This document shows, in pieces, positions 1-64,000 of a stretch of DNA of 64,000 bases. Positions within the stretch are counted from its first letter, which is position 1, and every line of letters starts with the position of its first letter. A program made the position numbers and the translations under genes. The DNA is from Rhizobiales bacterium GAS188 (GTDB lineage: Bacteria > Pseudomonadota > Alphaproteobacteria > Rhizobiales > Beijerinckiaceae). Location of the stretch: NCBI GenBank assembly GCA_900104855.1, contig FNSS01000001.1:1922001-1986000 (forward strand). The letters are read 5' to 3'. The notes beneath the pieces are model-generated. The model did no database searches. It saw only the letters and a program-made list of their open reading frames with translations, and was not told the DNA's origin.

Positions 1-718
1 CCGTCAAGGTCGCCTCGGCCAGCCGGTCGCCACGCGTCCAGGGGATCACCTGCAGGAAAGCCCGGCCGGCCACCACGCCCAGCGCCGCGCCGCCCAGGAA
101 GGCGCCCACGAATTCGAGGGCTCCACCCCCGATATCGGGCTCGCGCCCCGACACGATCATGCCGAGCAGCACTGCGAACAGCACGATCGCCACCGCATCG
201 TTGAGCAGGGCTTCGCCCTCGACAAGCCGGGTGAGCCGAGCCGGCGCGCCGACATCGCGAAAGACCGCAATGACTGCGGCGGGATCCGTGGTCGCCACCA
301 CGGATCCGAGCAGGAGACAGACGACGAGCGGCACTCCGGCGAGCGGCAACAGGGCCACGCCGACGATCGCGGTGGTGACGAGCGTCGCGACAACTGCAAG
401 CATCAGGATGGGCGCCCAGTCCTCGATGATGCGCCGCACATCGCTCGTGATCGCGGCCTCGAACACCAGGAGCGGCAGGAAGACGTAGATGAAGGTTTCG
501 GAGCCGACCGGCAGATCCGCGAAGAGCTTGGCGACCCGCCCGAACTCCGTCGAGAGCGGCGTGCGCAGCAGCATGGCCGACACGCTCCCAATCGCCACGC
601 CGATCACGGCGAGCAGCACTACCGGAGACAGTTTGAGGCGCACGGCAAGCGGCTGGCTGAGGGCGACGACGACCAGCAGGACCGCGAAGACGGCGAGGAC
701 GAGGACGATATCGAGCAT
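1..718 (-). CDS. Na+/H+ (cation/proton) antiporter, NhaP/CPA1 type, partial
   Basis: This is the N-terminal part of an inner-membrane monovalent cation/proton antiporter; the C-terminus lies beyond the window edge. The ATG at 718 opens a run of hydrophobic segments (MLDIVLVLAVFAVLLVVVAL). The family signature TTDPAAVIAVF lies near residues 139-150 and EGEALLNDAVAIV follows near 163-175. Both are hallmarks of the CPA1 transport core, where the acidic residues bind the ion. The class is secure. Whether the ion is Na+ or K+ cannot be told, because the regulatory C-terminal domain is not visible. Confidence 0.88.
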   Translation of the reverse strand, partial: MLDIVLVLAVFAVLLVVVALSQPLAVRLKLSPVVLLAVIGVAIGSVSAMLLRTPLSTEFGRVAKLFADLPVGSETFIYVFLPLLVFEAAITSDVRRIIEDWAPILMLAVVATLVTTAIVGVALLPLAGVPLVVCLLLGSVVATTDPAAVIAVFRDVGAPARLTRLVEGEALLNDAVAIVLFAVLLGMIVSGREPDIGGGALEFVGAFLGGAALGVVAGRAFLQVIPWTRGDRLAEATLT

Positions 719-913
719 GGTTCCGCGCTCCGCGGCGGCGTCTCTCCGGTGCTGGTGTGACCCGATTATGCCGATATCGGCCTTCCGGGCCATCAAAATC
801 GGGATGGCGCCGGGATTTGGCTCATTTGCCTGGGCAAAATGCTCAGTCGCGAACGGTCTCGGCGCTCAGCCTTCGAGGCGTGGGTGGGGATGGGCCCTGC
901 TGCTTGCCCGGTC

Positions 914-2329
914 TTACGGGCTCGTGAGCGAAAGCTCGGGGGCTGTGAACCGTCCTTCCAGAGCCGAGAGCCGCTGCTCGAGCCTGCCGACATCTTCGGC
1001 GCCGAGCCGCGCCGCGCAGCCTTCTACGATGCGCCGGCCACGCGAGGCGAGCTCGGCCCGCATCTCCTCGCTGGCCAGCGTCGAGGCCACATCGTCGAGG
1101 GCGCGCAGCAGCCTGAGGCTGACCACCACATCGCTCGCCGCGTAATGCCTGATCTGCTCGAAGGCGGTGTCGAGGAGACCCAAAAAGCCGATCCACGGGA
1201 TGACGACCCGCACGACATGCGGAGGATGGCAGAGTTGGGAAGGAGGCGGTTCGCGGCTCGCCCAGCGGATGAGGATGCGGCCGAGTTGATCGATGCAGTT
1301 GATCGCCGTGCTCGGGTCGTTCACGGCCGGCGAGATGGCCTTCAAGGCGATGTCGACGATCTGCAGGATGCCGAACTCGACATCCTGCTGCATGGTGCGG
1401 GCCGGCCCGATATCGAAAGCGGAAATGAGCTCGGCGCTGCGCTCGCTGCTCATCCGGTCTTCGCGCGACACCGAGAACAGCGGCACGCCCTCGGGAATGA
1501 AGTGACCGACACGGCGCAGCACGCGAACCCGCAACCGATAGCTCTTCGCCAGATTGAGGAGGCGCGCGGTGTCGACGAAGCGGATATAGCCGGAGACGCG
1601 GCTTCTCACTTCGTGCTCGGGCCCCTTGGCCTCGAAGGTGAGGGGCGGTGCCCGATGGATGTTCGCCCGTTTGTGCGGCATCAGATCGTCGATCACATCC
1701 TCGGCCTCGCGCGCGATCCGATCGACGATATGGGTCACGCTGATCGCCTGCGAGATATGGTGGATGAAGAAGATGAGGCCGACGGCCGAAGCGAGGGCCA
1801 GCAGCATGGCACCGGTGACCGTCAGCACAGGCGCAAAGGCGATCGGCGCGGAGCGGGCGGCCGGCAAGGCGCACAGGCAATAGAGGAAGGTGCCGAGGAA
1901 GATGCCGAGCGTCCACTGGGTCACGCGATCCTTGACGAAGCTCACCAGGATGCGCGGCGAGAACTGCATCGAGGCGAGCGTCAAGGTCATCAGCAGGATG
2001 GCGAAGACGATCGAGACCACCGTCATGACCGAGGAGGCTGTCGTGCCCAGCATCACCTGGGCCACCTGGGCGTCGGAGTGCGACGGGAACAGGATGGCGG
2101 GCACCCAGTCGCTCAGGATCGGGAAGCTTTCTTCGAGCGAGGACAAGACCATGCCGGTGACGCCGAGCGTCACGGAGATCACGAGCGGCCTCACCAGGAA
2201 GCCGCCGCGCAACGCATAGGTCACGTGCCGGAACAGCAGAGGCAATCGCTCGAACACAATCTGGCTCCAACCTGCCGCAAGAGACAATCGACAGAAACGA
2301 TCGACAAGAAAGCGATCGACTCGTCGCAA
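914..2329 (-). CDS. DUF2254 family predicted membrane protein
   Basis: A 471-residue protein with about four transmembrane segments in its N-terminal 190 residues (around 46-62, 93-121, 137-155 and 163-190), then a long soluble region. The segment SVMTVVSIVFAILLMTLTLASMQ followed by FSPRILVSF is characteristic of DUF2254 proteins, whose function is unknown. The frame opens with TTG at 2329 without a strong Shine-Dalgarno, so the first residues are uncertain. It lies downstream of the antiporter start on the same strand, with 195 bases between that hold nothing recognisable. The long open frames on the opposite strand are GC-bias shadows. Confidence 0.85.
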   Translation of the reverse strand: MRRVDRFLVDRFCRLSLAAGWSQIVFERLPLLFRHVTYALRGGFLVRPLVISVTLGVTGMVLSSLEESFPILSDWVPAILFPSHSDAQVAQVMLGTTASSVMTVVSIVFAILLMTLTLASMQFSPRILVSFVKDRVTQWTLGIFLGTFLYCLCALPAARSAPIAFAPVLTVTGAMLLALASAVGLIFFIHHISQAISVTHIVDRIAREAEDVIDDLMPHKRANIHRAPPLTFEAKGPEHEVRSRVSGYIRFVDTARLLNLAKSYRLRVRVLRRVGHFIPEGVPLFSVSREDRMSSERSAELISAFDIGPARTMQQDVEFGILQIVDIALKAISPAVNDPSTAINCIDQLGRILIRWASREPPPSQLCHPPHVVRVVIPWIGFLGLLDTAFEQIRHYAASDVVVSLRLLRALDDVASTLASEEMRAELASRGRRIVEGCAARLGAEDVGRLEQRLSALEGRFTAPELSLTSP

Positions 2330-2526
2330 TCAGCGTTCTCGCCGAGATCATGTGGCAGGCATGCCGGTAGGCGCAACGACAATCGGCAGGCAGCCCGGCG
2401 CGGCGTGCACGAAACGCATGAGCGCTATTTCGTGACCGGCACCAATGCGCGGGCCGCTCTTGATCGCGCCGCATCCATGCTATCCGATCCGAACCCGCCA
2501 GACAGTTCACCTCGGGAGCAGCCTCG

Positions 2527-4119
2527 ATGTATCCGACACCGCGCAGCCATCGCCCCTTAATCATGGGCCGCAACGGAGCGGTCGGCGCTAATCATCCGAT
2601 GGCGGCGCAGGCCGGGCTCGAACTGCTGCGCCAGGGCGGCAATGCTGTCGATGCCGCGGTCGCCGTTTCGCTGGCGCTCGGCGTCTGCGAGCCGATGATG
2701 TCGGGGCTCGGCGGGGACGGTTTCTATCATGTGTTCATGCCGGGCGGCAGCGCCGAGGTGTTCAACGGCACCGGCCCCGCGCCTATGGCCGCGACGCCCG
2801 AGTGCCATCGCGACGGCATCCCGGTCACCGGGCCTGAGAGCGTGTCGGTTCCGGGCGCTCTCGCGGGCCTCGCCGCGATGCATCAGGCCCATGGGCGCCT
2901 GCCCTTCGCGCAACTCTGCGCTCCCGCCATCCAGCTCGCGCGCCATGGCTTCGCGGCGACCCATGGCTATCGTCATTTCGCGAGCGAGAATGAGGCGCGG
3001 CTTGCCGCAGATGCACGCAGCGCCAAGACGTTCCTGGGCCATGGCCTCGCCGATCTGGTGCTTCAGGAGGATCTGGCGCGCAGCCTCGAAGAGATCGCGG
3101 CCAAGGGCGCGCAGACATTCTACCGCGGGCACCTCGCCGAGCGCCTGGCAAGCGGCATGGGCGAGGCCGGCGTGCCCATCACCAAGGCAGACCTTGCCGC
3201 TTGCGAAGCGCAGATCCAGGCGCCTCTCGCCATAAGCTATCGCGGCTTCGAGATCCGCCAGACGCCGCCCAATTCCACGGGCTTCGTGATGCTCGAAATG
3301 CTCAAGATCGTCGAGCGCTTCGATCTCAAGGCGCTGTCGCCGGCCGAGCGGGTGCATGTCCTGGTCGAGGCGAAGAAGCTCGCCTTCCTTGACCGCGAGA
3401 CCTATGGGGCGGATCCGCGCTTCGAGAAGGTTCCAATCGAACATCTCTTGTCGGACGCCCATGCGGATGAGCTCGCCTCACGGGTCGACCTCAAGGCTGC
3501 CGCATGTCGGCCGCTGCAGGAGGAGGTCGTGGCTGCGGACACCACCTATTTCTGCGTTGTCGATGCTGAGGGCAATGCCGTTTCGGGCATCCAGAGCATC
3601 AACTCCGCCTTTGGCTCAGGCGTCACGGCCGGCGATACCGGCGTGTTGCTCAACAACCGCATGGCCTATTGGCATCTGGCGCCCGGCCATGCCAACCGCC
3701 TGGTACCTGGCAAACGGGTGCGCCACACCATGAATGCGCCGATGGTGTTCAAGGACGGCAAGCTCTGGGGCGTGCTCGGCACGCCGGGCGCGGACAACCA
3801 GGTGCAGGTGAATGCGCAGATGCTGGTCGCCATGCTCGATTTCGGCGCGGATCCGCAGACCGCACTCGAAATGCCGCGCTGGAGCAGTAGCCAGAGCGGC
3901 CAGGGCGCCAATTGGCCCCATGAGGGTGACGGCTCACTCACCATCGAGACGGATTTCGGCGACGAGCTGCTCGCCGAGCTCGAAGGCCTCGGCCACCGGC
4001 TGCAGCGCGTCGGTCATCTGGAAGGTCCCTGCGCCATGCAGGCGATCCGAGTGATGGAGAACGGCGTGCGGGTTGCCGGATCCGACCCCAGGCGCGATGG
4101 CTGGGCCTGCGCCTATTGA
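2527..4119 (+). CDS. gamma-glutamyltransferase family protein (Ntn-hydrolase)
   Basis: A 530-residue gamma-glutamyltransferase-like protein. Such enzymes cleave gamma-glutamyl bonds (glutathione and related amides) and are made as a precursor that cuts itself before a catalytic threonine. Here that site is the ADTTYFCVVDAEGNA motif, with the likely nucleophile Thr339, its N-terminal amine generated by autocleavage. The N-terminal region has the usual GANHPMAAQAGLELLRQGGNA and the glycine-rich MMSGLGGDGF segment. No signal peptide is visible, so it is probably cytoplasmic, as in many soil alphaproteobacteria. The ATG follows a GGGAG about nine bases upstream. The substrate may be a gamma-glutamyl or acyl amide other than glutathione. 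Confidence 0.9.
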   Translation: MYPTPRSHRPLIMGRNGAVGANHPMAAQAGLELLRQGGNAVDAAVAVSLALGVCEPMMSGLGGDGFYHVFMPGGSAEVFNGTGPAPMAATPECHRDGIPVTGPESVSVPGALAGLAAMHQAHGRLPFAQLCAPAIQLARHGFAATHGYRHFASENEARLAADARSAKTFLGHGLADLVLQEDLARSLEEIAAKGAQTFYRGHLAERLASGMGEAGVPITKADLAACEAQIQAPLAISYRGFEIRQTPPNSTGFVMLEMLKIVERFDLKALSPAERVHVLVEAKKLAFLDRETYGADPRFEKVPIEHLLSDAHADELASRVDLKAAACRPLQEEVVAADTTYFCVVDAEGNAVSGIQSINSAFGSGVTAGDTGVLLNNRMAYWHLAPGHANRLVPGKRVRHTMNAPMVFKDGKLWGVLGTPGADNQVQVNAQMLVAMLDFGADPQTALEMPRWSSSQSGQGANWPHEGDGSLTIETDFGDELLAELEGLGHRLQRVGHLEGPCAMQAIRVMENGVRVAGSDPRRDGWACAY

Positions 4120-4200
4120 CCGCCGGCCGATTGTTTACGCGCTCATAAGGCTGACACGATCTCGCCGACACGATAACACCGACAACTGGAGCCCCACATC

Positions 4201-4509
4201 ATGATCCATGTCATCGCCGTCATTACCGCAAAGCCGGGGCAGCGCGCCGCGATCCTCAAGGAGTTCCACGCCAATATTCCGGCCGTGCACGCCGAGGCGG
4301 GTTGCATCGAATATGGCCCCGCGACCGACGCAGAAGGGCTGGGCGCAATGCAGACGCCGTTCGGGCCGGACACCTTCGTGGTCATCGAGAAATGGGAGAG
4401 CCTCGACGCCCTCAAGGCGCATGCCAAGGCGCCGCATATGGCGGCCTATGGGGCCCGCACCAAGGACATGATCGCAACCCGCGTCATCCACGTGCTCGCA
4501 CCAGCCTGA
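4201..4509 (+). CDS. antibiotic biosynthesis monooxygenase (ABM)-like, putative quinol monooxygenase
   Basis: A 102-residue ferredoxin-like alpha+beta protein of the ABM/YgiN family. The N-terminal strand MIHVIAVITAKPGQR, the central region AVHAEAGCIEYGPATD and the FVVIEKWES strand match the usual layout of these small cofactor-free dimeric monooxygenases or quinol-modifying proteins. The true substrate is unknown. It starts 81 bases after the gamma-glutamyltransferase stop on the same strand, so the two may be cotranscribed. Confidence 0.85.
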   Translation: MIHVIAVITAKPGQRAAILKEFHANIPAVHAEAGCIEYGPATDAEGLGAMQTPFGPDTFVVIEKWESLDALKAHAKAPHMAAYGARTKDMIATRVIHVLAPA

Positions 4510-4560
4510 CACGAAGCTCACGAAGCCGATGGGCACGCGGCAACCCCAATTCTACCAGGC

Positions 4561-4698
4561 CTATTCGCGGCTGAAGGCCCCGCTCACGCCGATGGTCGCC
4601 CCGGAAAAATCATGACCACCCTCCCCTTTGTGAGCCTGGTCGATGGCGCAGCCGGTGAGCAGCGCCGCGACGCAGATGACGAAGCAAAATCTGATCAT
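4561..4698 (-). CDS. small putative lipoprotein (45 residues)
   Basis: A short gene on the minus strand: ATG at 4698, TAG at 4561-4563. The product begins MIRFCFVICVAALLTGCA, a complete lipoprotein signal peptide with a lipobox (LLTGC) giving mature Cys17, and then only about 28 hydrophilic residues. A clear Shine-Dalgarno (AAAGGGGAG) ends six bases before the ATG. The string CACAAAGGGGAG recurs inside the coding region just before another ATGATT, suggesting an old small duplication of the ribosome-binding segment. It resembles entericidin-like or other tiny cell-envelope lipoproteins by size only; no family is recognised. Confidence 0.6.
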   Translation of the reverse strand: MIRFCFVICVAALLTGCAIDQAHKGEGGHDFSGATIGVSGAFSRE

Positions 4699-4885
4699 GA
4701 GCTCCCCTTTGTGACGCGCTTAGGCGCAAGCGACTGAGTTTCGCGGAGAATCTCCGGCGCGGGGCCAGCAGCAACAGCCCCCATTTCGGTGACGGAACCG
4801 AAGCGGGCGCCGACGAAGCCGTATGGCGGGAACCTCCGGGCCGGCCGCCGCGTTTGCCTCAGGAACAAATTCGTGAGGCGCAGTC

Positions 4886-5170
4886 ATGGCGAAAGCAGCG
4901 GAATTCGGGGTCTTTCCGGTCTTCATCAAGATCGACGGCACCTTGTCGGTTCAGCCCGAAATGGGCTTCCCGTCCGAGGACGACGCCAAGCGCGCCGCCG
5001 AGGTGTTTGCCGGGGTGCTAGGCGGCGCCGTCGCCTTTTCCCGGATGGCGGATCGTGAGACAGGCCTGATCGAGGATGGCGTGATCATCGGCCGCTATGG
5101 CGTGATGGCGGAGCGGGCGGCCAATTCGGATGCGGACGCAACTTCCCGGGAACGGCCGCAAGCGGCATGA
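4886..5170 (+). CDS. small conserved-looking hypothetical protein
   Basis: A 94-residue soluble protein starting MAKAAEFGVFPVFIKIDG, preceded by GAGG about eight bases upstream. It contains an alpha/beta pattern (FIKIDGTLSVQPEMGF, then a helix DDAKRAAEVFAGVLGG) and a charged, probably disordered tail. No family is recognised. It converges on the TadG-like gene, whose stop lies 21 bases downstream. Confidence 0.55.
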   Translation: MAKAAEFGVFPVFIKIDGTLSVQPEMGFPSEDDAKRAAEVFAGVLGGAVAFSRMADRETGLIEDGVIIGRYGVMAERAANSDADATSRERPQAA

Positions 5171-5191
5171 GGCAACCGGCTTCGCGCAGCG

Positions 5192-6505
5192 TCAGTTCGT
5201 CAGGCGCGCCGATTTTTGGAGGGCCTTGGAGAACATCAGCTGCATCGCGTTGTTGATGTCGCTGGCGTTGTCGGCCTGGAAGAAGAAATTGGGCGACGCG
5301 CAAGCCTGCAGGTTGGTGGCGATGTTGTCTGCGAAGGGTTTCACCATGTCGGTGTATCTGACATCGCTCAACGGGTCGTAGTTGGTATATAGCACCGCCA
5401 CCGTCACGCCCTTGTTCTTGAGGCTCGCGCAGGCATTCGGGTTCATGACGCCGCTATAGACCTGACCATACCAGTTCCCTGTCGGGCTTTGCAGGCTGTC
5501 ATAAGGACCGGGAATGAAATTGAAGGCTTGGTCCTCGACGCCGTCGGTGACCAGGAAGACATATTTGTAGGGCGAGGCCTGCGTTCCCGTTCCGGATGCG
5601 GTCGTCACCTTGTTCTTGCTGAGCCAGTCGACGGCATCGCCAATCTGGGTGCCGAGATCGGTCACCGGCAAGGCGATGCTGGAATTGAGGGTTTGAACCA
5701 AGCTGAGGTTCGTGGTCAGGTCGCTGAGCGTCGTTACGCTGTTGGCGAAAGTGTAGAGGCCGATGCGGAATTGATTCGGGACGGTCTGTTGGGCGATCGC
5801 CGTCGAGATCAATTGCGCCGCAGCCGAGCGCAACGCGTCGATGCGCAGCTGCGTGCCGGGAACCATCGGCAAGGTATAGCCCGGATAGGTGCCGTCAAGG
5901 GCGTGAGGGGAATGGCATGCAAAGGCACAGCCATTATTGGCGTTCTGCATCTTCGTGATGTCGGTCGTCGTCGCGCCGATCCCCATCGAGGGCGAATCGT
6001 CGAGCAGCAGATAAAAGTCCGAATAGGCCACCAACGACGTGGCGGCCGTCGATGTTCCGCCAACCTTCGAGAAGGTCGTGCCGAGAAGGCCGGGGACGAA
6101 GCTCTTGACCGTTGCCGAATAGCTGACCGTCGAGGTGATCGACGTGGGCGTTCCGCTCACACTGACATTCAATGAGGTGACCGTGACGCCTTGGATATGT
6201 GCAGCCTGGGAGCTGAACACGCTTTGGGCATAGCTCTGCGCGGAGGCTTGTCCGGTCGTCGGCGATTTCTGGTAATTCGCGGCGGCCGTGCTGGACACCG
6301 CGGAGAGAGCCGCGGCGTCGGCGAGCGCATTCAACTTGCGCTCGGCGGATGCTGCCATCGAATATTGCAGACAACCGACGATCAACAAGGTGACAGGCAA
6401 AAGGGAGCCCGCGAAAATGATGGCGACATTGCCGTCTGGGCCAGCGACGAAGCGCCGCGCAGTCCCGAACAATCTCAGCAAAGGCTGTACCCGCGACATC
6501 GCCAT
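5192..6505 (-). CDS. TadG-like pilus-assembly protein with von Willebrand factor A domain
   Basis: A 437-residue (from the chosen ATG) envelope protein. The N-terminus GPDGNVAIIFAGSLLPVTLL is the type IV-pilin-like hydrophobic segment of the TadE/TadG family (Tad pilus pseudopilins). The rest is Ser/Thr/Ala-rich and contains a von Willebrand A domain with a MIDAS-type metal site (LLLDDSPSMGIG) and a second metal-site segment (YVFLVTDGVEDQ). An upstream GTG at 6568 would add 21 residues; the ATG at 6505 gives the usual short leader. The next gene upstream on this strand is the CpaC-N-like protein, consistent with a Tad pilus function, although the rest of a tad locus is not in the window. Confidence 0.85.
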   Translation of the reverse strand: MAMSRVQPLLRLFGTARRFVAGPDGNVAIIFAGSLLPVTLLIVGCLQYSMAASAERKLNALADAAALSAVSSTAAANYQKSPTTGQASAQSYAQSVFSSQAAHIQGVTVTSLNVSVSGTPTSITSTVSYSATVKSFVPGLLGTTFSKVGGTSTAATSLVAYSDFYLLLDDSPSMGIGATTTDITKMQNANNGCAFACHSPHALDGTYPGYTLPMVPGTQLRIDALRSAAAQLISTAIAQQTVPNQFRIGLYTFANSVTTLSDLTTNLSLVQTLNSSIALPVTDLGTQIGDAVDWLSKNKVTTASGTGTQASPYKYVFLVTDGVEDQAFNFIPGPYDSLQSPTGNWYGQVYSGVMNPNACASLKNKGVTVAVLYTNYDPLSDVRYTDMVKPFADNIATNLQACASPNFFFQADNASDINNAMQLMFSKALQKSARLTN

Positions 6506-6647
6506 CCCACCAGCCCAGGGCTGCAACCTATACGGCTGGCGAGTTAACGAACGGTTGTGGCGCGACACATTATTCTCGGGATGCCGGCCGAAGCACTTCT
6601 GGCAACGGATCGGTGATCGCGCCGCGAGCCTGATGGTTGTGTCCGCG

Positions 6648-7199
6648 CTACAGCGCGCCGCCGCTCTTCACGCTCGGATTTGGACCGTCCGGTTGCGAGG
6701 TCGCCAGACCGTTGCGGGCTTGGATCTTTGTGCCCGCATCCTGCGCAGCCTCGCCGGCATCGCCGAGCTGCATTCTGAGCTCGCAGCCCGATGCGCAATC
6801 ATAGGACGTGCGCTGCTGCCCGCGTTGGACGACGAGGCCAGCGCCGGAGGGCGGCTCCACGCGGATGATCGAATCGATCACGATAGCGCCCTTAGCGTCG
6901 AGAACGACCAGGTTGGTTTCGCCGAAGGCCTTGCCGGTCAGGACCGCCGTGACACCATCGGGCAGTTGCGTCATGCCGACGATGATCGGATTGCCGAGGA
7001 TGACCTGACGCGCCCCTCTCGGCAGGCTGACCACCTTGGCTCGGTCGAGGTCCACGATGATCGTCCGCGGAGCTTCGGCCGCGAGTGCGGAGCGGCCGAG
7101 GAACGGCGGCAACCCGGCGACGGCCACGGCGAAGAAAGCCAGCGTCGCCGATCGGGCCCGGTCACGGAATTGAATCACGGCAGCGGCCCCCGGCGACAC
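6648..7199 (-). CDS. CpaC-type pilus assembly protein, N-terminal domain only
   Basis: A 183-residue exported protein. A signal sequence (ATLAFFAVAVAGLPPFLGRSALAA) is followed by the N-terminal domain found at the start of the CpaC/RcpA outer-membrane secretins: IIVDLDRAKVVSLPRGA, ILGNPIIVGM, then GKAFGETNLVVLD. The secretin barrel is absent. Stand-alone copies of this domain are common near tad genes in alphaproteobacteria. The frame opens with GTG at 7199, and a GTG at 7178 is also possible. It is probably cotranscribed with the TadG-like gene downstream. Confidence 0.8.
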   Translation of the reverse strand: MSPGAAAVIQFRDRARSATLAFFAVAVAGLPPFLGRSALAAEAPRTIIVDLDRAKVVSLPRGARQVILGNPIIVGMTQLPDGVTAVLTGKAFGETNLVVLDAKGAIVIDSIIRVEPPSGAGLVVQRGQQRTSYDCASGCELRMQLGDAGEAAQDAGTKIQARNGLATSQPDGPNPSVKSGGAL

Positions 7200-7351
7200 G
7201 GAATGATGGAATTATATGAGCCGAACATGGTGAAGGCCGGGTAAATTGCGCTATATCGGCCCGTGAGCGAGATGGCTCCGGCCTTGGAAGCCAGAACCTC
7301 CGCATTGTTGTGGATGCCCGACGAAGTCCCTGCAAAGGTTTGTGAGTATTA

Positions 7352-7365
7352 TTAGCATCTGCTAA
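7352..7365. promoter_or_regulatory. 6-2-6 palindrome, candidate MntR operator
   Basis: A perfect inverted repeat TTAGCA-TC-TGCTAA lies 46 bases upstream of the mntR start in an AT-rich stretch that contrasts with the GC-rich surroundings. It resembles short AT-rich operators bound by manganese or iron regulators. Autoregulation of mntR is inferred, not shown. Confidence 0.5.
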
Positions 7366-7411
7366 ATATTCCTCCTCGCCATGGGAGATTCGCCGACGTG
7401 ATCGAAAGGGC

Positions 7412-7879
7412 ATGATGACAAAGCCGCCTCGCGCCACGCAGGGGGACGCGGTCGCGCTCGTCGACACCGAGATGCAGGTCGAAAGTTTTCGCCAGGCGCG
7501 CGAGGCACGCCGCCTGGAGCTCGTCGAGGACTATATCGAGCTGATCGCCGATCTGATCGCCGATGGCGGCGAAGCGCGCCAGGTCGATATTGCGGCGCGT
7601 CTCGGCGTGGCACAGCCGACCGTCGCCAAGATGCTCAAGCGCCTGGCCGAGGAAGGATTCATTTCGCAGCGACCCTATCGCGGCGTTTTCCTCACGCAAT
7701 TGGGTCAGGACCTCGCGGAGCGCAGCCGCGCCCGGCATCATTTGGTCGAGAACTTCCTGCGGGTGCTCGGCGTGAGCTCCGACACCGCACGACGTGATGC
7801 CGAGGGCATCGAGCACCATGTCAGCTCCGAGACCTTGAAGGCTTTCGAGGCGTTCATTGCACTGAAAGCGCGCGATTGA
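7412..7879 (+). CDS. mntR: manganese-responsive transcriptional regulator MntR
   Basis: A 155-residue DtxR/MntR-family repressor that senses Mn2+ and represses manganese uptake. The N-terminal winged helix reads [23 protein letters not shown] followed by the recognition helix [18 protein letters not shown]. The C-terminal dimerisation region carries the histidine- and glutamate-rich segments ([18 protein letters not shown]) expected of metal ligands. The long N-terminal extension before the helix-turn-helix is typical of proteobacterial MntR. GAAAGGG lies just before the ATG; a second ATG follows directly. No mntH-type transporter is in this window. Confidence 0.92.
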
Positions 7880-7997
7880 GGCGAAGCCGCGCAGATCGGT
7901 CCGTGGCGAAGCCGCGTGGATCGCGCTGCGCATTTGTGCTTGACCGAATCGAGGGCGCGGCGATCAGTCTCGATCGACGCAGGACGAAAGGCAGATC

Positions 7998-8519
7998 ATG
8001 GTAACGCAGACGAACCCGGAGCGTGCCGCTCCCTTGCAGCACCTCACGGATGTGGCGGCTGCGCTCACACGCGCCGATCAGCCAGGGCCGAGCCTCGCGG
8101 CGCTCGACTCCGCGCTGGCGCAAACGATCGGACATAAGCTCTTCACCGTCCTCGTCTTGAATTTCGCCAAGAACGAGAACCAGCGCTATTACTCGAACCA
8201 GCCCAAGGCCTATCCGACCGGCGGCAGCAAGCCGATCGAGACCGAGAGCGACCTCTACAAGGAGGTGGTGCTCGGCGGGCGCCCGCGCATTTGCCGCGAT
8301 GCGCAGGATATCCGCCGCGCCTTCTTCGACCATGAGCTGATCGCCTCGCTCGGCTGCGAGAGCGCCGTCAATGTGCCGGTGCGCTGGAACGGCACGACGC
8401 TCGGCACCCTCAATCTGCTGCACCAAGCGCGATGGTATGGCGAGGCCGAGCTGCCGCTTCTGTCGGCCTTCGCGGCACTCGCCGTCCCGGCCATGCTGGA
8501 GATCATCAGGCGCTGGTGA
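7998..8519 (+). CDS. GAF domain-containing protein
   Basis: A 173-residue single-domain protein resembling GAF small-molecule sensor domains. Visible features are the strand KLFTVLVLNFAKNENQRYYS, the region SLGCESAVNVPVRWNGTTLGTLNLLHQ, which is the classic GAF beta-sheet core, and a final helix. No output domain is attached, so it may act through a partner or be a free-standing enzyme such as a methionine sulfoxide reductase, although the required cysteines are not evident. It starts 118 bases after mntR. Confidence 0.8.
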   Translation: MVTQTNPERAAPLQHLTDVAAALTRADQPGPSLAALDSALAQTIGHKLFTVLVLNFAKNENQRYYSNQPKAYPTGGSKPIETESDLYKEVVLGGRPRICRDAQDIRRAFFDHELIASLGCESAVNVPVRWNGTTLGTLNLLHQARWYGEAELPLLSAFAALAVPAMLEIIRRW

Positions 8520-8609
8520 GTGCAGGTGCGGCGCAGAGATGCTCGCCGCCTCGCATGCAAGGAACAATGGACGGGAAAGCGCACCGCTTTGACCCGTTTG
8601 CGAGATAAA

Positions 8610-8694
8610 TGGTGGGGGAAGTAGGACTCGAACCTACGAAGGCATAGCCAGCGGATTTACAGTCCGCCCCCTTTGCCGCTCGGGACATTCCCCC
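8610..8694 (-). tRNA. trnY: tRNA-Tyr (anticodon GTA)
   Basis: An 85-nt class II tRNA. The acceptor stem GGGGGAA (from 8694) pairs with TTCCCCC, then A and an encoded CCA (8610-8612). The D-loop GAGCGG, the anticodon loop CTGTAAA with GTA at 8658-8660, a long variable arm, and the T-loop GGTTCGAGTCC are all present. The 3' CCA is encoded in the DNA. Confidence 0.96.
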
Positions 8695-8774
8695 GTCCGG
8701 CGCCTGCCCGACCGATACCGGTCTTGAGCGCTTGGCAACGGGCGGGCCGCTTATGGTGCGCCATTACCGAGGTG

Positions 8775-9479
8775 TCAACCGTCCTGGCCAAGGCCTGGCG
8801 CGATCTCGGCCACGATTGCCTCGGCGGCCGCGCGCGGATCTTGCGCCTCGGTGACTGGACGGCCGACCACGATATGGTCGGCGCCCGCCGTAACGGCTTG
8901 GGCAGGCGTCATGACGCGCTTCTGGTCGCCGGCGCCGGTGCCTTTCGGCCTGATGCCGGGCGTGACGAGGGTGAGCCGCGGGCCGACCACCTCGCGCACC
9001 ATGCGCAGCTCCTGCGGGGAGAGGATGAGGCCGTCCATGCCGCGCGCCTTGGCTTGGCGGGCCCGGTGCACGACGGTCGTCTCGATGCCGCCCGAATAAC
9101 CCGCCTCGACCAGGTCCTTGTCGTTCATCGAGGTGAGCACGGTGACGCCGAGCAGCTTGAGCCCGGAATCGCCCGCCCCCGCCACAGCCGCCTTCATGGT
9201 CTGCGGATAGGCATGGACCGTGAGGAAGGTGGCGCCGAGCCGCGCCACCTGCGAGGTCGCCCGCTCGACCGTATGGGGGATGTCATGCAGCTTGAGATCG
9301 AGGAAGACCTTCTTGCCCTCCCCGACCAGCCGCTCGACCAGCGACAGGCCGCCCGCATAGACGAGCTCCATGCCGATCTTGTAGAAGGCGCCCGCCTCGC
9401 CGATACGGGCGACGAGCGCGCGCGCCTCTTCGACCGAGGCGAAGTCGAGCGCGATGATCAGGCGTTCGCGCGGGTTCAC
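8775..9479 (-). CDS. pyrF: orotidine 5'-phosphate decarboxylase
   Basis: A 234-residue TIM-barrel enzyme that converts OMP to UMP in pyrimidine synthesis. The signature [14 protein letters not shown] holds the catalytic Asp-Lys-Asp network, and [10 protein letters not shown] starts the barrel. The late loop [17 protein letters not shown] binds phosphate. The start is the GTG at 9479, which overlaps the stop of the upstream methyltransferase in a GTGA junction; the open frame continues further upstream, but this start gives the usual length. The pair is translationally coupled. Confidence 0.94.
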
Positions 9480-10081
9480 GCGGCCTGCCGGCGATAGACC
9501 CAGACCCTGGCGGGCGGCACGTTGAGCCAGATGCGGCGCGAAGGTGTCGCAGCGTAATTTTCGCCGCGCGAGGGGATGGGCGCGCTGGTCGCATAGGTGA
9601 ACTGGATATAGGGCCCGTCGGCGCGCATCATCGCGAAGCATTGCTGCAGGAGATCGAGGCGCTGCTCTACGGGGCGGGTCAGGAGCGGCAGGCTCGAGAC
9701 GACGGCCGTGGCCGGTGCCAGCGCGAGGTCCTTCAGCGTCTTTGCGATGGCATAGGCATCACCCTCGATGACCCGGACGCCCGGATAACGCTCTCGCAGA
9801 AGCCCGCAGAATTCGGGGCTGTATTCGACCAGCACGAGGCGTTCGGCCGCCACTCCACGTTGCAGCAGCGCCGCCGTGACGGGGCCGGTGCCGGGGCCGA
9901 TCTCGATGACCGGGCCCGGCGCTGCCGGATCGACATAGCTCGCCATAGTGCGGGCCAGCGCTCGCCCCGAAGGCTGCACGGCCCCGATCTGCAGCGGGCG
10001 CTCCATCCAGGATCTGAGGAAGCGGGCTCCGTCCGGCAGGCGCTTGGCCCATCCGCTCCGAGGCGCGGCTTGGTTAGTCAT
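9476..10081 (-). CDS. class I SAM-dependent methyltransferase, Sinorhizobium-type phospholipid N-methyltransferase-like
   Basis: A 201-residue soluble Rossmann-fold methyltransferase. Motif I is [12 protein letters not shown], followed by [10 protein letters not shown] (motif II) and GDAYAI. The opening [23 protein letters not shown] and the middle [13 protein letters not shown] match the rhizobial PmtA group that methylates phosphatidylethanolamine towards phosphatidylcholine and that also resembles rRNA adenine dimethylases. The specific substrate is inferred from this resemblance. It overlaps pyrF by four bases. Confidence 0.72.
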
Positions 10082-10254
10082 GCGTCATTGTCCTCATGAG
10101 TGGCCCCAGCCAGCCTTCGGCGACACGGCGACAGGCTCGCACCTCGCTGCGGTGTCGCGAAGGGGTCTAGCTTCTTTGGCATGACCGTCAAGAGATAGTG
10201 CGGCCATATTCGGGTGGATTTAGCCGGGTTCAGCGCGAACGGCCAGGAGACCGC

Positions 10255-11352
10255 TCAATCGATGCAAATGAGCTTCAGGGCCTTGAATTCGATCTCGCTG
10301 AGGATCGGCAGTCCGGTGTTCAGCACGCGCGACAACTTCATGGCCGCGAGGCGATCGGGCGTCGCCGGGTGCGAATCGAGCAGGCTCGGCTGCGAGCCAC
10401 CAGCGGACGAGGAGGCCGAAAGCCGCACCAGAAGGTTGCCGAGCGGCACCGGGGAGCGCCCCAGCACGCGCATCGTCTCGATCGCATAAGTGTCGGCAGC
10501 GGCCTCCACCTCGCGCGAGAAGGACGCCTGCACCAGCGCCTTGCCGGCAAAGAAGATCGCGGTCGCGCCCGCGAAGTCGCCGAGCACGGTGCCCAGCACG
10601 AAGCCCATGCCGCCGCTCTCGATCAAGGTGCGCATGCCGTCGTGATGGGCGATATGGCCCATCTCATGGGCGAGCACGCCGGCGATCTCGTCGGGCGTCT
10701 CGGAAGCCTGCAGGATGCCGTCGAGAATGACGATGCGTTTGCCCGGCAGCGCGAAGGCGTTCGGCACCTTGCTCTTGATCACCACGAGCGTCAGATCGCC
10801 CGTGTCGAGCCCGTTCGCGCCTCTGAGCTTATCGGCAAGCGTCTCGAGAGCGCGCAGCGGTGCGCCGTTCTTGCCGCCGCCTTCGCAGGTGCCTTCGACG
10901 CCGAAGATGTTGAGCGCCTGGCGATAGACCGCATCCCCGATGCGCCGTTCGATCGGTCGCGGCACGAGAGGCGCGAGCTCGGCCGCGAGATAAGGCATCA
11001 GCCACAAGGTGATGGCGACGAGCGACAGGGCGGCGGCCATCGCCCAGAGCACGATATGGCGTCTTTGACGCCGATCGTTGCGATCACGCGACAGCAAGGC
11101 CGTGCAGCGATCCTCGATCTCGGCGATCGAGCCCTTATCGGTGATCTCGATCCGCGCGAGCTCCGGGGCGCCGATGCTGGTGAGGCGCATCACCTCGTCA
11201 TCGGCGTCTTCCTGCCGGATATCCGCATAAGGCCATTGCGCGATCTGCACCCCGTCCTCTTCCAGGACGAGGGCTTGCTCGGTGAAATCGAGCGTCACAT
11301 CGTGGCGCTGCGTGGTCTTGCCGTCGAAATAACTCGCCTTGGGTGCTCTCAT
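10255..11352 (-). CDS. M48 family metallopeptidase, membrane-anchored
   Basis: A 365-residue zinc protease of the Ste24/HtpX/BepA superfamily. The zinc-binding HEMGHIAHHDG motif lies near residues 226-236, with the third ligand helix in EVEAAADTYAIETM. One transmembrane helix (HIVLWAMAAALSLVAITLWL) lies ahead of the protease domain, so the domain probably faces the periplasm. ATG at 11352 is chosen; a TTG at 11367 overlapping the upstream stop (TTGA) would add five residues. Its coupling with the YjgN-like gene is a common pairing. Confidence 0.88.
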   Translation of the reverse strand: MRAPKASYFDGKTTQRHDVTLDFTEQALVLEEDGVQIAQWPYADIRQEDADDEVMRLTSIGAPELARIEITDKGSIAEIEDRCTALLSRDRNDRRQRRHIVLWAMAAALSLVAITLWLMPYLAAELAPLVPRPIERRIGDAVYRQALNIFGVEGTCEGGGKNGAPLRALETLADKLRGANGLDTGDLTLVVIKSKVPNAFALPGKRIVILDGILQASETPDEIAGVLAHEMGHIAHHDGMRTLIESGGMGFVLGTVLGDFAGATAIFFAGKALVQASFSREVEAAADTYAIETMRVLGRSPVPLGNLLVRLSASSSAGGSQPSLLDSHPATPDRLAAMKLSRVLNTGLPILSEIEFKALKLICID

Positions 11353-11363
11353 CAGGGTCAGGC

Positions 11364-12686
11364 TCAAAATCCGAAATCGAGCGCATCGGCGAGCGCTTCG
11401 CCGACCACGCCGGAGGGCGTGCCCTTGACGCTGACATGGTCGAAGACCTGGGCTTCATGCAGCGTCAGGCTGGCCATGACCTTGCGCCACACGCCAAACA
11501 ACATGAAGCGGCGGTAGATCGCGCCCATCACGATGAACAAAGCGAGGTAGTCGACAAGCGTCAGCGCGAAGACGACGTAGAGCATCGTTGGCAAGTGCAG
11601 AAGACCTACCAAGTCGACAGGGGTCGGCCCTCGCAACATCCGATCATCGAACCCGATCAAGGCGAAGGCAGCGGCGAGCGCGCCTCCAATCACGGTCAGG
11701 GCAGCGATCATCGCGAGCCCGTATTTCGCATATTCCTTGAACAGGAACCAGGCGCCGAGCGTCGAGGTGACATGGGCCGGCCCGAAGCGCAGCCCCTCCA
11801 CCCACCAGCGCCATTCGATGCCCTTCATCACGCAGACCAATACGAGCGCGACCGGCGACCACAGGAGCGCCAGCCCGCCGATCAAGCTGAGCTGCCCGAT
11901 GGAATTGTCGTCATGCGCGCCGCCGGGTCCGGGCTCGACCTGCATGGCCATCCACATGAGCAGCGCCAGACCGGCCGGCACGGTCAGGATCCACAACAGG
12001 ATACCGCGCTTGAAGAAGCTCCATCCGCTCGCCGCGAAGCCGCCCTGCAGGTCGCCATAGAAGGTGTTGCGCATCTTGTAGCGCTCGAGCGAAGCCGCCA
12101 TCCACGGATAGGTGAGGCCAAGGCTGACCAAGGTGAGCAGGGCCCAGCCGATATAGAGCGCCAGGTAGACGAGCCCGGAGCCGGTCATCCAGAAGCGTGC
12201 CCCGCGAAAGACCGTGCGGGTCAGCCGGTAGCGGCGAGCCCTGTAGGAGGCATAGACGCCGAACAGCACCAGCACCAGGAAAAAGGGGGTGCTGGCATAG
12301 GTCTTGTAGCGTTCCGCCTCGATGCCGAGGAGGAAATAGCCGAGATAGAGAGGCGCGAGAATCGCAAGCGCGAACAGGAAACCGAGCAGCAGCTCGCGCC
12401 CGGTGCCGCGATATTCGAGGCCGTCGGCGCCGACCCGGCTATGGCGCCACAGGAAGCGCCTCACATCGGTCAGGAACCAGAAGCGGTAGAGCCCGAGCGT
12501 GATCACCGTGAGGAGGCCGGCCCTCAGGCAAAGCTTGAGAAACTCCCTGCCCTTTCCGGTGAAGGACGCGGCAAGCGCCGCCGCTTCTTGCCCACCGCCG
12601 CTACCCGGCAGCGCGCTCGCCTCCCCGGCCTGGCTGCCCGGTTCAAGCCGCGACCATGGCCTGCCTGCCGCCTCATAGGCACTCAT
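11364..12686 (-). CDS. YjgN family (DUF898) polytopic membrane protein
   Basis: A 440-residue membrane protein with about eight or more transmembrane helices. The motif GLYRFWFLTDVRRFLWRHS and its later counterparts (LTYPWMAASLERYKMRNTFYGD) are the repeated YjgN/DUF898 signature. Function is unknown; these proteins often neighbour an M48 peptidase, as here. ATG at 12686 follows a GAGGGG. About 60 Ala/Gly-rich residues precede the membrane core. Confidence 0.88.
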   Translation of the reverse strand: MSAYEAAGRPWSRLEPGSQAGEASALPGSGGGQEAAALAASFTGKGREFLKLCLRAGLLTVITLGLYRFWFLTDVRRFLWRHSRVGADGLEYRGTGRELLLGFLFALAILAPLYLGYFLLGIEAERYKTYASTPFFLVLVLFGVYASYRARRYRLTRTVFRGARFWMTGSGLVYLALYIGWALLTLVSLGLTYPWMAASLERYKMRNTFYGDLQGGFAASGWSFFKRGILLWILTVPAGLALLMWMAMQVEPGPGGAHDDNSIGQLSLIGGLALLWSPVALVLVCVMKGIEWRWWVEGLRFGPAHVTSTLGAWFLFKEYAKYGLAMIAALTVIGGALAAAFALIGFDDRMLRGPTPVDLVGLLHLPTMLYVVFALTLVDYLALFIVMGAIYRRFMLFGVWRKVMASLTLHEAQVFDHVSVKGTPSGVVGEALADALDFGF

Positions 12687-12798
12687 CGAAGCCCCTCTCC
12701 ACCTCGCCCCGGCCGATCATCTCACAGCCCGATAAGGACGCAAAGCGGCGGCGGATCTCAAACAGCGTCTTGGGGGCGCCGTTTCAGGGTCGCGGGCT

Positions 12799-13446
12799 CT
12801 ACGGCGGGCGCCGCGCAATGGCGCCGATGAACAGGTCGATCAGGGCCTCGGCCATGGCCGGCACTTCGGCCGCATCGACCTTCCAACGCGGCAGATGCCC
12901 ATCGATGACCATGCGGGCGAAGCCATAGACCAGGGCCCGGCCGGCGATCTGCAGGAGCCTCACATCAGCGGAGCCGAGCAGACCGAGCTCGGCGGCCTCG
13001 GCAAGGGCGCTCTCCACCATGGAGATGATCTCGGCATTGTCGTCCCTGAGCGCCTCGGAACGCTCGAAATCGAAGAGGCTGCGGGTCGAGATGATGTGGA
13101 AATGCGCCGGATTGCGCAGCGACCAGCGGATATAGGCGATGCCGATGGCGCGGAAACGCGCCAGCGGATCGCCGGCAGGCGCATCGCGAAGCGCCGCGTC
13201 GATCTCGACACGAAAGCGCCGCAACGATTCGGCGGCGACCGCCGTCATCAGCGCCTCCCGGTCCGGGAAATGCCGGAAGGGCGCCGCCGAGGACACACCG
13301 GCGCGCCGCGCCGCCTCGCGCACCGTCACGCCCTCGACGCCGGCCTCCTCGGCGAGACCGAGCGCGGCCTCGACCAGAGCCTCCTTGAGCTTGCCGTGGT
13401 GGTAGGGCCGCGGGGCTGTGGCTGCCGCGCGCTTTGTCATGTCCAT
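12799..13446 (-). CDS. TetR/AcrR family transcriptional regulator
   Basis: A 215-residue repressor. The N-terminal helix-turn-helix is typical (VEAALGLAEEAGVEGVTVREAARRAGVSSAAPFRHFPDREAL), followed by an alpha-helical ligand domain of the TetR_C type. It is divergent from the ferric-reductase-like membrane gene. The 170-base gap between them holds two identical-type inverted repeats, so it very probably represses itself and that neighbour. Confidence 0.92.
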   Translation of the reverse strand: MDMTKRAAATAPRPYHHGKLKEALVEAALGLAEEAGVEGVTVREAARRAGVSSAAPFRHFPDREALMTAVAAESLRRFRVEIDAALRDAPAGDPLARFRAIGIAYIRWSLRNPAHFHIISTRSLFDFERSEALRDDNAEIISMVESALAEAAELGLLGSADVRLLQIAGRALVYGFARMVIDGHLPRWKVDAAEVPAMAEALIDLFIGAIARRPP

Positions 13447-13530
13447 CCGCCTAAGACCCGGAAAGTAGCATTTTGGAAGCCCGTCGAGGCACCGGCGCGC
13501 CCGCGATCTGGAGGCGTCACGGCATTATGA

Positions 13531-13549
13531 ATGTAAGCGAGAGTTACAT
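13531..13549. promoter_or_regulatory. operator 1, ATGTAA-N7-TTACAT
   Basis: A perfect 6-bp inverted repeat with a 7-bp spacer (GCGAGAG) in the divergent gap between the TetR gene and the membrane gene. It matches operator 2 in sequence and architecture. Confidence 0.75.
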
Positions 13550-13552
13550 CCG

Positions 13553-13581
13553 TTGACCAGCCTCCGGTGCAAATGTAATCA
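13553..13581 (+). promoter_or_regulatory. candidate sigma-70-like promoter of the membrane gene
   Basis: TTGACC at 13553-13558 and TAATCA at 13576-13581 are separated by 17 bp. The -10 region is covered by operator 2, which would explain repression. The -10 match is weak, so the call rests mostly on spacing and on its position between the operators. Confidence 0.4.
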
Positions 13582-13591
13582 CCGCTTACAT
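13573..13591. promoter_or_regulatory. operator 2, ATGTAA-N7-TTACAT
   Basis: A second perfect copy of the inverted repeat with spacer TCACCGC. It starts exactly 42 bp after operator 1, about four helical turns, so two TetR dimers would sit on the same DNA face. Read on the opposite strand it shares the longer string GAATGTAAGCG with operator 1, so the two sites are in opposite orientation. Confidence 0.75.
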
Positions 13592-13616
13592 TCATCATCC
13601 ACAGCGGAGATCGTGC

Positions 13617-14252
13617 ATGCAGGCGCAATCATCTGAACCCTTCGCATCTGAATCTCTCGGAGGCTGGCGGCTCGTCGGCGCGATCTCGGCGGCAATCGCT
13701 CTCGGCACGTTGCTCTTCGCGGCGCTCGACCATTTCGACACTGCGGGCCTGCGGATGTCGATCCGCTTCACGGCGCGGACCTCGGTCATCCTCTTCCTCT
13801 TGGCCTTCAGCGCCTCATCGCTCAGGCGCCTATGGCCGGGCGGCGCGACGCAATGGCTCTTGCGCAACCGCCGCTATCTCGGCCTGTCCTTCGCAGCCTC
13901 GCACGCCATACATGCGCTCGTCATCATCGCCTTCGCCGTCACGGCGCCCGCCGCGTTTCATGAGGCGACTTCGCCGGCCACCTTCATCTTCGGCGGTATC
14001 GGCTATGTGTTCATCGCGGCCTTGACCGCGACCTCGTTCGACCGCACCACCGCCGCCATCGGCCCACGCGCCTGGAAGATCCTGCACCGGACCGCGGTCT
14101 TCTATCTCTGGGCGCAGTTCACCGTCAGCTTCATCAAGCATATCGACGGAATGCCGATCTATTGGGTGTTCTTGGGCCTGCTCACCCTCGCCATGGCGCT
14201 GCGCATCGCCGCGACGTTGCGCCCGCGCAGCCAATTGGCGCGGGCGCGATAG
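13617..14252 (+). CDS. ferric reductase-like transmembrane protein
   Basis: A 211-residue membrane protein with about six helices. Histidines in helix pairs (SFAASHAIHALVI and WKILHRTAVFYLW) are placed as haem ligands in the ferric-reductase/MsrQ-like superfamily. No flavin or NAD domain follows, so a separate reductase would be needed. It is divergent from, and probably repressed by, the TetR protein. Confidence 0.72.
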   Translation: MQAQSSEPFASESLGGWRLVGAISAAIALGTLLFAALDHFDTAGLRMSIRFTARTSVILFLLAFSASSLRRLWPGGATQWLLRNRRYLGLSFAASHAIHALVIIAFAVTAPAAFHEATSPATFIFGGIGYVFIAALTATSFDRTTAAIGPRAWKILHRTAVFYLWAQFTVSFIKHIDGMPIYWVFLGLLTLAMALRIAATLRPRSQLARAR

Positions 14253-14284
14253 GTCTCACGGTAGCGAACGGAAGGGAGAAGCCG

Positions 14285-15394
<1,110 letters not shown>

Positions 15395-15575
15395 TTAGGG
15401 GAGGCTTCGTGCCACGTCAAAGCGCAGGCGCCGAAAAGCTCCGCGCAATCGGCATGGGAGATGTGCATCTCCTTGTGCCGGCACAGGATTTGACCCCATC
15501 ATGGCCCGAGGCTTCTGACTGAACAAAGCTCCTCCCGAACAGCGACACCCTCCCCGAAGCGAGATCCTGCCCGCC

Positions 15576-16142
15576 ATGTCTCTTTCCGAACATAGCCCCC
15601 CCCTGCCGACCGCGAATGACGTGATCGGCTTCTGGCGCGAGGCCGGGCCCGACAAATGGTTCACCAAGGACGAGGCTTTCGACGCGGCGATCCGGTCACG
15701 CTTCATTGGGCTTGTCGCGGCCGCGTCCCGGGGCGAGCTCGCAGCCTGGGAGGAGGAGCCGGACGGGGCGCTGGCGCTCGTCATCGTTCTCGACCAGTTC
15801 CCGCGCAATCTGTTCAGGGGCTCGCCGCGGACCTACGCGACCGATGCGCAAGCCCGCGCCGTCACGCAACGCGCCCTGGCGCGCGGCTTCGACAAACGAT
15901 GCGACAGCGAACTCGCCTTGTTCCTCCATATGCCGCTGATACATTCGGAGACCTTGCCCGACCAGGACATCGGCCTCGCTTTCTTCGAAACCCTGGGGCT
16001 CCCCGATAATCTGCGCGCCGCGCGCCGGCATCGCGACATCATCGCCCGTTTCGGCCGCTTTCCGCATCGCAACGTGGTGTTGGGAAGGGAGTCCACGGCA
16101 GAAGAGCAGGCTTACCTCGACGAAGGCGGCTTCAAGGGATGA
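15576..16142 (+). CDS. DUF924 family protein
   Basis: A 188-residue all-helical protein. The start DVIGFWREAGPDKWFTKDEAFD, the middle LALVIVLDQFPRNLFRGSPRTYATD and the end FGRFPHRNVVLGR are signature segments of DUF924, a TPR-like family of unknown function. It is a stand-alone gene between ilvC (divergent) and the regulator gene. Confidence 0.9.
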   Translation: MSLSEHSPPLPTANDVIGFWREAGPDKWFTKDEAFDAAIRSRFIGLVAAASRGELAAWEEEPDGALALVIVLDQFPRNLFRGSPRTYATDAQARAVTQRALARGFDKRCDSELALFLHMPLIHSETLPDQDIGLAFFETLGLPDNLRAARRHRDIIARFGRFPHRNVVLGRESTAEEQAYLDEGGFKG

Positions 16143-16262
16143 AGGCTCAGTTGGTATGAAGCCTTGTATGAAGCCCTGGGATGTCGCCTCGCCTTGCGCC
16201 CGCCAGGCCGGGCTGGCATGGTGGTTGTGACGAACACTTCGTTCGCTAAACCGGATGAACGC

Positions 16263-16880
16263 ATGGCCGTTGCGATCAAGGACCGCGCCAAGGAATGGGA
16301 AGCCGGCGCCCAGGCTCTCTCGGGCCAGCTCGGCAAGACCATTCAGCGGCTCCGCAAGGCGTATAACCTGTCATTGTCCGAGCTCGCCGAGCAATCCGGC
16401 GTGGCGAAGTCGATCATCAGCCAGATCGAGCGCAACGAGACGAACCCGACGCTCGCCACCATCTGGCGGTTGAGCCAGGCGCTCGACGTCTCGATCGAGC
16501 GCTTTCTCGCGACCTCGGACGAAGAACCCTTCATCGAGGAGACGCGCGCCGCCGCGACCCCGATCCTCGTCTCCGAGGACGGCAAGGTGAAGCTCGCGAT
16601 CGTCGGCTGGATCAAGACGGTCGAATGGCTGCAATGGTACGATGTCGTCGCCGAGGCGGGCGGCGCGCTCGAGGCCGAAGGGCATCAGCGCGGCTCGGTC
16701 GAATGCCTCACCGTGCAGGCCGGCGAATTCGAGGTCGAGGCCGGCGACGAGACGCGCCGAGCCGGCCCCGGCGACACGCTGCGCTATCGTTGCGACCGTA
16801 CCCATATCGTGCGCTGCCTGTCGGGCAAGCCCGGCCGCGCCACCATGGTGTGCATCCTCAAAGCGGCCGTGATGGAGTAG
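16263..16880 (+). CDS. XRE family regulator with C-terminal cupin
   Basis: A regulator of the XRE-cupin (PuuR-like) class. The helix-turn-helix spans IQRLRKAYNLSLSELAEQSGVAKSIISQIERNETNPTLATIW (about residues 22-65 from this start), followed by a beta-rich cupin domain (EGHQRGSVECLTVQAGEFEVEAGDE) that probably senses a metabolite. ATG at 16263 is chosen because it lies about 20 residues before the DNA-binding domain; the frame is open back to 16164. It lies just upstream of the kinase-like and dehydrogenase genes, which it may control. Confidence 0.85.
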   Translation: MAVAIKDRAKEWEAGAQALSGQLGKTIQRLRKAYNLSLSELAEQSGVAKSIISQIERNETNPTLATIWRLSQALDVSIERFLATSDEEPFIEETRAAATPILVSEDGKVKLAIVGWIKTVEWLQWYDVVAEAGGALEAEGHQRGSVECLTVQAGEFEVEAGDETRRAGPGDTLRYRCDRTHIVRCLSGKPGRATMVCILKAAVME

Positions 16881-16889
16881 GCGCCCAAC

Positions 16890-17028
16890 CTTCTCCCGCC
16901 ACTTGAGGCGGGAGAAGGTGCCGAGGCGAAGCCGAGGCGGATGAGGGGCCGTCGAGCGCTTCACCATCGTCCCTCATCCGCCCTCACTACGTTCGGGCAC
17001 CTTCTCCCGCGAAAAGGGCGGGAGAAGG
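16890..17028. repeat. dispersed repeat A, copy 1
   Basis: A 139-bp element whose two ends are hairpins of the CCTTCTCCCGC...GCGGGAGAAGG type around a conserved spacer that reads GCCGAGGCGAAGCCGAGG at one side and CACTACGTTCGGGC at the other. The other copy is at 27217-27354. It follows the regulator stop directly and may act as a transcriptional terminator or mRNA stabiliser. Confidence 0.8.
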
Positions 17029-17038
17029 GAGAGCGCGC

Positions 17039-18001
17039 TTGAGCGCCGTCGCGAAGACGGCTAGGCCTCTCCGACATCATCGGGATCCCGGATCGGTGGC
17101 TGGCACGGACCCCAAAAGCGTCGCGGACCCAAAGAGCTTCGCGGAAGGTCTCTCCTGCTGGAGCGGCCCCGTCACTGCCGAGGCGCTCGGCGGCGGCCTC
17201 ACCAATGCCAATTTCGTGGTGCGCGACGCCGGACGGCGTTTCGTGGTGCGCATCGGCAGCGACATCCCGGAACATCAGGTGATGCGCTTCAATGAGCGGG
17301 CGGCCTCCCTCGCCGCTCATGCGGCGGGCCTGTCGCCCGAGGTCGTGCATCACCAGGAGGGCGCCCTCGTCGTCGCCTTCATCGATGGGCGGACCTTGAC
17401 CCCCGAGGCGCTGCGCGAGGAGGCCATGCTGCCGCGCCTCGTCGAGCTCATCCGTGCCTGCCACACACGCATGGCGGCGCATCTGCGCGGCCCGCTGCTG
17501 ATGTTCTGGCCTTTCCATATCCTGCGCGACTATGCGGCGACCCTGCGCCAGGGGCAGAGCCGCTGGCAGGCGCAGCTGCCGCGCCTTCTCGATATCGCGG
17601 CTTCGCTCGAGCGCCTGGTCTCGCCCGTCGACATCGCCTTCTGCCATAACGACCTTCTCGCCGCCAACCTGATCGATGACGGACAAAGGCTCTGGCTGAT
17701 CGATTGGGATTATGCAGGCTTCAATACGCCGCTCTTCGACCTCGCCAATCTCGCCTCCAATAACGGCTTCGAGGCGGAAACGGAGCATGAGCTGCTGCGT
17801 CTCTATTTCGGGCGCCCGCCCGACGCGGCGCTGCTGCGCCGCCATCGGGCCATGCGCGCCGTCTCGCTGCTGCGCGAAGCCATGTGGGGCATGGTTTCGG
17901 AGCTGCATTCGCAACTCGATATCGACTATGTCGCCTATGCGGGCGAGCATCTCGGCAAGTTCGAGACCGAATTGGCGCTCCTCGATCTTCCAAAAGGGTG
18001 A
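17039..18001 (+). CDS. choline/ethanolamine kinase-like phosphotransferase (APH superfamily)
   Basis: A 320-residue small-molecule kinase. The catalytic loop CHNDLLAANLI (Brenner H-x-D-x4-N type) and the metal-binding IDWDYAGFN are intact, and the nucleotide lobe starts EALGGGLTNANFVV. The substrate is probably choline, ethanolamine or a related alcohol. TTG at 17039 is preceded by GGGAGAG supplied by the end of repeat A; a GTG at 17096 is an alternative. Its stop lies three bases before the dehydrogenase start, so the two are coupled. Confidence 0.82.
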   Translation: MSAVAKTARPLRHHRDPGSVAGTDPKSVADPKSFAEGLSCWSGPVTAEALGGGLTNANFVVRDAGRRFVVRIGSDIPEHQVMRFNERAASLAAHAAGLSPEVVHHQEGALVVAFIDGRTLTPEALREEAMLPRLVELIRACHTRMAAHLRGPLLMFWPFHILRDYAATLRQGQSRWQAQLPRLLDIAASLERLVSPVDIAFCHNDLLAANLIDDGQRLWLIDWDYAGFNTPLFDLANLASNNGFEAETEHELLRLYFGRPPDAALLRRHRAMRAVSLLREAMWGMVSELHSQLDIDYVAYAGEHLGKFETELALLDLPKG

Positions 18002-18004
18002 CGA

Positions 18005-20446
18005 ATGGCCTTCCCGACACAAGCCGAGATCATCGTCATCGGCGGCGGCATCGTCGGCTGCTCGACCGCCTATCACCTGGCTAAATTCGGCGCCAAGGAT
18101 GTGCTGCTGCTCGAGCGCAAGAAGCTGACCAGCGGCTCGACCTTTCATGCGGCGGGGCTGGTCGGCCAGTTGCGGACCTCGGCCAACATCACGAGGCTCC
18201 TCAAGCAATCCGTCGAGATCTACCGCACGCTCGAAGCCGAGACCGGGCAGGCGACCGGCTGGAAGATGAATGGCGGCTTGCGGCTCGCCTGCAACGAGGA
18301 GCGCCTGACCGAGATCAAGCGCCAGGCGACGACGGCGCGTTCCTTCGGCCTCGATATGCATCTCCTGACGCCGACCGAGGCGCTGAAGCTCTGGCCGCTG
18401 ATGGACATCGCCGATGTGGTCGGCGCCGCCTATCTGCCGACCGACGGCCAGGCCAATCCTTCCGACGTCACGCTGTCGCTCGCCAAGGGCGCGCGGCTGC
18501 AGGGAGTGCGCATCATCGAGGATGTCGAGGTCACGGATCTCGTGCTCAAGGATGGGCGTGCCGCGGGCGTCGTCACCGATCAAGGCTCGATCGCCTGCGA
18601 CACCATCGTCATCTGCGCCGGCCAATGGTCGAAGGAGATCGGTCGCAAGGCCGGCATCCTGGTGCCGCTGCAATCGGTCGAGCATCAATATCTCATCACC
18701 GAGCCCTGCGGCGCGCCGCGCGACCTGCCGACGCTGCGCGACCCCGACCGGCTGATCTACTACAAGGAGGAGGTCGGCGGGCTGGTGATGGGCGGCTATG
18801 AGCCGAACCCGATCCCCTGGGCGCTCGAGGGCATCCCGGAAGGCTTCCATTTCAGCCTGCTCTCTTCGCGGTTCGATCATTTCGGCGAGATCATGGAGCA
18901 GGCATTGGCGCGCACGCCGGTGCTGGCGACGGCCGGCGTCAAGACACTGATCAACGGGCCGGAATCCTTCACGCCGGACGGCAACTTCATGCTCGGCGAG
19001 GCGCCGGAGGCGAAGCGCGTCTTCGTCGGCTGCGGCTTCAACGCCTTCGGCATCGCGTCGGGCGGCGGCGCCGGCTGGGCGCTGGCGCAATGGATCCTGG
19101 CGGGCGAGCCGCCGCTCGATCTGTGGCCGGTCGATATCCGCCGCTTCTCGCCCGCCGTGCATGGGGATGACGGCTTTGTCCGCACCCGCACGCTCGAAGC
19201 CTATGGCAAGCACTACACCATGGCTTGGCCGCATGAGGAATATGACAGCGCAAGGCCGCTCAAAACCTCGCGCCTCTATGCGACGCTCGCCGCCAAGGGC
19301 GCCTGCTTCGGCTCGAAGCTCGGTTGGGAGCGACCGAACTGGTTCGCCCCATCGGGTACTGCGCCGCGCGATGTCTACAGCTATGGACGGCAGAACTGGT
19401 TCCAGGCGGTCGGCGAGGAGCATCGCGCCACTCGCGAGCGCGTCGCCCTTTTCGATCAATCCTCCTTCGCCAAGTTCGAGTTGAGGGGCAGGGACGCCGA
19501 GGCGGCGCTCGACGCCATCTGCGCCGGCGACGTCACGAGACCGCCCGGGCGGGTCACCTATACGCAGATGCTCAATGCACGCGGCGGCATCGAATGCGAC
19601 CTCACCGTGTCGCGCTTTGGTCGGGAGCTGTTCTTCATCGTCACCGGAACCGGCTTCCGCACCCATGACCTCGCCTGGATCCGTCGCAATATCGATGCAA
19701 GCCTTGACGTCGAGGTCGTCGACGTCACGGAGGATTTCGGCTGCCTCGCCCTGATGGGGCCGCGCGCGCGCGACGTGCTCGCCGCCGCGACGCGCGACGA
19801 CGTCGCGAATGCCGTCTTCCCGTTCGGCGCCTGCCGCGAGATCGCGATCGCCGGAGTGACCTTGCGGGCCTTGCGCATCACCTATGTGGGCGAGCTCGGC
19901 TTCGAGCTGCACATCCCCTCTTCCGGCATCGAGGCCGTCTACGCGGCGCTCATGCAGGCGGGGCAGCCCCATGGCATCGCCGACGGGGGTTATCGGGCCA
20001 TTGAGTCTCTGCGTCTCGAAAAGGCCTACCGGGCCTGGGGCGCCGACATCAATGCCGACACCACGCCCTATGAGGCGGGGCTCGGCTTCGCGCTGCGCAA
20101 GGACTTCGCTCGTCCATTCCTCGGGCGCGAGGCGCTGGTCGCTCAGCGTGGCGGTCCCCTGGCGCGCAGGCTCGCCATCTTCACGGTCGAGGATCGCGAC
20201 GTGGTCCTGCTCGGCCGCGAGACCATTATCCGCAACGGCAAGGCGGTCGGCTGGCTGTCGAGCGGCGGCTATGGCTACACGGTCGGCTTGAATATCGGGC
20301 TCGGTTATGTGCGCGACGAGGCTGGTGTCAGCGATGAGCACCTGGCCTCGGGCGAGTACCGGCTGGAGGTGGCGCGCCGCGAGGTGCCCGCCAGCTTCCA
20401 TGCGCGGCCGCTCTACGATCCCGCCGGGATGCGGATCAAGGGGTGA
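18005..20446 (+). CDS. dimethylglycine/sarcosine dehydrogenase-like FAD oxidoreductase with GcvT domain
   Basis: An 813-residue two-part enzyme. Residues 8-400 are a DAO-type FAD domain (IIVIGGGIVGCSTAYHLAKFG, then GSTFHAAGLVGQLRT). Residues about 430-813 are a GcvT-like folate-binding aminomethyltransferase domain (NWFQAVGEEHRATRERVALFDQSSFAKFEL; AIESLRLEKAYRAWGADI). Such proteins demethylate N-methylated glycines or betaines and pass the one-carbon unit to tetrahydrofolate. Paired with the kinase-like gene it suggests catabolism of a methylated amine. Its last 103 bp are the prototype of the tail repeats found at three further sites nearby and, inverted, near 30.4 kb. Confidence 0.9.
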   Translation: MAFPTQAEIIVIGGGIVGCSTAYHLAKFGAKDVLLLERKKLTSGSTFHAAGLVGQLRTSANITRLLKQSVEIYRTLEAETGQATGWKMNGGLRLACNEERLTEIKRQATTARSFGLDMHLLTPTEALKLWPLMDIADVVGAAYLPTDGQANPSDVTLSLAKGARLQGVRIIEDVEVTDLVLKDGRAAGVVTDQGSIACDTIVICAGQWSKEIGRKAGILVPLQSVEHQYLITEPCGAPRDLPTLRDPDRLIYYKEEVGGLVMGGYEPNPIPWALEGIPEGFHFSLLSSRFDHFGEIMEQALARTPVLATAGVKTLINGPESFTPDGNFMLGEAPEAKRVFVGCGFNAFGIASGGGAGWALAQWILAGEPPLDLWPVDIRRFSPAVHGDDGFVRTRTLEAYGKHYTMAWPHEEYDSARPLKTSRLYATLAAKGACFGSKLGWERPNWFAPSGTAPRDVYSYGRQNWFQAVGEEHRATRERVALFDQSSFAKFELRGRDAEAALDAICAGDVTRPPGRVTYTQMLNARGGIECDLTVSRFGRELFFIVTGTGFRTHDLAWIRRNIDASLDVEVVDVTEDFGCLALMGPRARDVLAAATRDDVANAVFPFGACREIAIAGVTLRALRITYVGELGFELHIPSSGIEAVYAALMQAGQPHGIADGGYRAIESLRLEKAYRAWGADINADTTPYEAGLGFALRKDFARPFLGREALVAQRGGPLARRLAIFTVEDRDVVLLGRETIIRNGKAVGWLSSGGYGYTVGLNIGLGYVRDEAGVSDEHLASGEYRLEVARREVPASFHARPLYDPAGMRIKG

Positions 20447-20457
20447 GATCGTGCATT

Positions 20458-20542
20458 GCCGGCTGGAAGCCGGCGGTCCGAAGGTTGCGCCCGGCTGAAC
20501 CGTTGTGCCAACGCCCTTTTGGACCGCTGGCTTCCAGCCGGC
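20458..20542. repeat. REP pair, copy 1
   Basis: Two inverted 22-bp palindromic units, GCCGGCTGGAAGCCGGCGG.. and its complement, spaced by about 41 bp; total 85 bp. It starts 11 bases after the dehydrogenase stop. The units are of the kind mobilised by RAYT transposases, and an intact RAYT gene lies at 23272-23850. Confidence 0.9.
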
Positions 20543-20568
20543 AGCACAACCCGAATTTGTTACGGCCC

Positions 20569-20671
20569 GGCCTCGGGCGAGTACCGGCCGGAGGTGGCGC
20601 GCCGCGAGGTGCCGGCCAAGTTCCATGCGTGGCCGCTCTACGATCCCACGGGGATGCGGATCCGGGGGTGA
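20569..20671 (+). repeat. coding-tail repeat T2 (copy of a dehydrogenase 3' end)
   Basis: A 103-bp segment aligned without gaps to the last 103 bp of the dehydrogenase gene (20344-20446), still open in frame (GEYRPEVARREVPAKFHAW, PLYDPTGMRIRG, stop). It differs at several codons, changing residues such as S to K and A to T. It has no start signal and is not thought to be translated. Confidence 0.85.
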
Positions 20672-20683
20672 CGATCGTGCATT

Positions 20684-20768
20684 GCCGGCTGGAAGCCGGC
20701 GGTCCGAAGGTTGCGCCCGGCTGAACCGTTGTGCCAACGCCCTTTTGGACCGCTGGCTTCCAGCCGGC
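20684..20768. repeat. REP pair, copy 2
   Basis: An 85-bp REP pair almost identical to copy 1, starting 12 bases after the stop of tail T2. It repeats the arrangement tail, stop, 12 bases, REP pair. Confidence 0.9.
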
Positions 20769-20812
20769 AGCACAACCCGAATTTGTTACGGCCTGGCCTT
20801 ACGAATCGGCCT

Positions 20813-20915
20813 GGCCTCGGGCGACTACCGGCTGGAGGTGGCGCGCCGTGAGGTGCCGGCCAAGTTCCATGCGTGGCCGCTCTACGATCCCACGGGGATG
20901 CGTATCCGCGGATGA
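20813..20915 (+). repeat. coding-tail repeat T3
   Basis: A third 103-bp tail copy (GDYRLEVARREVPAKFHAW, then PLYDPTGMRIRG and stop). It begins the 274-bp left member of the direct repeats that bracket the ClpS-AAA gene. Confidence 0.85.
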
Positions 20916-20927
20916 CGATCGTGCATT

Positions 20928-21012
20928 GCCGGCTGGAAGCCGGCGGTCCGAAGGTTGCGCCCGACTGAACCGTTGTGCCAACGCCCTTTTGGACCGCTGG
21001 CTTCCAGCCGGC
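20928..21012. repeat. REP pair, copy 3
   Basis: An 85-bp REP pair, 12 bases after tail T3 and 17 bases before the stop of the RAYT remnant. It is the same order as on the other side of the ClpS-AAA gene. Confidence 0.9.
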
Positions 21013-21029
21013 AACACAACCGGAATTTG

Positions 21030-21086
21030 TTACGCTTCGGTCCCCCTCGGCTCGCGGCGACGCGCCGATGAGCCATTCCTGAGCGC
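21030..21086 (-). pseudogene. RAYT transposase remnant (3' end only)
   Basis: The last about 60 bp of a RAYT gene on the minus strand, including the stop (21030-21032), closely matching 23272-23333 of the intact copy. A 5-bp deletion relative to the intact gene shifts the frame, and the rest of the gene is missing; similarity stops about 21086, where the leader of the ClpS-AAA gene begins. Confidence 0.75.
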
Positions 21087-21196
21087 GTGCCCCAACGGCC
21101 CGATCGTCTTTGCGGCAGGCGAATGATAACATGGAAATGTCGGCAACCGGCTCTGATGCTGAATTGCGACGGCCGGCCGATCTCAAGGGGGGACCG

Positions 21197-22966
21197 ATGC
21201 TCAACGTTCCGAGAGAGACCGATAGCGTCCGGATCGTTGTCTTCAACGATGACGAAACGCCCTGGGATTTTGTGGAGGACCTTCTGCGCTCCGTTTTCGA
21301 GCTGTCTGGCGCCGAAGCCGCGGCGTTCGTCACGAAAGTCGACGGGAAAGGCAGGGCGGCGTGCGGCTCCTATCCGGCAGACAGGGCCAAGGAGCTGCTC
21401 CGGGTCGCTCGGAAGCGGATCAAGGAACACGGCTACCGGCTCAAATTGGCGGCAGAGAAGGTCGACGGCAACGCGATCGAAGATCGATGTGCTCTTTGCG
21501 GCGAGCCGGGTCAGTCGGAGCAACCGCTCTTCCGGGGCAAGAATGCGTCGATCTGCGACAGCTGTATCCTGCTCGGCGCCGACAATCTGTCCGAGGTGTC
21601 GAGAACCCGCCGGTTCAAATACGCCTATGAGGCTCTCGCCTGGCACTTCACAGGGATCCCGCAGGATCAACTCGTCACGACCACCTGCCAATTCCCGGGG
21701 CACATGCGGCCAGACGTTCAGGCCGCGGTCGACAGGCTCTTCTCCCCATCGCCTATTCGCTTTTTCGGGATCTTCGAGCAGCACCGCTATGAGACCTTGA
21801 CCTTGGCGGCCCTCACCAGAGATGGGCAACATGCCCATACGATTGCGCCCGCTCAATATCAGGACATCGACATCGGCGAGGCGCAGCCGGCGAAATGCCT
21901 CAATAATGGCTTGTGGCTGTGTCGAGCCGGTGGCTTGCGCTACGCGGTCGTGCTGTCGTTTCACCGCGAATATGGGCAGGAGGCGGGGACCTGTGTCGAG
22001 ATCGGGGTGCCTGCAGGTGAAGCGGGAAGCTCATTTGTGCAGCGCTGCTTTGTCGAGCTCGAAGAGGCAGTGAATGCGTCACGATCCTATCGCGGCAAGG
22101 TGCTGTCACTGGAAGGTGGCGGGGACTATCGTGGGCGGTCGAAAGGCGTCACCGTGCACCGCCTGCCGCCGGTGGGGCGCGACGAGGTGATCCTGCCCGA
22201 AGAGACTCTCAAGCTGCTCGACCGCAACGTGCTGAAATTCGTCAAGAGCCGCGACGGATTGCGGGCGCTCGGCCAGTCCACCCGAAAGGGCATCCTGCTC
22301 TATGGTCGGCCCGGAACGGGCAAAACCCATACGATCCGCTATCTGGCAAGCAATCTCGCCGGCCATACGACGCTGCTCATTACAGCCGGGCAAGTTGCAT
22401 TGCTCGGACCTTATTTGAATCTCGCGCGGCTTCTGCAGCCAGCTCTGGTCGTCATCGAGGATGTCGATCTGATCGCGCGGGATCGGGAGACCATGGCGGG
22501 ACCTTGCGAAGAATCACTGTTGAACCAGCTGCTCAACGAGATGGATGGGTTGAAGGACGACGCCGACATCCTGTTCATTCTCACGACAAACCGCCCCGAC
22601 CAACTGGAAGGCGCGCTTGCGGGTCGACCGGGGCGGATCGACCAGGCGATCGAGATGCCGCTGCCTGACGAGGCGGGTCGAGAAAAACTGGTGCGGCTCT
22701 ATGGCAAAGGACTGAAGCTCAGCAAGGCGGTGATAGCCGAAGCCGTCAAGCGATCGGATGGCGTGAGCGCAGCCTTCATCAAGGAAATGATGCGACGGAC
22801 CGCTCAGGCGAGCATTGAGCGCGGGGCCGGCCAATCGGTGACGAGCGCCGATCTCCGTGAAGCCCTTGATGACATGCTCTTCACGGGCGGGCGGCTAAAC
22901 GTCAAACTGCTCGGCGGCGCACAGGGCCGGCTGGAAGCCGGCGGTCCGAAGGTTGCGCCCGGCTGA
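21197..22966 (+). CDS. ClpS-like / ClpX-type zinc finger / AAA ATPase fusion protein
   Basis: A 589-residue protein with an unusual domain order. Residues 10-87 resemble the Clp adaptor ClpS (VVFNDDETPWDFVEDLL; GRAACGSYPADRAKELL). Residues 98-123 form a zinc finger with C98-x2-C101-x18-C120-x2-C123, the spacing of the ClpX N-domain. A middle domain of unknown fold follows, then a classical AAA module: Walker A GRPGTGKT (about 370-377), Walker B LVVIEDVD (about 417-424), sensor TTNRP and an arginine-finger segment RPGRID. In ClpS terms the NDD acid pair is kept, but the conserved His that helps bind N-terminal amines is Asp49 and the gate Met is Trp23. No protease domain is present. The start chosen has a strong AAGGGGGGA; ATGs at 21131 and 21137 are possible. 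The last 13 residues and stop come from a REP element. Confidence 0.8.
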   Translation: MLNVPRETDSVRIVVFNDDETPWDFVEDLLRSVFELSGAEAAAFVTKVDGKGRAACGSYPADRAKELLRVARKRIKEHGYRLKLAAEKVDGNAIEDRCALCGEPGQSEQPLFRGKNASICDSCILLGADNLSEVSRTRRFKYAYEALAWHFTGIPQDQLVTTTCQFPGHMRPDVQAAVDRLFSPSPIRFFGIFEQHRYETLTLAALTRDGQHAHTIAPAQYQDIDIGEAQPAKCLNNGLWLCRAGGLRYAVVLSFHREYGQEAGTCVEIGVPAGEAGSSFVQRCFVELEEAVNASRSYRGKVLSLEGGGDYRGRSKGVTVHRLPPVGRDEVILPEETLKLLDRNVLKFVKSRDGLRALGQSTRKGILLYGRPGTGKTHTIRYLASNLAGHTTLLITAGQVALLGPYLNLARLLQPALVVIEDVDLIARDRETMAGPCEESLLNQLLNEMDGLKDDADILFILTTNRPDQLEGALAGRPGRIDQAIEMPLPDEAGREKLVRLYGKGLKLSKAVIAEAVKRSDGVSAAFIKEMMRRTAQASIERGAGQSVTSADLREALDDMLFTGGRLNVKLLGGAQGRLEAGGPKVAPG

Positions 22967-23010
22967 ACCGTTGTGCCAACGCCCTTTTGGACCGCTGGCT
23001 TCCAGCCGGC
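22926..23010. repeat. REP pair, copy 4 (overlaps the ClpS-AAA stop)
   Basis: An 85-bp REP pair. Its first half is translated as GRLEAGGPKVAPG and supplies the stop codon of the ClpS-AAA gene, so insertion of the REP has replaced the original C-terminus or formed a new one. Confidence 0.9.
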
Positions 23011-23054
23011 AGCACAACCCGAATTTGTTACGGCTCGGCCTTACGAATCGGTCT

Positions 23055-23157
23055 GGCCTCGGGCGAGTACCGGCTGGAGGTGGCGCGCCGTGAGGTGCCG
23101 GCGAGGTTCCATGCGCGGCCGCTTTATGATCCCACGGGGATGCGTATCCGCGGATGA
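23055..23157 (+). repeat. coding-tail repeat T4
   Basis: A 103-bp tail copy (GEYRLEVARREVPARFHAR, then PLYDPTGMRIRG, stop), 44 bases after REP pair 4. It begins the 279-bp right member of the direct repeats that flank the ClpS-AAA gene. Confidence 0.85.
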
Positions 23158-23169
23158 CGATCGTGCATT

Positions 23170-23254
23170 GCCGGCTGGAAGCCGGCGGTCCAAAGGTTGT
23201 GCCCGGCTGAACCGTTGTGCCAACGCCCCTTAGGACCGCTGGCTTCCAGCCGGC
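23170..23254. repeat. REP pair, copy 5
   Basis: An 85-bp REP pair, 12 bases after tail T4 and 17 bases before the stop of the intact RAYT gene. Confidence 0.9.
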
Positions 23255-23271
23255 AGCACAACCGGAATTTG

Positions 23272-23850
23272 TTACGCCTCGGTCCCCCTCGGATCGCGGT
23301 GACGCGCCGATGTGAAGAGCCATTCCTGAGCGCACGACACAAGTCCCGCTTTCACCGGATTGTCCTCGATATAGAAGATCGCGGCCTGCGTCTGTTCTTC
23401 GTTGCGCATGTAGCGATCGTAATATTCACGCGCCCAGAATAGCCCCGACGTTTCCTGCAAGCGATTGATGGCGAGCGCCGTGAAAGATTTCCACGAATGG
23501 ACGATGTCCGGCAGATGGAAGCCTTCAATCTGCTCGGTGAGGACGTGGACGTGATTGGGTATCACGCACCATGCGAGCAGCCGATAGCGGCTTCCGTCGA
23601 AATGAAGCAGCGCATCCTCGACGATCTTGGCCGCAGCGGGATTGGCCAGCGGTCTCGATCCCATGCCTCGGTCGAGCTCCTGGCCGATCGCCTTTTGCCG
23701 TTCGTGAAAGTCTGTGAGCGCATCGAGTTGGGCAAATCCCGGCAAGCTGTCCGCCGTTCGAAACACGATGTGCTGAATGGTCTCAGGCGAGTCGTAATGC
23801 GGCAAATATCCACGCGAATACCAGCCGCGCGGCCCCGTCGGATCTCGCAT
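23272..23850 (-). CDS. REP-associated tyrosine transposase (RAYT, Y1/HUH type)
   Basis: A 192-residue single-strand nuclease-transposase related to the IS200/IS605 Y1 enzymes. The HUH metal motif is IPNHVHVLTEQ, the catalytic tyrosine is in the segment WAREYYDRYMRNEEQ, and the fold starts HIVFRTADSLPGF. These proteins act on REP palindromes, and REP pairs flank this gene on both sides. ATG at 23850 is chosen because GGAGG lies nine bases upstream. The gene is intact, unlike the remnant at 21030-21086. Confidence 0.9.
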   Translation of the reverse strand: MRDPTGPRGWYSRGYLPHYDSPETIQHIVFRTADSLPGFAQLDALTDFHERQKAIGQELDRGMGSRPLANPAAAKIVEDALLHFDGSRYRLLAWCVIPNHVHVLTEQIEGFHLPDIVHSWKSFTALAINRLQETSGLFWAREYYDRYMRNEEQTQAAIFYIEDNPVKAGLVSCAQEWLFTSARHRDPRGTEA

Positions 23851-23874
23851 TGTCACGCCTCCCCCCTTCACGAT

Positions 23875-23929
23875 GCCGGCTGGAAGCCGGCGGTCCGACC
23901 TTCCCTTGGACCGCCGGCTTCCAGCCGGC
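23875..23929. repeat. REP pair, copy 6 (short)
   Basis: A 55-bp REP pair with a shortened centre, immediately upstream of the RAYT gene. Its outer edge touches the TAG stop (23929-23931) of the flavoprotein gene, so it may also end that transcript. Confidence 0.85.
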
Positions 23930-25659
23930 TACTCGGCGGCCTCGCCCAGCAGGCTCTCACCCGGCCTTATCCTGGTGAAGCGTACCTTCTCCATCCGGGT
24001 CGTCATCGTGTCGCCTTCGAGGCGCACCACCGTGTAGGTCGAGGTCTCGAGCGCCGAGCTCTGCGGGAAATCCTCACGGAAATGCGCGCCGCGGCTGTCC
24101 TCTCGCGCGAGCGCCGAAGCGACGATGGCGCGGCTGACGAGGATCAGGTTCTCGAGATTGAGGCGGTCCATCCAGGTGAGGTTGAAGGCGCGGTCGCCGC
24201 TGCCGGTCCCCATGCCGGCAATGTCGCGCGCCAGGAGCTGGAGCTGCGCCTCGGCACGGCGCAACCCTTCGCCCGAGCGCAGGATGCCGGCATCGTCCCA
24301 CATCGTCTTGAGCAATGCGCTGCGCAGGCCCGTCAGATCGCCGCGCTTGCCCCCGAGGCCCGTGAAGGCGCGATCGCGCGCCGCGTCGAGCGCCGCCGCG
24401 TCGGGCTCGGGCAAGGCCGCGCCGGCTCGTTCAGCAAACGGCGCCATGGCGTCGCCGGCGAGGCCGCCGAAGACGGTCGAATTGGCGACGCCATTGCCGC
24501 CGAGCCGGTTCGCGCCATGCACGCCGCCCGTGTCTTCGCCCGCCGCGAACAGGCGCGGCATCGAGGTCGTGCAATCGCTATGGAAGACGAGGCCGCCCAT
24601 CATGTAATGCGCGGTCGGGATCACCTCGACACGCCCTCCCGCGAGGTCGAAGCCGCAATCGGCGCAGCGCTCCACCATGCCCTTGAACTGACGCCGCACC
24701 GCGTCCGGACCGAGATGGCCCATCTCGATGAAGACGCCGCCATGCGGGCTCGCATGGCCCTTGCGGATGCGGTCGATGATGGCGCGGCTGACGATGTCGC
24801 GCGTGGCGCGCTCGGCCTTCGGATCATAGGCTTGCATGAAGCGTTCAGCCGTCGCGTCGGTCAGCCAGCCTCCGGCGCCGCGCAACCCCTCTTCCAGCAC
24901 CGTGCCGGTCATGCGGGTATCCTCGCCCGCCAACAGGCCGGTCGGATGGAACTGCACCATTTCCATGTCGCGCAGGCTCAAGCCGGCACGTAGCGCCATG
25001 GCGAGCCCGTCGCAGGCCTTGTCGCCCGACGGCGTGTGGTAGCGATACATGGTGGGGCCGCCCCCGGTGGCCAGCAGCACGGCGCGGGCCCGCACCAGCA
25101 TCGCTTGTCCTGACCGCATGTCGAGCATCAGCACGCCGGCAAGCCCCGAGCCATCCGCCGCCGGGATGAGGTCGAGGGCGCGATGGTCCTCGAGACGCAG
25201 GACATCGCGCCGCCAGACCTGCTCCATGAGGCGGTTGATGATCTCGATCCCGGTGAGATCGCCCTTATGGACGGTGCGGTCGAAGCTCTGCCCCGCAAAG
25301 GCCTTCTGATGGATGGAACCGTCCGGATTGCGGTCGAAGAAGCAGCCGAGCTCGGTCTCGAGTTCGCGGATGCGCCGCTGCGCTCCCGTCACCAGGAGCC
25401 AGGCGAGGTCCTGATCGTTGAGCCATTTGCCGCCCTCGATCGTGTCCATGAAATGGCGCTCGACCGAGTCCTCGGGCGCCAGGGCGACATTATAGCCGCC
25501 CTGCACCATGCGGGTGCAGCCGCATTTGCCCATCAGCCCCTTGACGGCGATCGTCACCTCGAGATCGGGCACGGCCTTCTTGGCGTGCAGGGCCGCGAAC
25601 AGCCCGGCCCCGCCCGCGCCCAGGATCAGGATATCGGTGTCGAGGCGCCGGAGGCTCAT
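23929..25659 (-). CDS. succinate dehydrogenase/fumarate reductase flavoprotein subunit
   Basis: A 576-residue FAD-containing catalytic subunit (SdhA/FrdA/AprA superfamily). The N-terminal Rossmann motif is TDILILGAGGAGLFAALHA. The substrate and FAD segments include GGYNVALAPEDSVERHFMDT, the capping-domain HPTGLLAGEDTRMTGT and the late GEDTGGVHGANRLGGNG. ATG at 25659 gives the normal N-terminus. It is the last gene of a same-strand group with fumarase subunits and SdhB/C/D-like proteins. The separation of A from BCD by fumarase genes is unusual. Whether it works as succinate dehydrogenase or fumarate reductase is open. Confidence 0.9.
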   Translation of the reverse strand: MSLRRLDTDILILGAGGAGLFAALHAKKAVPDLEVTIAVKGLMGKCGCTRMVQGGYNVALAPEDSVERHFMDTIEGGKWLNDQDLAWLLVTGAQRRIRELETELGCFFDRNPDGSIHQKAFAGQSFDRTVHKGDLTGIEIINRLMEQVWRRDVLRLEDHRALDLIPAADGSGLAGVLMLDMRSGQAMLVRARAVLLATGGGPTMYRYHTPSGDKACDGLAMALRAGLSLRDMEMVQFHPTGLLAGEDTRMTGTVLEEGLRGAGGWLTDATAERFMQAYDPKAERATRDIVSRAIIDRIRKGHASPHGGVFIEMGHLGPDAVRRQFKGMVERCADCGFDLAGGRVEVIPTAHYMMGGLVFHSDCTTSMPRLFAAGEDTGGVHGANRLGGNGVANSTVFGGLAGDAMAPFAERAGAALPEPDAAALDAARDRAFTGLGGKRGDLTGLRSALLKTMWDDAGILRSGEGLRRAEAQLQLLARDIAGMGTGSGDRAFNLTWMDRLNLENLILVSRAIVASALAREDSRGAHFREDFPQSSALETSTYTVVRLEGDTMTTRMEKVRFTRIRPGESLLGEAAE

Positions 25660-25678
25660 CGCGGTGTCGGCATAGGCC

Positions 25679-26290
25679 TCATTCGCCGGCCCCGATGCTG
25701 GCGAGCACGGCCGCGCGGCGTGCCGCCACATCCTCGGCGACTTGCGCGAACAGCGAGCCGCCATGCGCATCCATGCCGACCAGCAGCGGCCCGAATCCTT
25801 TGATCTTGAAGCGCCACAGGCTCTCGGGGTTGAGGTCGTCGAGATCGACATCCTCGACCGCCTCGATCCAGGTGGTCTCGAGCGCGGCCGCTCCGCCCAC
25901 GACGGCGAGATAAGCGCCGCCGAACTCGCGCAAGGCGTCGAGCGTCTTCGGCCCCATGCCGCCCTTGCCGATGATGAGGCGCACGCCCTCGCGTTGCATC
26001 AGATCGCGGGTGAAGCGCTCCATGCGCATCGATGTGGTTGTGCCGATGCAGAGCGGCTCATAGCCCGCGGGATTGGCGGGCGAGACCTCGACCTTGCGGA
26101 CATTGGGCGCCGTGTGGATGACGGCATGGCCTTGAAGATCGAGGCGGGTGCGCCGGCCGCGGTCGAACATATGGATCAAGGTCGCGTCGCGGATGCCGTA
26201 GAGGGTGCGCTCCAAGGTGACGGTGTCGCCGATCTTCAAGGCGCGCATCTGCGCTTCGGTCACGGGCGTGGGAAGGACGTGATGCGTCAT
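25679..26290 (-). CDS. class I fumarate hydratase beta subunit (or L-tartrate dehydratase beta)
   Basis: A 203-residue swivel-domain subunit corresponding to the C-terminal domain of iron-sulfur fumarases. Diagnostic segments are YEPLCIGTTTSMRME, KGGMGPKTLDALREFGGAYL and a final ESLWRFKIKGFGPLLVGMD. It lies 17 bases after the alpha subunit and 19 bases before the flavoprotein start. TtdB of tartrate dehydratase is the main alternative. Confidence 0.9.
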   Translation of the reverse strand: MTHHVLPTPVTEAQMRALKIGDTVTLERTLYGIRDATLIHMFDRGRRTRLDLQGHAVIHTAPNVRKVEVSPANPAGYEPLCIGTTTSMRMERFTRDLMQREGVRLIIGKGGMGPKTLDALREFGGAYLAVVGGAAALETTWIEAVEDVDLDDLNPESLWRFKIKGFGPLLVGMDAHGGSLFAQVAEDVAARRAAVLASIGAGE

Positions 26291-26307
26291 GGCTCAGCGC
26301 TCCATCA

Positions 26308-27180
26308 TCACCCGAAGGCAATGCCGCCCGGCGTGATCGTCGCCGTGGCGCGGCGCGCCGAATGGCATTGGATGTTCACGGCGACCGGGTTCATGGTGAT
26401 ATGGGTCGCGGCCACCTCGACATGCACCGCGAAAGCGGTGGAGCGGCCGCCGAGGCCTTGCGGGCCGATGCCGAGCTCGTTGACGGCGCGGGACAGCTCC
26501 GCCTCGATCATCGCCCCTTCGGGATCAGCGCAGACGCTGCGCAGCGGCCTCGTCGCCGCGAGCTTCGCGAGATGCATGCACAGATCCGAGGTGCCCCCGA
26601 TGCCGACCCCGACAATGGTCGGCGGGCAGACGCGTCCACCGAGCTCGATCACCTTGTCGATGACGAAGCGCTTGACCGCCTTCACCCCGTCGGCCGGGAT
26701 CAGCATCTCGAGGAAGGAGCCGTTCTCGGAGCCGGAGCCCTTCGGGATCATCTCGATCTCGACTGTCTCCTGGCGCGCATCGAAATCGACATGGATGATC
26801 GGCACGCCCGGCCCGCAGGAATTCTGCTCGTTTTGGCGCGTGATCGGATGCACCACGGAAGAGCGCAGCGGGTGCTCACGCGTCGCCCGCTCGCAGCCGC
26901 GCCGGATCGCTTGCTTCAGCTCGACGCCGTCGAAAGTGACGCCCTTGCCGATCACGATGTTGTAGATCGGGATGCCGGTATCCTGGCACAGCAGATTGCG
27001 GGTGCGCTCGGCGACCGCGATATTCTCGACCATGGTGCCGAGGATGGCGCGACCGGTCGTGTCGGTCTCGCGGCGCTGCAGCTCGGCGAAACCCTCCTTG
27101 ATGTCGGGCGGCAGGAGCTTCAGCGCCCGGATATAGAGCGTCTTGCAGACCTCCTCGATTTCGCGCGGGTCGAGTTCCAT
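26308..27180 (-). CDS. class I fumarate hydratase alpha subunit (or L-tartrate dehydratase alpha)
   Basis: A 290-residue [4Fe-4S]-dependent hydratase subunit. The three expected cluster-binding cysteine segments are visible: LLCQDTGIPIYN, QNSCGPGVPIIHV and VNIQCHSARRA. GSGSENGSFLEML is another family signature. ATG at 27180 gives the normal N-terminus MELDPREIEEVCKTLYI; the frame is open further upstream through repeat A. With the beta subunit it would interconvert fumarate and malate, next to enzymes that interconvert fumarate and succinate. Confidence 0.9.
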   Translation of the reverse strand: MELDPREIEEVCKTLYIRALKLLPPDIKEGFAELQRRETDTTGRAILGTMVENIAVAERTRNLLCQDTGIPIYNIVIGKGVTFDGVELKQAIRRGCERATREHPLRSSVVHPITRQNEQNSCGPGVPIIHVDFDARQETVEIEMIPKGSGSENGSFLEMLIPADGVKAVKRFVIDKVIELGGRVCPPTIVGVGIGGTSDLCMHLAKLAATRPLRSVCADPEGAMIEAELSRAVNELGIGPQGLGGRSTAFAVHVEVAATHITMNPVAVNIQCHSARRATATITPGGIAFG

Positions 27181-27216
27181 GGCGTTTATCCTTACGGGCG
27201 GGCCATTCGTGCGCCC

Positions 27217-27354
27217 CCTTCTCCCGCTCTTTCGCGGGAGAAGGTGCCGAGGCGAAGCCGAGGCGGATGAGGGACGGTCGAGCGCTTCACCAGCGCCCCT
27301 CATCCGCCCTCACTACGTTCGGGCACCTTCTCCCGCGAAAGTGCGGGAGAAGGG
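27217..27354. repeat. dispersed repeat A, copy 2
   Basis: A 138-bp copy of the element at 16890-17028, with end hairpins of the CCTTCTCCCGC-loop-GCGGGAGAAGG type. It separates the SdhB/C/D-like genes from the fumarase-flavoprotein genes and could reduce or adjust read-through between the two parts. Confidence 0.85.
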
Positions 27355-27416
27355 ACGCGCGCGGATGGTCCGCTATTATCTTATCACGAATGAGATGGGC
27401 GAACGTCATCGCTCTC

Positions 27417-27794
27417 TCACGATGCGTTCAACAGGAAGATGAGGCCCACCGCCATGGCGGCCGCGACCATCGCCGGCACGATGGCGGCGCTGCGCTCGCG
27501 CCAGGCGAGGAGCTCGATCGCCAGCACACGCAGCCCGAGCGCGAGATGCAGCGCCAGCGCCGTGACCAGCCCCCATTCGGCCGTCTTGACCAGCGGGTTG
27601 CGGGTCAGCTCCAGGAAGCTCTCGAGCCCCGGCGCGCCGCGCAAGGAGCTGCCGAGCGCCAGGAAATGCAGCGGCAGGAAGATGGCGAGCGCAATGCCGG
27701 ACAGACGGTGCAGCAGCGCCGCGACGAAACCGCGCCGGCGATGCTGCGGCAGGATCATGGGCGCCCGCCCTATCCGATGAAGATCGGCCGTCAT
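27417..27794 (-). CDS. succinate dehydrogenase/fumarate reductase membrane subunit (SdhC/D-like)
   Basis: A 125-residue membrane anchor with three helices. LLHRLSGIALAIFLPLHFLALG is the classic cytochrome b subunit helix with the Arg-Ser-Gly quinone motif and a haem-type histidine; a second histidine lies in LVTALALHLALGLRVL. ATG at 27794 overlaps the stop of the other membrane subunit (ATGA). Confidence 0.85.
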   Translation of the reverse strand: MTADLHRIGRAPMILPQHRRRGFVAALLHRLSGIALAIFLPLHFLALGSSLRGAPGLESFLELTRNPLVKTAEWGLVTALALHLALGLRVLAIELLAWRERSAAIVPAMVAAAMAVGLIFLLNAS

Positions 27795-28132
27795 GCCGCA
27801 TAGACCGCGTAAGCGGCGGTGAGGCCGAGGACGAGAAGCAGCAGCGCCAGGAGCGCCATCGCGACGTCGAGCGGGCGGCCCTTCAGGCCGGCCCATTCGG
27901 TGAGGACGTTGCGCAACCCGATCGGCGCATGCACCGAGGCGGCGATGACGAAGCACGCATAGAAGGCAAGGAACACGCTGTTGTGATGAGTGCGCGCCAG
28001 GATCGCACCTGCCGTCAAGCCGGCGCGCTCGGCCTGGATGATCACGTAGAGATGCACCAAGACGGCGAAGGCAAGGATGACCGCCGTGAGGCGTTGCGTC
28101 AGGAAGAGCCGTGTGCTCAAGGTTTGGCTCAT
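27791..28132 (-). CDS. succinate dehydrogenase/fumarate reductase membrane subunit (second, SdhC/D-like)
   Basis: A 113-residue three-helix anchor. LTQRLTAVILAFAVLVHLYVI and SVHAPIGLRNVLTEWAG match the small membrane subunits that hold haem b and quinone. ATG at 28132 overlaps the stop of the iron-sulfur subunit (ATGA), and its own stop overlaps the next start, so the three are translated as a unit. Confidence 0.85.
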   Translation of the reverse strand: MSQTLSTRLFLTQRLTAVILAFAVLVHLYVIIQAERAGLTAGAILARTHHNSVFLAFYACFVIAASVHAPIGLRNVLTEWAGLKGRPLDVAMALLALLLLVLGLTAAYAVYAA

Positions 28133-28875
28133 CGCTTGCGCCCCAATGCGTGCCGCATCGCCAGGCGCTTGAGGCCGGCGATCGCATAAGTCGGTTGCAA
28201 GGCCTTGGGGCAGAGCTCGGTGCAGCTCATATGGGTGTGGCAAGACTGGCAGCCATTGTCGGCGGAGATGGCGGCGAGGCGCGCCTCCTGGCCCTGGTCG
28301 CGCTGATCGTTGACGAGTGTCCAGGCACGGTTAAGCGCGGCCGGCCCCAGATAATCGGCGTTCCAGGCGACGACATCGCAGGCCGAATAGCACACGCCGC
28401 AATTGATGCATTCGATGCCTTCATCGGCCGCTTGCCGCTCCGGCGAAGCGGGCACGACCTTGACGAAATCCTCGGGCGGCATCGGGCCCGGCTCGAAGAA
28501 GCCCTTGGCGTCGCGCCATTTGTCGAAGAAGGGCGTCATCTCGACCGCGAGATCCTTGATGACGGGGAGATTGCGCAAAGGCTCGAGCCGCAGCCGGCCC
28601 TTGCGGTCGACCACTTCGGAAACCCTGGTACGGCAGGTCCAGCGCGGCCGCCCATTCACCGTCATGGCGCAGGAGCCGCACATGCCGACCCGGCAGGCGA
28701 AGCGATAGCCGAGCGTCTCGTCCTGCTCACGCTGGATCTCGGTCACCACGTCGAGGACGGTCTGGTGCTCGCGACGCGGCACGCGGAACTCGTCATAACG
28801 CTCGCCTTGGCGCTCTCCTTGGCCGCGCCGGATGGTCACGGCAAGTTGCTGCACGTCAGGATGTTCCTGGCTCAT
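28129..28875 (-). CDS. succinate dehydrogenase/fumarate reductase iron-sulfur subunit (SdhB/FrdB-like)
   Basis: A 248-residue electron-transfer subunit. The [2Fe-2S] motif is FACRVGMCGSCAMTVNG with a further Cys in WTCRTR. The C-terminal ferredoxin part has CINCGVCYSACDVV and CQSCHTHMSCTELCPK for the [4Fe-4S] and [3Fe-4S] clusters. ATG at 28875 is chosen; the frame is open upstream into the binding-protein gene. It starts eight bases after that gene's stop, so they share a transcript. Confidence 0.9.
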   Translation of the reverse strand: MSQEHPDVQQLAVTIRRGQGERQGERYDEFRVPRREHQTVLDVVTEIQREQDETLGYRFACRVGMCGSCAMTVNGRPRWTCRTRVSEVVDRKGRLRLEPLRNLPVIKDLAVEMTPFFDKWRDAKGFFEPGPMPPEDFVKVVPASPERQAADEGIECINCGVCYSACDVVAWNADYLGPAALNRAWTLVNDQRDQGQEARLAAISADNGCQSCHTHMSCTELCPKALQPTYAIAGLKRLAMRHALGRKR

Positions 28876-28883
28876 GATCCGCC

Positions 28884-29903
28884 TTAGCTGCCCGGCAAAT
28901 CGTGGATCTCGGGGAAGAACAGATCCTTCCAGCTCGCGGGCTTCGCGGCCAGCAAGCCGGTGCGCACCATGAAATCCGCATAGACCGTGATCTTCTTCGG
29001 CGTCATGGTCCATTCATTCTCGGGGAGCTTGATGATGCGCACGACCTCGTCCTGCGCCATCTTCGAGCGCTCGTCGGCGATAAAGAGCGCGGCCGCATCC
29101 GCCGGATCATCGGCGATCATGCGCATCGCGTCGCCGAGCGCCGACAGGAAGGCCTTCATCACCAGCGGGTTCCGGTCGTGGTATTTCGCTGTCGTCCAGA
29201 TGACGTTGAAGCTGTGCGACCCGCCCATGACCTCGTAGCTATCGAGCACCTTATGGATGCGCGCATCCTTGAGCTCGTCATATTGATAGGGCGCGGCACC
29301 GAAATGCGCGTCGATCTCGGTCTTGCCGCCTATCAGCGCCGCTTGCGCATCGGGATGCCCCATCGAGACCGTGAACGCATCGAGCTGATTCCCCTTGCCT
29401 TCGCCGAAGAGCCTCTCGGCCACCATCTGCAAGGTGATCGCCTGGATGGACACCTTGACGGTCGGCAAGGCGATCTTGTCCTTCTCGGAGAAGTCCTTGA
29501 TGGTCTTCACATTGGGGTTGCTGGTATTGAGGTAGAGCGGCATCGAGTTCAAGGCAGCGATCCCCTTGACGCCGAGGCTCGAGCGCGTCTTGCCCCAGAT
29601 CACCAGCATGGGGCCGACCCCACCCGAGACGATGTCGAGCGAGCCGGAGATCAGCGCATCGTTCATCGGCGCACCGCCCGTGAACTGCACCCATTCGGTC
29701 TTGAGATCGAGGCCGAGCTTCTTGCCCTGCGCTTCCAGCAGGCCTTTCTTCTCCATGATGGTGAGCGGCAGATAGGAGATGCCGAACTGCTTGGCGAGGC
29801 GCACCGTCAAGGTCTCGGCTAAGGCTGTGCCCGGCAGCGCCACCGAGAGGCCGGCCGCGACCGCAAGGCCGATCGCGCAGCGCCTGATGAGTGCCGGAAC
29901 CAT
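28884..29903 (-). CDS. ABC transporter substrate-binding protein, NMT1/SsuA-like
   Basis: A 339-residue periplasmic protein with a signal peptide (IGLAVAAGLSVALPGTALAE, cleavage after ALA). The mature part has the NMT1/THI5-like type 2 periplasmic fold: FGISYLPLTIMEKKGLLEAQGKKLG, ALISGSLDIVSGGVGPM. This class binds taurine, nitrate, bicarbonate, thiamine precursors or aromatic acids. No ATPase or permease gene is adjacent. GGGAGG precedes the ATG. Being the first gene before the succinate/fumarate genes suggests a dicarboxylate or related ligand, which is inference only. Confidence 0.85.
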   Translation of the reverse strand: MVPALIRRCAIGLAVAAGLSVALPGTALAETLTVRLAKQFGISYLPLTIMEKKGLLEAQGKKLGLDLKTEWVQFTGGAPMNDALISGSLDIVSGGVGPMLVIWGKTRSSLGVKGIAALNSMPLYLNTSNPNVKTIKDFSEKDKIALPTVKVSIQAITLQMVAERLFGEGKGNQLDAFTVSMGHPDAQAALIGGKTEIDAHFGAAPYQYDELKDARIHKVLDSYEVMGGSHSFNVIWTTAKYHDRNPLVMKAFLSALGDAMRMIADDPADAAALFIADERSKMAQDEVVRIIKLPENEWTMTPKKITVYADFMVRTGLLAAKPASWKDLFFPEIHDLPGS

Positions 29904-30235
29904 CTCGATCCTCCCGGGCTCGCCGACGTGGTGCGGCGGAGGAGCGCGAGGCTAGTCAGGCCCGCAAAGCCTGTCAAAGACGGGCGCGGCCCTCCGAATT
30001 AGGTCACGGACGGTCGGCCAAGGGGTAAGTTGACCTGGAGATGCAGGTGGCGGGAAGGCTCTGACGGCGAACTGAGATATTGAAACGAAACGGTACGAGG
30101 CACAGGCCTCTCGAGCCTGCCGAAACCCGCCGTTCCCGCTTGCGCGGGCGTCTTTGATTGGCCGCGAAAGCACCACTGGTCGCCCGAGGCAAGACCGCTT
30201 CGTAAGGCCGAGCCGTAACAAATTCGGGTTGTGCT
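29904..30235. other. intergenic region with a partial repeat unit
   Basis: No gene is seen. Bases 30178-30235, read on the minus strand, continue the repeat unit beyond the REP pair (ACGAAGCGGTCTTGCCTCGGGCGAC), that is, the first few bases of another tail copy that then breaks off. The rest up to the binding-protein start shows nothing recognisable. Confidence 0.5.
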
Positions 30236-30305
30236 GCCGGCTGGAAGCCAGCGGTCCAAAGGGGCGTTGGCGCAACAACCTTCGGACCGCCGGCTTCCAG
30301 CCGGC
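30236..30305. repeat. REP pair, copy 7
   Basis: A 70-bp REP pair, missing about 15 bp of the centre compared with copies 1 to 5. It belongs to an inverted copy of the tail-plus-REP unit of the 20-23 kb region. Confidence 0.85.
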
Positions 30306-30317
30306 AATGCACGATCG

Positions 30318-30410
30318 TCACCCCCGGATGCGCATCCCCATCGGATCATAGAGCGGCCGCGCAACGAAGTGCGCCGGCACATCACGGCGCGCCACCTCCG
30401 GCCGGTAGTT
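30318..30410 (-). repeat. coding-tail repeat T5 (inverted)
   Basis: On the minus strand the segment reads NYRPEVARRDVPAHFVAR, then PLYDPMGMRIRG and stop (30318-30320), homologous to the dehydrogenase tail but more diverged than T2-T4. The 12-base gap between stop and REP pair is the same as elsewhere. It lies 48 bases beyond the stop of the membrane-protein gene. Confidence 0.75.
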
Positions 30411-30458
30411 GTCGCGAGAGATGGGCATCGCCCCGGTGATGGGAACCTCGTATGATGG

Positions 30459-31616
30459 TCACAATTCCCAACAGCGATAGCCTGTCTCGGGCCGGCTGAA
30501 GAACATGCGCTGCTCGCGGACGGTCAGCACCAACTGGGCGGGATCGTGGAGTTGGTCGCAGACCCTCCTGGCGATCCGCTTGAAGACGCGCGTTTCGGGG
30601 TATGGCGTGACGTTGAGATCCTCGATAGCCCAATGTTGGATATTCAAGACGTTCGTATCGGGCGATGTCTGCACCAGATATCGCCTGATTGCCGCGGGCA
30701 AGGAATTCCTGCCTGCATCGGTCGTATAGATGATGGCTTCGGTCAGATTGCCCGAATAGAGCGCCGCGGAAAGGTATGAATCCCACAGATTGAAGAAGCT
30801 CAGGAGCGGGAGCGCCGCGAAAAGCACGAACGCGACGGCATGATAATAGTCCCCCTTGGTTCGGATGATCTCGCTCGCTGAAGACTCGGCCTTGCCCGCG
30901 AACAGCAAGATGTCGAACACGGCCATCGCCGCCGTCCAGGGCCACACGATGTTGTTCCAATCGAGCCCGGCTGGGCCGAACATTGCGAGGATGAAGGCAT
31001 GCATCGAGATAGCGAGGATCAGCGAGACACGACGCAATCGCCTGGTCAATAATCTGATGCCGAACGCGACTTGCACGAAGGGGACGCACCATCCGAATGA
31101 GCGCAACGTAGAGGTCACGGACGGAAACAGGTTGGTGATCGGCTGAACCACCCATGGGAAATCGTTGTCGATGAAGTTCAAGTTCAGCTTTTGAAGTCCG
31201 GAAAATATATAGGTGCTGGCGATGATGAGCCGGGTGATATTCAGCACCCGTTTCTGTCCGCCGATATCGTCGCTGTTCCAGGAGAACAGCGCCAGCGTCG
31301 CGAGCAGAAAGCTGTACTGGAAGACCCAAGGTTGCCACCTTGCCTGGTCGAGGAGGCCGAACGCGACAATGATCGCGAGGAAGGCCGCGATGAATGTCTG
31401 CGGCTTTGACGACATGAGAATGGCGGCTGCGAGTGCGAAGAGTGCTGCAAACAGCCCATGCGCCACAAAAGCATCGAGCTGAGGCAACAGGCTGGAAACC
31501 GGCGTTTTGGGATAGGAGCGAGGCCCTACCCAGAGATGCCAGGACATCAATAGCCCGATGCAGAACGCCACTATGACCGTGGTCTTCAGCCAGAGCACGC
31601 GGCTTGCCGAACTCAC
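30459..31616 (-). CDS. polytopic membrane protein of unknown function
   Basis: A 385-residue protein with about eight predicted transmembrane helices (for example TTVIVAFCIGLLMSWHLWV, LFAALFALAAAILM, FVLFAALPLLSFF) and a hydrophilic C-terminal domain of about 100 residues ending YRCWEL. The segment LIIASTYIFSGLQKLNLNF resembles the vitamin K-carboxylase-like/HTTM or DoxX-type membrane proteins, but this is weak. It starts with GTG at 31616. Its base composition is less GC-rich than its neighbours, which may indicate recent transfer. Confidence 0.7.
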   Translation of the reverse strand: MSSASRVLWLKTTVIVAFCIGLLMSWHLWVGPRSYPKTPVSSLLPQLDAFVAHGLFAALFALAAAILMSSKPQTFIAAFLAIIVAFGLLDQARWQPWVFQYSFLLATLALFSWNSDDIGGQKRVLNITRLIIASTYIFSGLQKLNLNFIDNDFPWVVQPITNLFPSVTSTLRSFGWCVPFVQVAFGIRLLTRRLRRVSLILAISMHAFILAMFGPAGLDWNNIVWPWTAAMAVFDILLFAGKAESSASEIIRTKGDYYHAVAFVLFAALPLLSFFNLWDSYLSAALYSGNLTEAIIYTTDAGRNSLPAAIRRYLVQTSPDTNVLNIQHWAIEDLNVTPYPETRVFKRIARRVCDQLHDPAQLVLTVREQRMFFSRPETGYRCWEL

Positions 31617-31646
31617 GAGAAAGCCGCGTTTTTTGGGGCCGCCGCC

Positions 31647-32666
31647 TCAGCGTCGCGCCAGCTCGACGAGGTTGTCGTCGCTCATCGGCCGCTTGCCCTC
31701 CTCGATCTCGTGGATCATGGCGACCAGCGCCTCGACGCCCGGGCAGGCGATGCCATGCGTCGCGCCGATCTCGGCGATGGGGGCGATCTGCACATCGACC
31801 TCGGTGCGCCGCTTGCGCACCGCAAGGTCGCGCCAGACGCCGGAATGCGTCTTGGCGTTCGGGCGGTTGAAGGCCACCATGGCCGCGACGCTGGCGCGCG
31901 CCGCCGCCTCGCTGGCACCCGGCCGGAAGGCATCCGGGTCATAGCCGTTGAAGCCGAGCGGCTCGACGCCTTCGGCGAGCGCCACCGTCACGGCCTCACC
32001 TGCAAGACGCCGCCAGAGCGGCAAGAGCTCCGGCCGCGCCAGGCAGTCGGCGATGCCGAGCTGCCCCACCGCCTGGGCGAAGAGCAGGGAGCCGTAGCCG
32101 AGCTTGCCCCACAGATAGGACCAGATGCGATCGGTGGTGATCGCCTCGGAATCGAAGAGCTTCATCTCTTCATGCAGGCTCGCGAGGCGCGGCGTCATCT
32201 GCCCGTCGATCTCGCCCAGCACGACGGCGCCGCGATTGGCGTAGATGATCTCGCCGGCTCCGAGCCAATCGGCGCCGAAATTGACGAAGGCCCCGACGCA
32301 GCGCTCAGGCCCGACGAGACGAGCGATGATCCGCTCGCAGAGCCCGTTCTGGAGCGACAGGACATAACCGTCCGGCGCCAGATGCGGGGCGAGCGCGCGA
32401 CAAGCCTCTTCGGTGTGATGCGCCTTCACGGCAAGGAAGACGCGTTTCCAGCGTCCCTCGACCTCGGCCGGCCGCAGCGAAGGCGCCACCACCCTGAAAG
32501 TGTCGATCGGCCCGGTGATGACGAGCCCGCGTCCCGGATCGCGGATCGCCGCCACATGCTCCTCGGCGATGTCGACGAAAGTGACGTCGCGGCCGGTGCG
32601 CCTGAGATAGGCGCCGACCGTGCCGCCGATGGCGCCCGCACCCCAGACCAGAATGTCCCTGTCCAT
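31647..32666 (-). CDS. 2-dehydropantoate 2-reductase family protein (PanE/ApbA)
   Basis: A 339-residue NADPH-dependent ketoacid reductase. The Rossmann motif is ILVWGAGAIGGTVGAYL, followed by FLAVKAHHTEEACRAL and LSLQNGL, and the C-terminal helical domain has the conserved Lys-Asn area (YLWGKLGYGSLL, where the usual Asn is replaced). The genuine pantoate enzyme is usually elsewhere, so this may act on another 2-keto acid. It is divergent from the ThDP-enzyme gene. Confidence 0.82.
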   Translation of the reverse strand: MDRDILVWGAGAIGGTVGAYLRRTGRDVTFVDIAEEHVAAIRDPGRGLVITGPIDTFRVVAPSLRPAEVEGRWKRVFLAVKAHHTEEACRALAPHLAPDGYVLSLQNGLCERIIARLVGPERCVGAFVNFGADWLGAGEIIYANRGAVVLGEIDGQMTPRLASLHEEMKLFDSEAITTDRIWSYLWGKLGYGSLLFAQAVGQLGIADCLARPELLPLWRRLAGEAVTVALAEGVEPLGFNGYDPDAFRPGASEAAARASVAAMVAFNRPNAKTHSGVWRDLAVRKRRTEVDVQIAPIAEIGATHGIACPGVEALVAMIHEIEEGKRPMSDDNLVELARR

Positions 32667-32740
32667 CGCTTCCTCTCACCTGCGCCCGACGGCTGCGGAC
32701 CGGAGAGTGGAGCTTTCGGCAGCGATCGGCAAGGCGCCCT

Positions 32741-32827
32741 GGGAGCGCGAGCGTCTCGGTCGCCCTTCTTCCCGGCGGCGGTGCCGGCCTCGCCGTCTGC
32801 AAGAGCGGGCGGGACGCCCGCGGTCCC
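32741..32827. repeat. dispersed repeat B, copy 1
   Basis: A hairpin-rich element of about 87 bp between the PanE-like and ThDP-enzyme genes. Its left arm contains CGTCTCGGTCGCCC and its right arm GGGCGGGACGCCCGCGGTCCC-like bases. Related copies are at 34552-34636, 36512-36630, 55445-55560 and 60217-60294. The rest of the 306-base gap shows no gene. Confidence 0.7.
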
Positions 32828-32972
32828 ACCGGCGTCGGCTGATCTGGGGTTTTGCCGATGGCCGATCTGTGCTCTACGATCGCCGCACGCGACGTTCCCT
32901 TCGCTGTGTCGGGAGTTCGTCATTCTGTCCCGTTGCGGGGATCGCAATCTCGAAAAATAGGCTGGTGCAGTC

Positions 32973-34517
32973 GTGAATGGAGCCGAAAGTCTTGTGCGGA
33001 CGCTGGTCGCCGGCGGCGTCGAGGTCTGTTTCAGCAATCCGGGCACATCGGAAATGCATTTCGTCACGGCGCTCGACCGGGTGGACGGCATGCGCTGCAT
33101 CCTCGGCCTGTTCGAAGGCGTGGTGACGGGAGCAGCGGACGGTTATGCCCGGATGGCGGACAAGCCGGCAGCGACTCTGCTGCATCTCGGCCCCGGCCTC
33201 GCCAACGGCCTTGCCAATCTGCACAACGCTCACAAAGCCTCGACCGCGGTCGTCAATATCGTCGGCGACCATGCGGTCTATCACCGGCGCTACGACGCCC
33301 CGCTGACCTCCGATATCGAATCGGCCGCGAAGACCGTGTCGTCCTGGGTGCGGACTTCGCCCGATTCGAAGTCGGTAGCGGCCGACGGCGCCGCCGCGAT
33401 CGCTGCGGCGCGCACCTCGCCCGGCCAGGTCGCGACGCTGATCCTGCCGGCCGACACCGCCTGGAATAACGGCTCCGAGGTCGCCGCCGTCCCGCCGGTC
33501 GCCAGGCCCAGCCAGGTGTCGAAGGACGCGGTCGCGGAGGCCGCCCGGGTCCTGAGATCGGGCGAGCCGACGCTGATCCTGCTCGGCGGCCGCGCCTTGC
33601 GCCAAGGGGCGCTCGAGCTCGCCGGCCGCATCGCCGCGAAGACCGGTGCGCGGCTGATGTCGGAAACCTCCGGCGCCCGCACCGAACGCGGCGCCGGACG
33701 GGTGCCAGTCGACCGTGTGCCCTATCCGGTCGACCAGGCGGTCGAGGTGCTGAAGGGCTTCAAGCATCTGATCCTGGTGGGCGCACGGGCGCCGGTCGCC
33801 TTCTTCGCCTATCCGGACAAGCCGAGCGTGCTCGCTCCGCCGGATTCGCAATCCCATCTCCTGGCGCGGCGCGACGAGGATATCCCGCATGCGCTCGAAT
33901 GGCTCGCCGACGAGCTCGGCGCGCGCAACGAGCGGGCTCCGATCGTGTCCTATGCGCCAACGAAGCCCGCCAGCGGCGCCATCAACCCCGACACGCTCGG
34001 CCAGTCGATCGGCGCCCTCCTGCCGGAGAACGCCATCGTGATCGACGAATCGATCACCACGGGGCGCAGCTTCGCCAAGTCGACGCGCGCCAGCCACGCC
34101 CATGACTGGCTGCAGAATATGGGCGGCTCGATCGGGCTCTGCATGCCGCTCGCCGTCGGCGCCGCGGTCGCCTGCCCGGACCGCAAGGTGGTGGCGCTCG
34201 AATCCGACGGCAGCGGCATGTACACCTTGCAGGCCTTGTGGACCCAGGCGCGCGAGAAGCTCAACATCGTCACCCTGGTGTTCGCCAACCGCACCTACGG
34301 GATCTTGCACCACGAGCTCACCAATGTGGGCGCCAAGAATGTCGGCCGCAAAGCGCTCGACATGCTCGACATCGACCGCCCCGATCTCGACTGGGTTGCG
34401 ATGGCGCGCGGCATGGGCGTGCCCGGCACGCGCGTCGAGACGATGGAGGCCTTCAATGCGAGCTTCGCCGAGGGCGTGGCGATGCAAGGGCCCTATCTGA
34501 TCGAAGTGGTGTTGTAA
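32973..34517 (+). CDS. ThDP-dependent enzyme, acetolactate synthase large subunit-like
   Basis: A 514-residue thiamine-diphosphate enzyme. The N-terminal domain has SNPGTSEMHF and the catalytic Glu48 in GLFEGVVTGAADGYAR. The C-terminal ThDP site is ALESDGSGMYTLQALWTQ followed by LVFANRTYGIL. It is shorter than typical FAD-containing acetolactate synthases and resembles the benzoylformate decarboxylase/IlvB-like set used in 2-keto acid metabolism. No small regulatory subunit is near. The start is GTG at 32973. Confidence 0.85.
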   Translation: MNGAESLVRTLVAGGVEVCFSNPGTSEMHFVTALDRVDGMRCILGLFEGVVTGAADGYARMADKPAATLLHLGPGLANGLANLHNAHKASTAVVNIVGDHAVYHRRYDAPLTSDIESAAKTVSSWVRTSPDSKSVAADGAAAIAAARTSPGQVATLILPADTAWNNGSEVAAVPPVARPSQVSKDAVAEAARVLRSGEPTLILLGGRALRQGALELAGRIAAKTGARLMSETSGARTERGAGRVPVDRVPYPVDQAVEVLKGFKHLILVGARAPVAFFAYPDKPSVLAPPDSQSHLLARRDEDIPHALEWLADELGARNERAPIVSYAPTKPASGAINPDTLGQSIGALLPENAIVIDESITTGRSFAKSTRASHAHDWLQNMGGSIGLCMPLAVGAAVACPDRKVVALESDGSGMYTLQALWTQAREKLNIVTLVFANRTYGILHHELTNVGAKNVGRKALDMLDIDRPDLDWVAMARGMGVPGTRVETMEAFNASFAEGVAMQGPYLIEVVL

Positions 34518-34551
34518 GGGCGAAGTGGCTGGTTGAGCGCGAGCCGGCGCT

Positions 34552-34636
34552 GGGACCGCGACCGTCTCGGTCGCTCTTCCTCCCGGCGGCGCCTCAGTCT
34601 CACCGTCTCAAGGGCGGGCGGGACGCCCGCGATCCC
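34552..34636. repeat. dispersed repeat B, copy 2
   Basis: An element of about 85 bp after the ThDP-enzyme stop, with left arm GGGACCGCGACCGTCTCGG and right arm GGGCGGGACGCCCGCGATCCC-like bases. It lies between convergent genes and could form a terminator-like hairpin. Confidence 0.7.
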
Positions 34637-34656
34637 AAGGAAGGGCGCGGGCGCCT

Positions 34657-35583
34657 CTAAGCTGCGTTGTCGCGGCACCATTCGGCCACCTGCTGGTGGG
34701 TCGCGAACCAGCAATGCCCGGTGGCCTTGATGTGCTTGATCAGGCGCTCCAGCAGGACGACGCGGCTGCGATGGCCGATGATGTGCGGATGCATGGTCAA
34801 GAGGAACAGGCCGCCCTCGGCATAAGCGCCGTCGAACTCGGCGCGGAAGATCTCCTCGACCGCGGAGGGCGGCGTGTAGGGGCGCAGCGCCGAGAAGCGA
34901 TCCATGTTGAAATAGACCGCATCGTCCTTGATCCATTCGGGCGGCAGCTCGACGATGCCGGTCGGCTCGCCATCGGCGGTGAGCTCATAGGGCTCGTCAT
35001 CCGCCATCAGGCTGGAATCGTAGAGGAGCTTCATCTCGCGGATGATGCGCAAGGTGTTGATCGAGAAATCCCAGCTGGCGGTGCGCATGCCGACGGGATC
35101 GCGCCCCGCAAGGCGCGACAGCACTTCGGCGGCGCGCAGGCTCAGATCGCGCTCGGCCTCATAGGGCAGCGTGGTGTTGCGCTCATGGATCCAGGAATGG
35201 ATGCCGATCTCATGGCCGTCGGCCGCGACGCCGCGCACCTCTTCGGGATGCAGCAGGGCCGAGACCGCCGGGTAGAAGAAGGTCACGGGCACCGCCTCGC
35301 GCTGCATCAGGGCGCGCAGCCGCGGCACGCCCTGGCGGTTGCCGTATTGCCCCTGGCTGATGCGCATCGGGCTCGGATCCGCGTCCCGCAGCGGGATCGT
35401 CTCGTGATCGGCATCGAAGGACAAAGCGACGGCGCAGCGCGCCCCGCCCGGCCAGGATTTCGGCCGCAGGCTGCGACCGGCGCGGGCGCGCTCCACGATG
35501 CCGCGCCAGACCGGCTCCTGCCATTGCCAGGGTTCGCCTTCCGGGTGAGCAGAATTTTGCGGGTGAGCAGGTTTGTCGTTCAT
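34657..35583 (-). CDS. polysaccharide deacetylase family protein (NodB homology)
   Basis: A 308-residue metal-dependent deacetylase or amide hydrolase. The NodB metal site is visible: ALSFDADHET at the catalytic base position and EIGIHSWIHERN supplying the histidines (H-x4-H). The closest arrangement is the HpPgdA/allantoinase-like cytoplasmic group rather than exported chitin deacetylases; no signal peptide is seen. AAGGA precedes the ATG. Its neighbours (ThDP enzyme, SDR) suggest small-molecule catabolism. Confidence 0.85.
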   Translation of the reverse strand: MNDKPAHPQNSAHPEGEPWQWQEPVWRGIVERARAGRSLRPKSWPGGARCAVALSFDADHETIPLRDADPSPMRISQGQYGNRQGVPRLRALMQREAVPVTFFYPAVSALLHPEEVRGVAADGHEIGIHSWIHERNTTLPYEAERDLSLRAAEVLSRLAGRDPVGMRTASWDFSINTLRIIREMKLLYDSSLMADDEPYELTADGEPTGIVELPPEWIKDDAVYFNMDRFSALRPYTPPSAVEEIFRAEFDGAYAEGGLFLLTMHPHIIGHRSRVVLLERLIKHIKATGHCWFATHQQVAEWCRDNAA

Positions 35584-35634
35584 CTCGATTGTCCTTCCTG
35601 ATATTGCGCGGACCGATCCATCTCCGGTCCGGAT

Positions 35635-36447
35635 CTAACGCCCGCCATCCACGCTCAGCACCTGGCCGTTGACGAAGCTCGCGAGATCGGACGCAAAGAA
35701 GATCACCGCATTGACGATATCCTGCGCCGTGCCGAGATGCTTGAGCGCGATGCGCTCGACGAGCGCCTGCTGGCCGTCCGAACCATAGCCTTCCCATTGC
35801 TTCTCGGTCGCCGGATTGGTGCGGATGAAGCCCGGCGCCACGCTGTTGACGGTGATGCCGAAGGGCCCGAGCTCATGCGCGAGCTGGCGCGTCAGGCCGA
35901 TCACCGCATGCTTCGCCGAGCAATAGGCCTGGATGCCGGTCAGCGAGGCCTGCAGCCCGGCACCCGACGAGATATTGACGATGCGGCCGCGCTTCGCCGC
36001 CTTCATGGCGGGTGCCGCGGCACGCGACAGCGCGAAGGCAGCGCCCAGATTGACGGCGACAATCTTGTCCCAATCGGCGTCCGCCACGTCTTCCAGCGGC
36101 TTCGGCGCTTGGCCCGCGACGCCGCCCGCATTGTTGACGAGGATATCGACTGCGCCGCCCGCCTGCGCCTCGACGCTCCGGATCCAGCCGGTTGCCGCCT
36201 CGCGATCCGTCAGGTCGACTATGGCGGTCGTGACGCCGGACTTGGCGGTCTCGGCGAGCCCTGCTTCAAGAATATCGCAGCCATGCACATTCGCACCGAG
36301 CGCCGCGAAATTCTCCGCGATGGCGCGTCCGAAGCCGATACCCGCCCCGCTGACCACCACCGTCTTGCCCGCAAAGCCGATCTTCATGACGCGTTCCGGG
36401 ATGACGCGTTCCGAGATGACGCGTCCTTGGCGATCATCATCCATCAT
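35635..36447 (-). CDS. short-chain dehydrogenase/reductase (SDR)
   Basis: A classical SDR of about 250 core residues. The cofactor motif is TVVVSGAGIGFGRAIAENF, NNAGG follows, the catalytic Ser is in VNISSGAG, and the Tyr-Lys pair is YCSAKHAVIG. ATG at 36447 has AAGGA eight bases upstream. An internal ATG at 36387 (MKIGFAGKT) matches the family start better; between them lies a 15-bp tandem repeat coding VISERVIPERV. The substrate is unknown. Confidence 0.88.
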   Translation of the reverse strand: MMDDDRQGRVISERVIPERVMKIGFAGKTVVVSGAGIGFGRAIAENFAALGANVHGCDILEAGLAETAKSGVTTAIVDLTDREAATGWIRSVEAQAGGAVDILVNNAGGVAGQAPKPLEDVADADWDKIVAVNLGAAFALSRAAAPAMKAAKRGRIVNISSGAGLQASLTGIQAYCSAKHAVIGLTRQLAHELGPFGITVNSVAPGFIRTNPATEKQWEGYGSDGQQALVERIALKHLGTAQDIVNAVIFFASDLASFVNGQVLSVDGGR

Positions 36448-36826
36448 CGGCTTCATCCTTCAGGTTCGAACTCGCGGCTGAAGCGCGAACTTAGCAGAGA
36501 TTGTCGCGTCTGGGATCGCGCGCGTCTCACCCGCTCTTGCGCGGGCACGGACGCCGTGCGGCCGGATATTCTGGCGCGTCTCGCTGCGATGAGGCAAGTG
36601 AAGGGCGACCGGGACGGTCGCGGTCCCGGGGCGTTGCGCGCTCTCACGGCGAGGCCAGCGTGCCGTCACGAAAACTTGTGTTAGGATCGACGACCCGGCC
36701 CGTGGACGCCGCCGCCAAGGCCATCATGATCGCGATGTGCCCGAGGCTCGCGGCGAACCACGATGGCTCACCTCCATGAGAGAGGTGGCCATCACCCGAT
36801 AGTGGCCGGCCGCATGGGAGGACCTT
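36448..36826. other. intergenic region with dispersed repeat B, copy 3
   Basis: No gene is seen. Bases 36512-36630 hold repeat B, here with its GGGCGACCGGGACGGTCGCG arm inverted relative to copy 2. The rest, which includes the upstream region of the flavin monooxygenase, has no clear promoter. Confidence 0.55.
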
Positions 36827-38623
36827 ATGAGCGAGACCGTTGCCAGCCGTCGGGTGTCCAGATGGCTTGCCAAGTTCGGCGATGCGCTGAAGCGCAAGGA
36901 CGTCACGGCCGCGGCAGCGATGTTCGGCAAGGAGAGCTATTGGCGCGACCTGATCGCCTTCACCTGGAACATCAAGACGGCCGAGGGCAAGACGGCGATC
37001 GCCGCGATGCTCGAGGCGACGATCCCGGCCGCGAAGCCGAGCAACTTCCAGATCAAGGGCGAGGCGACGGAGACCGACGGCATCAGCGACGCCTGGTTCA
37101 CCTTCGAGACGGCGGCGGCGCGCGGCGAGGGCCAGATCCGACTCAAGGGCAGCAAATGCTGGACGCTGCTGACCGCCATGACCGAGCTCAAAGGCCATGA
37201 GGAGAAGGCCGGCCCGTCGCGCGAGAAGGGCGTGGAGCATGGTGTGCGTGCGGAGCGGCAGAGCTGGCTCGAGCGCAAATCGGCCGAGGAGGCCGAGCTC
37301 GGAGAGGCGCGCCAGCCTTATTGCCTGATCGTCGGCGGCGGCCAGGGCGGCATCGGCCTCGGCGCGAGGCTCAAGCGGCTCGGTGTCCCGACCTTGATCA
37401 TCGACAAGCATGAGCGGCCAGGCGACCAATGGCGCAAGCGCTACAGATCGCTGTGCCTGCATGATCCGGTCTGGTACGACCACCTGCCCTATCTGCCCTT
37501 CCCGGATCATTGGCCGGTCTTCTCGCCCAAGGACAAGATCGGCGACTGGCTCGAAATGTACACCAAGGTGATGGAGCTCAATTACTGGCCTTCGACCGAG
37601 TGCATGAGCGCGAGCTTCGACGAAGCGCGCCAGGAATGGACCGTCAAGGTGAAGCGCGGCGGCAAGACAATGACCTTGCGGCCGAAGCAGCTGATCCTGG
37701 CGACCGGCATGTCGGGCATCGCCAATGTGCCGAAATATCGCGGCGCCAAGACCTTCAAGGGAGAGCAGCACCATTCGAGCCGGCATCCGGGCGGCGAGGC
37801 CTATCGCGGCAAGAGATGCGTGGTGATCGGCTCCAACAATTCGGCGCATGACATCTGCGCCGATCTCTTCGAGCACGGCGCCGATGTGACGATGGTGCAG
37901 CGCTCCTCCACGCATGTGGCGCGCTCCGACAGCCTCATGGAGCTCGGCCTCGGAGCGCTCTATTCGGAAGAGGCGGTCAAGGCCGGCGTGACGACCGACA
38001 AAGCCGACATGATCTTCGCGTCGATCCCTTACGCCATCCTCCACACTTTCCAGATTCCCGTCTATCAGGCGATCGCCGAGCGCGACGCGAAATTCTACAA
38101 GCGGCTCGAGAAGGCCGGCTTCATGCATGATTGGGGCGACGACAATTCCGGGCTGTTCATGAAATATCTGCGGCGCGGCTCCGGCTACTACATCGATGTC
38201 GGCGCCTCGGAGCTGATCGCCGACGGCAAGGTCAAGCTGAGGAGCGGAGCCGACGTCGCCGAGATCACGCCGAACGGGGTCAGGCTCAGCGACGGCAGCG
38301 AATTGCCGGCCGATCTCATCGTCTACGCCACCGGCTATGGATCGATGAATGGCTGGGCCGCGCAACTGATCTCCAAGGAGGTCGCAGACAGGGTCGGCAA
38401 ATGCTGGGGCCTCGGCTCGAGCACCAAGAAGGATCCAGGTCCCTGGGAAGGCGAGCTGCGCAATATGTGGAAGCCCACCCGCCAGGACGCGCTCTGGTTC
38501 CATGGCGGCAACCTGCATCAGTCGCGCCATTATTCGAAATATCTCGCCCTGCAGATGAAGGCGCGCCTGGAAGGTGTCCCGACGCCGGTCTATGGCCTTG
38601 CCGAAGTGCATCATCTCGGCTGA
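36827..38623 (+). CDS. flavin-containing monooxygenase with N-terminal NTF2/SnoaL-like domain
   Basis: A 598-residue NADPH/FAD enzyme. Residues 1-140 form a small alpha+beta domain of the SnoaL/NTF2 type (WLAKFGDALKRKDVTAAAAMF, WRDLIAFTWNIKT). The FAD Rossmann motif is CLIVGGGQGGIGLGARL and the NADPH one is VVIGSNNSAHDICADL; the link ATG motif is VYATGYGSMN. It resembles Baeyer-Villiger and N-oxygenating flavoproteins such as YUCCA-like enzymes. The ATG follows GGGAGGACC. The substrate is unknown. Confidence 0.85.
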   Translation: MSETVASRRVSRWLAKFGDALKRKDVTAAAAMFGKESYWRDLIAFTWNIKTAEGKTAIAAMLEATIPAAKPSNFQIKGEATETDGISDAWFTFETAAARGEGQIRLKGSKCWTLLTAMTELKGHEEKAGPSREKGVEHGVRAERQSWLERKSAEEAELGEARQPYCLIVGGGQGGIGLGARLKRLGVPTLIIDKHERPGDQWRKRYRSLCLHDPVWYDHLPYLPFPDHWPVFSPKDKIGDWLEMYTKVMELNYWPSTECMSASFDEARQEWTVKVKRGGKTMTLRPKQLILATGMSGIANVPKYRGAKTFKGEQHHSSRHPGGEAYRGKRCVVIGSNNSAHDICADLFEHGADVTMVQRSSTHVARSDSLMELGLGALYSEEAVKAGVTTDKADMIFASIPYAILHTFQIPVYQAIAERDAKFYKRLEKAGFMHDWGDDNSGLFMKYLRRGSGYYIDVGASELIADGKVKLRSGADVAEITPNGVRLSDGSELPADLIVYATGYGSMNGWAAQLISKEVADRVGKCWGLGSSTKKDPGPWEGELRNMWKPTRQDALWFHGGNLHQSRHYSKYLALQMKARLEGVPTPVYGLAEVHHLG

Positions 38624-38637
38624 GGCGGCCGGTGCTT

Positions 38638-38872
38638 TCACCTCTCCCCTTGTGGGAGAGGTCGATCCGAGCCGCCAGGCGAGGATCGGGTGAGGGGGGC
38701 AACTCCACCCTTCGGAATCCGGATCAGGTCAGCCATTCCGATCCTGAACCTGCCGCGATTGCGTATCGGTGGTATCCTCCGAGAGCCGGCGCTGCCCCCC
38801 TCACCCGGCTTCTCATCGCTTCGCTCTTCGAAGCCGACCTCTCCCGCCAGGGGAGAGGTGGGCGCTGGCCCC
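38638..38872. repeat. dispersed repeat C, complete copy with inverted ends
   Basis: A 235-bp element. Its left end (CACCTCTCCCCTTGTGGGAG..) and right end (GCCGACCTCTCCCGCCAGGG..) are inverted relatives of about 70 bp with a 90-bp unrelated centre. A second copy, interrupted by the IS110 element, is at 43138-43290 plus 44608-44672. It fills most of the 354-base gap between the monooxygenase and cytochrome b genes. Confidence 0.8.
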
Positions 38873-38977
38873 CGATGACCCCTTCACTTTAACGTTATTG
38901 GACAGGCCCGAAACTCGGCGCAATCGCAGGCGTATGAGCAGGATGGGGAGACGCCCTCCCCTCCGCCGGAGCATGCT

Positions 38978-39820
38978 ATGGCCGTCCTCGCTACCGATCC
39001 GCCCGCCACCGAGCGCTGGTTTCGTCGCCATGCCGGGCTGCTGCGCGTCACGCACTGGATCAATGTTTTGTGCTTCACGCTCCTCTTGATGAGCGGGTTG
39101 CAGATCTTCAATGCCCATCCGGCGCTCTACGTCGGTGAGCGCTCGGATTTCGATCATCCGGCCCTGTCGATCATGGCGCGCCAATCCGAGCGCGGCATCG
39201 CCGGCCAGACGCTGATCCTCGGGCACATCTTCGACACGACGGGCGTGCTCGGCGCCTCGCGGGAGGGCGGGCAATTGACGCCGCGCGCCTTCCCGAGCTG
39301 GATCACCGTTCCGAGCTACCAGGATCTCGCGACCGGGCGGCGCTGGCATTTCTTCTTCGCCTGGCTGCTGGTGCTGAACGGCCTCGTCTATCTCATCTGG
39401 GGCTTCGCGAGCCGGCATTTCGGCAGGGACCTTCTGCCGGCGGGTAGGGAGCTCACCCATATCGGGGCGGAGATCCTCGATCATCTGCGCCTGCGCTTCC
39501 CGCGCGGCGAGGCGGCCAAGCGCTACAATGTGCTGCAGCAGCTCGCCTATCTCGCGGTCGTGTTCGTGCTGTTCCCGCTCATGATCCTCACCGGGCTCAC
39601 CATGTCGCCCGGCCTCGACAGCGCCGTGCCGCAGCTGCTGACGCTGTTCGGCGGACGCCAGACGGCGCGACTCATCCATTTCGCCGCGGCGTCCGGCCTC
39701 GTGCTGTTCGTCATCGTGCACCTCGTCATGGTGCTCGTCTCAGGCGTCTGGAACAATCTCCGCTCGATGATCACGGGCTGGTACGATCTCGGCCAAGCAA
39801 GGAGGACCGATGTCCACTGA
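38978..39820 (+). CDS. cytochrome b/b6 domain membrane protein (di-haem b-type, quinone-linked)
   Basis: A 280-residue membrane protein with about four or five helices. The early HWINVLCFTLLLMSGLQIF and late RLIHFAAASGLVLFVIVHLVMVL are haem-binding helices of the Ni/Fe-hydrogenase/formate dehydrogenase/thiosulfate reductase cytochrome b type. It overlaps the molybdopterin gene by 11 bases, so it is very probably the electron partner of that exported enzyme. Confidence 0.88.
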   Translation: MAVLATDPPATERWFRRHAGLLRVTHWINVLCFTLLLMSGLQIFNAHPALYVGERSDFDHPALSIMARQSERGIAGQTLILGHIFDTTGVLGASREGGQLTPRAFPSWITVPSYQDLATGRRWHFFFAWLLVLNGLVYLIWGFASRHFGRDLLPAGRELTHIGAEILDHLRLRFPRGEAAKRYNVLQQLAYLAVVFVLFPLMILTGLTMSPGLDSAVPQLLTLFGGRQTARLIHFAAASGLVLFVIVHLVMVLVSGVWNNLRSMITGWYDLGQARRTDVH

Positions 39821-40598
39821 CCGCCCTCATCGTCGCGGCCTCCTGAAGGCACTGGCCGCGCTCGGCGGCCTCGCAGCGTCGGGCTGCGACCGGCTGTCGA
39901 GCGAGCCGCGCTTCCGCTCGGTGCTGGATGCCGCGAACAGCCTCACCTACCGGGCGCAGCGCCTGCTCATCGGCGCCCATAAGCTCGCACCCGAATATAG
40001 CGAGGCCGAGATCTCGCCCGCCTTCCGGGCCAATGGCTCGACCGACCCGCAGGACGAGGATTATCTCGATCTCGCCGATAATCAATTCGCCGATTGGCGC
40101 CTGAAGGTCGACGGCCTCGTCGAGCATCCGCTGTCGCTGTCGCTCGCCGAGCTGCGCGCCCTGCCGGCACGCACCCAGATCACCCGCCATGACTGCGTCG
40201 AGGGCTGGAGCTGCATCGGCAAATGGACGGGCGTGCCGCTCACCGAGATCCTGTCACGCGCGGGCGTCAAGTCGCAGGCCCGCTATGTGGTGTTCCATTG
40301 CGCCGACACCCTGAGCGAAGGCGAGCTCGATGTGGATCCGGAACATATCCGCTACTATGAGAGCATCGACCTCATCGACGCCGCGCATCCCCAGACGATT
40401 CTCGCCTATGACATGAACGGCAAGCCGCTGGCGGTTCCCTATGGGGCGCCGCTGCGCCTGCGGCTCGAACGGCAGCTCGGCTACAAGATGGCGAAATACG
40501 TCATGCGTATCGAGCTGGTGCGCAGTTTTGCCGGGCTGCATGGCGGCCGTGGCGGCTATTGGGAAGATCGCGGCTATGAATGGTATGCGGGGATTTGA
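39810..40598 (+). CDS. sulfite oxidase-like molybdopterin oxidoreductase (MsrP/YedY-like), Tat-exported
   Basis: A 262-residue molybdenum enzyme. The leader [20 protein letters not shown] carries a twin-arginine-like motif followed by a lipobox. The catalytic cysteine that ligates Mo is in [31 protein letters not shown] and [22 protein letters not shown] are further family segments. It is of the same fold as MsrP, which repairs methionine sulfoxide, but its partner here is a larger cytochrome b rather than MsrQ, so the substrate is open. Confidence 0.88.
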
Positions 40599-40623
40599 GC
40601 CAGCTCATGCATGATCCCACGAT

Positions 40624-40677
40624 GCCGGCTGGAAGCCGGCGGTCCGGCGCAACCCGGATCGCCGGCTTCCAGCCGGC
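40624..40677. repeat. REP pair, copy 8 (short)
   Basis: A 54-bp REP pair between the molybdopterin gene and queC, showing that this REP family has spread beyond the 20-30 kb region. Confidence 0.85.
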
Positions 40678-40694
40678 CACGCGACCGCAATGCG

Positions 40695-41395
40695 CTAACC
40701 CTTTCGCCATTTCTCGAAGCCCGCCTTGCGTAGCTTGCAGGCCGGGCATTCGCCGCAGCCATGGCCCCAGGCATGCAGCTGCGACCGGTCGTTCTGATAG
40801 CAGGTATGCGTCTCGCGCCGATGAGCGAGACGAGCTTCTCGCCGCCGAGCTCGTCGGCCAGCGCCCAGCTCTGCGCCTTGTCGATCCACATCAGCGGCGT
40901 GTGGATGACGAAGCGCGCATCCATGCCGAGATTGAGCGCGAGCTGCATCGCCTTCATCGTGTCGTCGCGGCAGTCCGGATAGCCGGAGAAATCCGTCTCG
41001 CAGACGCCGGTCACCAGATGCTTGGCGCCGCGCCGATAGGCGAGCGCCGCCGCGAAGCCCATGAACAGGAGATTGCGCCCAGGCACGAAGGTGTTGGGCA
41101 GGCCGTTCGCCTCGAGCGCGAAGGCGACGTCGCGCGTCAGCGAGGTCTCGCTGATCTGGCCCAGGACTGCAAGATCGATGAGCGTGTCCTCGCCGAGCCG
41201 AGCCGCCCAGGCCGGAAAGCCCTGGCGCAGCGCCGCGGTCAGGCGCGGGCGCATATCGAGCTCGACGCGGTGGCGCTGGCCGTAATCGAACCCCACCGTC
41301 TCGACCGCCTTGAAGCGCTCGAGCGCCCAGGCAAGGCAGGTTGTGGAATCCTGGCCTCCGGAAAAGAGAACAATCGCCTTTTCGTCGTCGAGCAT
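40695..41395 (-). pseudogene. queC: 7-cyano-7-deazaguanine synthase, frameshifted
   Basis: QueC makes preQ0 for queuosine and archaeosine-type modifications. The N-terminal part is intact: [18 protein letters not shown] (PP-loop), then [15 protein letters not shown] and [19 protein letters not shown]. After GGEKLVSLI (about 40812-40820) the frame shifts. The expected tail [19 protein letters not shown], then [13 protein letters not shown], lies in another frame ending at TAG 40695. As read, the shifted frame would run to 40574 and lose the C-x14-C-x2-C-x2-C zinc site. A one-base loss in GGCGCG explains it; a sequencing error is possible. Confidence 0.8.
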
Positions 41396-41499
41396 GATAA
41401 ACAGGCCTCTGATGTCCCTCTCGGGCTTTGCGGCCTCGCGCCGCGCCCGGTCAGCATGAACCCGTTAGAAGCATAAGGCTGCCGCGTGAAGGAGCTATC

Positions 41500-42669
41500 T
41501 TGACACCCAATCTCATCCTGCGCGGCGGGCGCCTCATCGACCCCTCGCAAAAGATCGACGCCGTGATGGACGTGGCGTTCCAGGACGGCAAGGTGGCGGC
41601 CGTCGGCCAGAGCCTCGAGGCGGGACCGCAGACGGATATCCGCGACGTCACGGGTTATATCGTGACACCCGGCCTGATCGACCTGCACACCCATGTCTAT
41701 TGGGGCGGCACCTCGCTCGGCATCGATGCCGAGGAATTCTGCCGCACCTCCGGCGTCACCACCTCGGTCGACACCGGCAGTGCCGGCCCCGGCAATTTCC
41801 ACGGCTTCCGCAAGCATGTGATCGAGCCGTCGCAGGTGCGCATCCTCGCTTACCTGCATGTGTCCTTCGCCGGCATCTACGCCTTCTCGAACACCGTCAT
41901 GGTGGGCGAGAGCGAGGAGCTCCGGCTGATGGCGCCGGTCGAGGCCGTCGAGGTCGCCGACAAGAACCGCGACGTGATCGTCGGCATCAAGGTGCGGGTC
42001 GGCCGGCATGCCTCGGGCACGCAGGGCGAGGCTGCGCTCGACATTGCGCTGCAGGTCGCGGAGGAGACCGGCATGCCGCTGATGGCGCATATCGACCATC
42101 CGCCGCCGAGTTACGAGCATGTGATCTCGCGACTGCGCCCGGGCGACGTGCTCACCCATGCGTTCCGGCCCTTCCCCAATTCGCCTGCGACCGCGCAAGG
42201 CACGGTCAAATCCGCCGTGCTCGCCGCCAGGAAGCGCGGCGTCATTTTCGATATCGGCCATGGCAAGGGCTCCTTCGCCTTCAAGACGGCGCGTGCCATG
42301 CTGGCGAACGGTTTCGAGCCGGACACCATCTCGTCGGATGTGCACACCTTGTGCATCAACGGCCCCGCTTATGATCAGGTCACCACGCTCTCGAAATTCC
42401 TCTGCCTCGGCATGCCGCTCGACCGGGTGATCGCAGCTTCGACCGTGAACGCCGCCACGGCGCTGAAGCGGCCGGAGCTTGGCTCGCTGAAAGCGGGCTC
42501 GGTCGGGGATGCGACGATCCTGTCGATCAAGGAGGGCAAGTTCGACTATGAGGATGTGGTCGGCGAGCACATGACGGGCGACAGGCGCATCCTGTCGCAA
42601 GGCGTGGTGATCGCCGGCAAATGGTGGCACCCCAAGCGCAGCAACAAGTTCAAGAGGATCGAGCGATGA
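41500..42669 (+). CDS. amidohydrolase/deacetylase family metallohydrolase (dihydroorotase-like)
   Basis: A 389-residue TIM-barrel metal hydrolase. The start ILRGGRLIDPSQKIDAVMDV and the metal motif GLIDLHTHVYWGG are typical; later ligands are in MAHIDHPPPSYEH and IFDIGHGKGSFAF, and HTLCINGPAYD follows. It matches the Atu3266/EF_0837-type N-acyl or amino-acid deacetylase group. TTG at 41500 is chosen because GAAGGAG lies six bases upstream. It overlaps the RidA gene (ATGA), so the pair forms an operon. Confidence 0.85.
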   Translation: MTPNLILRGGRLIDPSQKIDAVMDVAFQDGKVAAVGQSLEAGPQTDIRDVTGYIVTPGLIDLHTHVYWGGTSLGIDAEEFCRTSGVTTSVDTGSAGPGNFHGFRKHVIEPSQVRILAYLHVSFAGIYAFSNTVMVGESEELRLMAPVEAVEVADKNRDVIVGIKVRVGRHASGTQGEAALDIALQVAEETGMPLMAHIDHPPPSYEHVISRLRPGDVLTHAFRPFPNSPATAQGTVKSAVLAARKRGVIFDIGHGKGSFAFKTARAMLANGFEPDTISSDVHTLCINGPAYDQVTTLSKFLCLGMPLDRVIAASTVNAATALKRPELGSLKAGSVGDATILSIKEGKFDYEDVVGEHMTGDRRILSQGVVIAGKWWHPKRSNKFKRIER

Positions 42670-43124
42670 GTGCGGAAGACAAGTTGAAGGCCATGGGGCT
42701 TGCCCTGCCGGAATTGCCGAAGCCGCTGGCGAATTACGTATCGTTCAAGCGGGCGGGCGATCTCGTCTTCCTGTCGGGCCAGGGGCCGCGCTATGCGGAC
42801 GGCTCGTTCGCTACCGGCAAGGTCGGCCGCGATGTGACGGTCGAACAGGCCTATGAGCATGCGAAGCTCGTCGGTCTGGGGCTCCTGGCCGCGGCCAAGG
42901 CGGCGGCCGGATCGCTCGACAAGGTCGAGATGCTCAAGCTGCTCGGCATGGTGAACGGGGTGCCGGAATTCACCGATCAGCCGAAAGTGATCAATGGCTG
43001 CTCCGACCTGTTCGTGGCGGTGCTCGGCGAGAATGGCCGGCATGCGCGTTCGGCCGTCGGCATGGGCTCGCTGCCCAACAACATCACGGTCGAGATCGAA
43101 GCGGTGCTGCGCGTTTTGGCTTAA
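42666..43124 (+). CDS. RidA/YjgF/UK114 family protein
   Basis: A 152-residue trimeric protein that usually hydrolyses reactive enamine/imine intermediates. The segments VFLSGQGPRYADG, YEHAKLVGLGLLAAAKAAAG and SAVGMGSLPNNITVEIEAV follow the family layout. Translation starts at ATG 42666 inside the stop of the metallohydrolase. The pairing suggests it clears an imine or amide product of that enzyme. The usual catalytic Arg near the C-terminus is present in HARSAVG. Confidence 0.88.
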   Translation: MSAEDKLKAMGLALPELPKPLANYVSFKRAGDLVFLSGQGPRYADGSFATGKVGRDVTVEQAYEHAKLVGLGLLAAAKAAAGSLDKVEMLKLLGMVNGVPEFTDQPKVINGCSDLFVAVLGENGRHARSAVGMGSLPNNITVEIEAVLRVLA

Positions 43125-43290
43125 GGCGCGGCGGCCCCCACCTCTCCCCCTGCGGGAGAGGTCGGCTTCGAAGAGCGAAGCGATGAGAAGCCGGGTGAGG
43201 GGGCGGCGCCAGCTCGCGGAAGTAACGTCGGCGCGGTTATTCCAATCCCAGGCTGAGGGGGCGCGGCAAGGGAGCTGGCGCTGCCCCCCT

Positions 43291-44418
<1,128 letters not shown>

Positions 44419-44497
44419 CCCCCGACCATCCCTTGGTTCGACCGGCGAGCGACCATCCCTTCGTCCCGACCTGCGCCTCCGAAGGCCAGCGCTCGCA

Positions 44498-44560
44498 GGG
44501 ACGGTCAATGATGGCCGCAGGCCACCGCCGCAGGCGGCGCGAAGCGTCATTGACGGTCCC
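44498..44560. repeat. imperfect hairpin in the right end of the IS110 element
   Basis: A 14-bp inverted repeat (GGGACGGTCAATGA with one mismatch to its partner) closes a 35-base loop that itself contains a GCCGCAGG/CCGCAGGC-type fold. It lies in the noncoding right end and may be a terminator or a binding site for the recombinase. Confidence 0.55.
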
Positions 44561-44679
44561 GAGACCGCTGGCCCAATGACATAATCGGGAGCCCAAAATC
44601 ACAGTTGCTCACCCGGAGCCGTCGCTTCGCTCAGGCTCCGACCTCTCCCACAAGGGGAGAGGTGAAAGCCGGCGCTCCC

Positions 44680-47226
44680 TCACCCGCCGCAGTAAGATTT
44701 CTCTTCGACGATCGCCGAATTGAAGAGCAGGTTGATGTCGCGCTTCAAGGCGGCGCGGCGATCATTGGTCTTGTAGACGCTGCGCGCCAGCGCGATGAAC
44801 TCGTCGCCGAACTCGCCCCGCTGCTCGCAGATGCGGATCGCGTCCTCGATATTCCAGAGCGCCTGGTTCACGAGTTTGAGCTCGCGCGCCAGGGCCTCGA
44901 GCCGCGGGCCCGAAAATGCGCCGTCGGCGCACAGGCTCCGCAGCAGATCGAGCTCATGATGGACGTTCTTGAGCTTGACGGCTTCCCCGATATGCGCCGA
45001 CTTGATTTCGAGGATGGTGATCTTGTCGATCAGCTCCCCGATGGCGCCGGGAATCCGGATCGAGGTCGCTCCGAGATTGGTGCCGGGCCGCGTCAGCTCG
45101 TCGAGTGCCTGTGACATGCGTGCGAAGACCTCGTCCCATTGCCCGCGTCGCGACTGCCGGAACAGCCGCATGTTCGGATACCAAGGCGTGTCCTCTCGAT
45201 CGAGCAGGAAGCGCCAGTCCGGCACGCTCTTCAGCGCCACCCATACGGGCTTGCCGAGAGCGCCGGCGAGATGGGCGATCGAGGTGTCGCAGGTGATGAC
45301 CAGATCGAGATTGGCCATGACGGCCGCCGTGTCGACGAAGGCGTCGGGCCCGGCATCGAAATCATCGCTCAGGCGCTCCACCTCGAAGGTCAGGCCGGCA
45401 TCGCCGAGCTGATCGACGCCGCCATTCTTCTGCAAACTGATGAGCCGGACGCCCGGAATGTCCTTGAGGGGCGCGAAGGCGCGCAGCGGCACGGCGCGCG
45501 CCATGTCGGCCTTCGGATTGGGGCTTCCCTGCCAGGATATGCCAACCCGAAAGCCCTGGCGGCCGATGCGTTCCGCCCATTTTGCGGCGAGCGTCTCCTC
45601 AGCCCGCAGATAGGGGATCGCAGCCGGGACGGTGTCGCCTCTCGTCTTGAAGGCCCTCGGCAGGCTGACGAGCGCCGCCTCGTAATCGAAGCTCTCACCC
45701 GGCTCCGTCGCCTCGATCAGGCGCGGCTTGCCCGGGAGGTTCGACAGCAGCCGGTGCATGGATTTGCGGCAGAGGAAGCTGACCTCGGCCCCGGCCTCCG
45801 CGAGCAGCGACAGATAGCGCGAGAACTGGATGACGTCGCCGAGCCCCTGCTCATCGAGGATCAGGATGCGTTTCCCGGCGATCGGGCCTCCCGACCATTC
45901 GGGCCAGACGCGCGGCAGAGCGTTGACCGGCAGGTTCTCCTTCAGCCAGCGGCTCTCATAGGCCTCCCAGCCGCGCTCGAAATCGCCGAGCAGCAACAGG
46001 AGCGCGCCGCGGTTGTTCTGCGTGTGGGCGTGCTGGGGCTCGAGCACCAGGGCGGCGTCGAAGGAGGCGAGCGCCTCCTCGTAGCGGCCCACCTGCTTGA
46101 GGGCGACGCCGCGGCTGCACAGGACGTCGAGATAGGCGGGGCGAAGCGCCAACGCCGCCTCATAGGCGCTGAGCGCCTCCTCGAAGCGCTGCAGCTTCTG
46201 CAGGATATTGCCGCGATTCGACAGGGCCTCGGGGAAATCCGGCTTGATGCCGAGCGCCTGGTCGCAGGAGATCAGCGCCTCCTCGAGGCGGCAGGCTTCG
46301 AGGAGGGCGGCGGCGCGGTTGCAGAGCGCATCGGCGTCGCCGGGCTTGAGACGGATCACGGCCTCATAGGTGGCGCAAGCCTCCTCGATGCGCCCGGCCG
46401 CATAGAGGATATTGGCCTGGTTGAAGAGCGCCGGGAAATGCGTCGGCGCATGGCGCAGAGCCTGCGCGCAGCAGGCGAGCGCCTCCGCGTAGAGAGCCTT
46501 CTCGTTGAGGACCATGGCGCAGCCGCACAGGGCCTCGGCATAGGCGGGGCGAAGCCTCAGCGCCTCGCGATAAGCCGCTAGCGCCTCGTCGGGGCGCGAC
46601 AGCTCGCGCAGGGTATTGCCGCGATTATAGTGCGAGCTGGGGTCGGCCGGATCGAGAAGGATCGCCTTGTCGTAGCAGGCGAGCGCTTCTTCGCGCCGGC
46701 CGAGCTGATGCAGCAGGATGGCCCGCCCGGCGCGCGCCTCGGGGTGGGCCGGCTTGAGGTTCAGCGCCTGGTCGTAATCGGCCAGCGCCGCTTCGGAGCG
46801 GCCCAGGAGATGCGAGGCCGTGCCCCGCTGGAACAGCATTTGCGGATCATCCGGGCGCGCCTTCAGGACCTCGTCATAGCAGGCGATCGCGGCCTCGAGG
46901 CGCCCCAGATGCTGCAGCGTGATGGCGCGGTTTGCGATGACGTCGAGCCGGCCCGGGCGGATGCGCAAGGCCCGCTCGAAACCGTCGAGCGCCTTCAGGT
47001 GCTCGCCATTGCTGGCATGGATCAAGCCGAGCAGGTTGCAGGCGAAGTCATCCTGCAGCGCAATCTCGCCATGCGAGGTCAGGCAGGCGGCGGCCTCGGC
47101 GGTCCGCCCGGCTCGAACATGCCGCAGCGCCTCGGCGATGAGCTCGCGCGCAATCTGCACATAGTCGAGGCCGATGCGCGTCTGGACGCGTGTCGGAGCG
47201 AGGCGTTGGGCCGGATTATGCGCCAT
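44680..47226 (-). CDS. TPR-rich protein with glycosyltransferase-9-like and DUF6165 domains
   Basis: An 848-residue protein from ATG 47226. About a dozen tetratricopeptide repeats occupy residues 15-440 (for example YDEVLKARPDDPQMLFQRG). A glycosyltransferase family 9-like region follows (ILILDEQGLGDVIQFSRYLSLL, then DLVITCDTSIAHLAGALGKPVWV). A C-terminal DUF6165 segment ends it (PGAIGELIDKITILEIKSAHI, DEFIALARSVYKTNDRRAALKRDIN). DUF6165 is usually a separate small protein. It may modify a surface or secreted glycan or protein. Confidence 0.88.
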   Translation of the reverse strand: MAHNPAQRLAPTRVQTRIGLDYVQIARELIAEALRHVRAGRTAEAAACLTSHGEIALQDDFACNLLGLIHASNGEHLKALDGFERALRIRPGRLDVIANRAITLQHLGRLEAAIACYDEVLKARPDDPQMLFQRGTASHLLGRSEAALADYDQALNLKPAHPEARAGRAILLHQLGRREEALACYDKAILLDPADPSSHYNRGNTLRELSRPDEALAAYREALRLRPAYAEALCGCAMVLNEKALYAEALACCAQALRHAPTHFPALFNQANILYAAGRIEEACATYEAVIRLKPGDADALCNRAAALLEACRLEEALISCDQALGIKPDFPEALSNRGNILQKLQRFEEALSAYEAALALRPAYLDVLCSRGVALKQVGRYEEALASFDAALVLEPQHAHTQNNRGALLLLLGDFERGWEAYESRWLKENLPVNALPRVWPEWSGGPIAGKRILILDEQGLGDVIQFSRYLSLLAEAGAEVSFLCRKSMHRLLSNLPGKPRLIEATEPGESFDYEAALVSLPRAFKTRGDTVPAAIPYLRAEETLAAKWAERIGRQGFRVGISWQGSPNPKADMARAVPLRAFAPLKDIPGVRLISLQKNGGVDQLGDAGLTFEVERLSDDFDAGPDAFVDTAAVMANLDLVITCDTSIAHLAGALGKPVWVALKSVPDWRFLLDREDTPWYPNMRLFRQSRRGQWDEVFARMSQALDELTRPGTNLGATSIRIPGAIGELIDKITILEIKSAHIGEAVKLKNVHHELDLLRSLCADGAFSGPRLEALARELKLVNQALWNIEDAIRICEQRGEFGDEFIALARSVYKTNDRRAALKRDINLLFNSAIVEEKSYCGG

Positions 47227-47393
47227 GTCGATGCCGGAGAGCGAGGGGTTTCGGTGCCGTCGAGGTCCCGGGCCTGCTCTCGAAATCGGGCCGCGGTGCC
47301 AGCGGCTTGCTCCACGCCCCTGAGCCATCGCCACCGACCGGATTCGATCACGTGAAGCTTGCGCCGACCTGAATCGGGAGGCGCGAGACGGCC

Positions 47394-48590
47394 CTAACGG
47401 CCGGCGCCGGCACCACTCGCACCGACCCGATAGCGGGCGATCCAGCCACGGTCGATGTGCTGCTTCCAGCGCCAGGCCCATTTTCCTTTGGCGGCGAACG
47501 GCCCCCAGAGAGCGATCGCCTCCTCTTCACCGAGGCCAAGCAGCATCAATCGGCGTCGCTGCGGGTGATAAGGCCGCAGCGCCTCGCCCAGAACGAAGCG
47601 GCGCAGATTGGCCGCCAGGATCGGGCCTTGGCGCACCGCGTAGACGCCAGCCTTCGGGCGCGGCGAGGCGACCATGCCGGCGCAGTCGCCGACCGCGAAG
47701 ACGCCCTCCTCGTCGAGCGTCTGCAGGCTCGGCCCTACGGCGACGAAGCCTTCGGCGTCGAGACGAAGCCCAGCCTCCCGCAGCCAGGGCGGCAATTGCG
47801 CCTGGGTCGCGACGAAGACGGCATCAGCCGGCACGAAGCTGCCATCGTCGAGAACCGCACCGCCGGCTTCGATCCTGACTGCCGGCCGGCCGGCGAGGAG
47901 GCGGATGCGGCGCATCTCGAGAGCTTTCTCGGCGGCCCGCCGTGCCGCCTTGCCGTCGGCACCGAGCAGCGGAGTGTCGCTGATGAGCGTGAAGCTGAGC
48001 CGTGCCGCAGCCGCGAGGTCCCGGCCGAACTCGGCGACCAGGGCATGGCGGATCGCCAGGATCAGCTCGAAGCCCGCCGCGCCACCGCCGATCACCAGCA
48101 TCCGCCGCGGCCCCTCGGGCAAATGGCATCTCGTCTGCAGCTCCAGCCATTTGGCTTCGAAGGCGCCGATCGGTTTCACGGCGATTGCATGGCGATCGGC
48201 GCCCGCGAGAGCGTCGAGCTTCGGCACGATGCCGATATCGAGCGACAGGATATCGTACCTAACCTCGCCGCCGCCTGCGACGAGAAGGCGCTTTTCGGCA
48301 AGATCGAGCCTGATCGCCGCATGCGGCACCAGAACTGCGCCGGCGGCGAGCGCGACCAGATCGATCACGCAGTCTTCGTGGGAATAATGGCCCGCGATGC
48401 GCCCCGGCAGCATCCCCGAATAGATCATCTCCGGCCCCGGCGTGACGAGGGTCAGGCGCGCTCCGGCCAGCGGCCGCATCGCGAAAGAGCGCAAAACCTC
48501 GACATGCGCATGGCCGCCGCCGACCAGCACGATCTGCACGGGCGACGCAGATTTGGGTGACGCAGATTTGGGCGTTGCGGCTGTGCCCAT
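47394..48590 (-). CDS. FAD-dependent pyridine nucleotide-disulfide oxidoreductase, SelD N-terminal-like
   Basis: A 398-residue NDH-2-like flavoprotein. The FAD motif is IVLVGGGHAHVEVLRSF and the NAD(P) motif is MLVIGGGAAGFELILAI; GVFAVGDCAGM marks the end of the FAD site. It matches the family found fused to, or next to, SelD, sometimes thought to supply electrons in selenium metabolism; no selenium genes are visible here. The first 17 residues contain a SASPK repeat due to a 15-bp tandem duplication at 48544-48573. Confidence 0.82.
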   Translation of the reverse strand: MGTAATPKSASPKSASPVQIVLVGGGHAHVEVLRSFAMRPLAGARLTLVTPGPEMIYSGMLPGRIAGHYSHEDCVIDLVALAAGAVLVPHAAIRLDLAEKRLLVAGGGEVRYDILSLDIGIVPKLDALAGADRHAIAVKPIGAFEAKWLELQTRCHLPEGPRRMLVIGGGAAGFELILAIRHALVAEFGRDLAAAARLSFTLISDTPLLGADGKAARRAAEKALEMRRIRLLAGRPAVRIEAGGAVLDDGSFVPADAVFVATQAQLPPWLREAGLRLDAEGFVAVGPSLQTLDEEGVFAVGDCAGMVASPRPKAGVYAVRQGPILAANLRRFVLGEALRPYHPQRRRLMLLGLGEEEAIALWGPFAAKGKWAWRWKQHIDRGWIARYRVGASGAGAGR

Positions 48591-48606
48591 GCGACGCGAC
48601 CCGGCT

Positions 48607-48993
48607 TCAGCCGATCTTCAGCTCGAAGGCGCAGACGATATGGCGCGGCAGGCGCCGCGGCACCACAAGCACCGCGTCGGCGCGCAGATCGAAGCTCGCG
48701 GCCCAGGGGTTATGCGTGAGCCAATGGGCGGCGGCGCGCGCGAAGACGCGGCGCTTGGCCGGCCCGATCGCCTGGGCGGCGCTGTCGAGATCGTCGCGCG
48801 CCTTCACCTCGACGAAGACGATGGCGCGGCGGCGCCTGACGATCAGGTCGATCTCACCGCCCTTGCCGCCATAGCGGCGCGCCAGCGGCCGATAGCCTTT
48901 CAGCATCAGGAAGAGCAGCGCCATGGTCTCGGCCCGCAAGCCGCGCTTGAGGGCGCGCCGCCGCCGATCGCCTGGCGAGAGCGTGCCGCCCAA
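48607..48993 (-). CDS. YraN/UPF0102 family protein
   Basis: A 128-residue Holliday-junction-resolvase-like (endonuclease fold) protein. [39 protein letters not shown] contains the E-D-...-E-V-K catalytic pattern of the PD-(D/E)XK group. It is the standard neighbour of rsmI; its stop is 13 bases from the FAD oxidoreductase start. Confidence 0.92.
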
Positions 48994-48996
48994 GGG

Positions 48997-49938
48997 TCAA
49001 GTCCTGTGCGACAGCTCGAGGGCGCGGGCATAGACCTGGCGCCGCGGCAGGCCGGTATCGGCCGCGACCCGCGCCACCGCCTCCTTGAGCGAATGGCCCT
49101 GCAGCGCTTGCGCGATCAGCTCGTCGAGGCTGTCGGCCGCAGGTTTCCGCGCTGCCTGATCGCCGGCCGTGCCGATCAGCACGACGATCTCGCCTTTCGG
49201 CGTGTCCTGCTGTGCATAGGTGTGGGCGAGCTCGGAGAGCGTGCCGCGCCGCACCTCCTCGTAGAGCTTGGTCAGTTCGCGCGTCACGGCCGCTTGCCGT
49301 TCGCCCAGCACCGCCGCCGCATCGGCCAGCATCCCGGCGAGCCGGCGCGGCGATTCGAAGATGACGAGCGTGCCCGGAATGGCCGACATCTCGGTGAGGC
49401 GGGCCCGCCTTGCGGCCTGTTTCTGCGGCAGGAAGCCCTCGAAGAAGAAGCGATCGGTCGGCAGGCCGGCGACCATCAGGGCGGCGAGCACCGCCGAAGG
49501 TCCCGGAGCGCCCGTCACCATGATGCCGGCAGCCAGCGCCGCCTCGACCAGCTTGAAGCCCGGATCCGAAATGAGGGGTGTGCCGGCATCGGAGACGATG
49601 GCGATCCTGGCGCCCTGCCCCAGCCTGGCGATCAGCGCCGGCCGCACCCGTTCGGCATTATGCTCGTGATAGGGCTCGAGCGAGGTCGTGACGCCATAGC
49701 GCATCAGGAGGCGCTTGGTCATGCGGGTATCCTCGGCCAGGATGGCATCGGCGCCCGCAAGCGTCGCCAGCGCCCGCAAGGTCACGTCGCCCAGATTGCC
49801 GATGGGCGTGGCCACGACATGCAGGCCTGACGCAAGCCTTGCCGGCTCGAGGCGCAGCTCCATCGGTCCGGCGCCGCGACGTGCACCATCCTTGGGCAAA
49901 AGGGCATCTTTGGGCAAATCCGGGTCCGGAACAGGCAT
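48997..49938 (-). CDS. rsmI: 16S rRNA (cytidine1402-2'-O)-methyltransferase
   Basis: A 313-residue tetrapyrrole-methylase-fold enzyme that modifies C1402 of 16S rRNA. The signatures are HVVATPIGNLGDVTLRAL, AEDTRMTKRLLMRYG, IVSDAGTPLISDPGFKLV and GAPGPSAVLAALMVAGLP. ATG at 49938 is chosen; an ATG about 25 codons downstream (MELRLEPARLA) is also possible. It is four bases from yraN and divergent from the PBP-activator gene. Confidence 0.94.
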   Translation of the reverse strand: MPVPDPDLPKDALLPKDGARRGAGPMELRLEPARLASGLHVVATPIGNLGDVTLRALATLAGADAILAEDTRMTKRLLMRYGVTTSLEPYHEHNAERVRPALIARLGQGARIAIVSDAGTPLISDPGFKLVEAALAAGIMVTGAPGPSAVLAALMVAGLPTDRFFFEGFLPQKQAARRARLTEMSAIPGTLVIFESPRRLAGMLADAAAVLGERQAAVTRELTKLYEEVRRGTLSELAHTYAQQDTPKGEIVVLIGTAGDQAARKPAADSLDELIAQALQGHSLKEAVARVAADTGLPRRQVYARALELSHRT

Positions 49939-50040
49939 ATTTCGCGATTTCACAGGGGTTACCGACACAAGATGGCCATGGAAGTGTTGATGGTCCGCTG
50001 TCCACACTCGCGCGAATCAGAATTTCGGGTAAAGGAAATT

Positions 50041-50070
50041 ATGGTGAAGTCACGATGGATTGCGCTATGA
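50041..50070 (+). promoter_or_regulatory. candidate leader peptide coupled to the PBP-activator gene
   Basis: A nine-codon frame (MVKSRWIAL) has the best Shine-Dalgarno in the area (AAAGGA, four bases before the ATG). Its TGA overlaps the ATG at 50067 that is in frame with the downstream gene (ATGA). It could set the downstream start by translational coupling. Confidence 0.35.
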
Positions 50071-51317
50071 GCGGGCCGGGGAACCGACGAGTCATGACGA
50101 ATCCGATGAACGAGACGCTTGATCCCGAAACGTCGCGCCAGGGGAAGCAGACCTTGGGGGGGCGGACTCCGCAGATGGGGCGGCGACTGGCGATGGCCAG
50201 TGCGCTGGCGCTCCTGGTCGGCGCCTGCTCCGGCGCCGGTTTCCCCGGTTTCGAGCAAACGCCCGTTGTGCCGGCGACGCCGGGCGCCGGCGGCGTGAAG
50301 ATCGCCCTGATCTTGCCGCTCACGGCCGGCGGGCAGACCGCGATCGTCGCCAATTCGCTGAAAAATGCGGGTGAGCTGGCGCTCGCCGAGGCCAATTCGC
50401 CGAATGTGCAGCTCATCGTCAAGGATGATCGCGGCACGGCCGACGGCGCTAGCGCCGCCGCCCAGGAAGCCCTCACCGAAGGGGCCGAGCTGATCGTCGG
50501 CCCGCTGCTCGCCGCCAATGTGCAGGCTGCGGCCGCGGTGGCCCGCCCGGCCGGCAGGTCGATGATCGCCTTCTCGTCCGATGCCAGCGTGGCCACACGC
50601 GGCGTCTACCTGTTGAGCTTCATGCCGGCGACCGATGTGCAGCGCGTCGTGTCCTTCGCGGCCTCGCAAGGCAAGCGCTCCTTCGCGGCCCTCGTCCCCG
50701 ATACAGCCTATGGCCAGGTCACGAGCGGCGCCTTCCAGGAGACGGTGTCGCATGCCGGCGGACGGGTCGTGGCGCTCGAGCATTACGGGGCCGATCACAA
50801 CCAGATGCTCGAGACCGTCAAGCGCCTCGCCCCGGCCTTGCAGCAGGCCGACGCGCTGTTCATCCCCGACGCGGCCGACACGCTGCCCGGCATTCTCGAG
50901 GCGCTGACCGGGAACGGCGTCGACCTGAAGCGGGTGAAGCTGATCGGCACCGGCCAGTGGAACGATTCGAAGCTGTTCCGCCTGCCGCAAATGCAGGGCG
51001 CCTGGTTCCCGGCCCCCGAGACGGCCGGCTTCAATGCCTTCGCCCAGCGCTACCGGGCCAAGTTCAGCTCGGAGCCGACCCGCACCGCGACCCTGTCCTA
51101 TGACGCGCTGTCGCTGGCGGCGGCGCTGGTGCGCACTCAGGGCTCGCAGCGCTTCTCGGAATCGGTGCTGACCAACCCATCGGGCTTTGCGGGCGCGGAC
51201 GGGCTGTTCCGCTTCCGCGCGGACGGCTCGAGCGAACGCGGCCTCGCCGTGCTCGAGATGCGCAACGGCTCGACCGCCGTCGTCAGCGGCGCGCCGAAAT
51301 CCTTCTCGGGAAGCTAA
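50067..51317 (+). CDS. penicillin-binding protein activator (LpoA-like lipoprotein)
   Basis: A 416-residue lipoprotein. After a short N-terminal tail the signal peptide GRRLAMASALALLVGAC ends in a lipobox. The mature part is a type I periplasmic-binding fold (KIALILPLTAGGQTAIVANSLKNAGELAL; FAALVPDTAYGQVTSGAFQETV). In proteobacteria such proteins stimulate peptidoglycan synthases. The genomic order divergent from rsmI-yraN is typical. The starts at 50067, 50094 and 50106 are all possible; 50067 is coupled to the leader frame. Confidence 0.85.
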   Translation: MSGPGNRRVMTNPMNETLDPETSRQGKQTLGGRTPQMGRRLAMASALALLVGACSGAGFPGFEQTPVVPATPGAGGVKIALILPLTAGGQTAIVANSLKNAGELALAEANSPNVQLIVKDDRGTADGASAAAQEALTEGAELIVGPLLAANVQAAAAVARPAGRSMIAFSSDASVATRGVYLLSFMPATDVQRVVSFAASQGKRSFAALVPDTAYGQVTSGAFQETVSHAGGRVVALEHYGADHNQMLETVKRLAPALQQADALFIPDAADTLPGILEALTGNGVDLKRVKLIGTGQWNDSKLFRLPQMQGAWFPAPETAGFNAFAQRYRAKFSSEPTRTATLSYDALSLAAALVRTQGSQRFSESVLTNPSGFAGADGLFRFRADGSSERGLAVLEMRNGSTAVVSGAPKSFSGS

Positions 51318-51350
51318 CACGCAGCCCCGCGTGGGGATCAGGTTTTCGTC

Positions 51351-51674
51351 ATGGTGCGTGGGCTCATTCGTTGCATCGGCTATCTCGCGCTGAGCGCTGG
51401 CTTCATCGCTTTCGTCGTCGATGGAGCACGTTACATCGCCAATAACGAATGGTCGTTCCTGCCGATCGGCACCGCCATCGACGCGATGCTGCCGCGTGCC
51501 TATTCGGGCTGGGAGGCGATCGCCAAGCTGCGCCTTCCCGCATTCCTGTGGGATCCGCTGCTGGTGCGGGCCCTCGCCATCCCGTTCTTCGCGGTGGCGA
51601 GCCTGATCGGGGTGCTGCTGCTGGTGCTTGGCCGCAGGCGGAAGGCACTGATCGGCTATTCCAATCGCGACTGA
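51351..51674 (+). CDS. small membrane protein of unknown function
   Basis: A 107-residue protein with two transmembrane helices (CIGYLALSAGFIAFVVDG and ALAIPFFAVASLIGVLLLVLG) and a conserved-looking loop, NNEWSFLPIGTAIDAM. No characterised family is recognised. It lies 33 bases after the PBP-activator gene and converges with ung. Confidence 0.7.
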   Translation: MVRGLIRCIGYLALSAGFIAFVVDGARYIANNEWSFLPIGTAIDAMLPRAYSGWEAIAKLRLPAFLWDPLLVRALAIPFFAVASLIGVLLLVLGRRRKALIGYSNRD

Positions 51675-51675
51675 C

Positions 51676-52389
51676 TTAGAGCTCCGCCCAGGGGATCTGT
51701 TGCTCGCCATGGGCGCTGAGCCAGGCATTGGCGCGCGAGAAGGGTTTTGAGCCGAAAAAGCCGCGATAGGCCGAGAGCGGCGAGGGGTGCTCGCTCGCCA
51801 GGATCAGGTGCCGCTTAGTGTCGATAAGCCCTGAGAAGGCTTGCGCCTTCAATCCCCAGAGCAAGAACACCACGCGCTTGCGCTCCTGCGACACGGCCGT
51901 GATCGCTTCGCGCGTCATCTCCCGCCAGGGCCATGCCATATGGGCGGCTGCCTTGCCGGCTTCGACCGTCAAGGCGGTGTTGAGCAGAAGGACACCATGT
52001 TCGGCCCAAGAGGTCAGCTCTCCCTTGGAAGGAGGATCGACGCCGAGATCGGCCTGCAGCTCCTTGAAGATGTTGCGCAGACTCGCCGGCAGCGGCTTGA
52101 CGCCAGCCTTCACCGAGAAGGCGAGCCCATGGGCGTGGCCAGGCGTCGGATAAGGGTCCTGGCCGAGGATGACGACGCGCACGGTGTCGAGCGGAGTGAG
52201 GCGCAAGGCGTTGAAGACATCCCCGGACGGCGGCAGCACCCGCTTGCCGGCAGCGACTGCCGCATCGGCGAGCGCGACCGCCTTGGCGCCCGCCGCGACG
52301 AGACGCGGCCGGTGCGCCCAGCCTGCGGCGCGCGAGTCGCAGAGGAAGGCCTCGAAAGCGTCCTTGTAGGTGGCGCAGGCGAGGCTCAC
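51676..52389 (-). CDS. ung: uracil-DNA glycosylase, family 1
   Basis: A 237-residue base-excision repair enzyme. The water-activating loop is VVILGQDPYPTPGHAHGLAF, the central LLLNTALTVEAGKAAAH is present, and the minor-groove loop is SEHPSPLSAYRGFFGSKPF. All catalytic motifs are intact. The start is GTG at 52389, overlapping the stop of the nucleotidase gene (GTGA). Confidence 0.95.
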   Translation of the reverse strand: MSLACATYKDAFEAFLCDSRAAGWAHRPRLVAAGAKAVALADAAVAAGKRVLPPSGDVFNALRLTPLDTVRVVILGQDPYPTPGHAHGLAFSVKAGVKPLPASLRNIFKELQADLGVDPPSKGELTSWAEHGVLLLNTALTVEAGKAAAHMAWPWREMTREAITAVSQERKRVVFLLWGLKAQAFSGLIDTKRHLILASEHPSPLSAYRGFFGSKPFSRANAWLSAHGEQQIPWAEL

Positions 52390-53903
52390 AGGGCGACGAT
52401 GCGTCCTTGCGTCCGCAGGTCGACGGTGCCGAGCTTCTTGAGATAGACCATGACCTCATTGGCGAGCAGCTTGCCGTCGGTCCCGCCGATCAGCACCTTG
52501 CCCTTGCCCAGCGCCGTATAGCCGTCGCCGCCCTTCACCATGAAGTCCACGCTGCCGACCTTGTAGCGGGCGAGCTTGTCGAGCGGCTTGCCGTCGATGG
52601 TCACGGAGGCGACGCGCGAGCCCGAGGGCTGGCGCGGGTCGTAGGTGACGACCATGCCGGAAACTTGCGGGAAGCGCCCCTGCCGGTTCTCGACCTGCGA
52701 CAGCCCGTTCTCCAAGGCCGCGACCAGATCGGCTCCGGTGATCTCGACCAGCGCCGTCGCATTGCCGAAGGGCAGCTCGGAGAGGATGTCGCGGCGCGTC
52801 AGGGGGCTGCCGGCCGGATAGAGCTTGTTCGCCCTGATGCCGCCGCCATTGGTGATCGCCACATCGGCGCCGGTCGAGGCGCGGATGGCATCGGCGACCA
52901 GGTCGCCCATATTGGTCTCCTGGCTGCGCACGCTCGCGGTACGGCTGTCGAGATCCACATTGGTCTTGCCGATCTCGACATCGAGCTGCTGGGCGAGCTC
53001 GGCCTCATAGCGCTTGACGATGGCGAGCGCCGTCGGATCGGGCGTCGCCTCAGCCGAATCCATCGGCCGGAAATGCGGCCGCCAGCTCACGACGCGCTTG
53101 CCGTCGCGGGTGGCGACCTGTGCCTCGAAATCGACCGCGGTGATGAACTGGCCTTCTTCGCCGCTCTCGACCATCACCGCCTTGCCGTCATATTCGATGC
53201 GCAGATCATGGTCATGGCCGGTGAACAGCACGTCGACGAGACCCGATCGCGCGATCTCGTAATCCATGTCGATCGGCGTATGGGTGCAGGCAACGACGAA
53301 GTCGGCGCCCTCTTGGCGCAGCGCCTTCGTCTGCGCGGCGAGCGTGTCCATCTCCAGCGCGAAGACGAGATCGTTCTCGGCCGAGATCCTCTTCGTCGCC
53401 GCAAGCGCGAGGCCGACGACGCCGATCTTGAGGCCGCCGACATCGAAGATGGCCCGGTCCTGATGCTTGGGCAGCGAGGAACCATCGGCATTGCGCAGAT
53501 TGGCGGCAAAGACCGGGAAATTCGCTTCCCCCATGCGCTTGAGATAGACGGCCTGGCCGAAATCGAATTCATGGTTGCCGGGCACGAAGACATCAGGCTT
53601 CGCGACATTGAGGAGCTCGATGATATGGGCGCCCTGGTCGAAGCCGCTCATCAGGCTCGGCGAAAGGCAATCGCCGGCATGGAAGAAAAGCACGTTCTTC
53701 GAGCGGGCCCGTTCAGCCGCAATGATGCCGGCAAGGCGCGCGAAACCGCCCCGCCCCTTCTCCTCGCCCATCTTGTAGATGTCGTTGACGAGCACGAGCG
53801 TGAACTGGACACCGTCCGCCGCGAAGGCGCCGCGGCTGAACAAGGCCTGGACACCGGTCGCAGCGAAGGTCGTCGTCAGGAGGCGTCGCGTGATGGCAAC
53901 CAT
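52386..53903 (-). CDS. 5'-nucleotidase/2',3'-cyclic phosphodiesterase family protein, exported
   Basis: A 505-residue periplasmic metallophosphatase. A Tat-like/Sec signal (ITRRLLTTTFAATGVQALFSRGAFAA) leads into the calcineurin-like domain: LVLVNDIYKMGE (the usual D-x-H start is altered to NDIYK), FHAGDCLSPS, VPGNHEFDFG and FTGHDHDL. The C-terminal nucleotidase domain has ITNGGGIRA and FMVKGGDGY. AAGGAG lies six bases before the ATG. Loss of the usual His in the first metal motif is worth noting. Confidence 0.88.
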   Translation of the reverse strand: MVAITRRLLTTTFAATGVQALFSRGAFAADGVQFTLVLVNDIYKMGEEKGRGGFARLAGIIAAERARSKNVLFFHAGDCLSPSLMSGFDQGAHIIELLNVAKPDVFVPGNHEFDFGQAVYLKRMGEANFPVFAANLRNADGSSLPKHQDRAIFDVGGLKIGVVGLALAATKRISAENDLVFALEMDTLAAQTKALRQEGADFVVACTHTPIDMDYEIARSGLVDVLFTGHDHDLRIEYDGKAVMVESGEEGQFITAVDFEAQVATRDGKRVVSWRPHFRPMDSAEATPDPTALAIVKRYEAELAQQLDVEIGKTNVDLDSRTASVRSQETNMGDLVADAIRASTGADVAITNGGGIRANKLYPAGSPLTRRDILSELPFGNATALVEITGADLVAALENGLSQVENRQGRFPQVSGMVVTYDPRQPSGSRVASVTIDGKPLDKLARYKVGSVDFMVKGGDGYTALGKGKVLIGGTDGKLLANEVMVYLKKLGTVDLRTQGRIVAL

Positions 53904-54039
53904 GTCGGTCTCCTTATCGGCAAGCGGCGCGCCCGCTCTACCCTGCGGGCGGATCAGCAATTTATGCGCCGCTCCCGGCGCGTCGACAAGAGTCCGGCCG
54001 CCCCCCATCGAAGCTGTCGGCTCGCGGCGATGGGACGCC

Positions 54040-55275
54040 CTACCGTCTCAGCTTCCAGAAGCTCGTGCCGTCAGACTGCTCCGCATCGATGCGTTGGCGT
54101 TGGCCCGGAGCTGTGTTGTTGCGCATGAGATCGTACAGATCGTGCAACAACGCCTCCGCCTGGGCGAAGTAGGAATGCCCCAAGAGGTCGATGTCGAAAT
54201 CCGGCACCGCTACGGTGTCGATATCGGCAGCCACCGTGTAGGGCTTGAAATAGCCGGCACGGGGCGCATCGTGCAGCTTCGACGACAGATGCACCGGCAA
54301 GTCGGCACCGGAAGCATAGAGCGTCGTGCGCTCGGCATAGGCGGGGTAGAGATGGGCGAGGTCGAGAAACAAGTCGCGATCGACGTCCGGCGCTGCGAGG
54401 AAGACCTGGCCGAACTTCACCTTGCCTCGCATCTCGGCATTGGCCGCGATCCGTTGGAGGGCGCGCAGCATCCCCCGGTTGCCCATGCTGTGCGCGATGA
54501 CATGCACCTTCTCGGCTCCGCAATTCGAGGTGAAGTCCACGAGGAAATCGGTGATCGCAGCTTCGCTTGCCTCGATGCTCGCCTCGTCGGCCGGATAGAG
54601 CGCGACGCTCCCGCGCGAGGGCCAGCTGAAGAACGCCGTCGCTCCCGTCACCTTCAGGTCGTAGCCGATTTGCGCCGCGCGGATCGCAGCGTCCTCGAAG
54701 CTCACATTGAAGCCATGCAGAAAGAACAGCGCCTGCGAGGACACGCCGCTCTCGGTTGCGGCCTGCATGGCGTTGCGGATCTCGGCGAAGAAAGCGTCCC
54801 GCTCCTGCCTCTCCACATGTTGCAGGCGGAGGCGGTCGTCGCGCAGGTCGAAACGTAAAAGACGGCGCCAGAAGCCGGAGCCGGTCTCTCCGAAGCGGTG
54901 CGCCTGCGGCACCAGCACCTCCACGCGGCCGCGGGTAAGGCGGTCATGGCGCTCGCCGGTGTAGCCATCGCCCTGCACCGTGGGCTTGCGGTTGGTGCCG
55001 AACCATACCGGATAGACCACGCCGCCGGCCTCATCGCCCCCTTTGACGTCGAGCGCACTCGCGGGGAGATCGGCAGCTACGGCAGCGGGCCGATCCAGTT
55101 CCGCCATAAGGGCACGGACCCGGCGTTCCAGCGCGGCGCGATCCGCCGCTTCGGCCGCCAGGCGCTGCAGGATCGTCTGTTCCAATGCCGTGGCGCGAGC
55201 GCGATCCGAGGCGCTGACGGCAGCTTCGAGCTGGGTGAGCAGGTCGGCGAGGGTGTCTTCACTGGGTGTGGTCAT
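54040..55275 (-). CDS. alpha/beta hydrolase of the DUF900 type
   Basis: A 411-residue hydrolase. The N-terminal 75 residues form a charged helical, possibly coiled-coil, region. The catalytic domain has FFLHGFNVSFEDAAIRAAQ and the nucleophile elbow VHVIAHSMGNRGML. VWFGTNRKPT is the characteristic start of the domain. GGGGGA precedes the ATG at 55275. Substrate unknown. Confidence 0.85.
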   Translation of the reverse strand: MTTPSEDTLADLLTQLEAAVSASDRARATALEQTILQRLAAEAADRAALERRVRALMAELDRPAAVAADLPASALDVKGGDEAGGVVYPVWFGTNRKPTVQGDGYTGERHDRLTRGRVEVLVPQAHRFGETGSGFWRRLLRFDLRDDRLRLQHVERQERDAFFAEIRNAMQAATESGVSSQALFFLHGFNVSFEDAAIRAAQIGYDLKVTGATAFFSWPSRGSVALYPADEASIEASEAAITDFLVDFTSNCGAEKVHVIAHSMGNRGMLRALQRIAANAEMRGKVKFGQVFLAAPDVDRDLFLDLAHLYPAYAERTTLYASGADLPVHLSSKLHDAPRAGYFKPYTVAADIDTVAVPDFDIDLLGHSYFAQAEALLHDLYDLMRNNTAPGQRQRIDAEQSDGTSFWKLRR

Positions 55276-55444
55276 GGCTGTCCCCCACGGCGGCAAGGAC
55301 CATCGTGCAGCGTTACTGATTCTTCAAACACAGTCAGATGCCACGCGGCAGGTCGGTTGAACTGTGTTTTCTCAAGGTCAGAGAATTGAGTTCCGACGCT
55401 ATCGGGCCGTGATCATCTTTCCTTCAACATCAGCCGAGCGTCAA

Positions 55445-55560
55445 GGACGGTATAGGTCGTCGGGCCTGTCGGGGCGTTCCACCGGCAAGAAAGTGCGGCC
55501 GAGACGGCCGCGGTCCCAGCGTAGCCGGGACCATGCGTCCCGCCCGCTCTCGGGCGCTCC
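55445..55560. repeat. dispersed repeat B, copy 4 (divergent)
   Basis: A GC-rich hairpin region with GCGGCCGAGACGGCCGCGG in place of the usual GGGCGGGACGCCCGCGG. It ends exactly where the alcohol dehydrogenase fragment begins, suggesting the repeat or its mobiliser marks the break. Confidence 0.5.
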
Positions 55561-55836
55561 ATCGAAGCCGTGGCGGTCGGTGGGCACATCTCGGTCATCG
55601 GCGTGCTCGAAGGCTTCGAGGTCAGCGGCAAGGTGGTGCCGCTGATGCTCAAGCATGTCACGGTGCGCGGCATCGGCGTCGGCCATCGCCGTGCGCTTGA
55701 GGATCTGGTGCGCGCCGTCGATCGCTGCGGCATCAAGCCCGTGATCGGTGCCGAATACCCCCTGACCGAGCTGCCCGCTGCGCTCGATCACCTGGCGAGC
55801 GGACCCTTCGGGAAGATCGTGATTCGCATGCCTTAG
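55557..55836 (+). pseudogene. zinc-type alcohol dehydrogenase, C-terminal fragment
   Basis: About 90 codons homologous to the last part of a medium-chain alcohol dehydrogenase (AVGGHISVIGVLEGF, GVGHRRALEDLVRAVDR, LPAALDHLASGPFGKIVIRM). The N-terminal GroES-like domain, zinc ligands and cofactor motif are absent, so it is a remnant. Homology begins right at the edge of repeat B. Its stop overlaps the convergent hydrolase stop by three bases. Confidence 0.8.
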
Positions 55837-56522
55837 ACGGCGCCGGCCGCTTCCTCGATCAGGGCGACGATATCGTCGGGATGCGAAGCCAGCGACGCGT
55901 GGCTCGCTTGCAACGTGATCGTCTTCTTGGGTTTCATGCGCTCCGCAAACCAGCGCTCGGTTTCGGGCGGGATCATCCGGTCATTCGCCGAGATCTGATA
56001 CCAGCTTGGTTTCACTTTCCACGCCGGCGGCCCGGACTTGTCGCCGAAACAGCGCGCCGCGATCGGCTTTTGCGTCAACGCCATCACCAGCGCCTCCGTC
56101 TCGTCGAGGTCCTGGCAGAAGCTTTCGCGGAATTTGTCCGGGGCGACCCAGAGAAATCCGTCCTTGTCCGGACGAATATTGGCTGCGCCCGGCGGCGGTT
56201 CTCGCATCGCGAAGATGCCGCCGGGAGTTTCCCCTTCATCGGGAGCGAAGGCAGCCACATAGACGAGACCAACGACATTCGGAAGGTGCCCCGCACCGGT
56301 GATGACCATTCCTCCGTAGGAATGGCCGACCAGCAAAGTCGGGCCGTCCTGCGCCGCCGCAAGCTTGCTCGTGCGGTGGACATCGTCGGCCAGCGATGTG
56401 AGGGGATTTTGCACCGCACATACGCGATAGCCTTTGGCATGCAGCGGCGGAATGACGTGACGCCAGTGCGAGCCGTCGCCCCATGCGCCATGCACCAATA
56501 GGATATTCGGCTTGCCAGGCAT
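55833..56522 (-). CDS. alpha/beta hydrolase
   Basis: A 229-residue hydrolase of the salicylate esterase (SABP2)-like group. The oxyanion loop is LLVHGAWGDGSHW and the nucleophile elbow is LLVGHSYGGMVITGAG. The catalytic Asp region is SANDRMIPPE and the His is in LQASHASLASHP. AGGAGG lies six bases before the ATG. Substrate unknown. Confidence 0.9.
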   Translation of the reverse strand: MPGKPNILLVHGAWGDGSHWRHVIPPLHAKGYRVCAVQNPLTSLADDVHRTSKLAAAQDGPTLLVGHSYGGMVITGAGHLPNVVGLVYVAAFAPDEGETPGGIFAMREPPPGAANIRPDKDGFLWVAPDKFRESFCQDLDETEALVMALTQKPIAARCFGDKSGPPAWKVKPSWYQISANDRMIPPETERWFAERMKPKKTITLQASHASLASHPDDIVALIEEAAGAV

Positions 56523-56740
56523 GATCGTCCTCCTGATCCGGGAACCCAGTCGAAGATGATCCGGCAGGCGAGGTTCGCGTGAGCCCAGGAGATTGGCAGC
56601 GACGAGATTATTGAGTGCGACTTGGAGCCTTCACGCGGACCCCTTCTGCCCGTCAGCAGCATAGGCGCCGAACGACACGCTATCAAACCGACACAGCTGG
56701 GGGTTTCGATCCTCTGCACTCCTCAGGTCAATGCCCGCTT

Positions 56741-57673
56741 TCACTTGAGCCGCTCGTCATTTTCGTCATTCCTGACAAGGCGCAGGATGTATGGAAAAAG
56801 GCCAAACCAAGCGCACAGCCCCTGTAGCCGCGTTCCGAATTGTCTGTGACCTTTCATCATTCGTAAGGCCAGGTCACGCCTCGCAAATGCATGACCGGCA
56901 GCGGCGGCCTGTTTCAGGAGTACATCCAACTCGTCTGGATGGCGCGCCAGATGCGGGTGTCTCTTGATCACCGCATATTGCCAGTAGAGCGAGGAAATGG
57001 GCTTGCGGATACCTTTTCGCAGCCATTCAAGCGCAATCTCTGGGTGGCCACTGTTAAGATGGAGGCGTCCAATGTCCCTTGCGACAATGTCTCGCCCACC
57101 GTCATACGCGGTCCGGTAGTGTTCGATCGCCTGGCCATAATCGCGGCGAACGCCGCTTGCGGTCCAGCACATCCATCCGAGCACCTCGTGAGCCCACGCA
57201 GAACCGGCTTCCGCGGCACTCCTGAGGACAGGTAGAGCTTCGTCGAAGCGCTTGTCCTTGAGCATTTTGTAAGCGTCTGCTTCGCTGACCCAACTGACCG
57301 ACGGCTGATAGCCTTGATCTGCGGCTTTTCGAACCCAGCGCTCCGCCTCTTCACGGTCGCCGGCTTCGTCGAGAAGCGCCGCCAAACCGTGCTGGGCTTC
57401 GGCGTGCCCCGCCACGGCAGCCTTCGAATACCATCGGTGCGCCTCAGCTTTGTCGGCGGCCACGCCGCGCCCGAAATAAAGAATATAGCCAAGCCAAGTC
57501 ATTGCTGGCGCCGAGCCCAGCTCCGCCAGCTTTTCGAAGCTGAGCCGAGCACCAGCCTCGTCACCGGCCTCATAGAGAGAGACGGCGGCTTCCAGCTCTT
57601 GGTCGAGGTCGGGCTGGCTACCCTCGTTCGAGGAGATCGGATTTTCAGGCACCGGAATGACCTCAAGAGGCAA
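56741..57673 (-). CDS. SEL1-like repeat/TPR protein
   Basis: A 310-residue helical-repeat protein. Several Sel1 repeats are visible (AMTWLGYILYFGRGVAADKAEAHRWY; AHEVLGWMCWTASGVRRDYGQAIEHYRTA). The C-terminus ends in a hydrophobic segment (LCAWFGLFPYILRLV), which may be a membrane or partner contact. The frame opens with TTG at 57673 and no good ribosome site, so the start is uncertain. Such proteins scaffold interactions. Confidence 0.78.
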   Translation of the reverse strand: MPLEVIPVPENPISSNEGSQPDLDQELEAAVSLYEAGDEAGARLSFEKLAELGSAPAMTWLGYILYFGRGVAADKAEAHRWYSKAAVAGHAEAQHGLAALLDEAGDREEAERWVRKAADQGYQPSVSWVSEADAYKMLKDKRFDEALPVLRSAAEAGSAWAHEVLGWMCWTASGVRRDYGQAIEHYRTAYDGGRDIVARDIGRLHLNSGHPEIALEWLRKGIRKPISSLYWQYAVIKRHPHLARHPDELDVLLKQAAAAGHAFARRDLALRMMKGHRQFGTRLQGLCAWFGLFPYILRLVRNDENDERLK

Positions 57674-57900
57674 AGGGCCAGGACGAAAATCGAGCGGGCG
57701 GATCGTTCAGACACAAATTGATCAAGCTGCGCTTGCGGCATTATCGACAATTTTTGGCGATTACCCGGATGTGCCGAGAGGGTTGACCGCCTCCAATCTG
57801 GAGCAAAAGAGACGGCCGGCATGGCTCCACCCCCTCCGCTTGCAGGCGCCATTCCCCAAGGCCATTTGTCAGTTTCCCCGGCTCGACCTATTGCCTGTGC

Positions 57901-58953
57901 ATGCGCCCCGACACTCTCCCGGCAGATCGCAGCGAAACCCCGCCCGACCACCCCCAGGTGGCATCCGGCCGCATCGGCGTGCTGCTTCTCAATCTCGGCA
58001 CGCCCGAGGGCACCGATTATTGGTCGATGCGCCGCTATCTCAAGGAGTTTCTTTCGGACCGGCGGGTGATCGAGACGCCGCGCTGGCTGTGGTGGCCGCT
58101 CCTCAACCTCGTGATCCTGACGACGCGGCCCGGCCGCAAGGGGCGCGATTATGCCTCGATCTGGAACAAGGAGCGCAATGAAGGACCGCTCAAGACCATC
58201 ACCCGGGCCCAGGCCGAGAAGCTCGCAAGCGCACTCGCCGGGCTCGGCCCACAGATCAGCGTCGATTGGGGGATGCGCTACGGGCAACCTTCGACGCGCC
58301 AGCGCATCGAGGCGCTGAAGGCGCAGGGCTGCGACAGGCTGCTGCTGGTGCCGCTCTATCCGCAATATTGCGCCGCCACCATCGCGACGGCCTGCGACAA
58401 GGCTTTCGAGGCCCTGTCGGGCATGCGCTGGCAGCCGACCTTGCGGGTCGCCGCGCCCTGGCATGATGACCCAGCCTATATCGAGGCTTTGGCCGCTTCG
58501 ACGCGCGGGCATCTGGGCCGGCTCGATTTCGAGCCCGACATGGTCATCGCCTCCTTTCACGGCATCCCGCGCGACTATCTCGACAAGGGCGACCCTTATC
58601 CGTGCTGCTGCTGGAAGACCGGCCGCCTGCTGCGCGAGGCGCTGCGCCTGCCGCCGGAGCGTTTCATGGTGACCTTCCAGTCGCGCTTTGGGCCCGCCGA
58701 ATGGGTGAAGCCCTACACCATCGACACGATGCGGGAGCTGCCGGGGCGCGGCGTGAAAAAGATCGCGATCCTGGCGCCGGGTTTCACGGCCGATTGCCTC
58801 GAGACGCTGGAAGAGCTCGATGTCGAGAACCGCTCGGCCTTCCTGCAGGCGGGCGGCGAACGCTTCGCCTATATCCCCTGCCTCAACGACAGCGACGCCG
58901 GCATGGGGGTGATCGAGACCGTGGTGCGGCGCGAGTTGAAGGGCTGGGTGTGA
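57901..58953 (+). CDS. hemH: ferrochelatase
   Basis: A 350-residue enzyme that inserts Fe2+ into protoporphyrin IX. The N-terminal VLLLNLGTPEGTDYWSMRRYLKEFLSD is diagnostic. The metal-inserting His220 is in ASFHGIPRDYLDKGD, followed by PYPCCCWKTGRLL. The second acidic helix is CLNDSDAGMGVIE. Three adjacent cysteines after the active-site region are unusual. The ATG has a weak ribosome site. Confidence 0.95.
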   Translation: MRPDTLPADRSETPPDHPQVASGRIGVLLLNLGTPEGTDYWSMRRYLKEFLSDRRVIETPRWLWWPLLNLVILTTRPGRKGRDYASIWNKERNEGPLKTITRAQAEKLASALAGLGPQISVDWGMRYGQPSTRQRIEALKAQGCDRLLLVPLYPQYCAATIATACDKAFEALSGMRWQPTLRVAAPWHDDPAYIEALAASTRGHLGRLDFEPDMVIASFHGIPRDYLDKGDPYPCCCWKTGRLLREALRLPPERFMVTFQSRFGPAEWVKPYTIDTMRELPGRGVKKIAILAPGFTADCLETLEELDVENRSAFLQAGGERFAYIPCLNDSDAGMGVIETVVRRELKGWV

Positions 58954-60200
58954 TGCAGCGACAGGTCGAGGCGTCGGCGAGGACCGGCAAAAGCGACGCG
59001 GCACTCACATCCTGGGGCCTCGTCGTCCTGCTGTTCCTGATCGGCGTGACGGCGGCGTTTCAGGTCGGCAAGGTTCCGGGCCAGCTTCCGGCCATCGCCC
59101 GCGAATTGGACCTGAGCTTGTTCAGCATCGGTCTGATCATCTCGATCTTCAGCCTGATCGCCGCGGTCGGCGGCATCTTTATCGGCTCGCTGGCGGATCG
59201 CTTCGGGAGCTTGCGGCTGATCGTGACCGGGCTCGCGCTCGGGGGCCTTGCGAGCCTGGCGGGCTCCTTCGCCGAAAGCGGCCAGGCCTTGCTGGCGAGC
59301 CGCGTCGTCGAGGGCTTCGGCTTCATCCTCGCCACCACCTCGACACCGTCGCTGATCGTCGCCGTGACCAGCGCGGCCGAGCGCAGCAAAGCGCTGGGCG
59401 TCTGGTCCATGTATATGCCCGCCGGCATGAGCAGCATGATGGTCTTTGGGGCTCTGCTCTCGGCGCTGCTCGGATGGCGGGGCATCTGGCAGCTCACCGC
59501 TGCTCTCAATCTCGCCTATGCGCCCGTCATCTGGCTGGTCTTCCGGACGCGTGCGACGCCGAAGCGTGCCGGAGCGCAACCTTCCCCGCGATTCAGGGAG
59601 GTCTTCGCGGCGGCGCTGCAACCGGGCCCGCTGCTTCTCGCTGGCTGCTTCACGGCCTATGCGGGCAATTTCCTGGCGCTGACCGGCTTCCTGCCCCTGA
59701 TGCTGGAGAGGAGCGGCGAAGCCTCGGCCGCCTTTGCGGGCTTCCTCACCGCCTTTGTGGTTGCGGCGAACATGCTGGGCAACGCCGCCTCGGGCTTCAT
59801 CGCCGAGCGCGGCCTGTCGCGCCCGCAGATCATCGCGATCGCCGCCGCCATCATGGGCATCGCGGCGGTTGGCGTCTTCCTCGACGAGTTGCCATTCGCG
59901 CTCCGCTATGGGCTGGCGCTCATCTTCTCGGCCGTGGGCGGCGTCATTCCGGGCACCTGCTTCGGCGCGGCCCAAAACTTCGCCGAGAGCCCCGCCAAGG
60001 CCGGCGCCATATTCGGCGGCCTGATCCAGGGCGCCGGCATCGGCCAATTGATCGGACCGCCGCTGGCCGCGGCCGCCGTGCAGGCCGTGGGCGGCTGGCA
60101 CGGTGATGCGCTGTACATCGCGGCTGGCGCCACCCTCAACCTCGTGATGGCGCTCGTTCTGTCGCGGCTGATTCCAGCCCCGTCGCGTTCGCATCGATAG
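58953..60200 (+). CDS. MFS transporter (CynX/NimT-like)
   Basis: A 415-residue, 12-helix transporter. The loop motif GSLADRFGSLRLIVTGLALG (motif A) is clear, and the helices alternate as in cyanate/nitroimidazole-type transporters. ATG at 58953 overlaps the hemH stop by one base, so the genes are cotranscribed. The substrate is not known, and coupling to hemH alone does not prove a haem function. Confidence 0.85.
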   Translation: MQRQVEASARTGKSDAALTSWGLVVLLFLIGVTAAFQVGKVPGQLPAIARELDLSLFSIGLIISIFSLIAAVGGIFIGSLADRFGSLRLIVTGLALGGLASLAGSFAESGQALLASRVVEGFGFILATTSTPSLIVAVTSAAERSKALGVWSMYMPAGMSSMMVFGALLSALLGWRGIWQLTAALNLAYAPVIWLVFRTRATPKRAGAQPSPRFREVFAAALQPGPLLLAGCFTAYAGNFLALTGFLPLMLERSGEASAAFAGFLTAFVVAANMLGNAASGFIAERGLSRPQIIAIAAAIMGIAAVGVFLDELPFALRYGLALIFSAVGGVIPGTCFGAAQNFAESPAKAGAIFGGLIQGAGIGQLIGPPLAAAAVQAVGGWHGDALYIAAGATLNLVMALVLSRLIPAPSRSHR

Positions 60201-60216
60201 AGGAGGCGCCGGCGAT

Positions 60217-60294
60217 GGGAGCGCGACCGTCCCGGTCGCCCTTACCTCCGCACCGCAGTGCCGGCAGAAGGGCGGGCGAGACGCCCGCGGTCCC
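60217..60294. repeat. dispersed repeat B, copy 5
   Basis: A 78-bp hairpin element between convergent genes (MFS and gcvPB): left arm GACCGTCCCGGTCGCCC, right arm GGGCGAGACGCCCGCGGTCC-like. Its position suggests a bidirectional terminator. Confidence 0.75.
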
Positions 60295-60305
60295 GCTGCT
60301 CGCGC

Positions 60306-61877
60306 CTACTCCGCGGCCTCGGCGACGGGCTGAGGCTTCGTCCATCTAAGCACCGGCTGGCGCGCGGCGCGCGTCTCGTCGAGACGCCGGCGCGGCGCGT
60401 GATATGGGGCGCCGGTGAAGCGCTCCGTGTCGCCGCGCTTCACCGCCAGCGCCAAGTCACGCAAACTGGCGATGAACAGGTCGAGCGAGGCCTTCGATTC
60501 CGATTCCGTCGGCTCGATCAGCATCGCTCCATGCACCACGAGCGGGAAATACACCGTCATCGGGTGATAGCCCTCATCGATCATCGCCTTGGCGAAATCG
60601 AGCGTGGTTACGCCCGTATCCTTGAGCCAGGCGTCGTCGAACAGGGCCTCATGCATGCAGGGCTTGTTTCCGTATGGCAGCGACATCAGATCGGCAAGGC
60701 AGGCACGCACGTAATTGGCGTTGAGCACCGCATCCTCGGAGGCCTGGCGCACCCCGTCGATGCCATGCGACAGCATATAGGAGAGGGCGCGCACGAACAT
60801 GCCCATCTGGCCCTGGAAGGCGCAGAGCCGCCCGAAGGGGGCCTCCGCGCCGGTCGCCTCCTCGGCATGCTCGACGAGCGCAAACCCCTCCCCGTCGCGC
60901 CGCAGGAAGGGCACGGGCGCGAAGCGTGCCAGACGATGCGACAGCACCACCGGCCCCGAGCCCGGGCCGCCGCCGCCATGCGGCGTCGAGAAGGTCTTGT
61001 GCAGGTTGATATGCATGGCATCGCAACCGAGATCGCCCGGCCGCGCCTTGCCGGCGATGGCGTTGAAATTCGCCCCGTCGGCATAGAAGTAGGCGCCGGC
61101 CGCATGCACGGCTTCGGCGATCTCGACGACGTCGCGCTCGAACAGCCCGCAGGTGTTCGGGTTGGTGAGCATGAGGGCCGCGACCTCGGGCGAGAGCAGG
61201 CTCTTCACCATGGCGGGATCGACCGTGCCGTCGGCACGGGCCGGCACCGCCTTGACGGTGAAGCCGATGAGGGCTGCGGTCGCCGGGTTCGTGCCATGCG
61301 CCGATTCCGGCACCAGCACGATCTTGCGGTTCTCGCCTCTCGCAGCGATCGCGGCCTTGATCGCCATCATGCCGCAGAGCTCGCCATGGGCGCCGGCCTT
61401 GGGCGACAGCGCCACCGCTTCCATGCCGGTGAGCTCGATGAGCCAGCGCGACAGATCGCCCATCAGCTCGAGCGCGCCGGGCACTGTCGAGAGCGGCTGC
61501 AGCGGATGGATGTCGCCAAACCCCGGCAGCCTCGCCATGCGCTCATTGAGGCGCGGATTGTGCTTCATGGTGCAGGAGCCGAGCGGGAAGAGGCCGGTGT
61601 CGATGCCGTAATTCTTCTGCGACAGGCGCACATAATGGCGCATCGCCTCGGGCTCGGTGAGGCCGGGCAAGGACAATCCATCCTTGCGCTCCAGCCCGCC
61701 GAGGCGCGTCGCAAAGGGGGCAGGCTCGTCGAGATCGACGCCCGTCGTCTCGGCGCGGCCGATCTCGAAGATCAGCGCCTCTTCCTGCATCAATGCGCGG
61801 TTGCCCGTGAAGGTTGGATGAGATTCATTCACGCCGGCAGCACGGCTGGAAGTTGGGCGACCTTGGCGGTTGAGCAT
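60306..61877 (-). CDS. gcvPB: glycine dehydrogenase (decarboxylating) subunit 2
   Basis: A 523-residue PLP subunit of the P-protein of the glycine cleavage system. Typical segments are LFPLGSCTMKHNPRLNERMA, SPKAGAHGELCGMMAI and INLHKTFSTPHGGGGPG, in which the Lys binds PLP. ATG at 61877 gives the normal N-terminus. The gene normally follows gcvPA directly; here a DUF559 gene lies between, with its stop three bases before this start. Confidence 0.96.
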   Translation of the reverse strand: MLNRQGRPTSSRAAGVNESHPTFTGNRALMQEEALIFEIGRAETTGVDLDEPAPFATRLGGLERKDGLSLPGLTEPEAMRHYVRLSQKNYGIDTGLFPLGSCTMKHNPRLNERMARLPGFGDIHPLQPLSTVPGALELMGDLSRWLIELTGMEAVALSPKAGAHGELCGMMAIKAAIAARGENRKIVLVPESAHGTNPATAALIGFTVKAVPARADGTVDPAMVKSLLSPEVAALMLTNPNTCGLFERDVVEIAEAVHAAGAYFYADGANFNAIAGKARPGDLGCDAMHINLHKTFSTPHGGGGPGSGPVVLSHRLARFAPVPFLRRDGEGFALVEHAEEATGAEAPFGRLCAFQGQMGMFVRALSYMLSHGIDGVRQASEDAVLNANYVRACLADLMSLPYGNKPCMHEALFDDAWLKDTGVTTLDFAKAMIDEGYHPMTVYFPLVVHGAMLIEPTESESKASLDLFIASLRDLALAVKRGDTERFTGAPYHAPRRRLDETRAARQPVLRWTKPQPVAEAAE

Positions 61878-61879
61878 GG

Positions 61880-62341
61880 TCAAATTCTCTTCGTCTGGTC
61901 GTTGCAAACGTCTCCGATCCCCCTCCCCCCGCGAGCGGAGCGAGTGGTGGGGAGGGTACGGGTGGGGGGCCGATCCGCCACAATTGCGATGATCGTTTCG
62001 ATTACCCCGTCGAGATTCTCGGCAACTTCATGGTTCCAGAACCGAACGACGCGGTAGCCCTCTTGGGCAAGATATGCCGTTCGGCGGGCATCCCGACGAA
62101 GCCCCTCCAGCCGGCCATGCTGATCGCCGTCGAGCTCGACGACGATTCGCAATCCGTGGTGCGCGAAATCCGCGACATAGGGACCGACAGGAGCCTGACG
62201 ACGGAAATGGCCTTGCGGCAGTTCGATGAGGCGCAAAGCATTCCAGAGGCGCCGCTCGGCCGGCGTCGCGTCACGACGCAGTGCACGTGCTCGCGGCGTG
62301 CGCGGATCTGAGCGAGCAGGCTCGCGCGTCATCTTGGGCAC
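61880..62341 (-). CDS. DUF559 (Vsr-like endonuclease fold) protein
   Basis: A 153-residue predicted nuclease of the very-short-patch-repair-like PD-(D/E)XK fold. DATPAERRLWNALRLIELP, FRRQAPVGPYVADFAHHGLRIVVELDGDQH and GYRVVRFWNHEVAENLDGV are diagnostic, with the D and E-x-D residues of the active site. It sits between gcvPA and gcvPB within 50-bp inverted repeats; the left repeat lies in its own 3' end (encoding PPTRTLPTTRSARGGRG). It appears to be an inserted cargo gene. Confidence 0.88.
   Translation of the reverse strand: MPKMTREPARSDPRTPRARALRRDATPAERRLWNALRLIELPQGHFRRQAPVGPYVADFAHHGLRIVVELDGDQHGRLEGLRRDARRTAYLAQEGYRVVRFWNHEVAENLDGVIETIIAIVADRPPTRTLPTTRSARGGRGIGDVCNDQTKRI
61921..61970. 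repeat. inverted repeat D, left
   Basis: A 50-bp sequence whose reverse complement matches 62404-62453 with one mismatch. It lies inside the 3' end of the DUF559 gene. Confidence 0.9.
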
Positions 62342-62403
62342 CCCCCACCCTTAGGGCTCGTCCGGGAATGACTTGCTTGATCCGGTGGTGTTTGTCTTGA
62401 GAC

Positions 62404-62453
62404 GCCCCCCACCCGTACCCTCCCCACCACTCGCTGCGCTCGCGGGGGGAGGG
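62404..62453. repeat. inverted repeat D, right
   Basis: The partner of 61921-61970. Both contain CCCACCCGTACCCTCCCC and a CGCTCGCGGGGGG tail. Together they bracket 433 bp containing most of the DUF559 gene. Confidence 0.9.
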
Positions 62454-62507
62454 AGGCGATCAGCGCTGATCGAACCCCTCCGGCGACGGTGACAATCGTC
62501 TCGACCA

Positions 62508-63848
62508 TCACAGCACCTCCTTCAGCGCCGCAACGAGCGCACCGCGATCTTCATCGGTGTTCACTTCGGTCGAGGCGAGGATGAGGAGATCGTCGAGGCC
62601 GGCCTGGGGGAGGAGACGCGACACCGGCACGCCGCCGAGCACGCCCTTGCGCGCCAGCGCTTCGATGGTCGGGGCGGCCGGGCGCGGCAGGCGCAGCGTG
62701 AACTCGTTGAAGAATGAGCGGTTGAGGAGCTCGACGCCCTTCACCTTCGATACCGCGTCCGCGAGCTTGACGGCGTTGGCGTGGTTGATGCGAGCGAGCC
62801 TCTTCAGCCCGGCCGCGCCGAGCAGCGTCATATGGATGGTGAAGGCGAGCACGCACAGACCGGAATTGGTGCAGATATTCGAGGTCGCCTTGTCGCGACG
62901 GATATGCTGCTCGCGCGTCGACAGAGTGAGCACATAGCCGCGCTTTCCCTCGGAATCGACCGTCTCGCCGCACAGCCTTCCCGGCATCTGGCGCACATAT
63001 TTCGACTTCGCGGCGAACAAGCCGACATAGGGCCCGCCATAAATGAGGCCGTTGCCGATCGACTGTCCTTCGCCGACCGCGATATCGGCCCCCATGGCGC
63101 CCGGCGGCGACACGAGGCCGAGCGACACCGCCTCCGTGAACACGGCGACGAGCAGCGCACCCTTGGCTCGGCAGGCTTCGCCGATCGCCGTGAGGTCGCG
63201 CAGATTGCCGAAGACGTCGGGCGTCTGCACCACGACGCAGGAGGTCTCGCCGTCGATATGGGCGATGATGTCCTCGGTCGCCATGACGTCGGGCGGCAGC
63301 GTCTCGACCTGATCTTCCGCCATCGCCGAGAAGGTGCGCACCACCGCCGCATAATGGGGATGCAGGCCGCCCGACAGCACCGCCTTGCGGCGTCGCGTCA
63401 CCCGATACGACATCAGCACCGCCTCGGCGGTCGCGGTCGAGCCGTCATACATGGAGGCGTTGGCGACCTCCATGCCGGTGAGCTCGGCGACCTGCGTCTG
63501 GAACTCGAAGAGATATTGCAAGGTGCCTTGCGCGATCTCGGGCTGATAGGGCGTGTAGCTCGTCAGGAACTCCGAGCGCTGGATCAGGTGATCGACGCTC
63601 GCCGGCACATGGTGCTTATAGGCGCCGGCCCCCACGAAGAACGGCACGCTCCCGGCCGACATGTTGCGGGCCGCCATCTTGCCGAGCAAGCGCTCGACCT
63701 GCATCTCGCCCTGACGGCGCGGCAGATCGAGCAGATGCGGCAGGCGCTTGTCGAGCGGGATGTCGGCGAAGAGATCCTCGATGGAGGCTGCGCCGATGCG
63801 GGCGAGCATGTCGCCGCGATCGGCCTCGGTCAACGGCAGATAGCGCAT
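62508..63848 (-). CDS. gcvPA: glycine dehydrogenase (decarboxylating) subunit 1
   Basis: A 446-residue subunit of the split P-protein. The start [19 protein letters not shown] and the segments [42 protein letters not shown], and [17 protein letters not shown] are typical. GGAGAG lies before the ATG. The upstream OsmC gene ends eight bases away, so gcvPA is in a larger unit that probably includes other gcv genes beyond the window. Confidence 0.96.
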
Positions 63849-63856
63849 GGTCTCTC

Positions 63857-64000
63857 CTACTCGGCGCTCGCGACGTGCACCTCGGCACGGATGGAATTCG
63901 CGATGTAGCAATGCTCATGCGAACGGTGATGCAGATCGGCGAGCTCCTCGGCATTGGGCCGGCGCTCTCCCGCAAAGGCGATCTTCGGCCGCAGCGTGAT
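63857..64000 (-). CDS. OsmC family protein, C-terminal part
   Basis: The last 47 residues of an OsmC/Ohr-type protein: [20 protein letters not shown] then [19 protein letters not shown]. The Cys in the segment HEHCYIANS is the second redox cysteine of the family's peroxidase site. The N-terminal part lies beyond the window edge. It probably reduces organic hydroperoxides. Confidence 0.85.

Follow-up and report, generated by a model that had tools for sequence, protein, structure and literature searches.

A classical AAA motor carrying a ClpS-like head and a ClpX-type finger in an accessory protein family seen mainly in Mesorhizobium

In bacteria examined to date, ClpS is known as a stand-alone adaptor that acts via ClpA (or ClpC) in a pathway ending in degradation. 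We take His66 of canonical ClpS to contact the alpha-amino group, and Lys84, with its neighbour Thr83, to face ClpA. YjoB of B. subtilis (PDB 7w42), which combines an N-domain with a single classical AAA module, has a reported chaperone role. Passages of published accounts describe the way in which the ClpS N-terminal extension docks into the channel of ClpA (PMC9663308), the tuning of N-degron choice by the gate residue in plant ClpS1 (PMC7966870) and the insertion of L12/ClpS domains in vWA proteins of Bacteroidetes (PMC7159879). Among the matches listed in a search of open-licence PMC by title and start of abstract, we found no published description of a protein in which a ClpS-like domain, a ClpX-type finger and an AAA motor follow one another.

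Here we describe such a protein, encoded in a 64,000-nucleotide stretch of DNA from Rhizobiales bacterium GAS188 (hereafter the window; Table 1). An earlier note, made from the sequence alone, had read a ClpS-like domain, a finger with ClpX spacing, a middle domain and a classical AAA ATPase in one chain, and Pfam and motif searches confirm this order, with the finger 0.9 bit below its cut-off. The ATG has AAGGGGGGACCG immediately 5' of it and is favoured over a longer start at TTG 21110 (618 residues, the frame being open to there), with a purine-rich site preceding the ATG. A chance or frame artefact is excluded by the Pfam E-values, by conservation over 44 aligned sequences and by dN/dS values well below 1. 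The full-length AlphaFold2 model has a mean pLDDT of 83.6; by blocks, pLDDT is 85–95 over residues 11–90 and 54–66 over residues 91–140, the stretch that holds the finger. The architecture is a conserved and genuine one: known parts are newly arranged around a motor whose middle domain is uncharacterised. The C-terminal tail contributed by a repeat element is absent from the aligned relatives.

Table 1. Positions in the window of the gene, its domains and the neighbouring repeats and transposase gene
Feature	Positions	Strand	Basis
ClpS–zinc finger–middle domain–AAA gene, 589 aa	21197..22966	+	Open frame, Pfam domains; sole full-length copy in genome
ClpS-like domain, residues 7–83	21215..21445	+	Pfam PF02617, E 2.9e-15; alignment to solved ClpS; pLDDT 85–95 from residue 11
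C-x2-C-x18-C-x2-C zinc finger, ClpX type, residues 98–123	21488..21565	+	PF06689, E 8.2e-6, slightly under cut-off; spacing in 28/44 sequences
Middle domain, residues 139–335	21611..22201	+	No Pfam or PDB sequence match; mean pLDDT 87.2 alone; weak fold matches
Classical AAA module, residues 340–575	22214..22921	+	Walker A (370); Walker B, ED order (417–424); SRH (462–480)
13 C-terminal residues, encoded by start of REP element	22925..22963	+	Repeat copy starts at 22925/22926
Left 300-nt direct repeat: REP pair and 3'-end copy of dimethylglycine-dehydrogenase-like gene	20684..20983	+	96% identical to right copy
Right 300-nt direct repeat flanking gene	22926..23225	+	96% identical to left copy
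REP-associated tyrosine transposase (RAYT)	23272..23871	-	NF047646, E 4.6e-22, 78.5 bits against cut-off of 80; Pfam Y1_Tnp, 29.1 bits against 23

The head belongs to the Pfam ClpS family, scoring 56.3 bits where the cut-off is 23. A PDB sequence search with this part returned, as its seven best solved ClpS chains, matches at E 1.7e-7 to 3.9e-7, gap-free in the four alignments inspected. Domain fold and length and the NDD-T-P and C-G hallmarks are also those of ClpS, and the likeness proposed for residues 10–87 held on profile search and alignment. Residues N17, D18 and D19 align with N34, D35 and D36 of solved ClpS, W23 with M40 and D49 with H66. The earlier reading that the NDD residues are retained, with Asp for the conserved His and Trp for the gate Met, is thereby borne out. 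Only about 9 residues separate the ATG of the window copy from its ClpS core, so that the N-terminal extension of ClpS is missing.

A search for the same domain order in other genomes found ClpS-bearing relatives, and 44 sequences with a ClpS domain, the window copy included, were compared. They comprise 17 from a first set and 27 loci from a survey of the Mesorhizobium genus, the latter being the best-scoring and hence biased towards intact copies; sequences without ClpS, as well as L005 and L008, were excluded. The canonical His66 is found in none of the 44 (Glu in 25, Ser in 8, Asp in 4, Thr in 2, Leu in 2, Gly in 2 and Ala in 1). Lys84 is likewise found in none, its position being hydrophobic throughout (Leu 31, Met 12, Phe 1), and Thr83 is kept in one. 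The window genome also encodes two ordinary ClpS proteins (ClpS1 and ClpS2), and both retain H66, T83 and K84. Other ClpS residues persist in the fused head: Asp35 and Leu99 in 44 sequences each, Thr38 in 43 and Asn34 in 36. The gate, position 40, is flanked by Pro39 and Phe42, both nearly invariant, and carries Asp (14), Trp (12), Val (6), Glu (5), Arg (4), Leu (2) or Gly (1). In a ranking of 75 positions by variability, for which the 44 sequences were collapsed to 29, it comes 7th and position 66 comes 21st.

The fused domain thus differs from ClpS in its attachment to a motor and in the uniform absence of His66 and Lys84. Because the ClpA-facing residues and the N-terminal extension have been lost, the head is unlikely to be a ClpA adaptor. 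Its recognition pocket is rebuilt relative to canonical ClpS, and the head may or may not still read N-termini. The family offers a natural experiment in degron-reader rewiring, in which a ClpS domain fused to a different motor is kept under selection with its ClpA-facing Lys and pocket His replaced. A search of plasmid proteins with the ClpS–finger module (residues 1–140) gave 19 records, none covering more than 80% of the query, and the 15 matches listed cover 55%, corresponding to the ClpS part alone.

The second known part, the finger (Cys98-x2-Cys101-x18-Cys120-x2-Cys123), resembles the ClpX zinc-binding domain in its spacing and in a profile match over residues 97–129 that falls slightly short of the cut-off (26.1 bits against 27). 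Profile scores in relatives are lower (22.4 in L003 and 14.1 in L004), and L006 and L023 carry the four cysteines yet give no match at E 0.1. When the 50-residue finger stretch was searched against the PDB, ClpX chains matched weakly (E 0.042–0.8) and ranked below thymidine kinases (best 0.006). The spacing shared by 28 of the 44 sequences, including the window copy, is a better argument for the finger being real than the PDB search. As a part of the architecture the finger is upheld by its spacing, but it is not essential, the exact x18 pattern being absent in 16 of 44. Unlike in ClpX, it lies between ClpS and a non-ClpX motor. Six sequences of the tree set carry it (the window copy, L003, L004, L006, L023 and L046), and the simplest reading is that it was lost in a clade of ten Mesorhizobium sequences and in L007.

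Between the finger and the AAA module lie about 200 residues that, folded alone, are predicted with the mean pLDDT given in Table 1. The Pfam scan found no family for this middle domain (a stray match in 6 of 29, at best 0.015) and the PDB sequence search found no match. A fold search with the domain folded alone gave no match at Z of at least 8; YjoB was not among the matches listed, and Bcs1, at Z 5.8, was level with unrelated folds.

The ATPase motifs that follow are complete, and Pfam AAA (PF00004) matches residues 366–489 at E 3.9e-20. Walker A reads GRPGTGKT, in which R replaces the usual second P in the window copy only, among 18 aligned sequences; Walker B reads LVVIEDVD, with ED rather than DE, an order common to Bcs1; and the SRH carries its arginines. 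In sequence the AAA part is akin to p97, Afg2, FtsH and PAN, and PAN, FtsH and CDC48 models match it. The NCBIfam ClpX model, by contrast, matches residues 95–136 alone and not the ATPase part. Over the matched range the AAA part spans 165 residues against 172 in p97, with gaps before Walker B, in the pore-loop and helix stretch. Structure comparison of the core (residues 142–562) with B. subtilis YjoB (7w42_B) gave Z 19.4 over 353 residues at an r.m.s.d. of 5.4, and Foldseek ranked YjoB first and Bcs1 at 5–7; the AAA part is matched no less well by p97 and proteasome ATPases (Z about 19). Judged from these comparisons, the motor is of p97/FtsH/Bcs1/YjoB type, not ClpX-like, with a middle domain of its own. 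A YjoB-like working is a likelihood only, because the YjoB match leans mainly on the AAA part. YjoB has neither ClpS nor finger, and its match to the middle domain was not recovered when that domain was folded alone. Bcs1, the mitochondrial translocase of the Rieske protein, to which some relatives bear a further resemblance in their hydrophobic N-terminus, differs in that it starts with a membrane helix where the window protein begins with ClpS.

The earlier note had also stated that recognition module and motor are joined without a protease, and this agrees with the Pfam scans, which found no protease domain in the window protein and no protease among six neighbouring proteins. The tripeptide [LIVMP]-G-[FL] of the ClpP loop is absent from the window copy. 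MGL, VGL or IGL occurs at one aligned site before Walker B in 12 of 17 sequences inspected; the ClpP loop of ClpX does not lie at that site. Since no protease is found among the scanned neighbours and the window copy has no ClpP-loop tripeptide, the natural reading is a protease-independent machine, and protease independence of the window protein is likely.

The distribution of the family is patchy. Counts given here include the query or centre genome, and the best few candidates per genome were scored, except in the search of 60 relatives, in which all were. At E 1e-40 a match was found in 11 of 297 genomes of the order. A profile search at 1e-90 matched 2 of 385 genomes at class level, 7 of 398 at phylum level and 6 of 246 within the phylum to which a Pirellulales relative belongs. 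The genus that includes G194 has a family match in 94 of 195 genomes, some twice and some partial or without an intact head. We take this genus to be Mesorhizobium, since the tree places loci named as Mesorhizobium among its members. The family is thus a common accessory one, seen mainly in Mesorhizobium and carried by roughly half of the genomes sampled in that genus, and a domain map of it is now available. The earlier statement that no described family has this order agrees with our literature search; as a single odd protein, however, the window copy does not stand, given the matches in that genus.

The window genome has one full-length copy. Among 60 relatives of that genome, itself included, searched at 1e-60, a match was found in itself only, and the three other members of its genus gave none. 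Third-position GC is 0.73 in the gene against 0.86 in the adjacent dehydrogenase, flavoprotein and fumarase genes. Because the three congeners and the other relatives give no match, the gene was most likely acquired by the window genome. Phage origin was considered and rejected: 51 phage records match, none over more than 80% of the query and all below 60% identity, and the 20 matches listed cover the AAA part and some preceding residues (from residue 261). In PHROG the ATPase, ClpS and finger parts each match a family of their own, and no relatives were found in viral_contigs.

In a tree of 42 sequences, those bearing ClpS form one group together with L005 and L008, in which the head is broken or missing (support 95/85). 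This shared, supported group suggests one old fusion that was then retained. Five of six sequences from the planctomycete phylum adjoin the ClpS-bearing sequences with weak support (85/63), and L053 lies on another long branch. By eye, a hydrophobic N-terminal stretch is present in five of these six (L024, L049, L050, L052 and L053) and not in L051. Since these relatives show a hydrophobic N-terminus instead of ClpS, the pattern is consistent with a shared motor on which heads can be exchanged. A further branch (100/100) comprises 13 plasmid sequences and L009, all headless. When ten Mesorhizobium genes were compared in 45 pairs, dN/dS was 0.18 for ClpS, 0.49 for the linker, 0.083 for the middle domain and 0.075 for AAA, and this purifying selection indicates a functional protein, head included. 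Some heads are decaying: G112 has one stop within ClpS with the finger intact downstream, G035 lacks ClpS, and several further loci of the Mesorhizobium-genus survey are shortened or interrupted.

Headless cousins of the family partly adjoin nif and fix genes. The core matches 47 plasmid records, 46 of them from Rhizobium, Sinorhizobium or Mesorhizobium, and in the 40 records listed the relatives are mostly annotated 'AAA family ATPase' or 'ATP-binding protein'. Of 14 plasmid regions inspected, seven have nif or fix genes within 6–10 kb, once between nifHDK and nifEN, and the other seven show none in their gene tables, which are incomplete. Three closely related headless copies (L037, L054 and L057) have an upstream -24/-12 promoter (p 0.005, 0.000 and 0.000; 200 shuffles each) together with a TGT-N10-ACA activator site. 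Among 33 upstream regions, that activator site occurs in these three and in the ClpS-bearing L030 only; some 4.4 kb separate L030 from fdxB, nifX and nifN. Among ClpS-bearing copies, a good sigma-54 site, at about -50, is confined to L014 (p 0.005) and L015 (p 0.000), without activator site, and is degraded in the others; L035 and L060 have a good promoter match and no activator site. A nifH above cut-off was found in 10 of 23 genomes searched and is absent from the window genome, G112, G194, G216, G247 and the L022 genome, each of which has the ClpS-bearing gene or a decayed form of it. A nitrogen-fixation link of the window copy itself is accordingly unsupported.

The reading that we place first, at about even chances, is a ring-forming, protease-independent remodelling AAA motor, Bcs1/YjoB-like rather than ClpX-like, with the ClpS fold (and often the ClpX-type finger) as a built-in docking head. 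The head, whose existence, purifying selection and rebuilt pocket are observed, would capture a particular client protein or protein end and pass it on to the motor of its own chain. Having lost the ClpA-facing residues and N-terminal extension, it would be uncoupled from ClpA. The AAA module, with its complete ATPase motifs, would assemble subunits into a ring, and ATP hydrolysis would remodel or hold the client. With neither a protease domain in the protein nor a protease gene beside the window copy, the client would probably be freed and not degraded. Counting against the remodelling motor are the AAA-borne nature of the YjoB match, the equally good match of p97 and proteasome ATPases to the AAA part, the heads broken or missing in some copies and the ClpP-loop-like tripeptide in 12 of 17 sequences. 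A related but rather unlikely possibility is a self-contained N-recognin, in which the ClpS head still grips free N-termini by an altered code and the AAA motor unfolds their bearers. The persistence of Asp35, Leu99, Thr38 and Asn34 in most or all sequences speaks for it, as does an acidic or hydrogen-bonding residue at position 66 in 39 of 44 (Glu, Ser, Asp or Thr) and a variable gate, the residue that tunes N-degron choice in the plant ClpS1 passage cited above (PMC7966870). The loss of His66 throughout weighs against it, however, with Leu, Gly or Ala there in 5 of 44; Asn34 is replaced in 8 of 44, and six positions exceed the gate in variability while position 66 ranks well below it. More doubtful still is the fuller version of this idea, a mobile ClpP-independent machine whose diversified ClpS pocket reads a class of non-canonical N-termini and in which the protein so marked is unfolded or taken apart by the AAA ring of the machine itself. 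The acidic or polar residue replacing the pocket His and the variable gate are the basis for such a pocket; if true, it would be a ClpS pathway freed from both ClpA and ClpP.

The remaining readings depart further from the remodelling motor. We consider it improbable that the protein is a maturation or quality-control factor in nitrogen fixation and symbiosis, for which the rhizobial plasmid relatives, the seven regions with nif or fix genes, the promoter and activator site of L037, L054 and L057 and the position of L030 could be cited; ClpX2 of Azotobacter, going by the title of a cited reference, may also be a precedent of a nif-linked unfoldase. The plasmid proteins nevertheless form a separate ClpS-less branch, half of the regions inspected show no such genes, the window genome and five other carrier genomes have no nifH above cut-off, and 29 of 33 upstream regions lack the activator site. 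The earlier note had offered a protease-independent unfoldase or a defence or regulatory factor. The first remains the natural reading; of a defence role there is no sign, the PADLOC matches falling within the AAA part and no conserved partner gene being recognised. An anti-phage or plasmid-conflict ATPase of IetA type is highly unlikely, although IetA of IetAS is the best PADLOC match (2.1e-20), an NCBIfam anti-phage ATPase model matches at 1.5e-19, and the gene is patchy with a variable head. The match is confined to residues 326–545 and scores 70.4 bits, far under the NCBIfam curated cut-off of 510. Moreover, inspection by eye of the frames next to the gene in the window and of the neighbours listed revealed no subtilase that could act as partner protease, and none was found in the six Pfam-scanned neighbours. 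Least probable of all is a co-factor of the host Clp machinery, in which the borrowed ClpS and ClpX parts, both of which mediate docking in their parent proteins, would dock on ClpA and ClpX and feed or block them. A position 84 that is hydrophobic in all 44 sequences and a Thr83 lost in 43 argue against this, while the host ClpS proteins keep both residues; the window copy also lacks the N-terminal extension, and the finger is missing from 16 sequences.

In the window, Pfam identifies a choline-kinase-like gene and an FAD/GCV_T dehydrogenase gene upstream, and a flavoprotein gene (fumarate reductase/succinate dehydrogenase type) and a fumarase gene downstream. The gene is embedded in an array in which REP pairs alternate with 3'-end copies of the upstream gene. 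With one mismatch tolerated, the genome contains 107 occurrences of the REP motif and none of its reversed control. Clustering of neighbours by all-against-all BLAST was set aside, as most of what it yielded was antisense frames and vertically inherited flanks held in common. Among the ten Mesorhizobium loci, some pairs share the gene and about 70 bp upstream only (for example, L013 and L016), and for other pairs the shared flank runs to kilobases (L014 and L015, for example). L022 likewise has, downstream of the gene, a duplicate of the preceding gene's 3' end.

The AAA gene is enclosed by a REP array, in which the interspersed gene fragment is the final 106 nt of the dehydrogenase gene lying upstream, and a REP copy supplies both the stop codon and the 13 C-terminal residues of the AAA protein. 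A REP-associated tyrosine transposase gene adjoins the array. With one mismatch allowed, the REP motif occurs 107 times in the window genome (reversed control, 0). This genome measures 9.09 Mb, about double the 4.7–4.9 Mb of the three draft genomes sampled from the same genus (completeness 92–98%).

In Mesorhizobium sp. CU3 (L022), the 3′-terminal stretch (about 140 nt) of the preceding FAD-dehydrogenase gene is repeated downstream of the AAA-gene relative. The layout is the same as in the window, with the dehydrogenase 3′ end duplicated behind the gene in both. This shared layout hints that the two genes were inserted by a common route.

Locations of the REP elements, the AAA-gene relatives and neighbouring genes
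Feature	Location	Strand	Remarks
REP array	window 20457-23282		five 113-nt REP pair copies alternating with dehydrogenase 3′-end copies
REP-associated tyrosine transposase	window 23272-23871	-	
Region of AAA-gene relative	L022:9600-11830		relative lies 3′ of FAD-dehydrogenase gene
Region with headless relative	L038:981-10832		relative has nitrogenase or fix genes on one or both sides
Region with headless relative	L055:1556-11350		as L038
Region with headless relative	L037:6064-13335		as L038
TIR-domain and caspase-family gene cluster	L054:4825-7194		few kb upstream of headless relative
TIR-domain and caspase-family gene cluster	L057:4857-7226		as L054

The ClpS head is interrupted by a single stop in L028 (G112) and absent from L031 (G035); the motor part is still open in both. 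Among the headless relatives, those of L037, L054 and L057 have a NifA-type site upstream as well as a -24/-12 promoter, and that of L038 is annotated as two overlapping frames. On Sinorhizobium plasmids, pitrilysin-family peptidase genes lie near the headless relatives (L060 and L061 show two, L036 one), as does groESL in L036 and L060.
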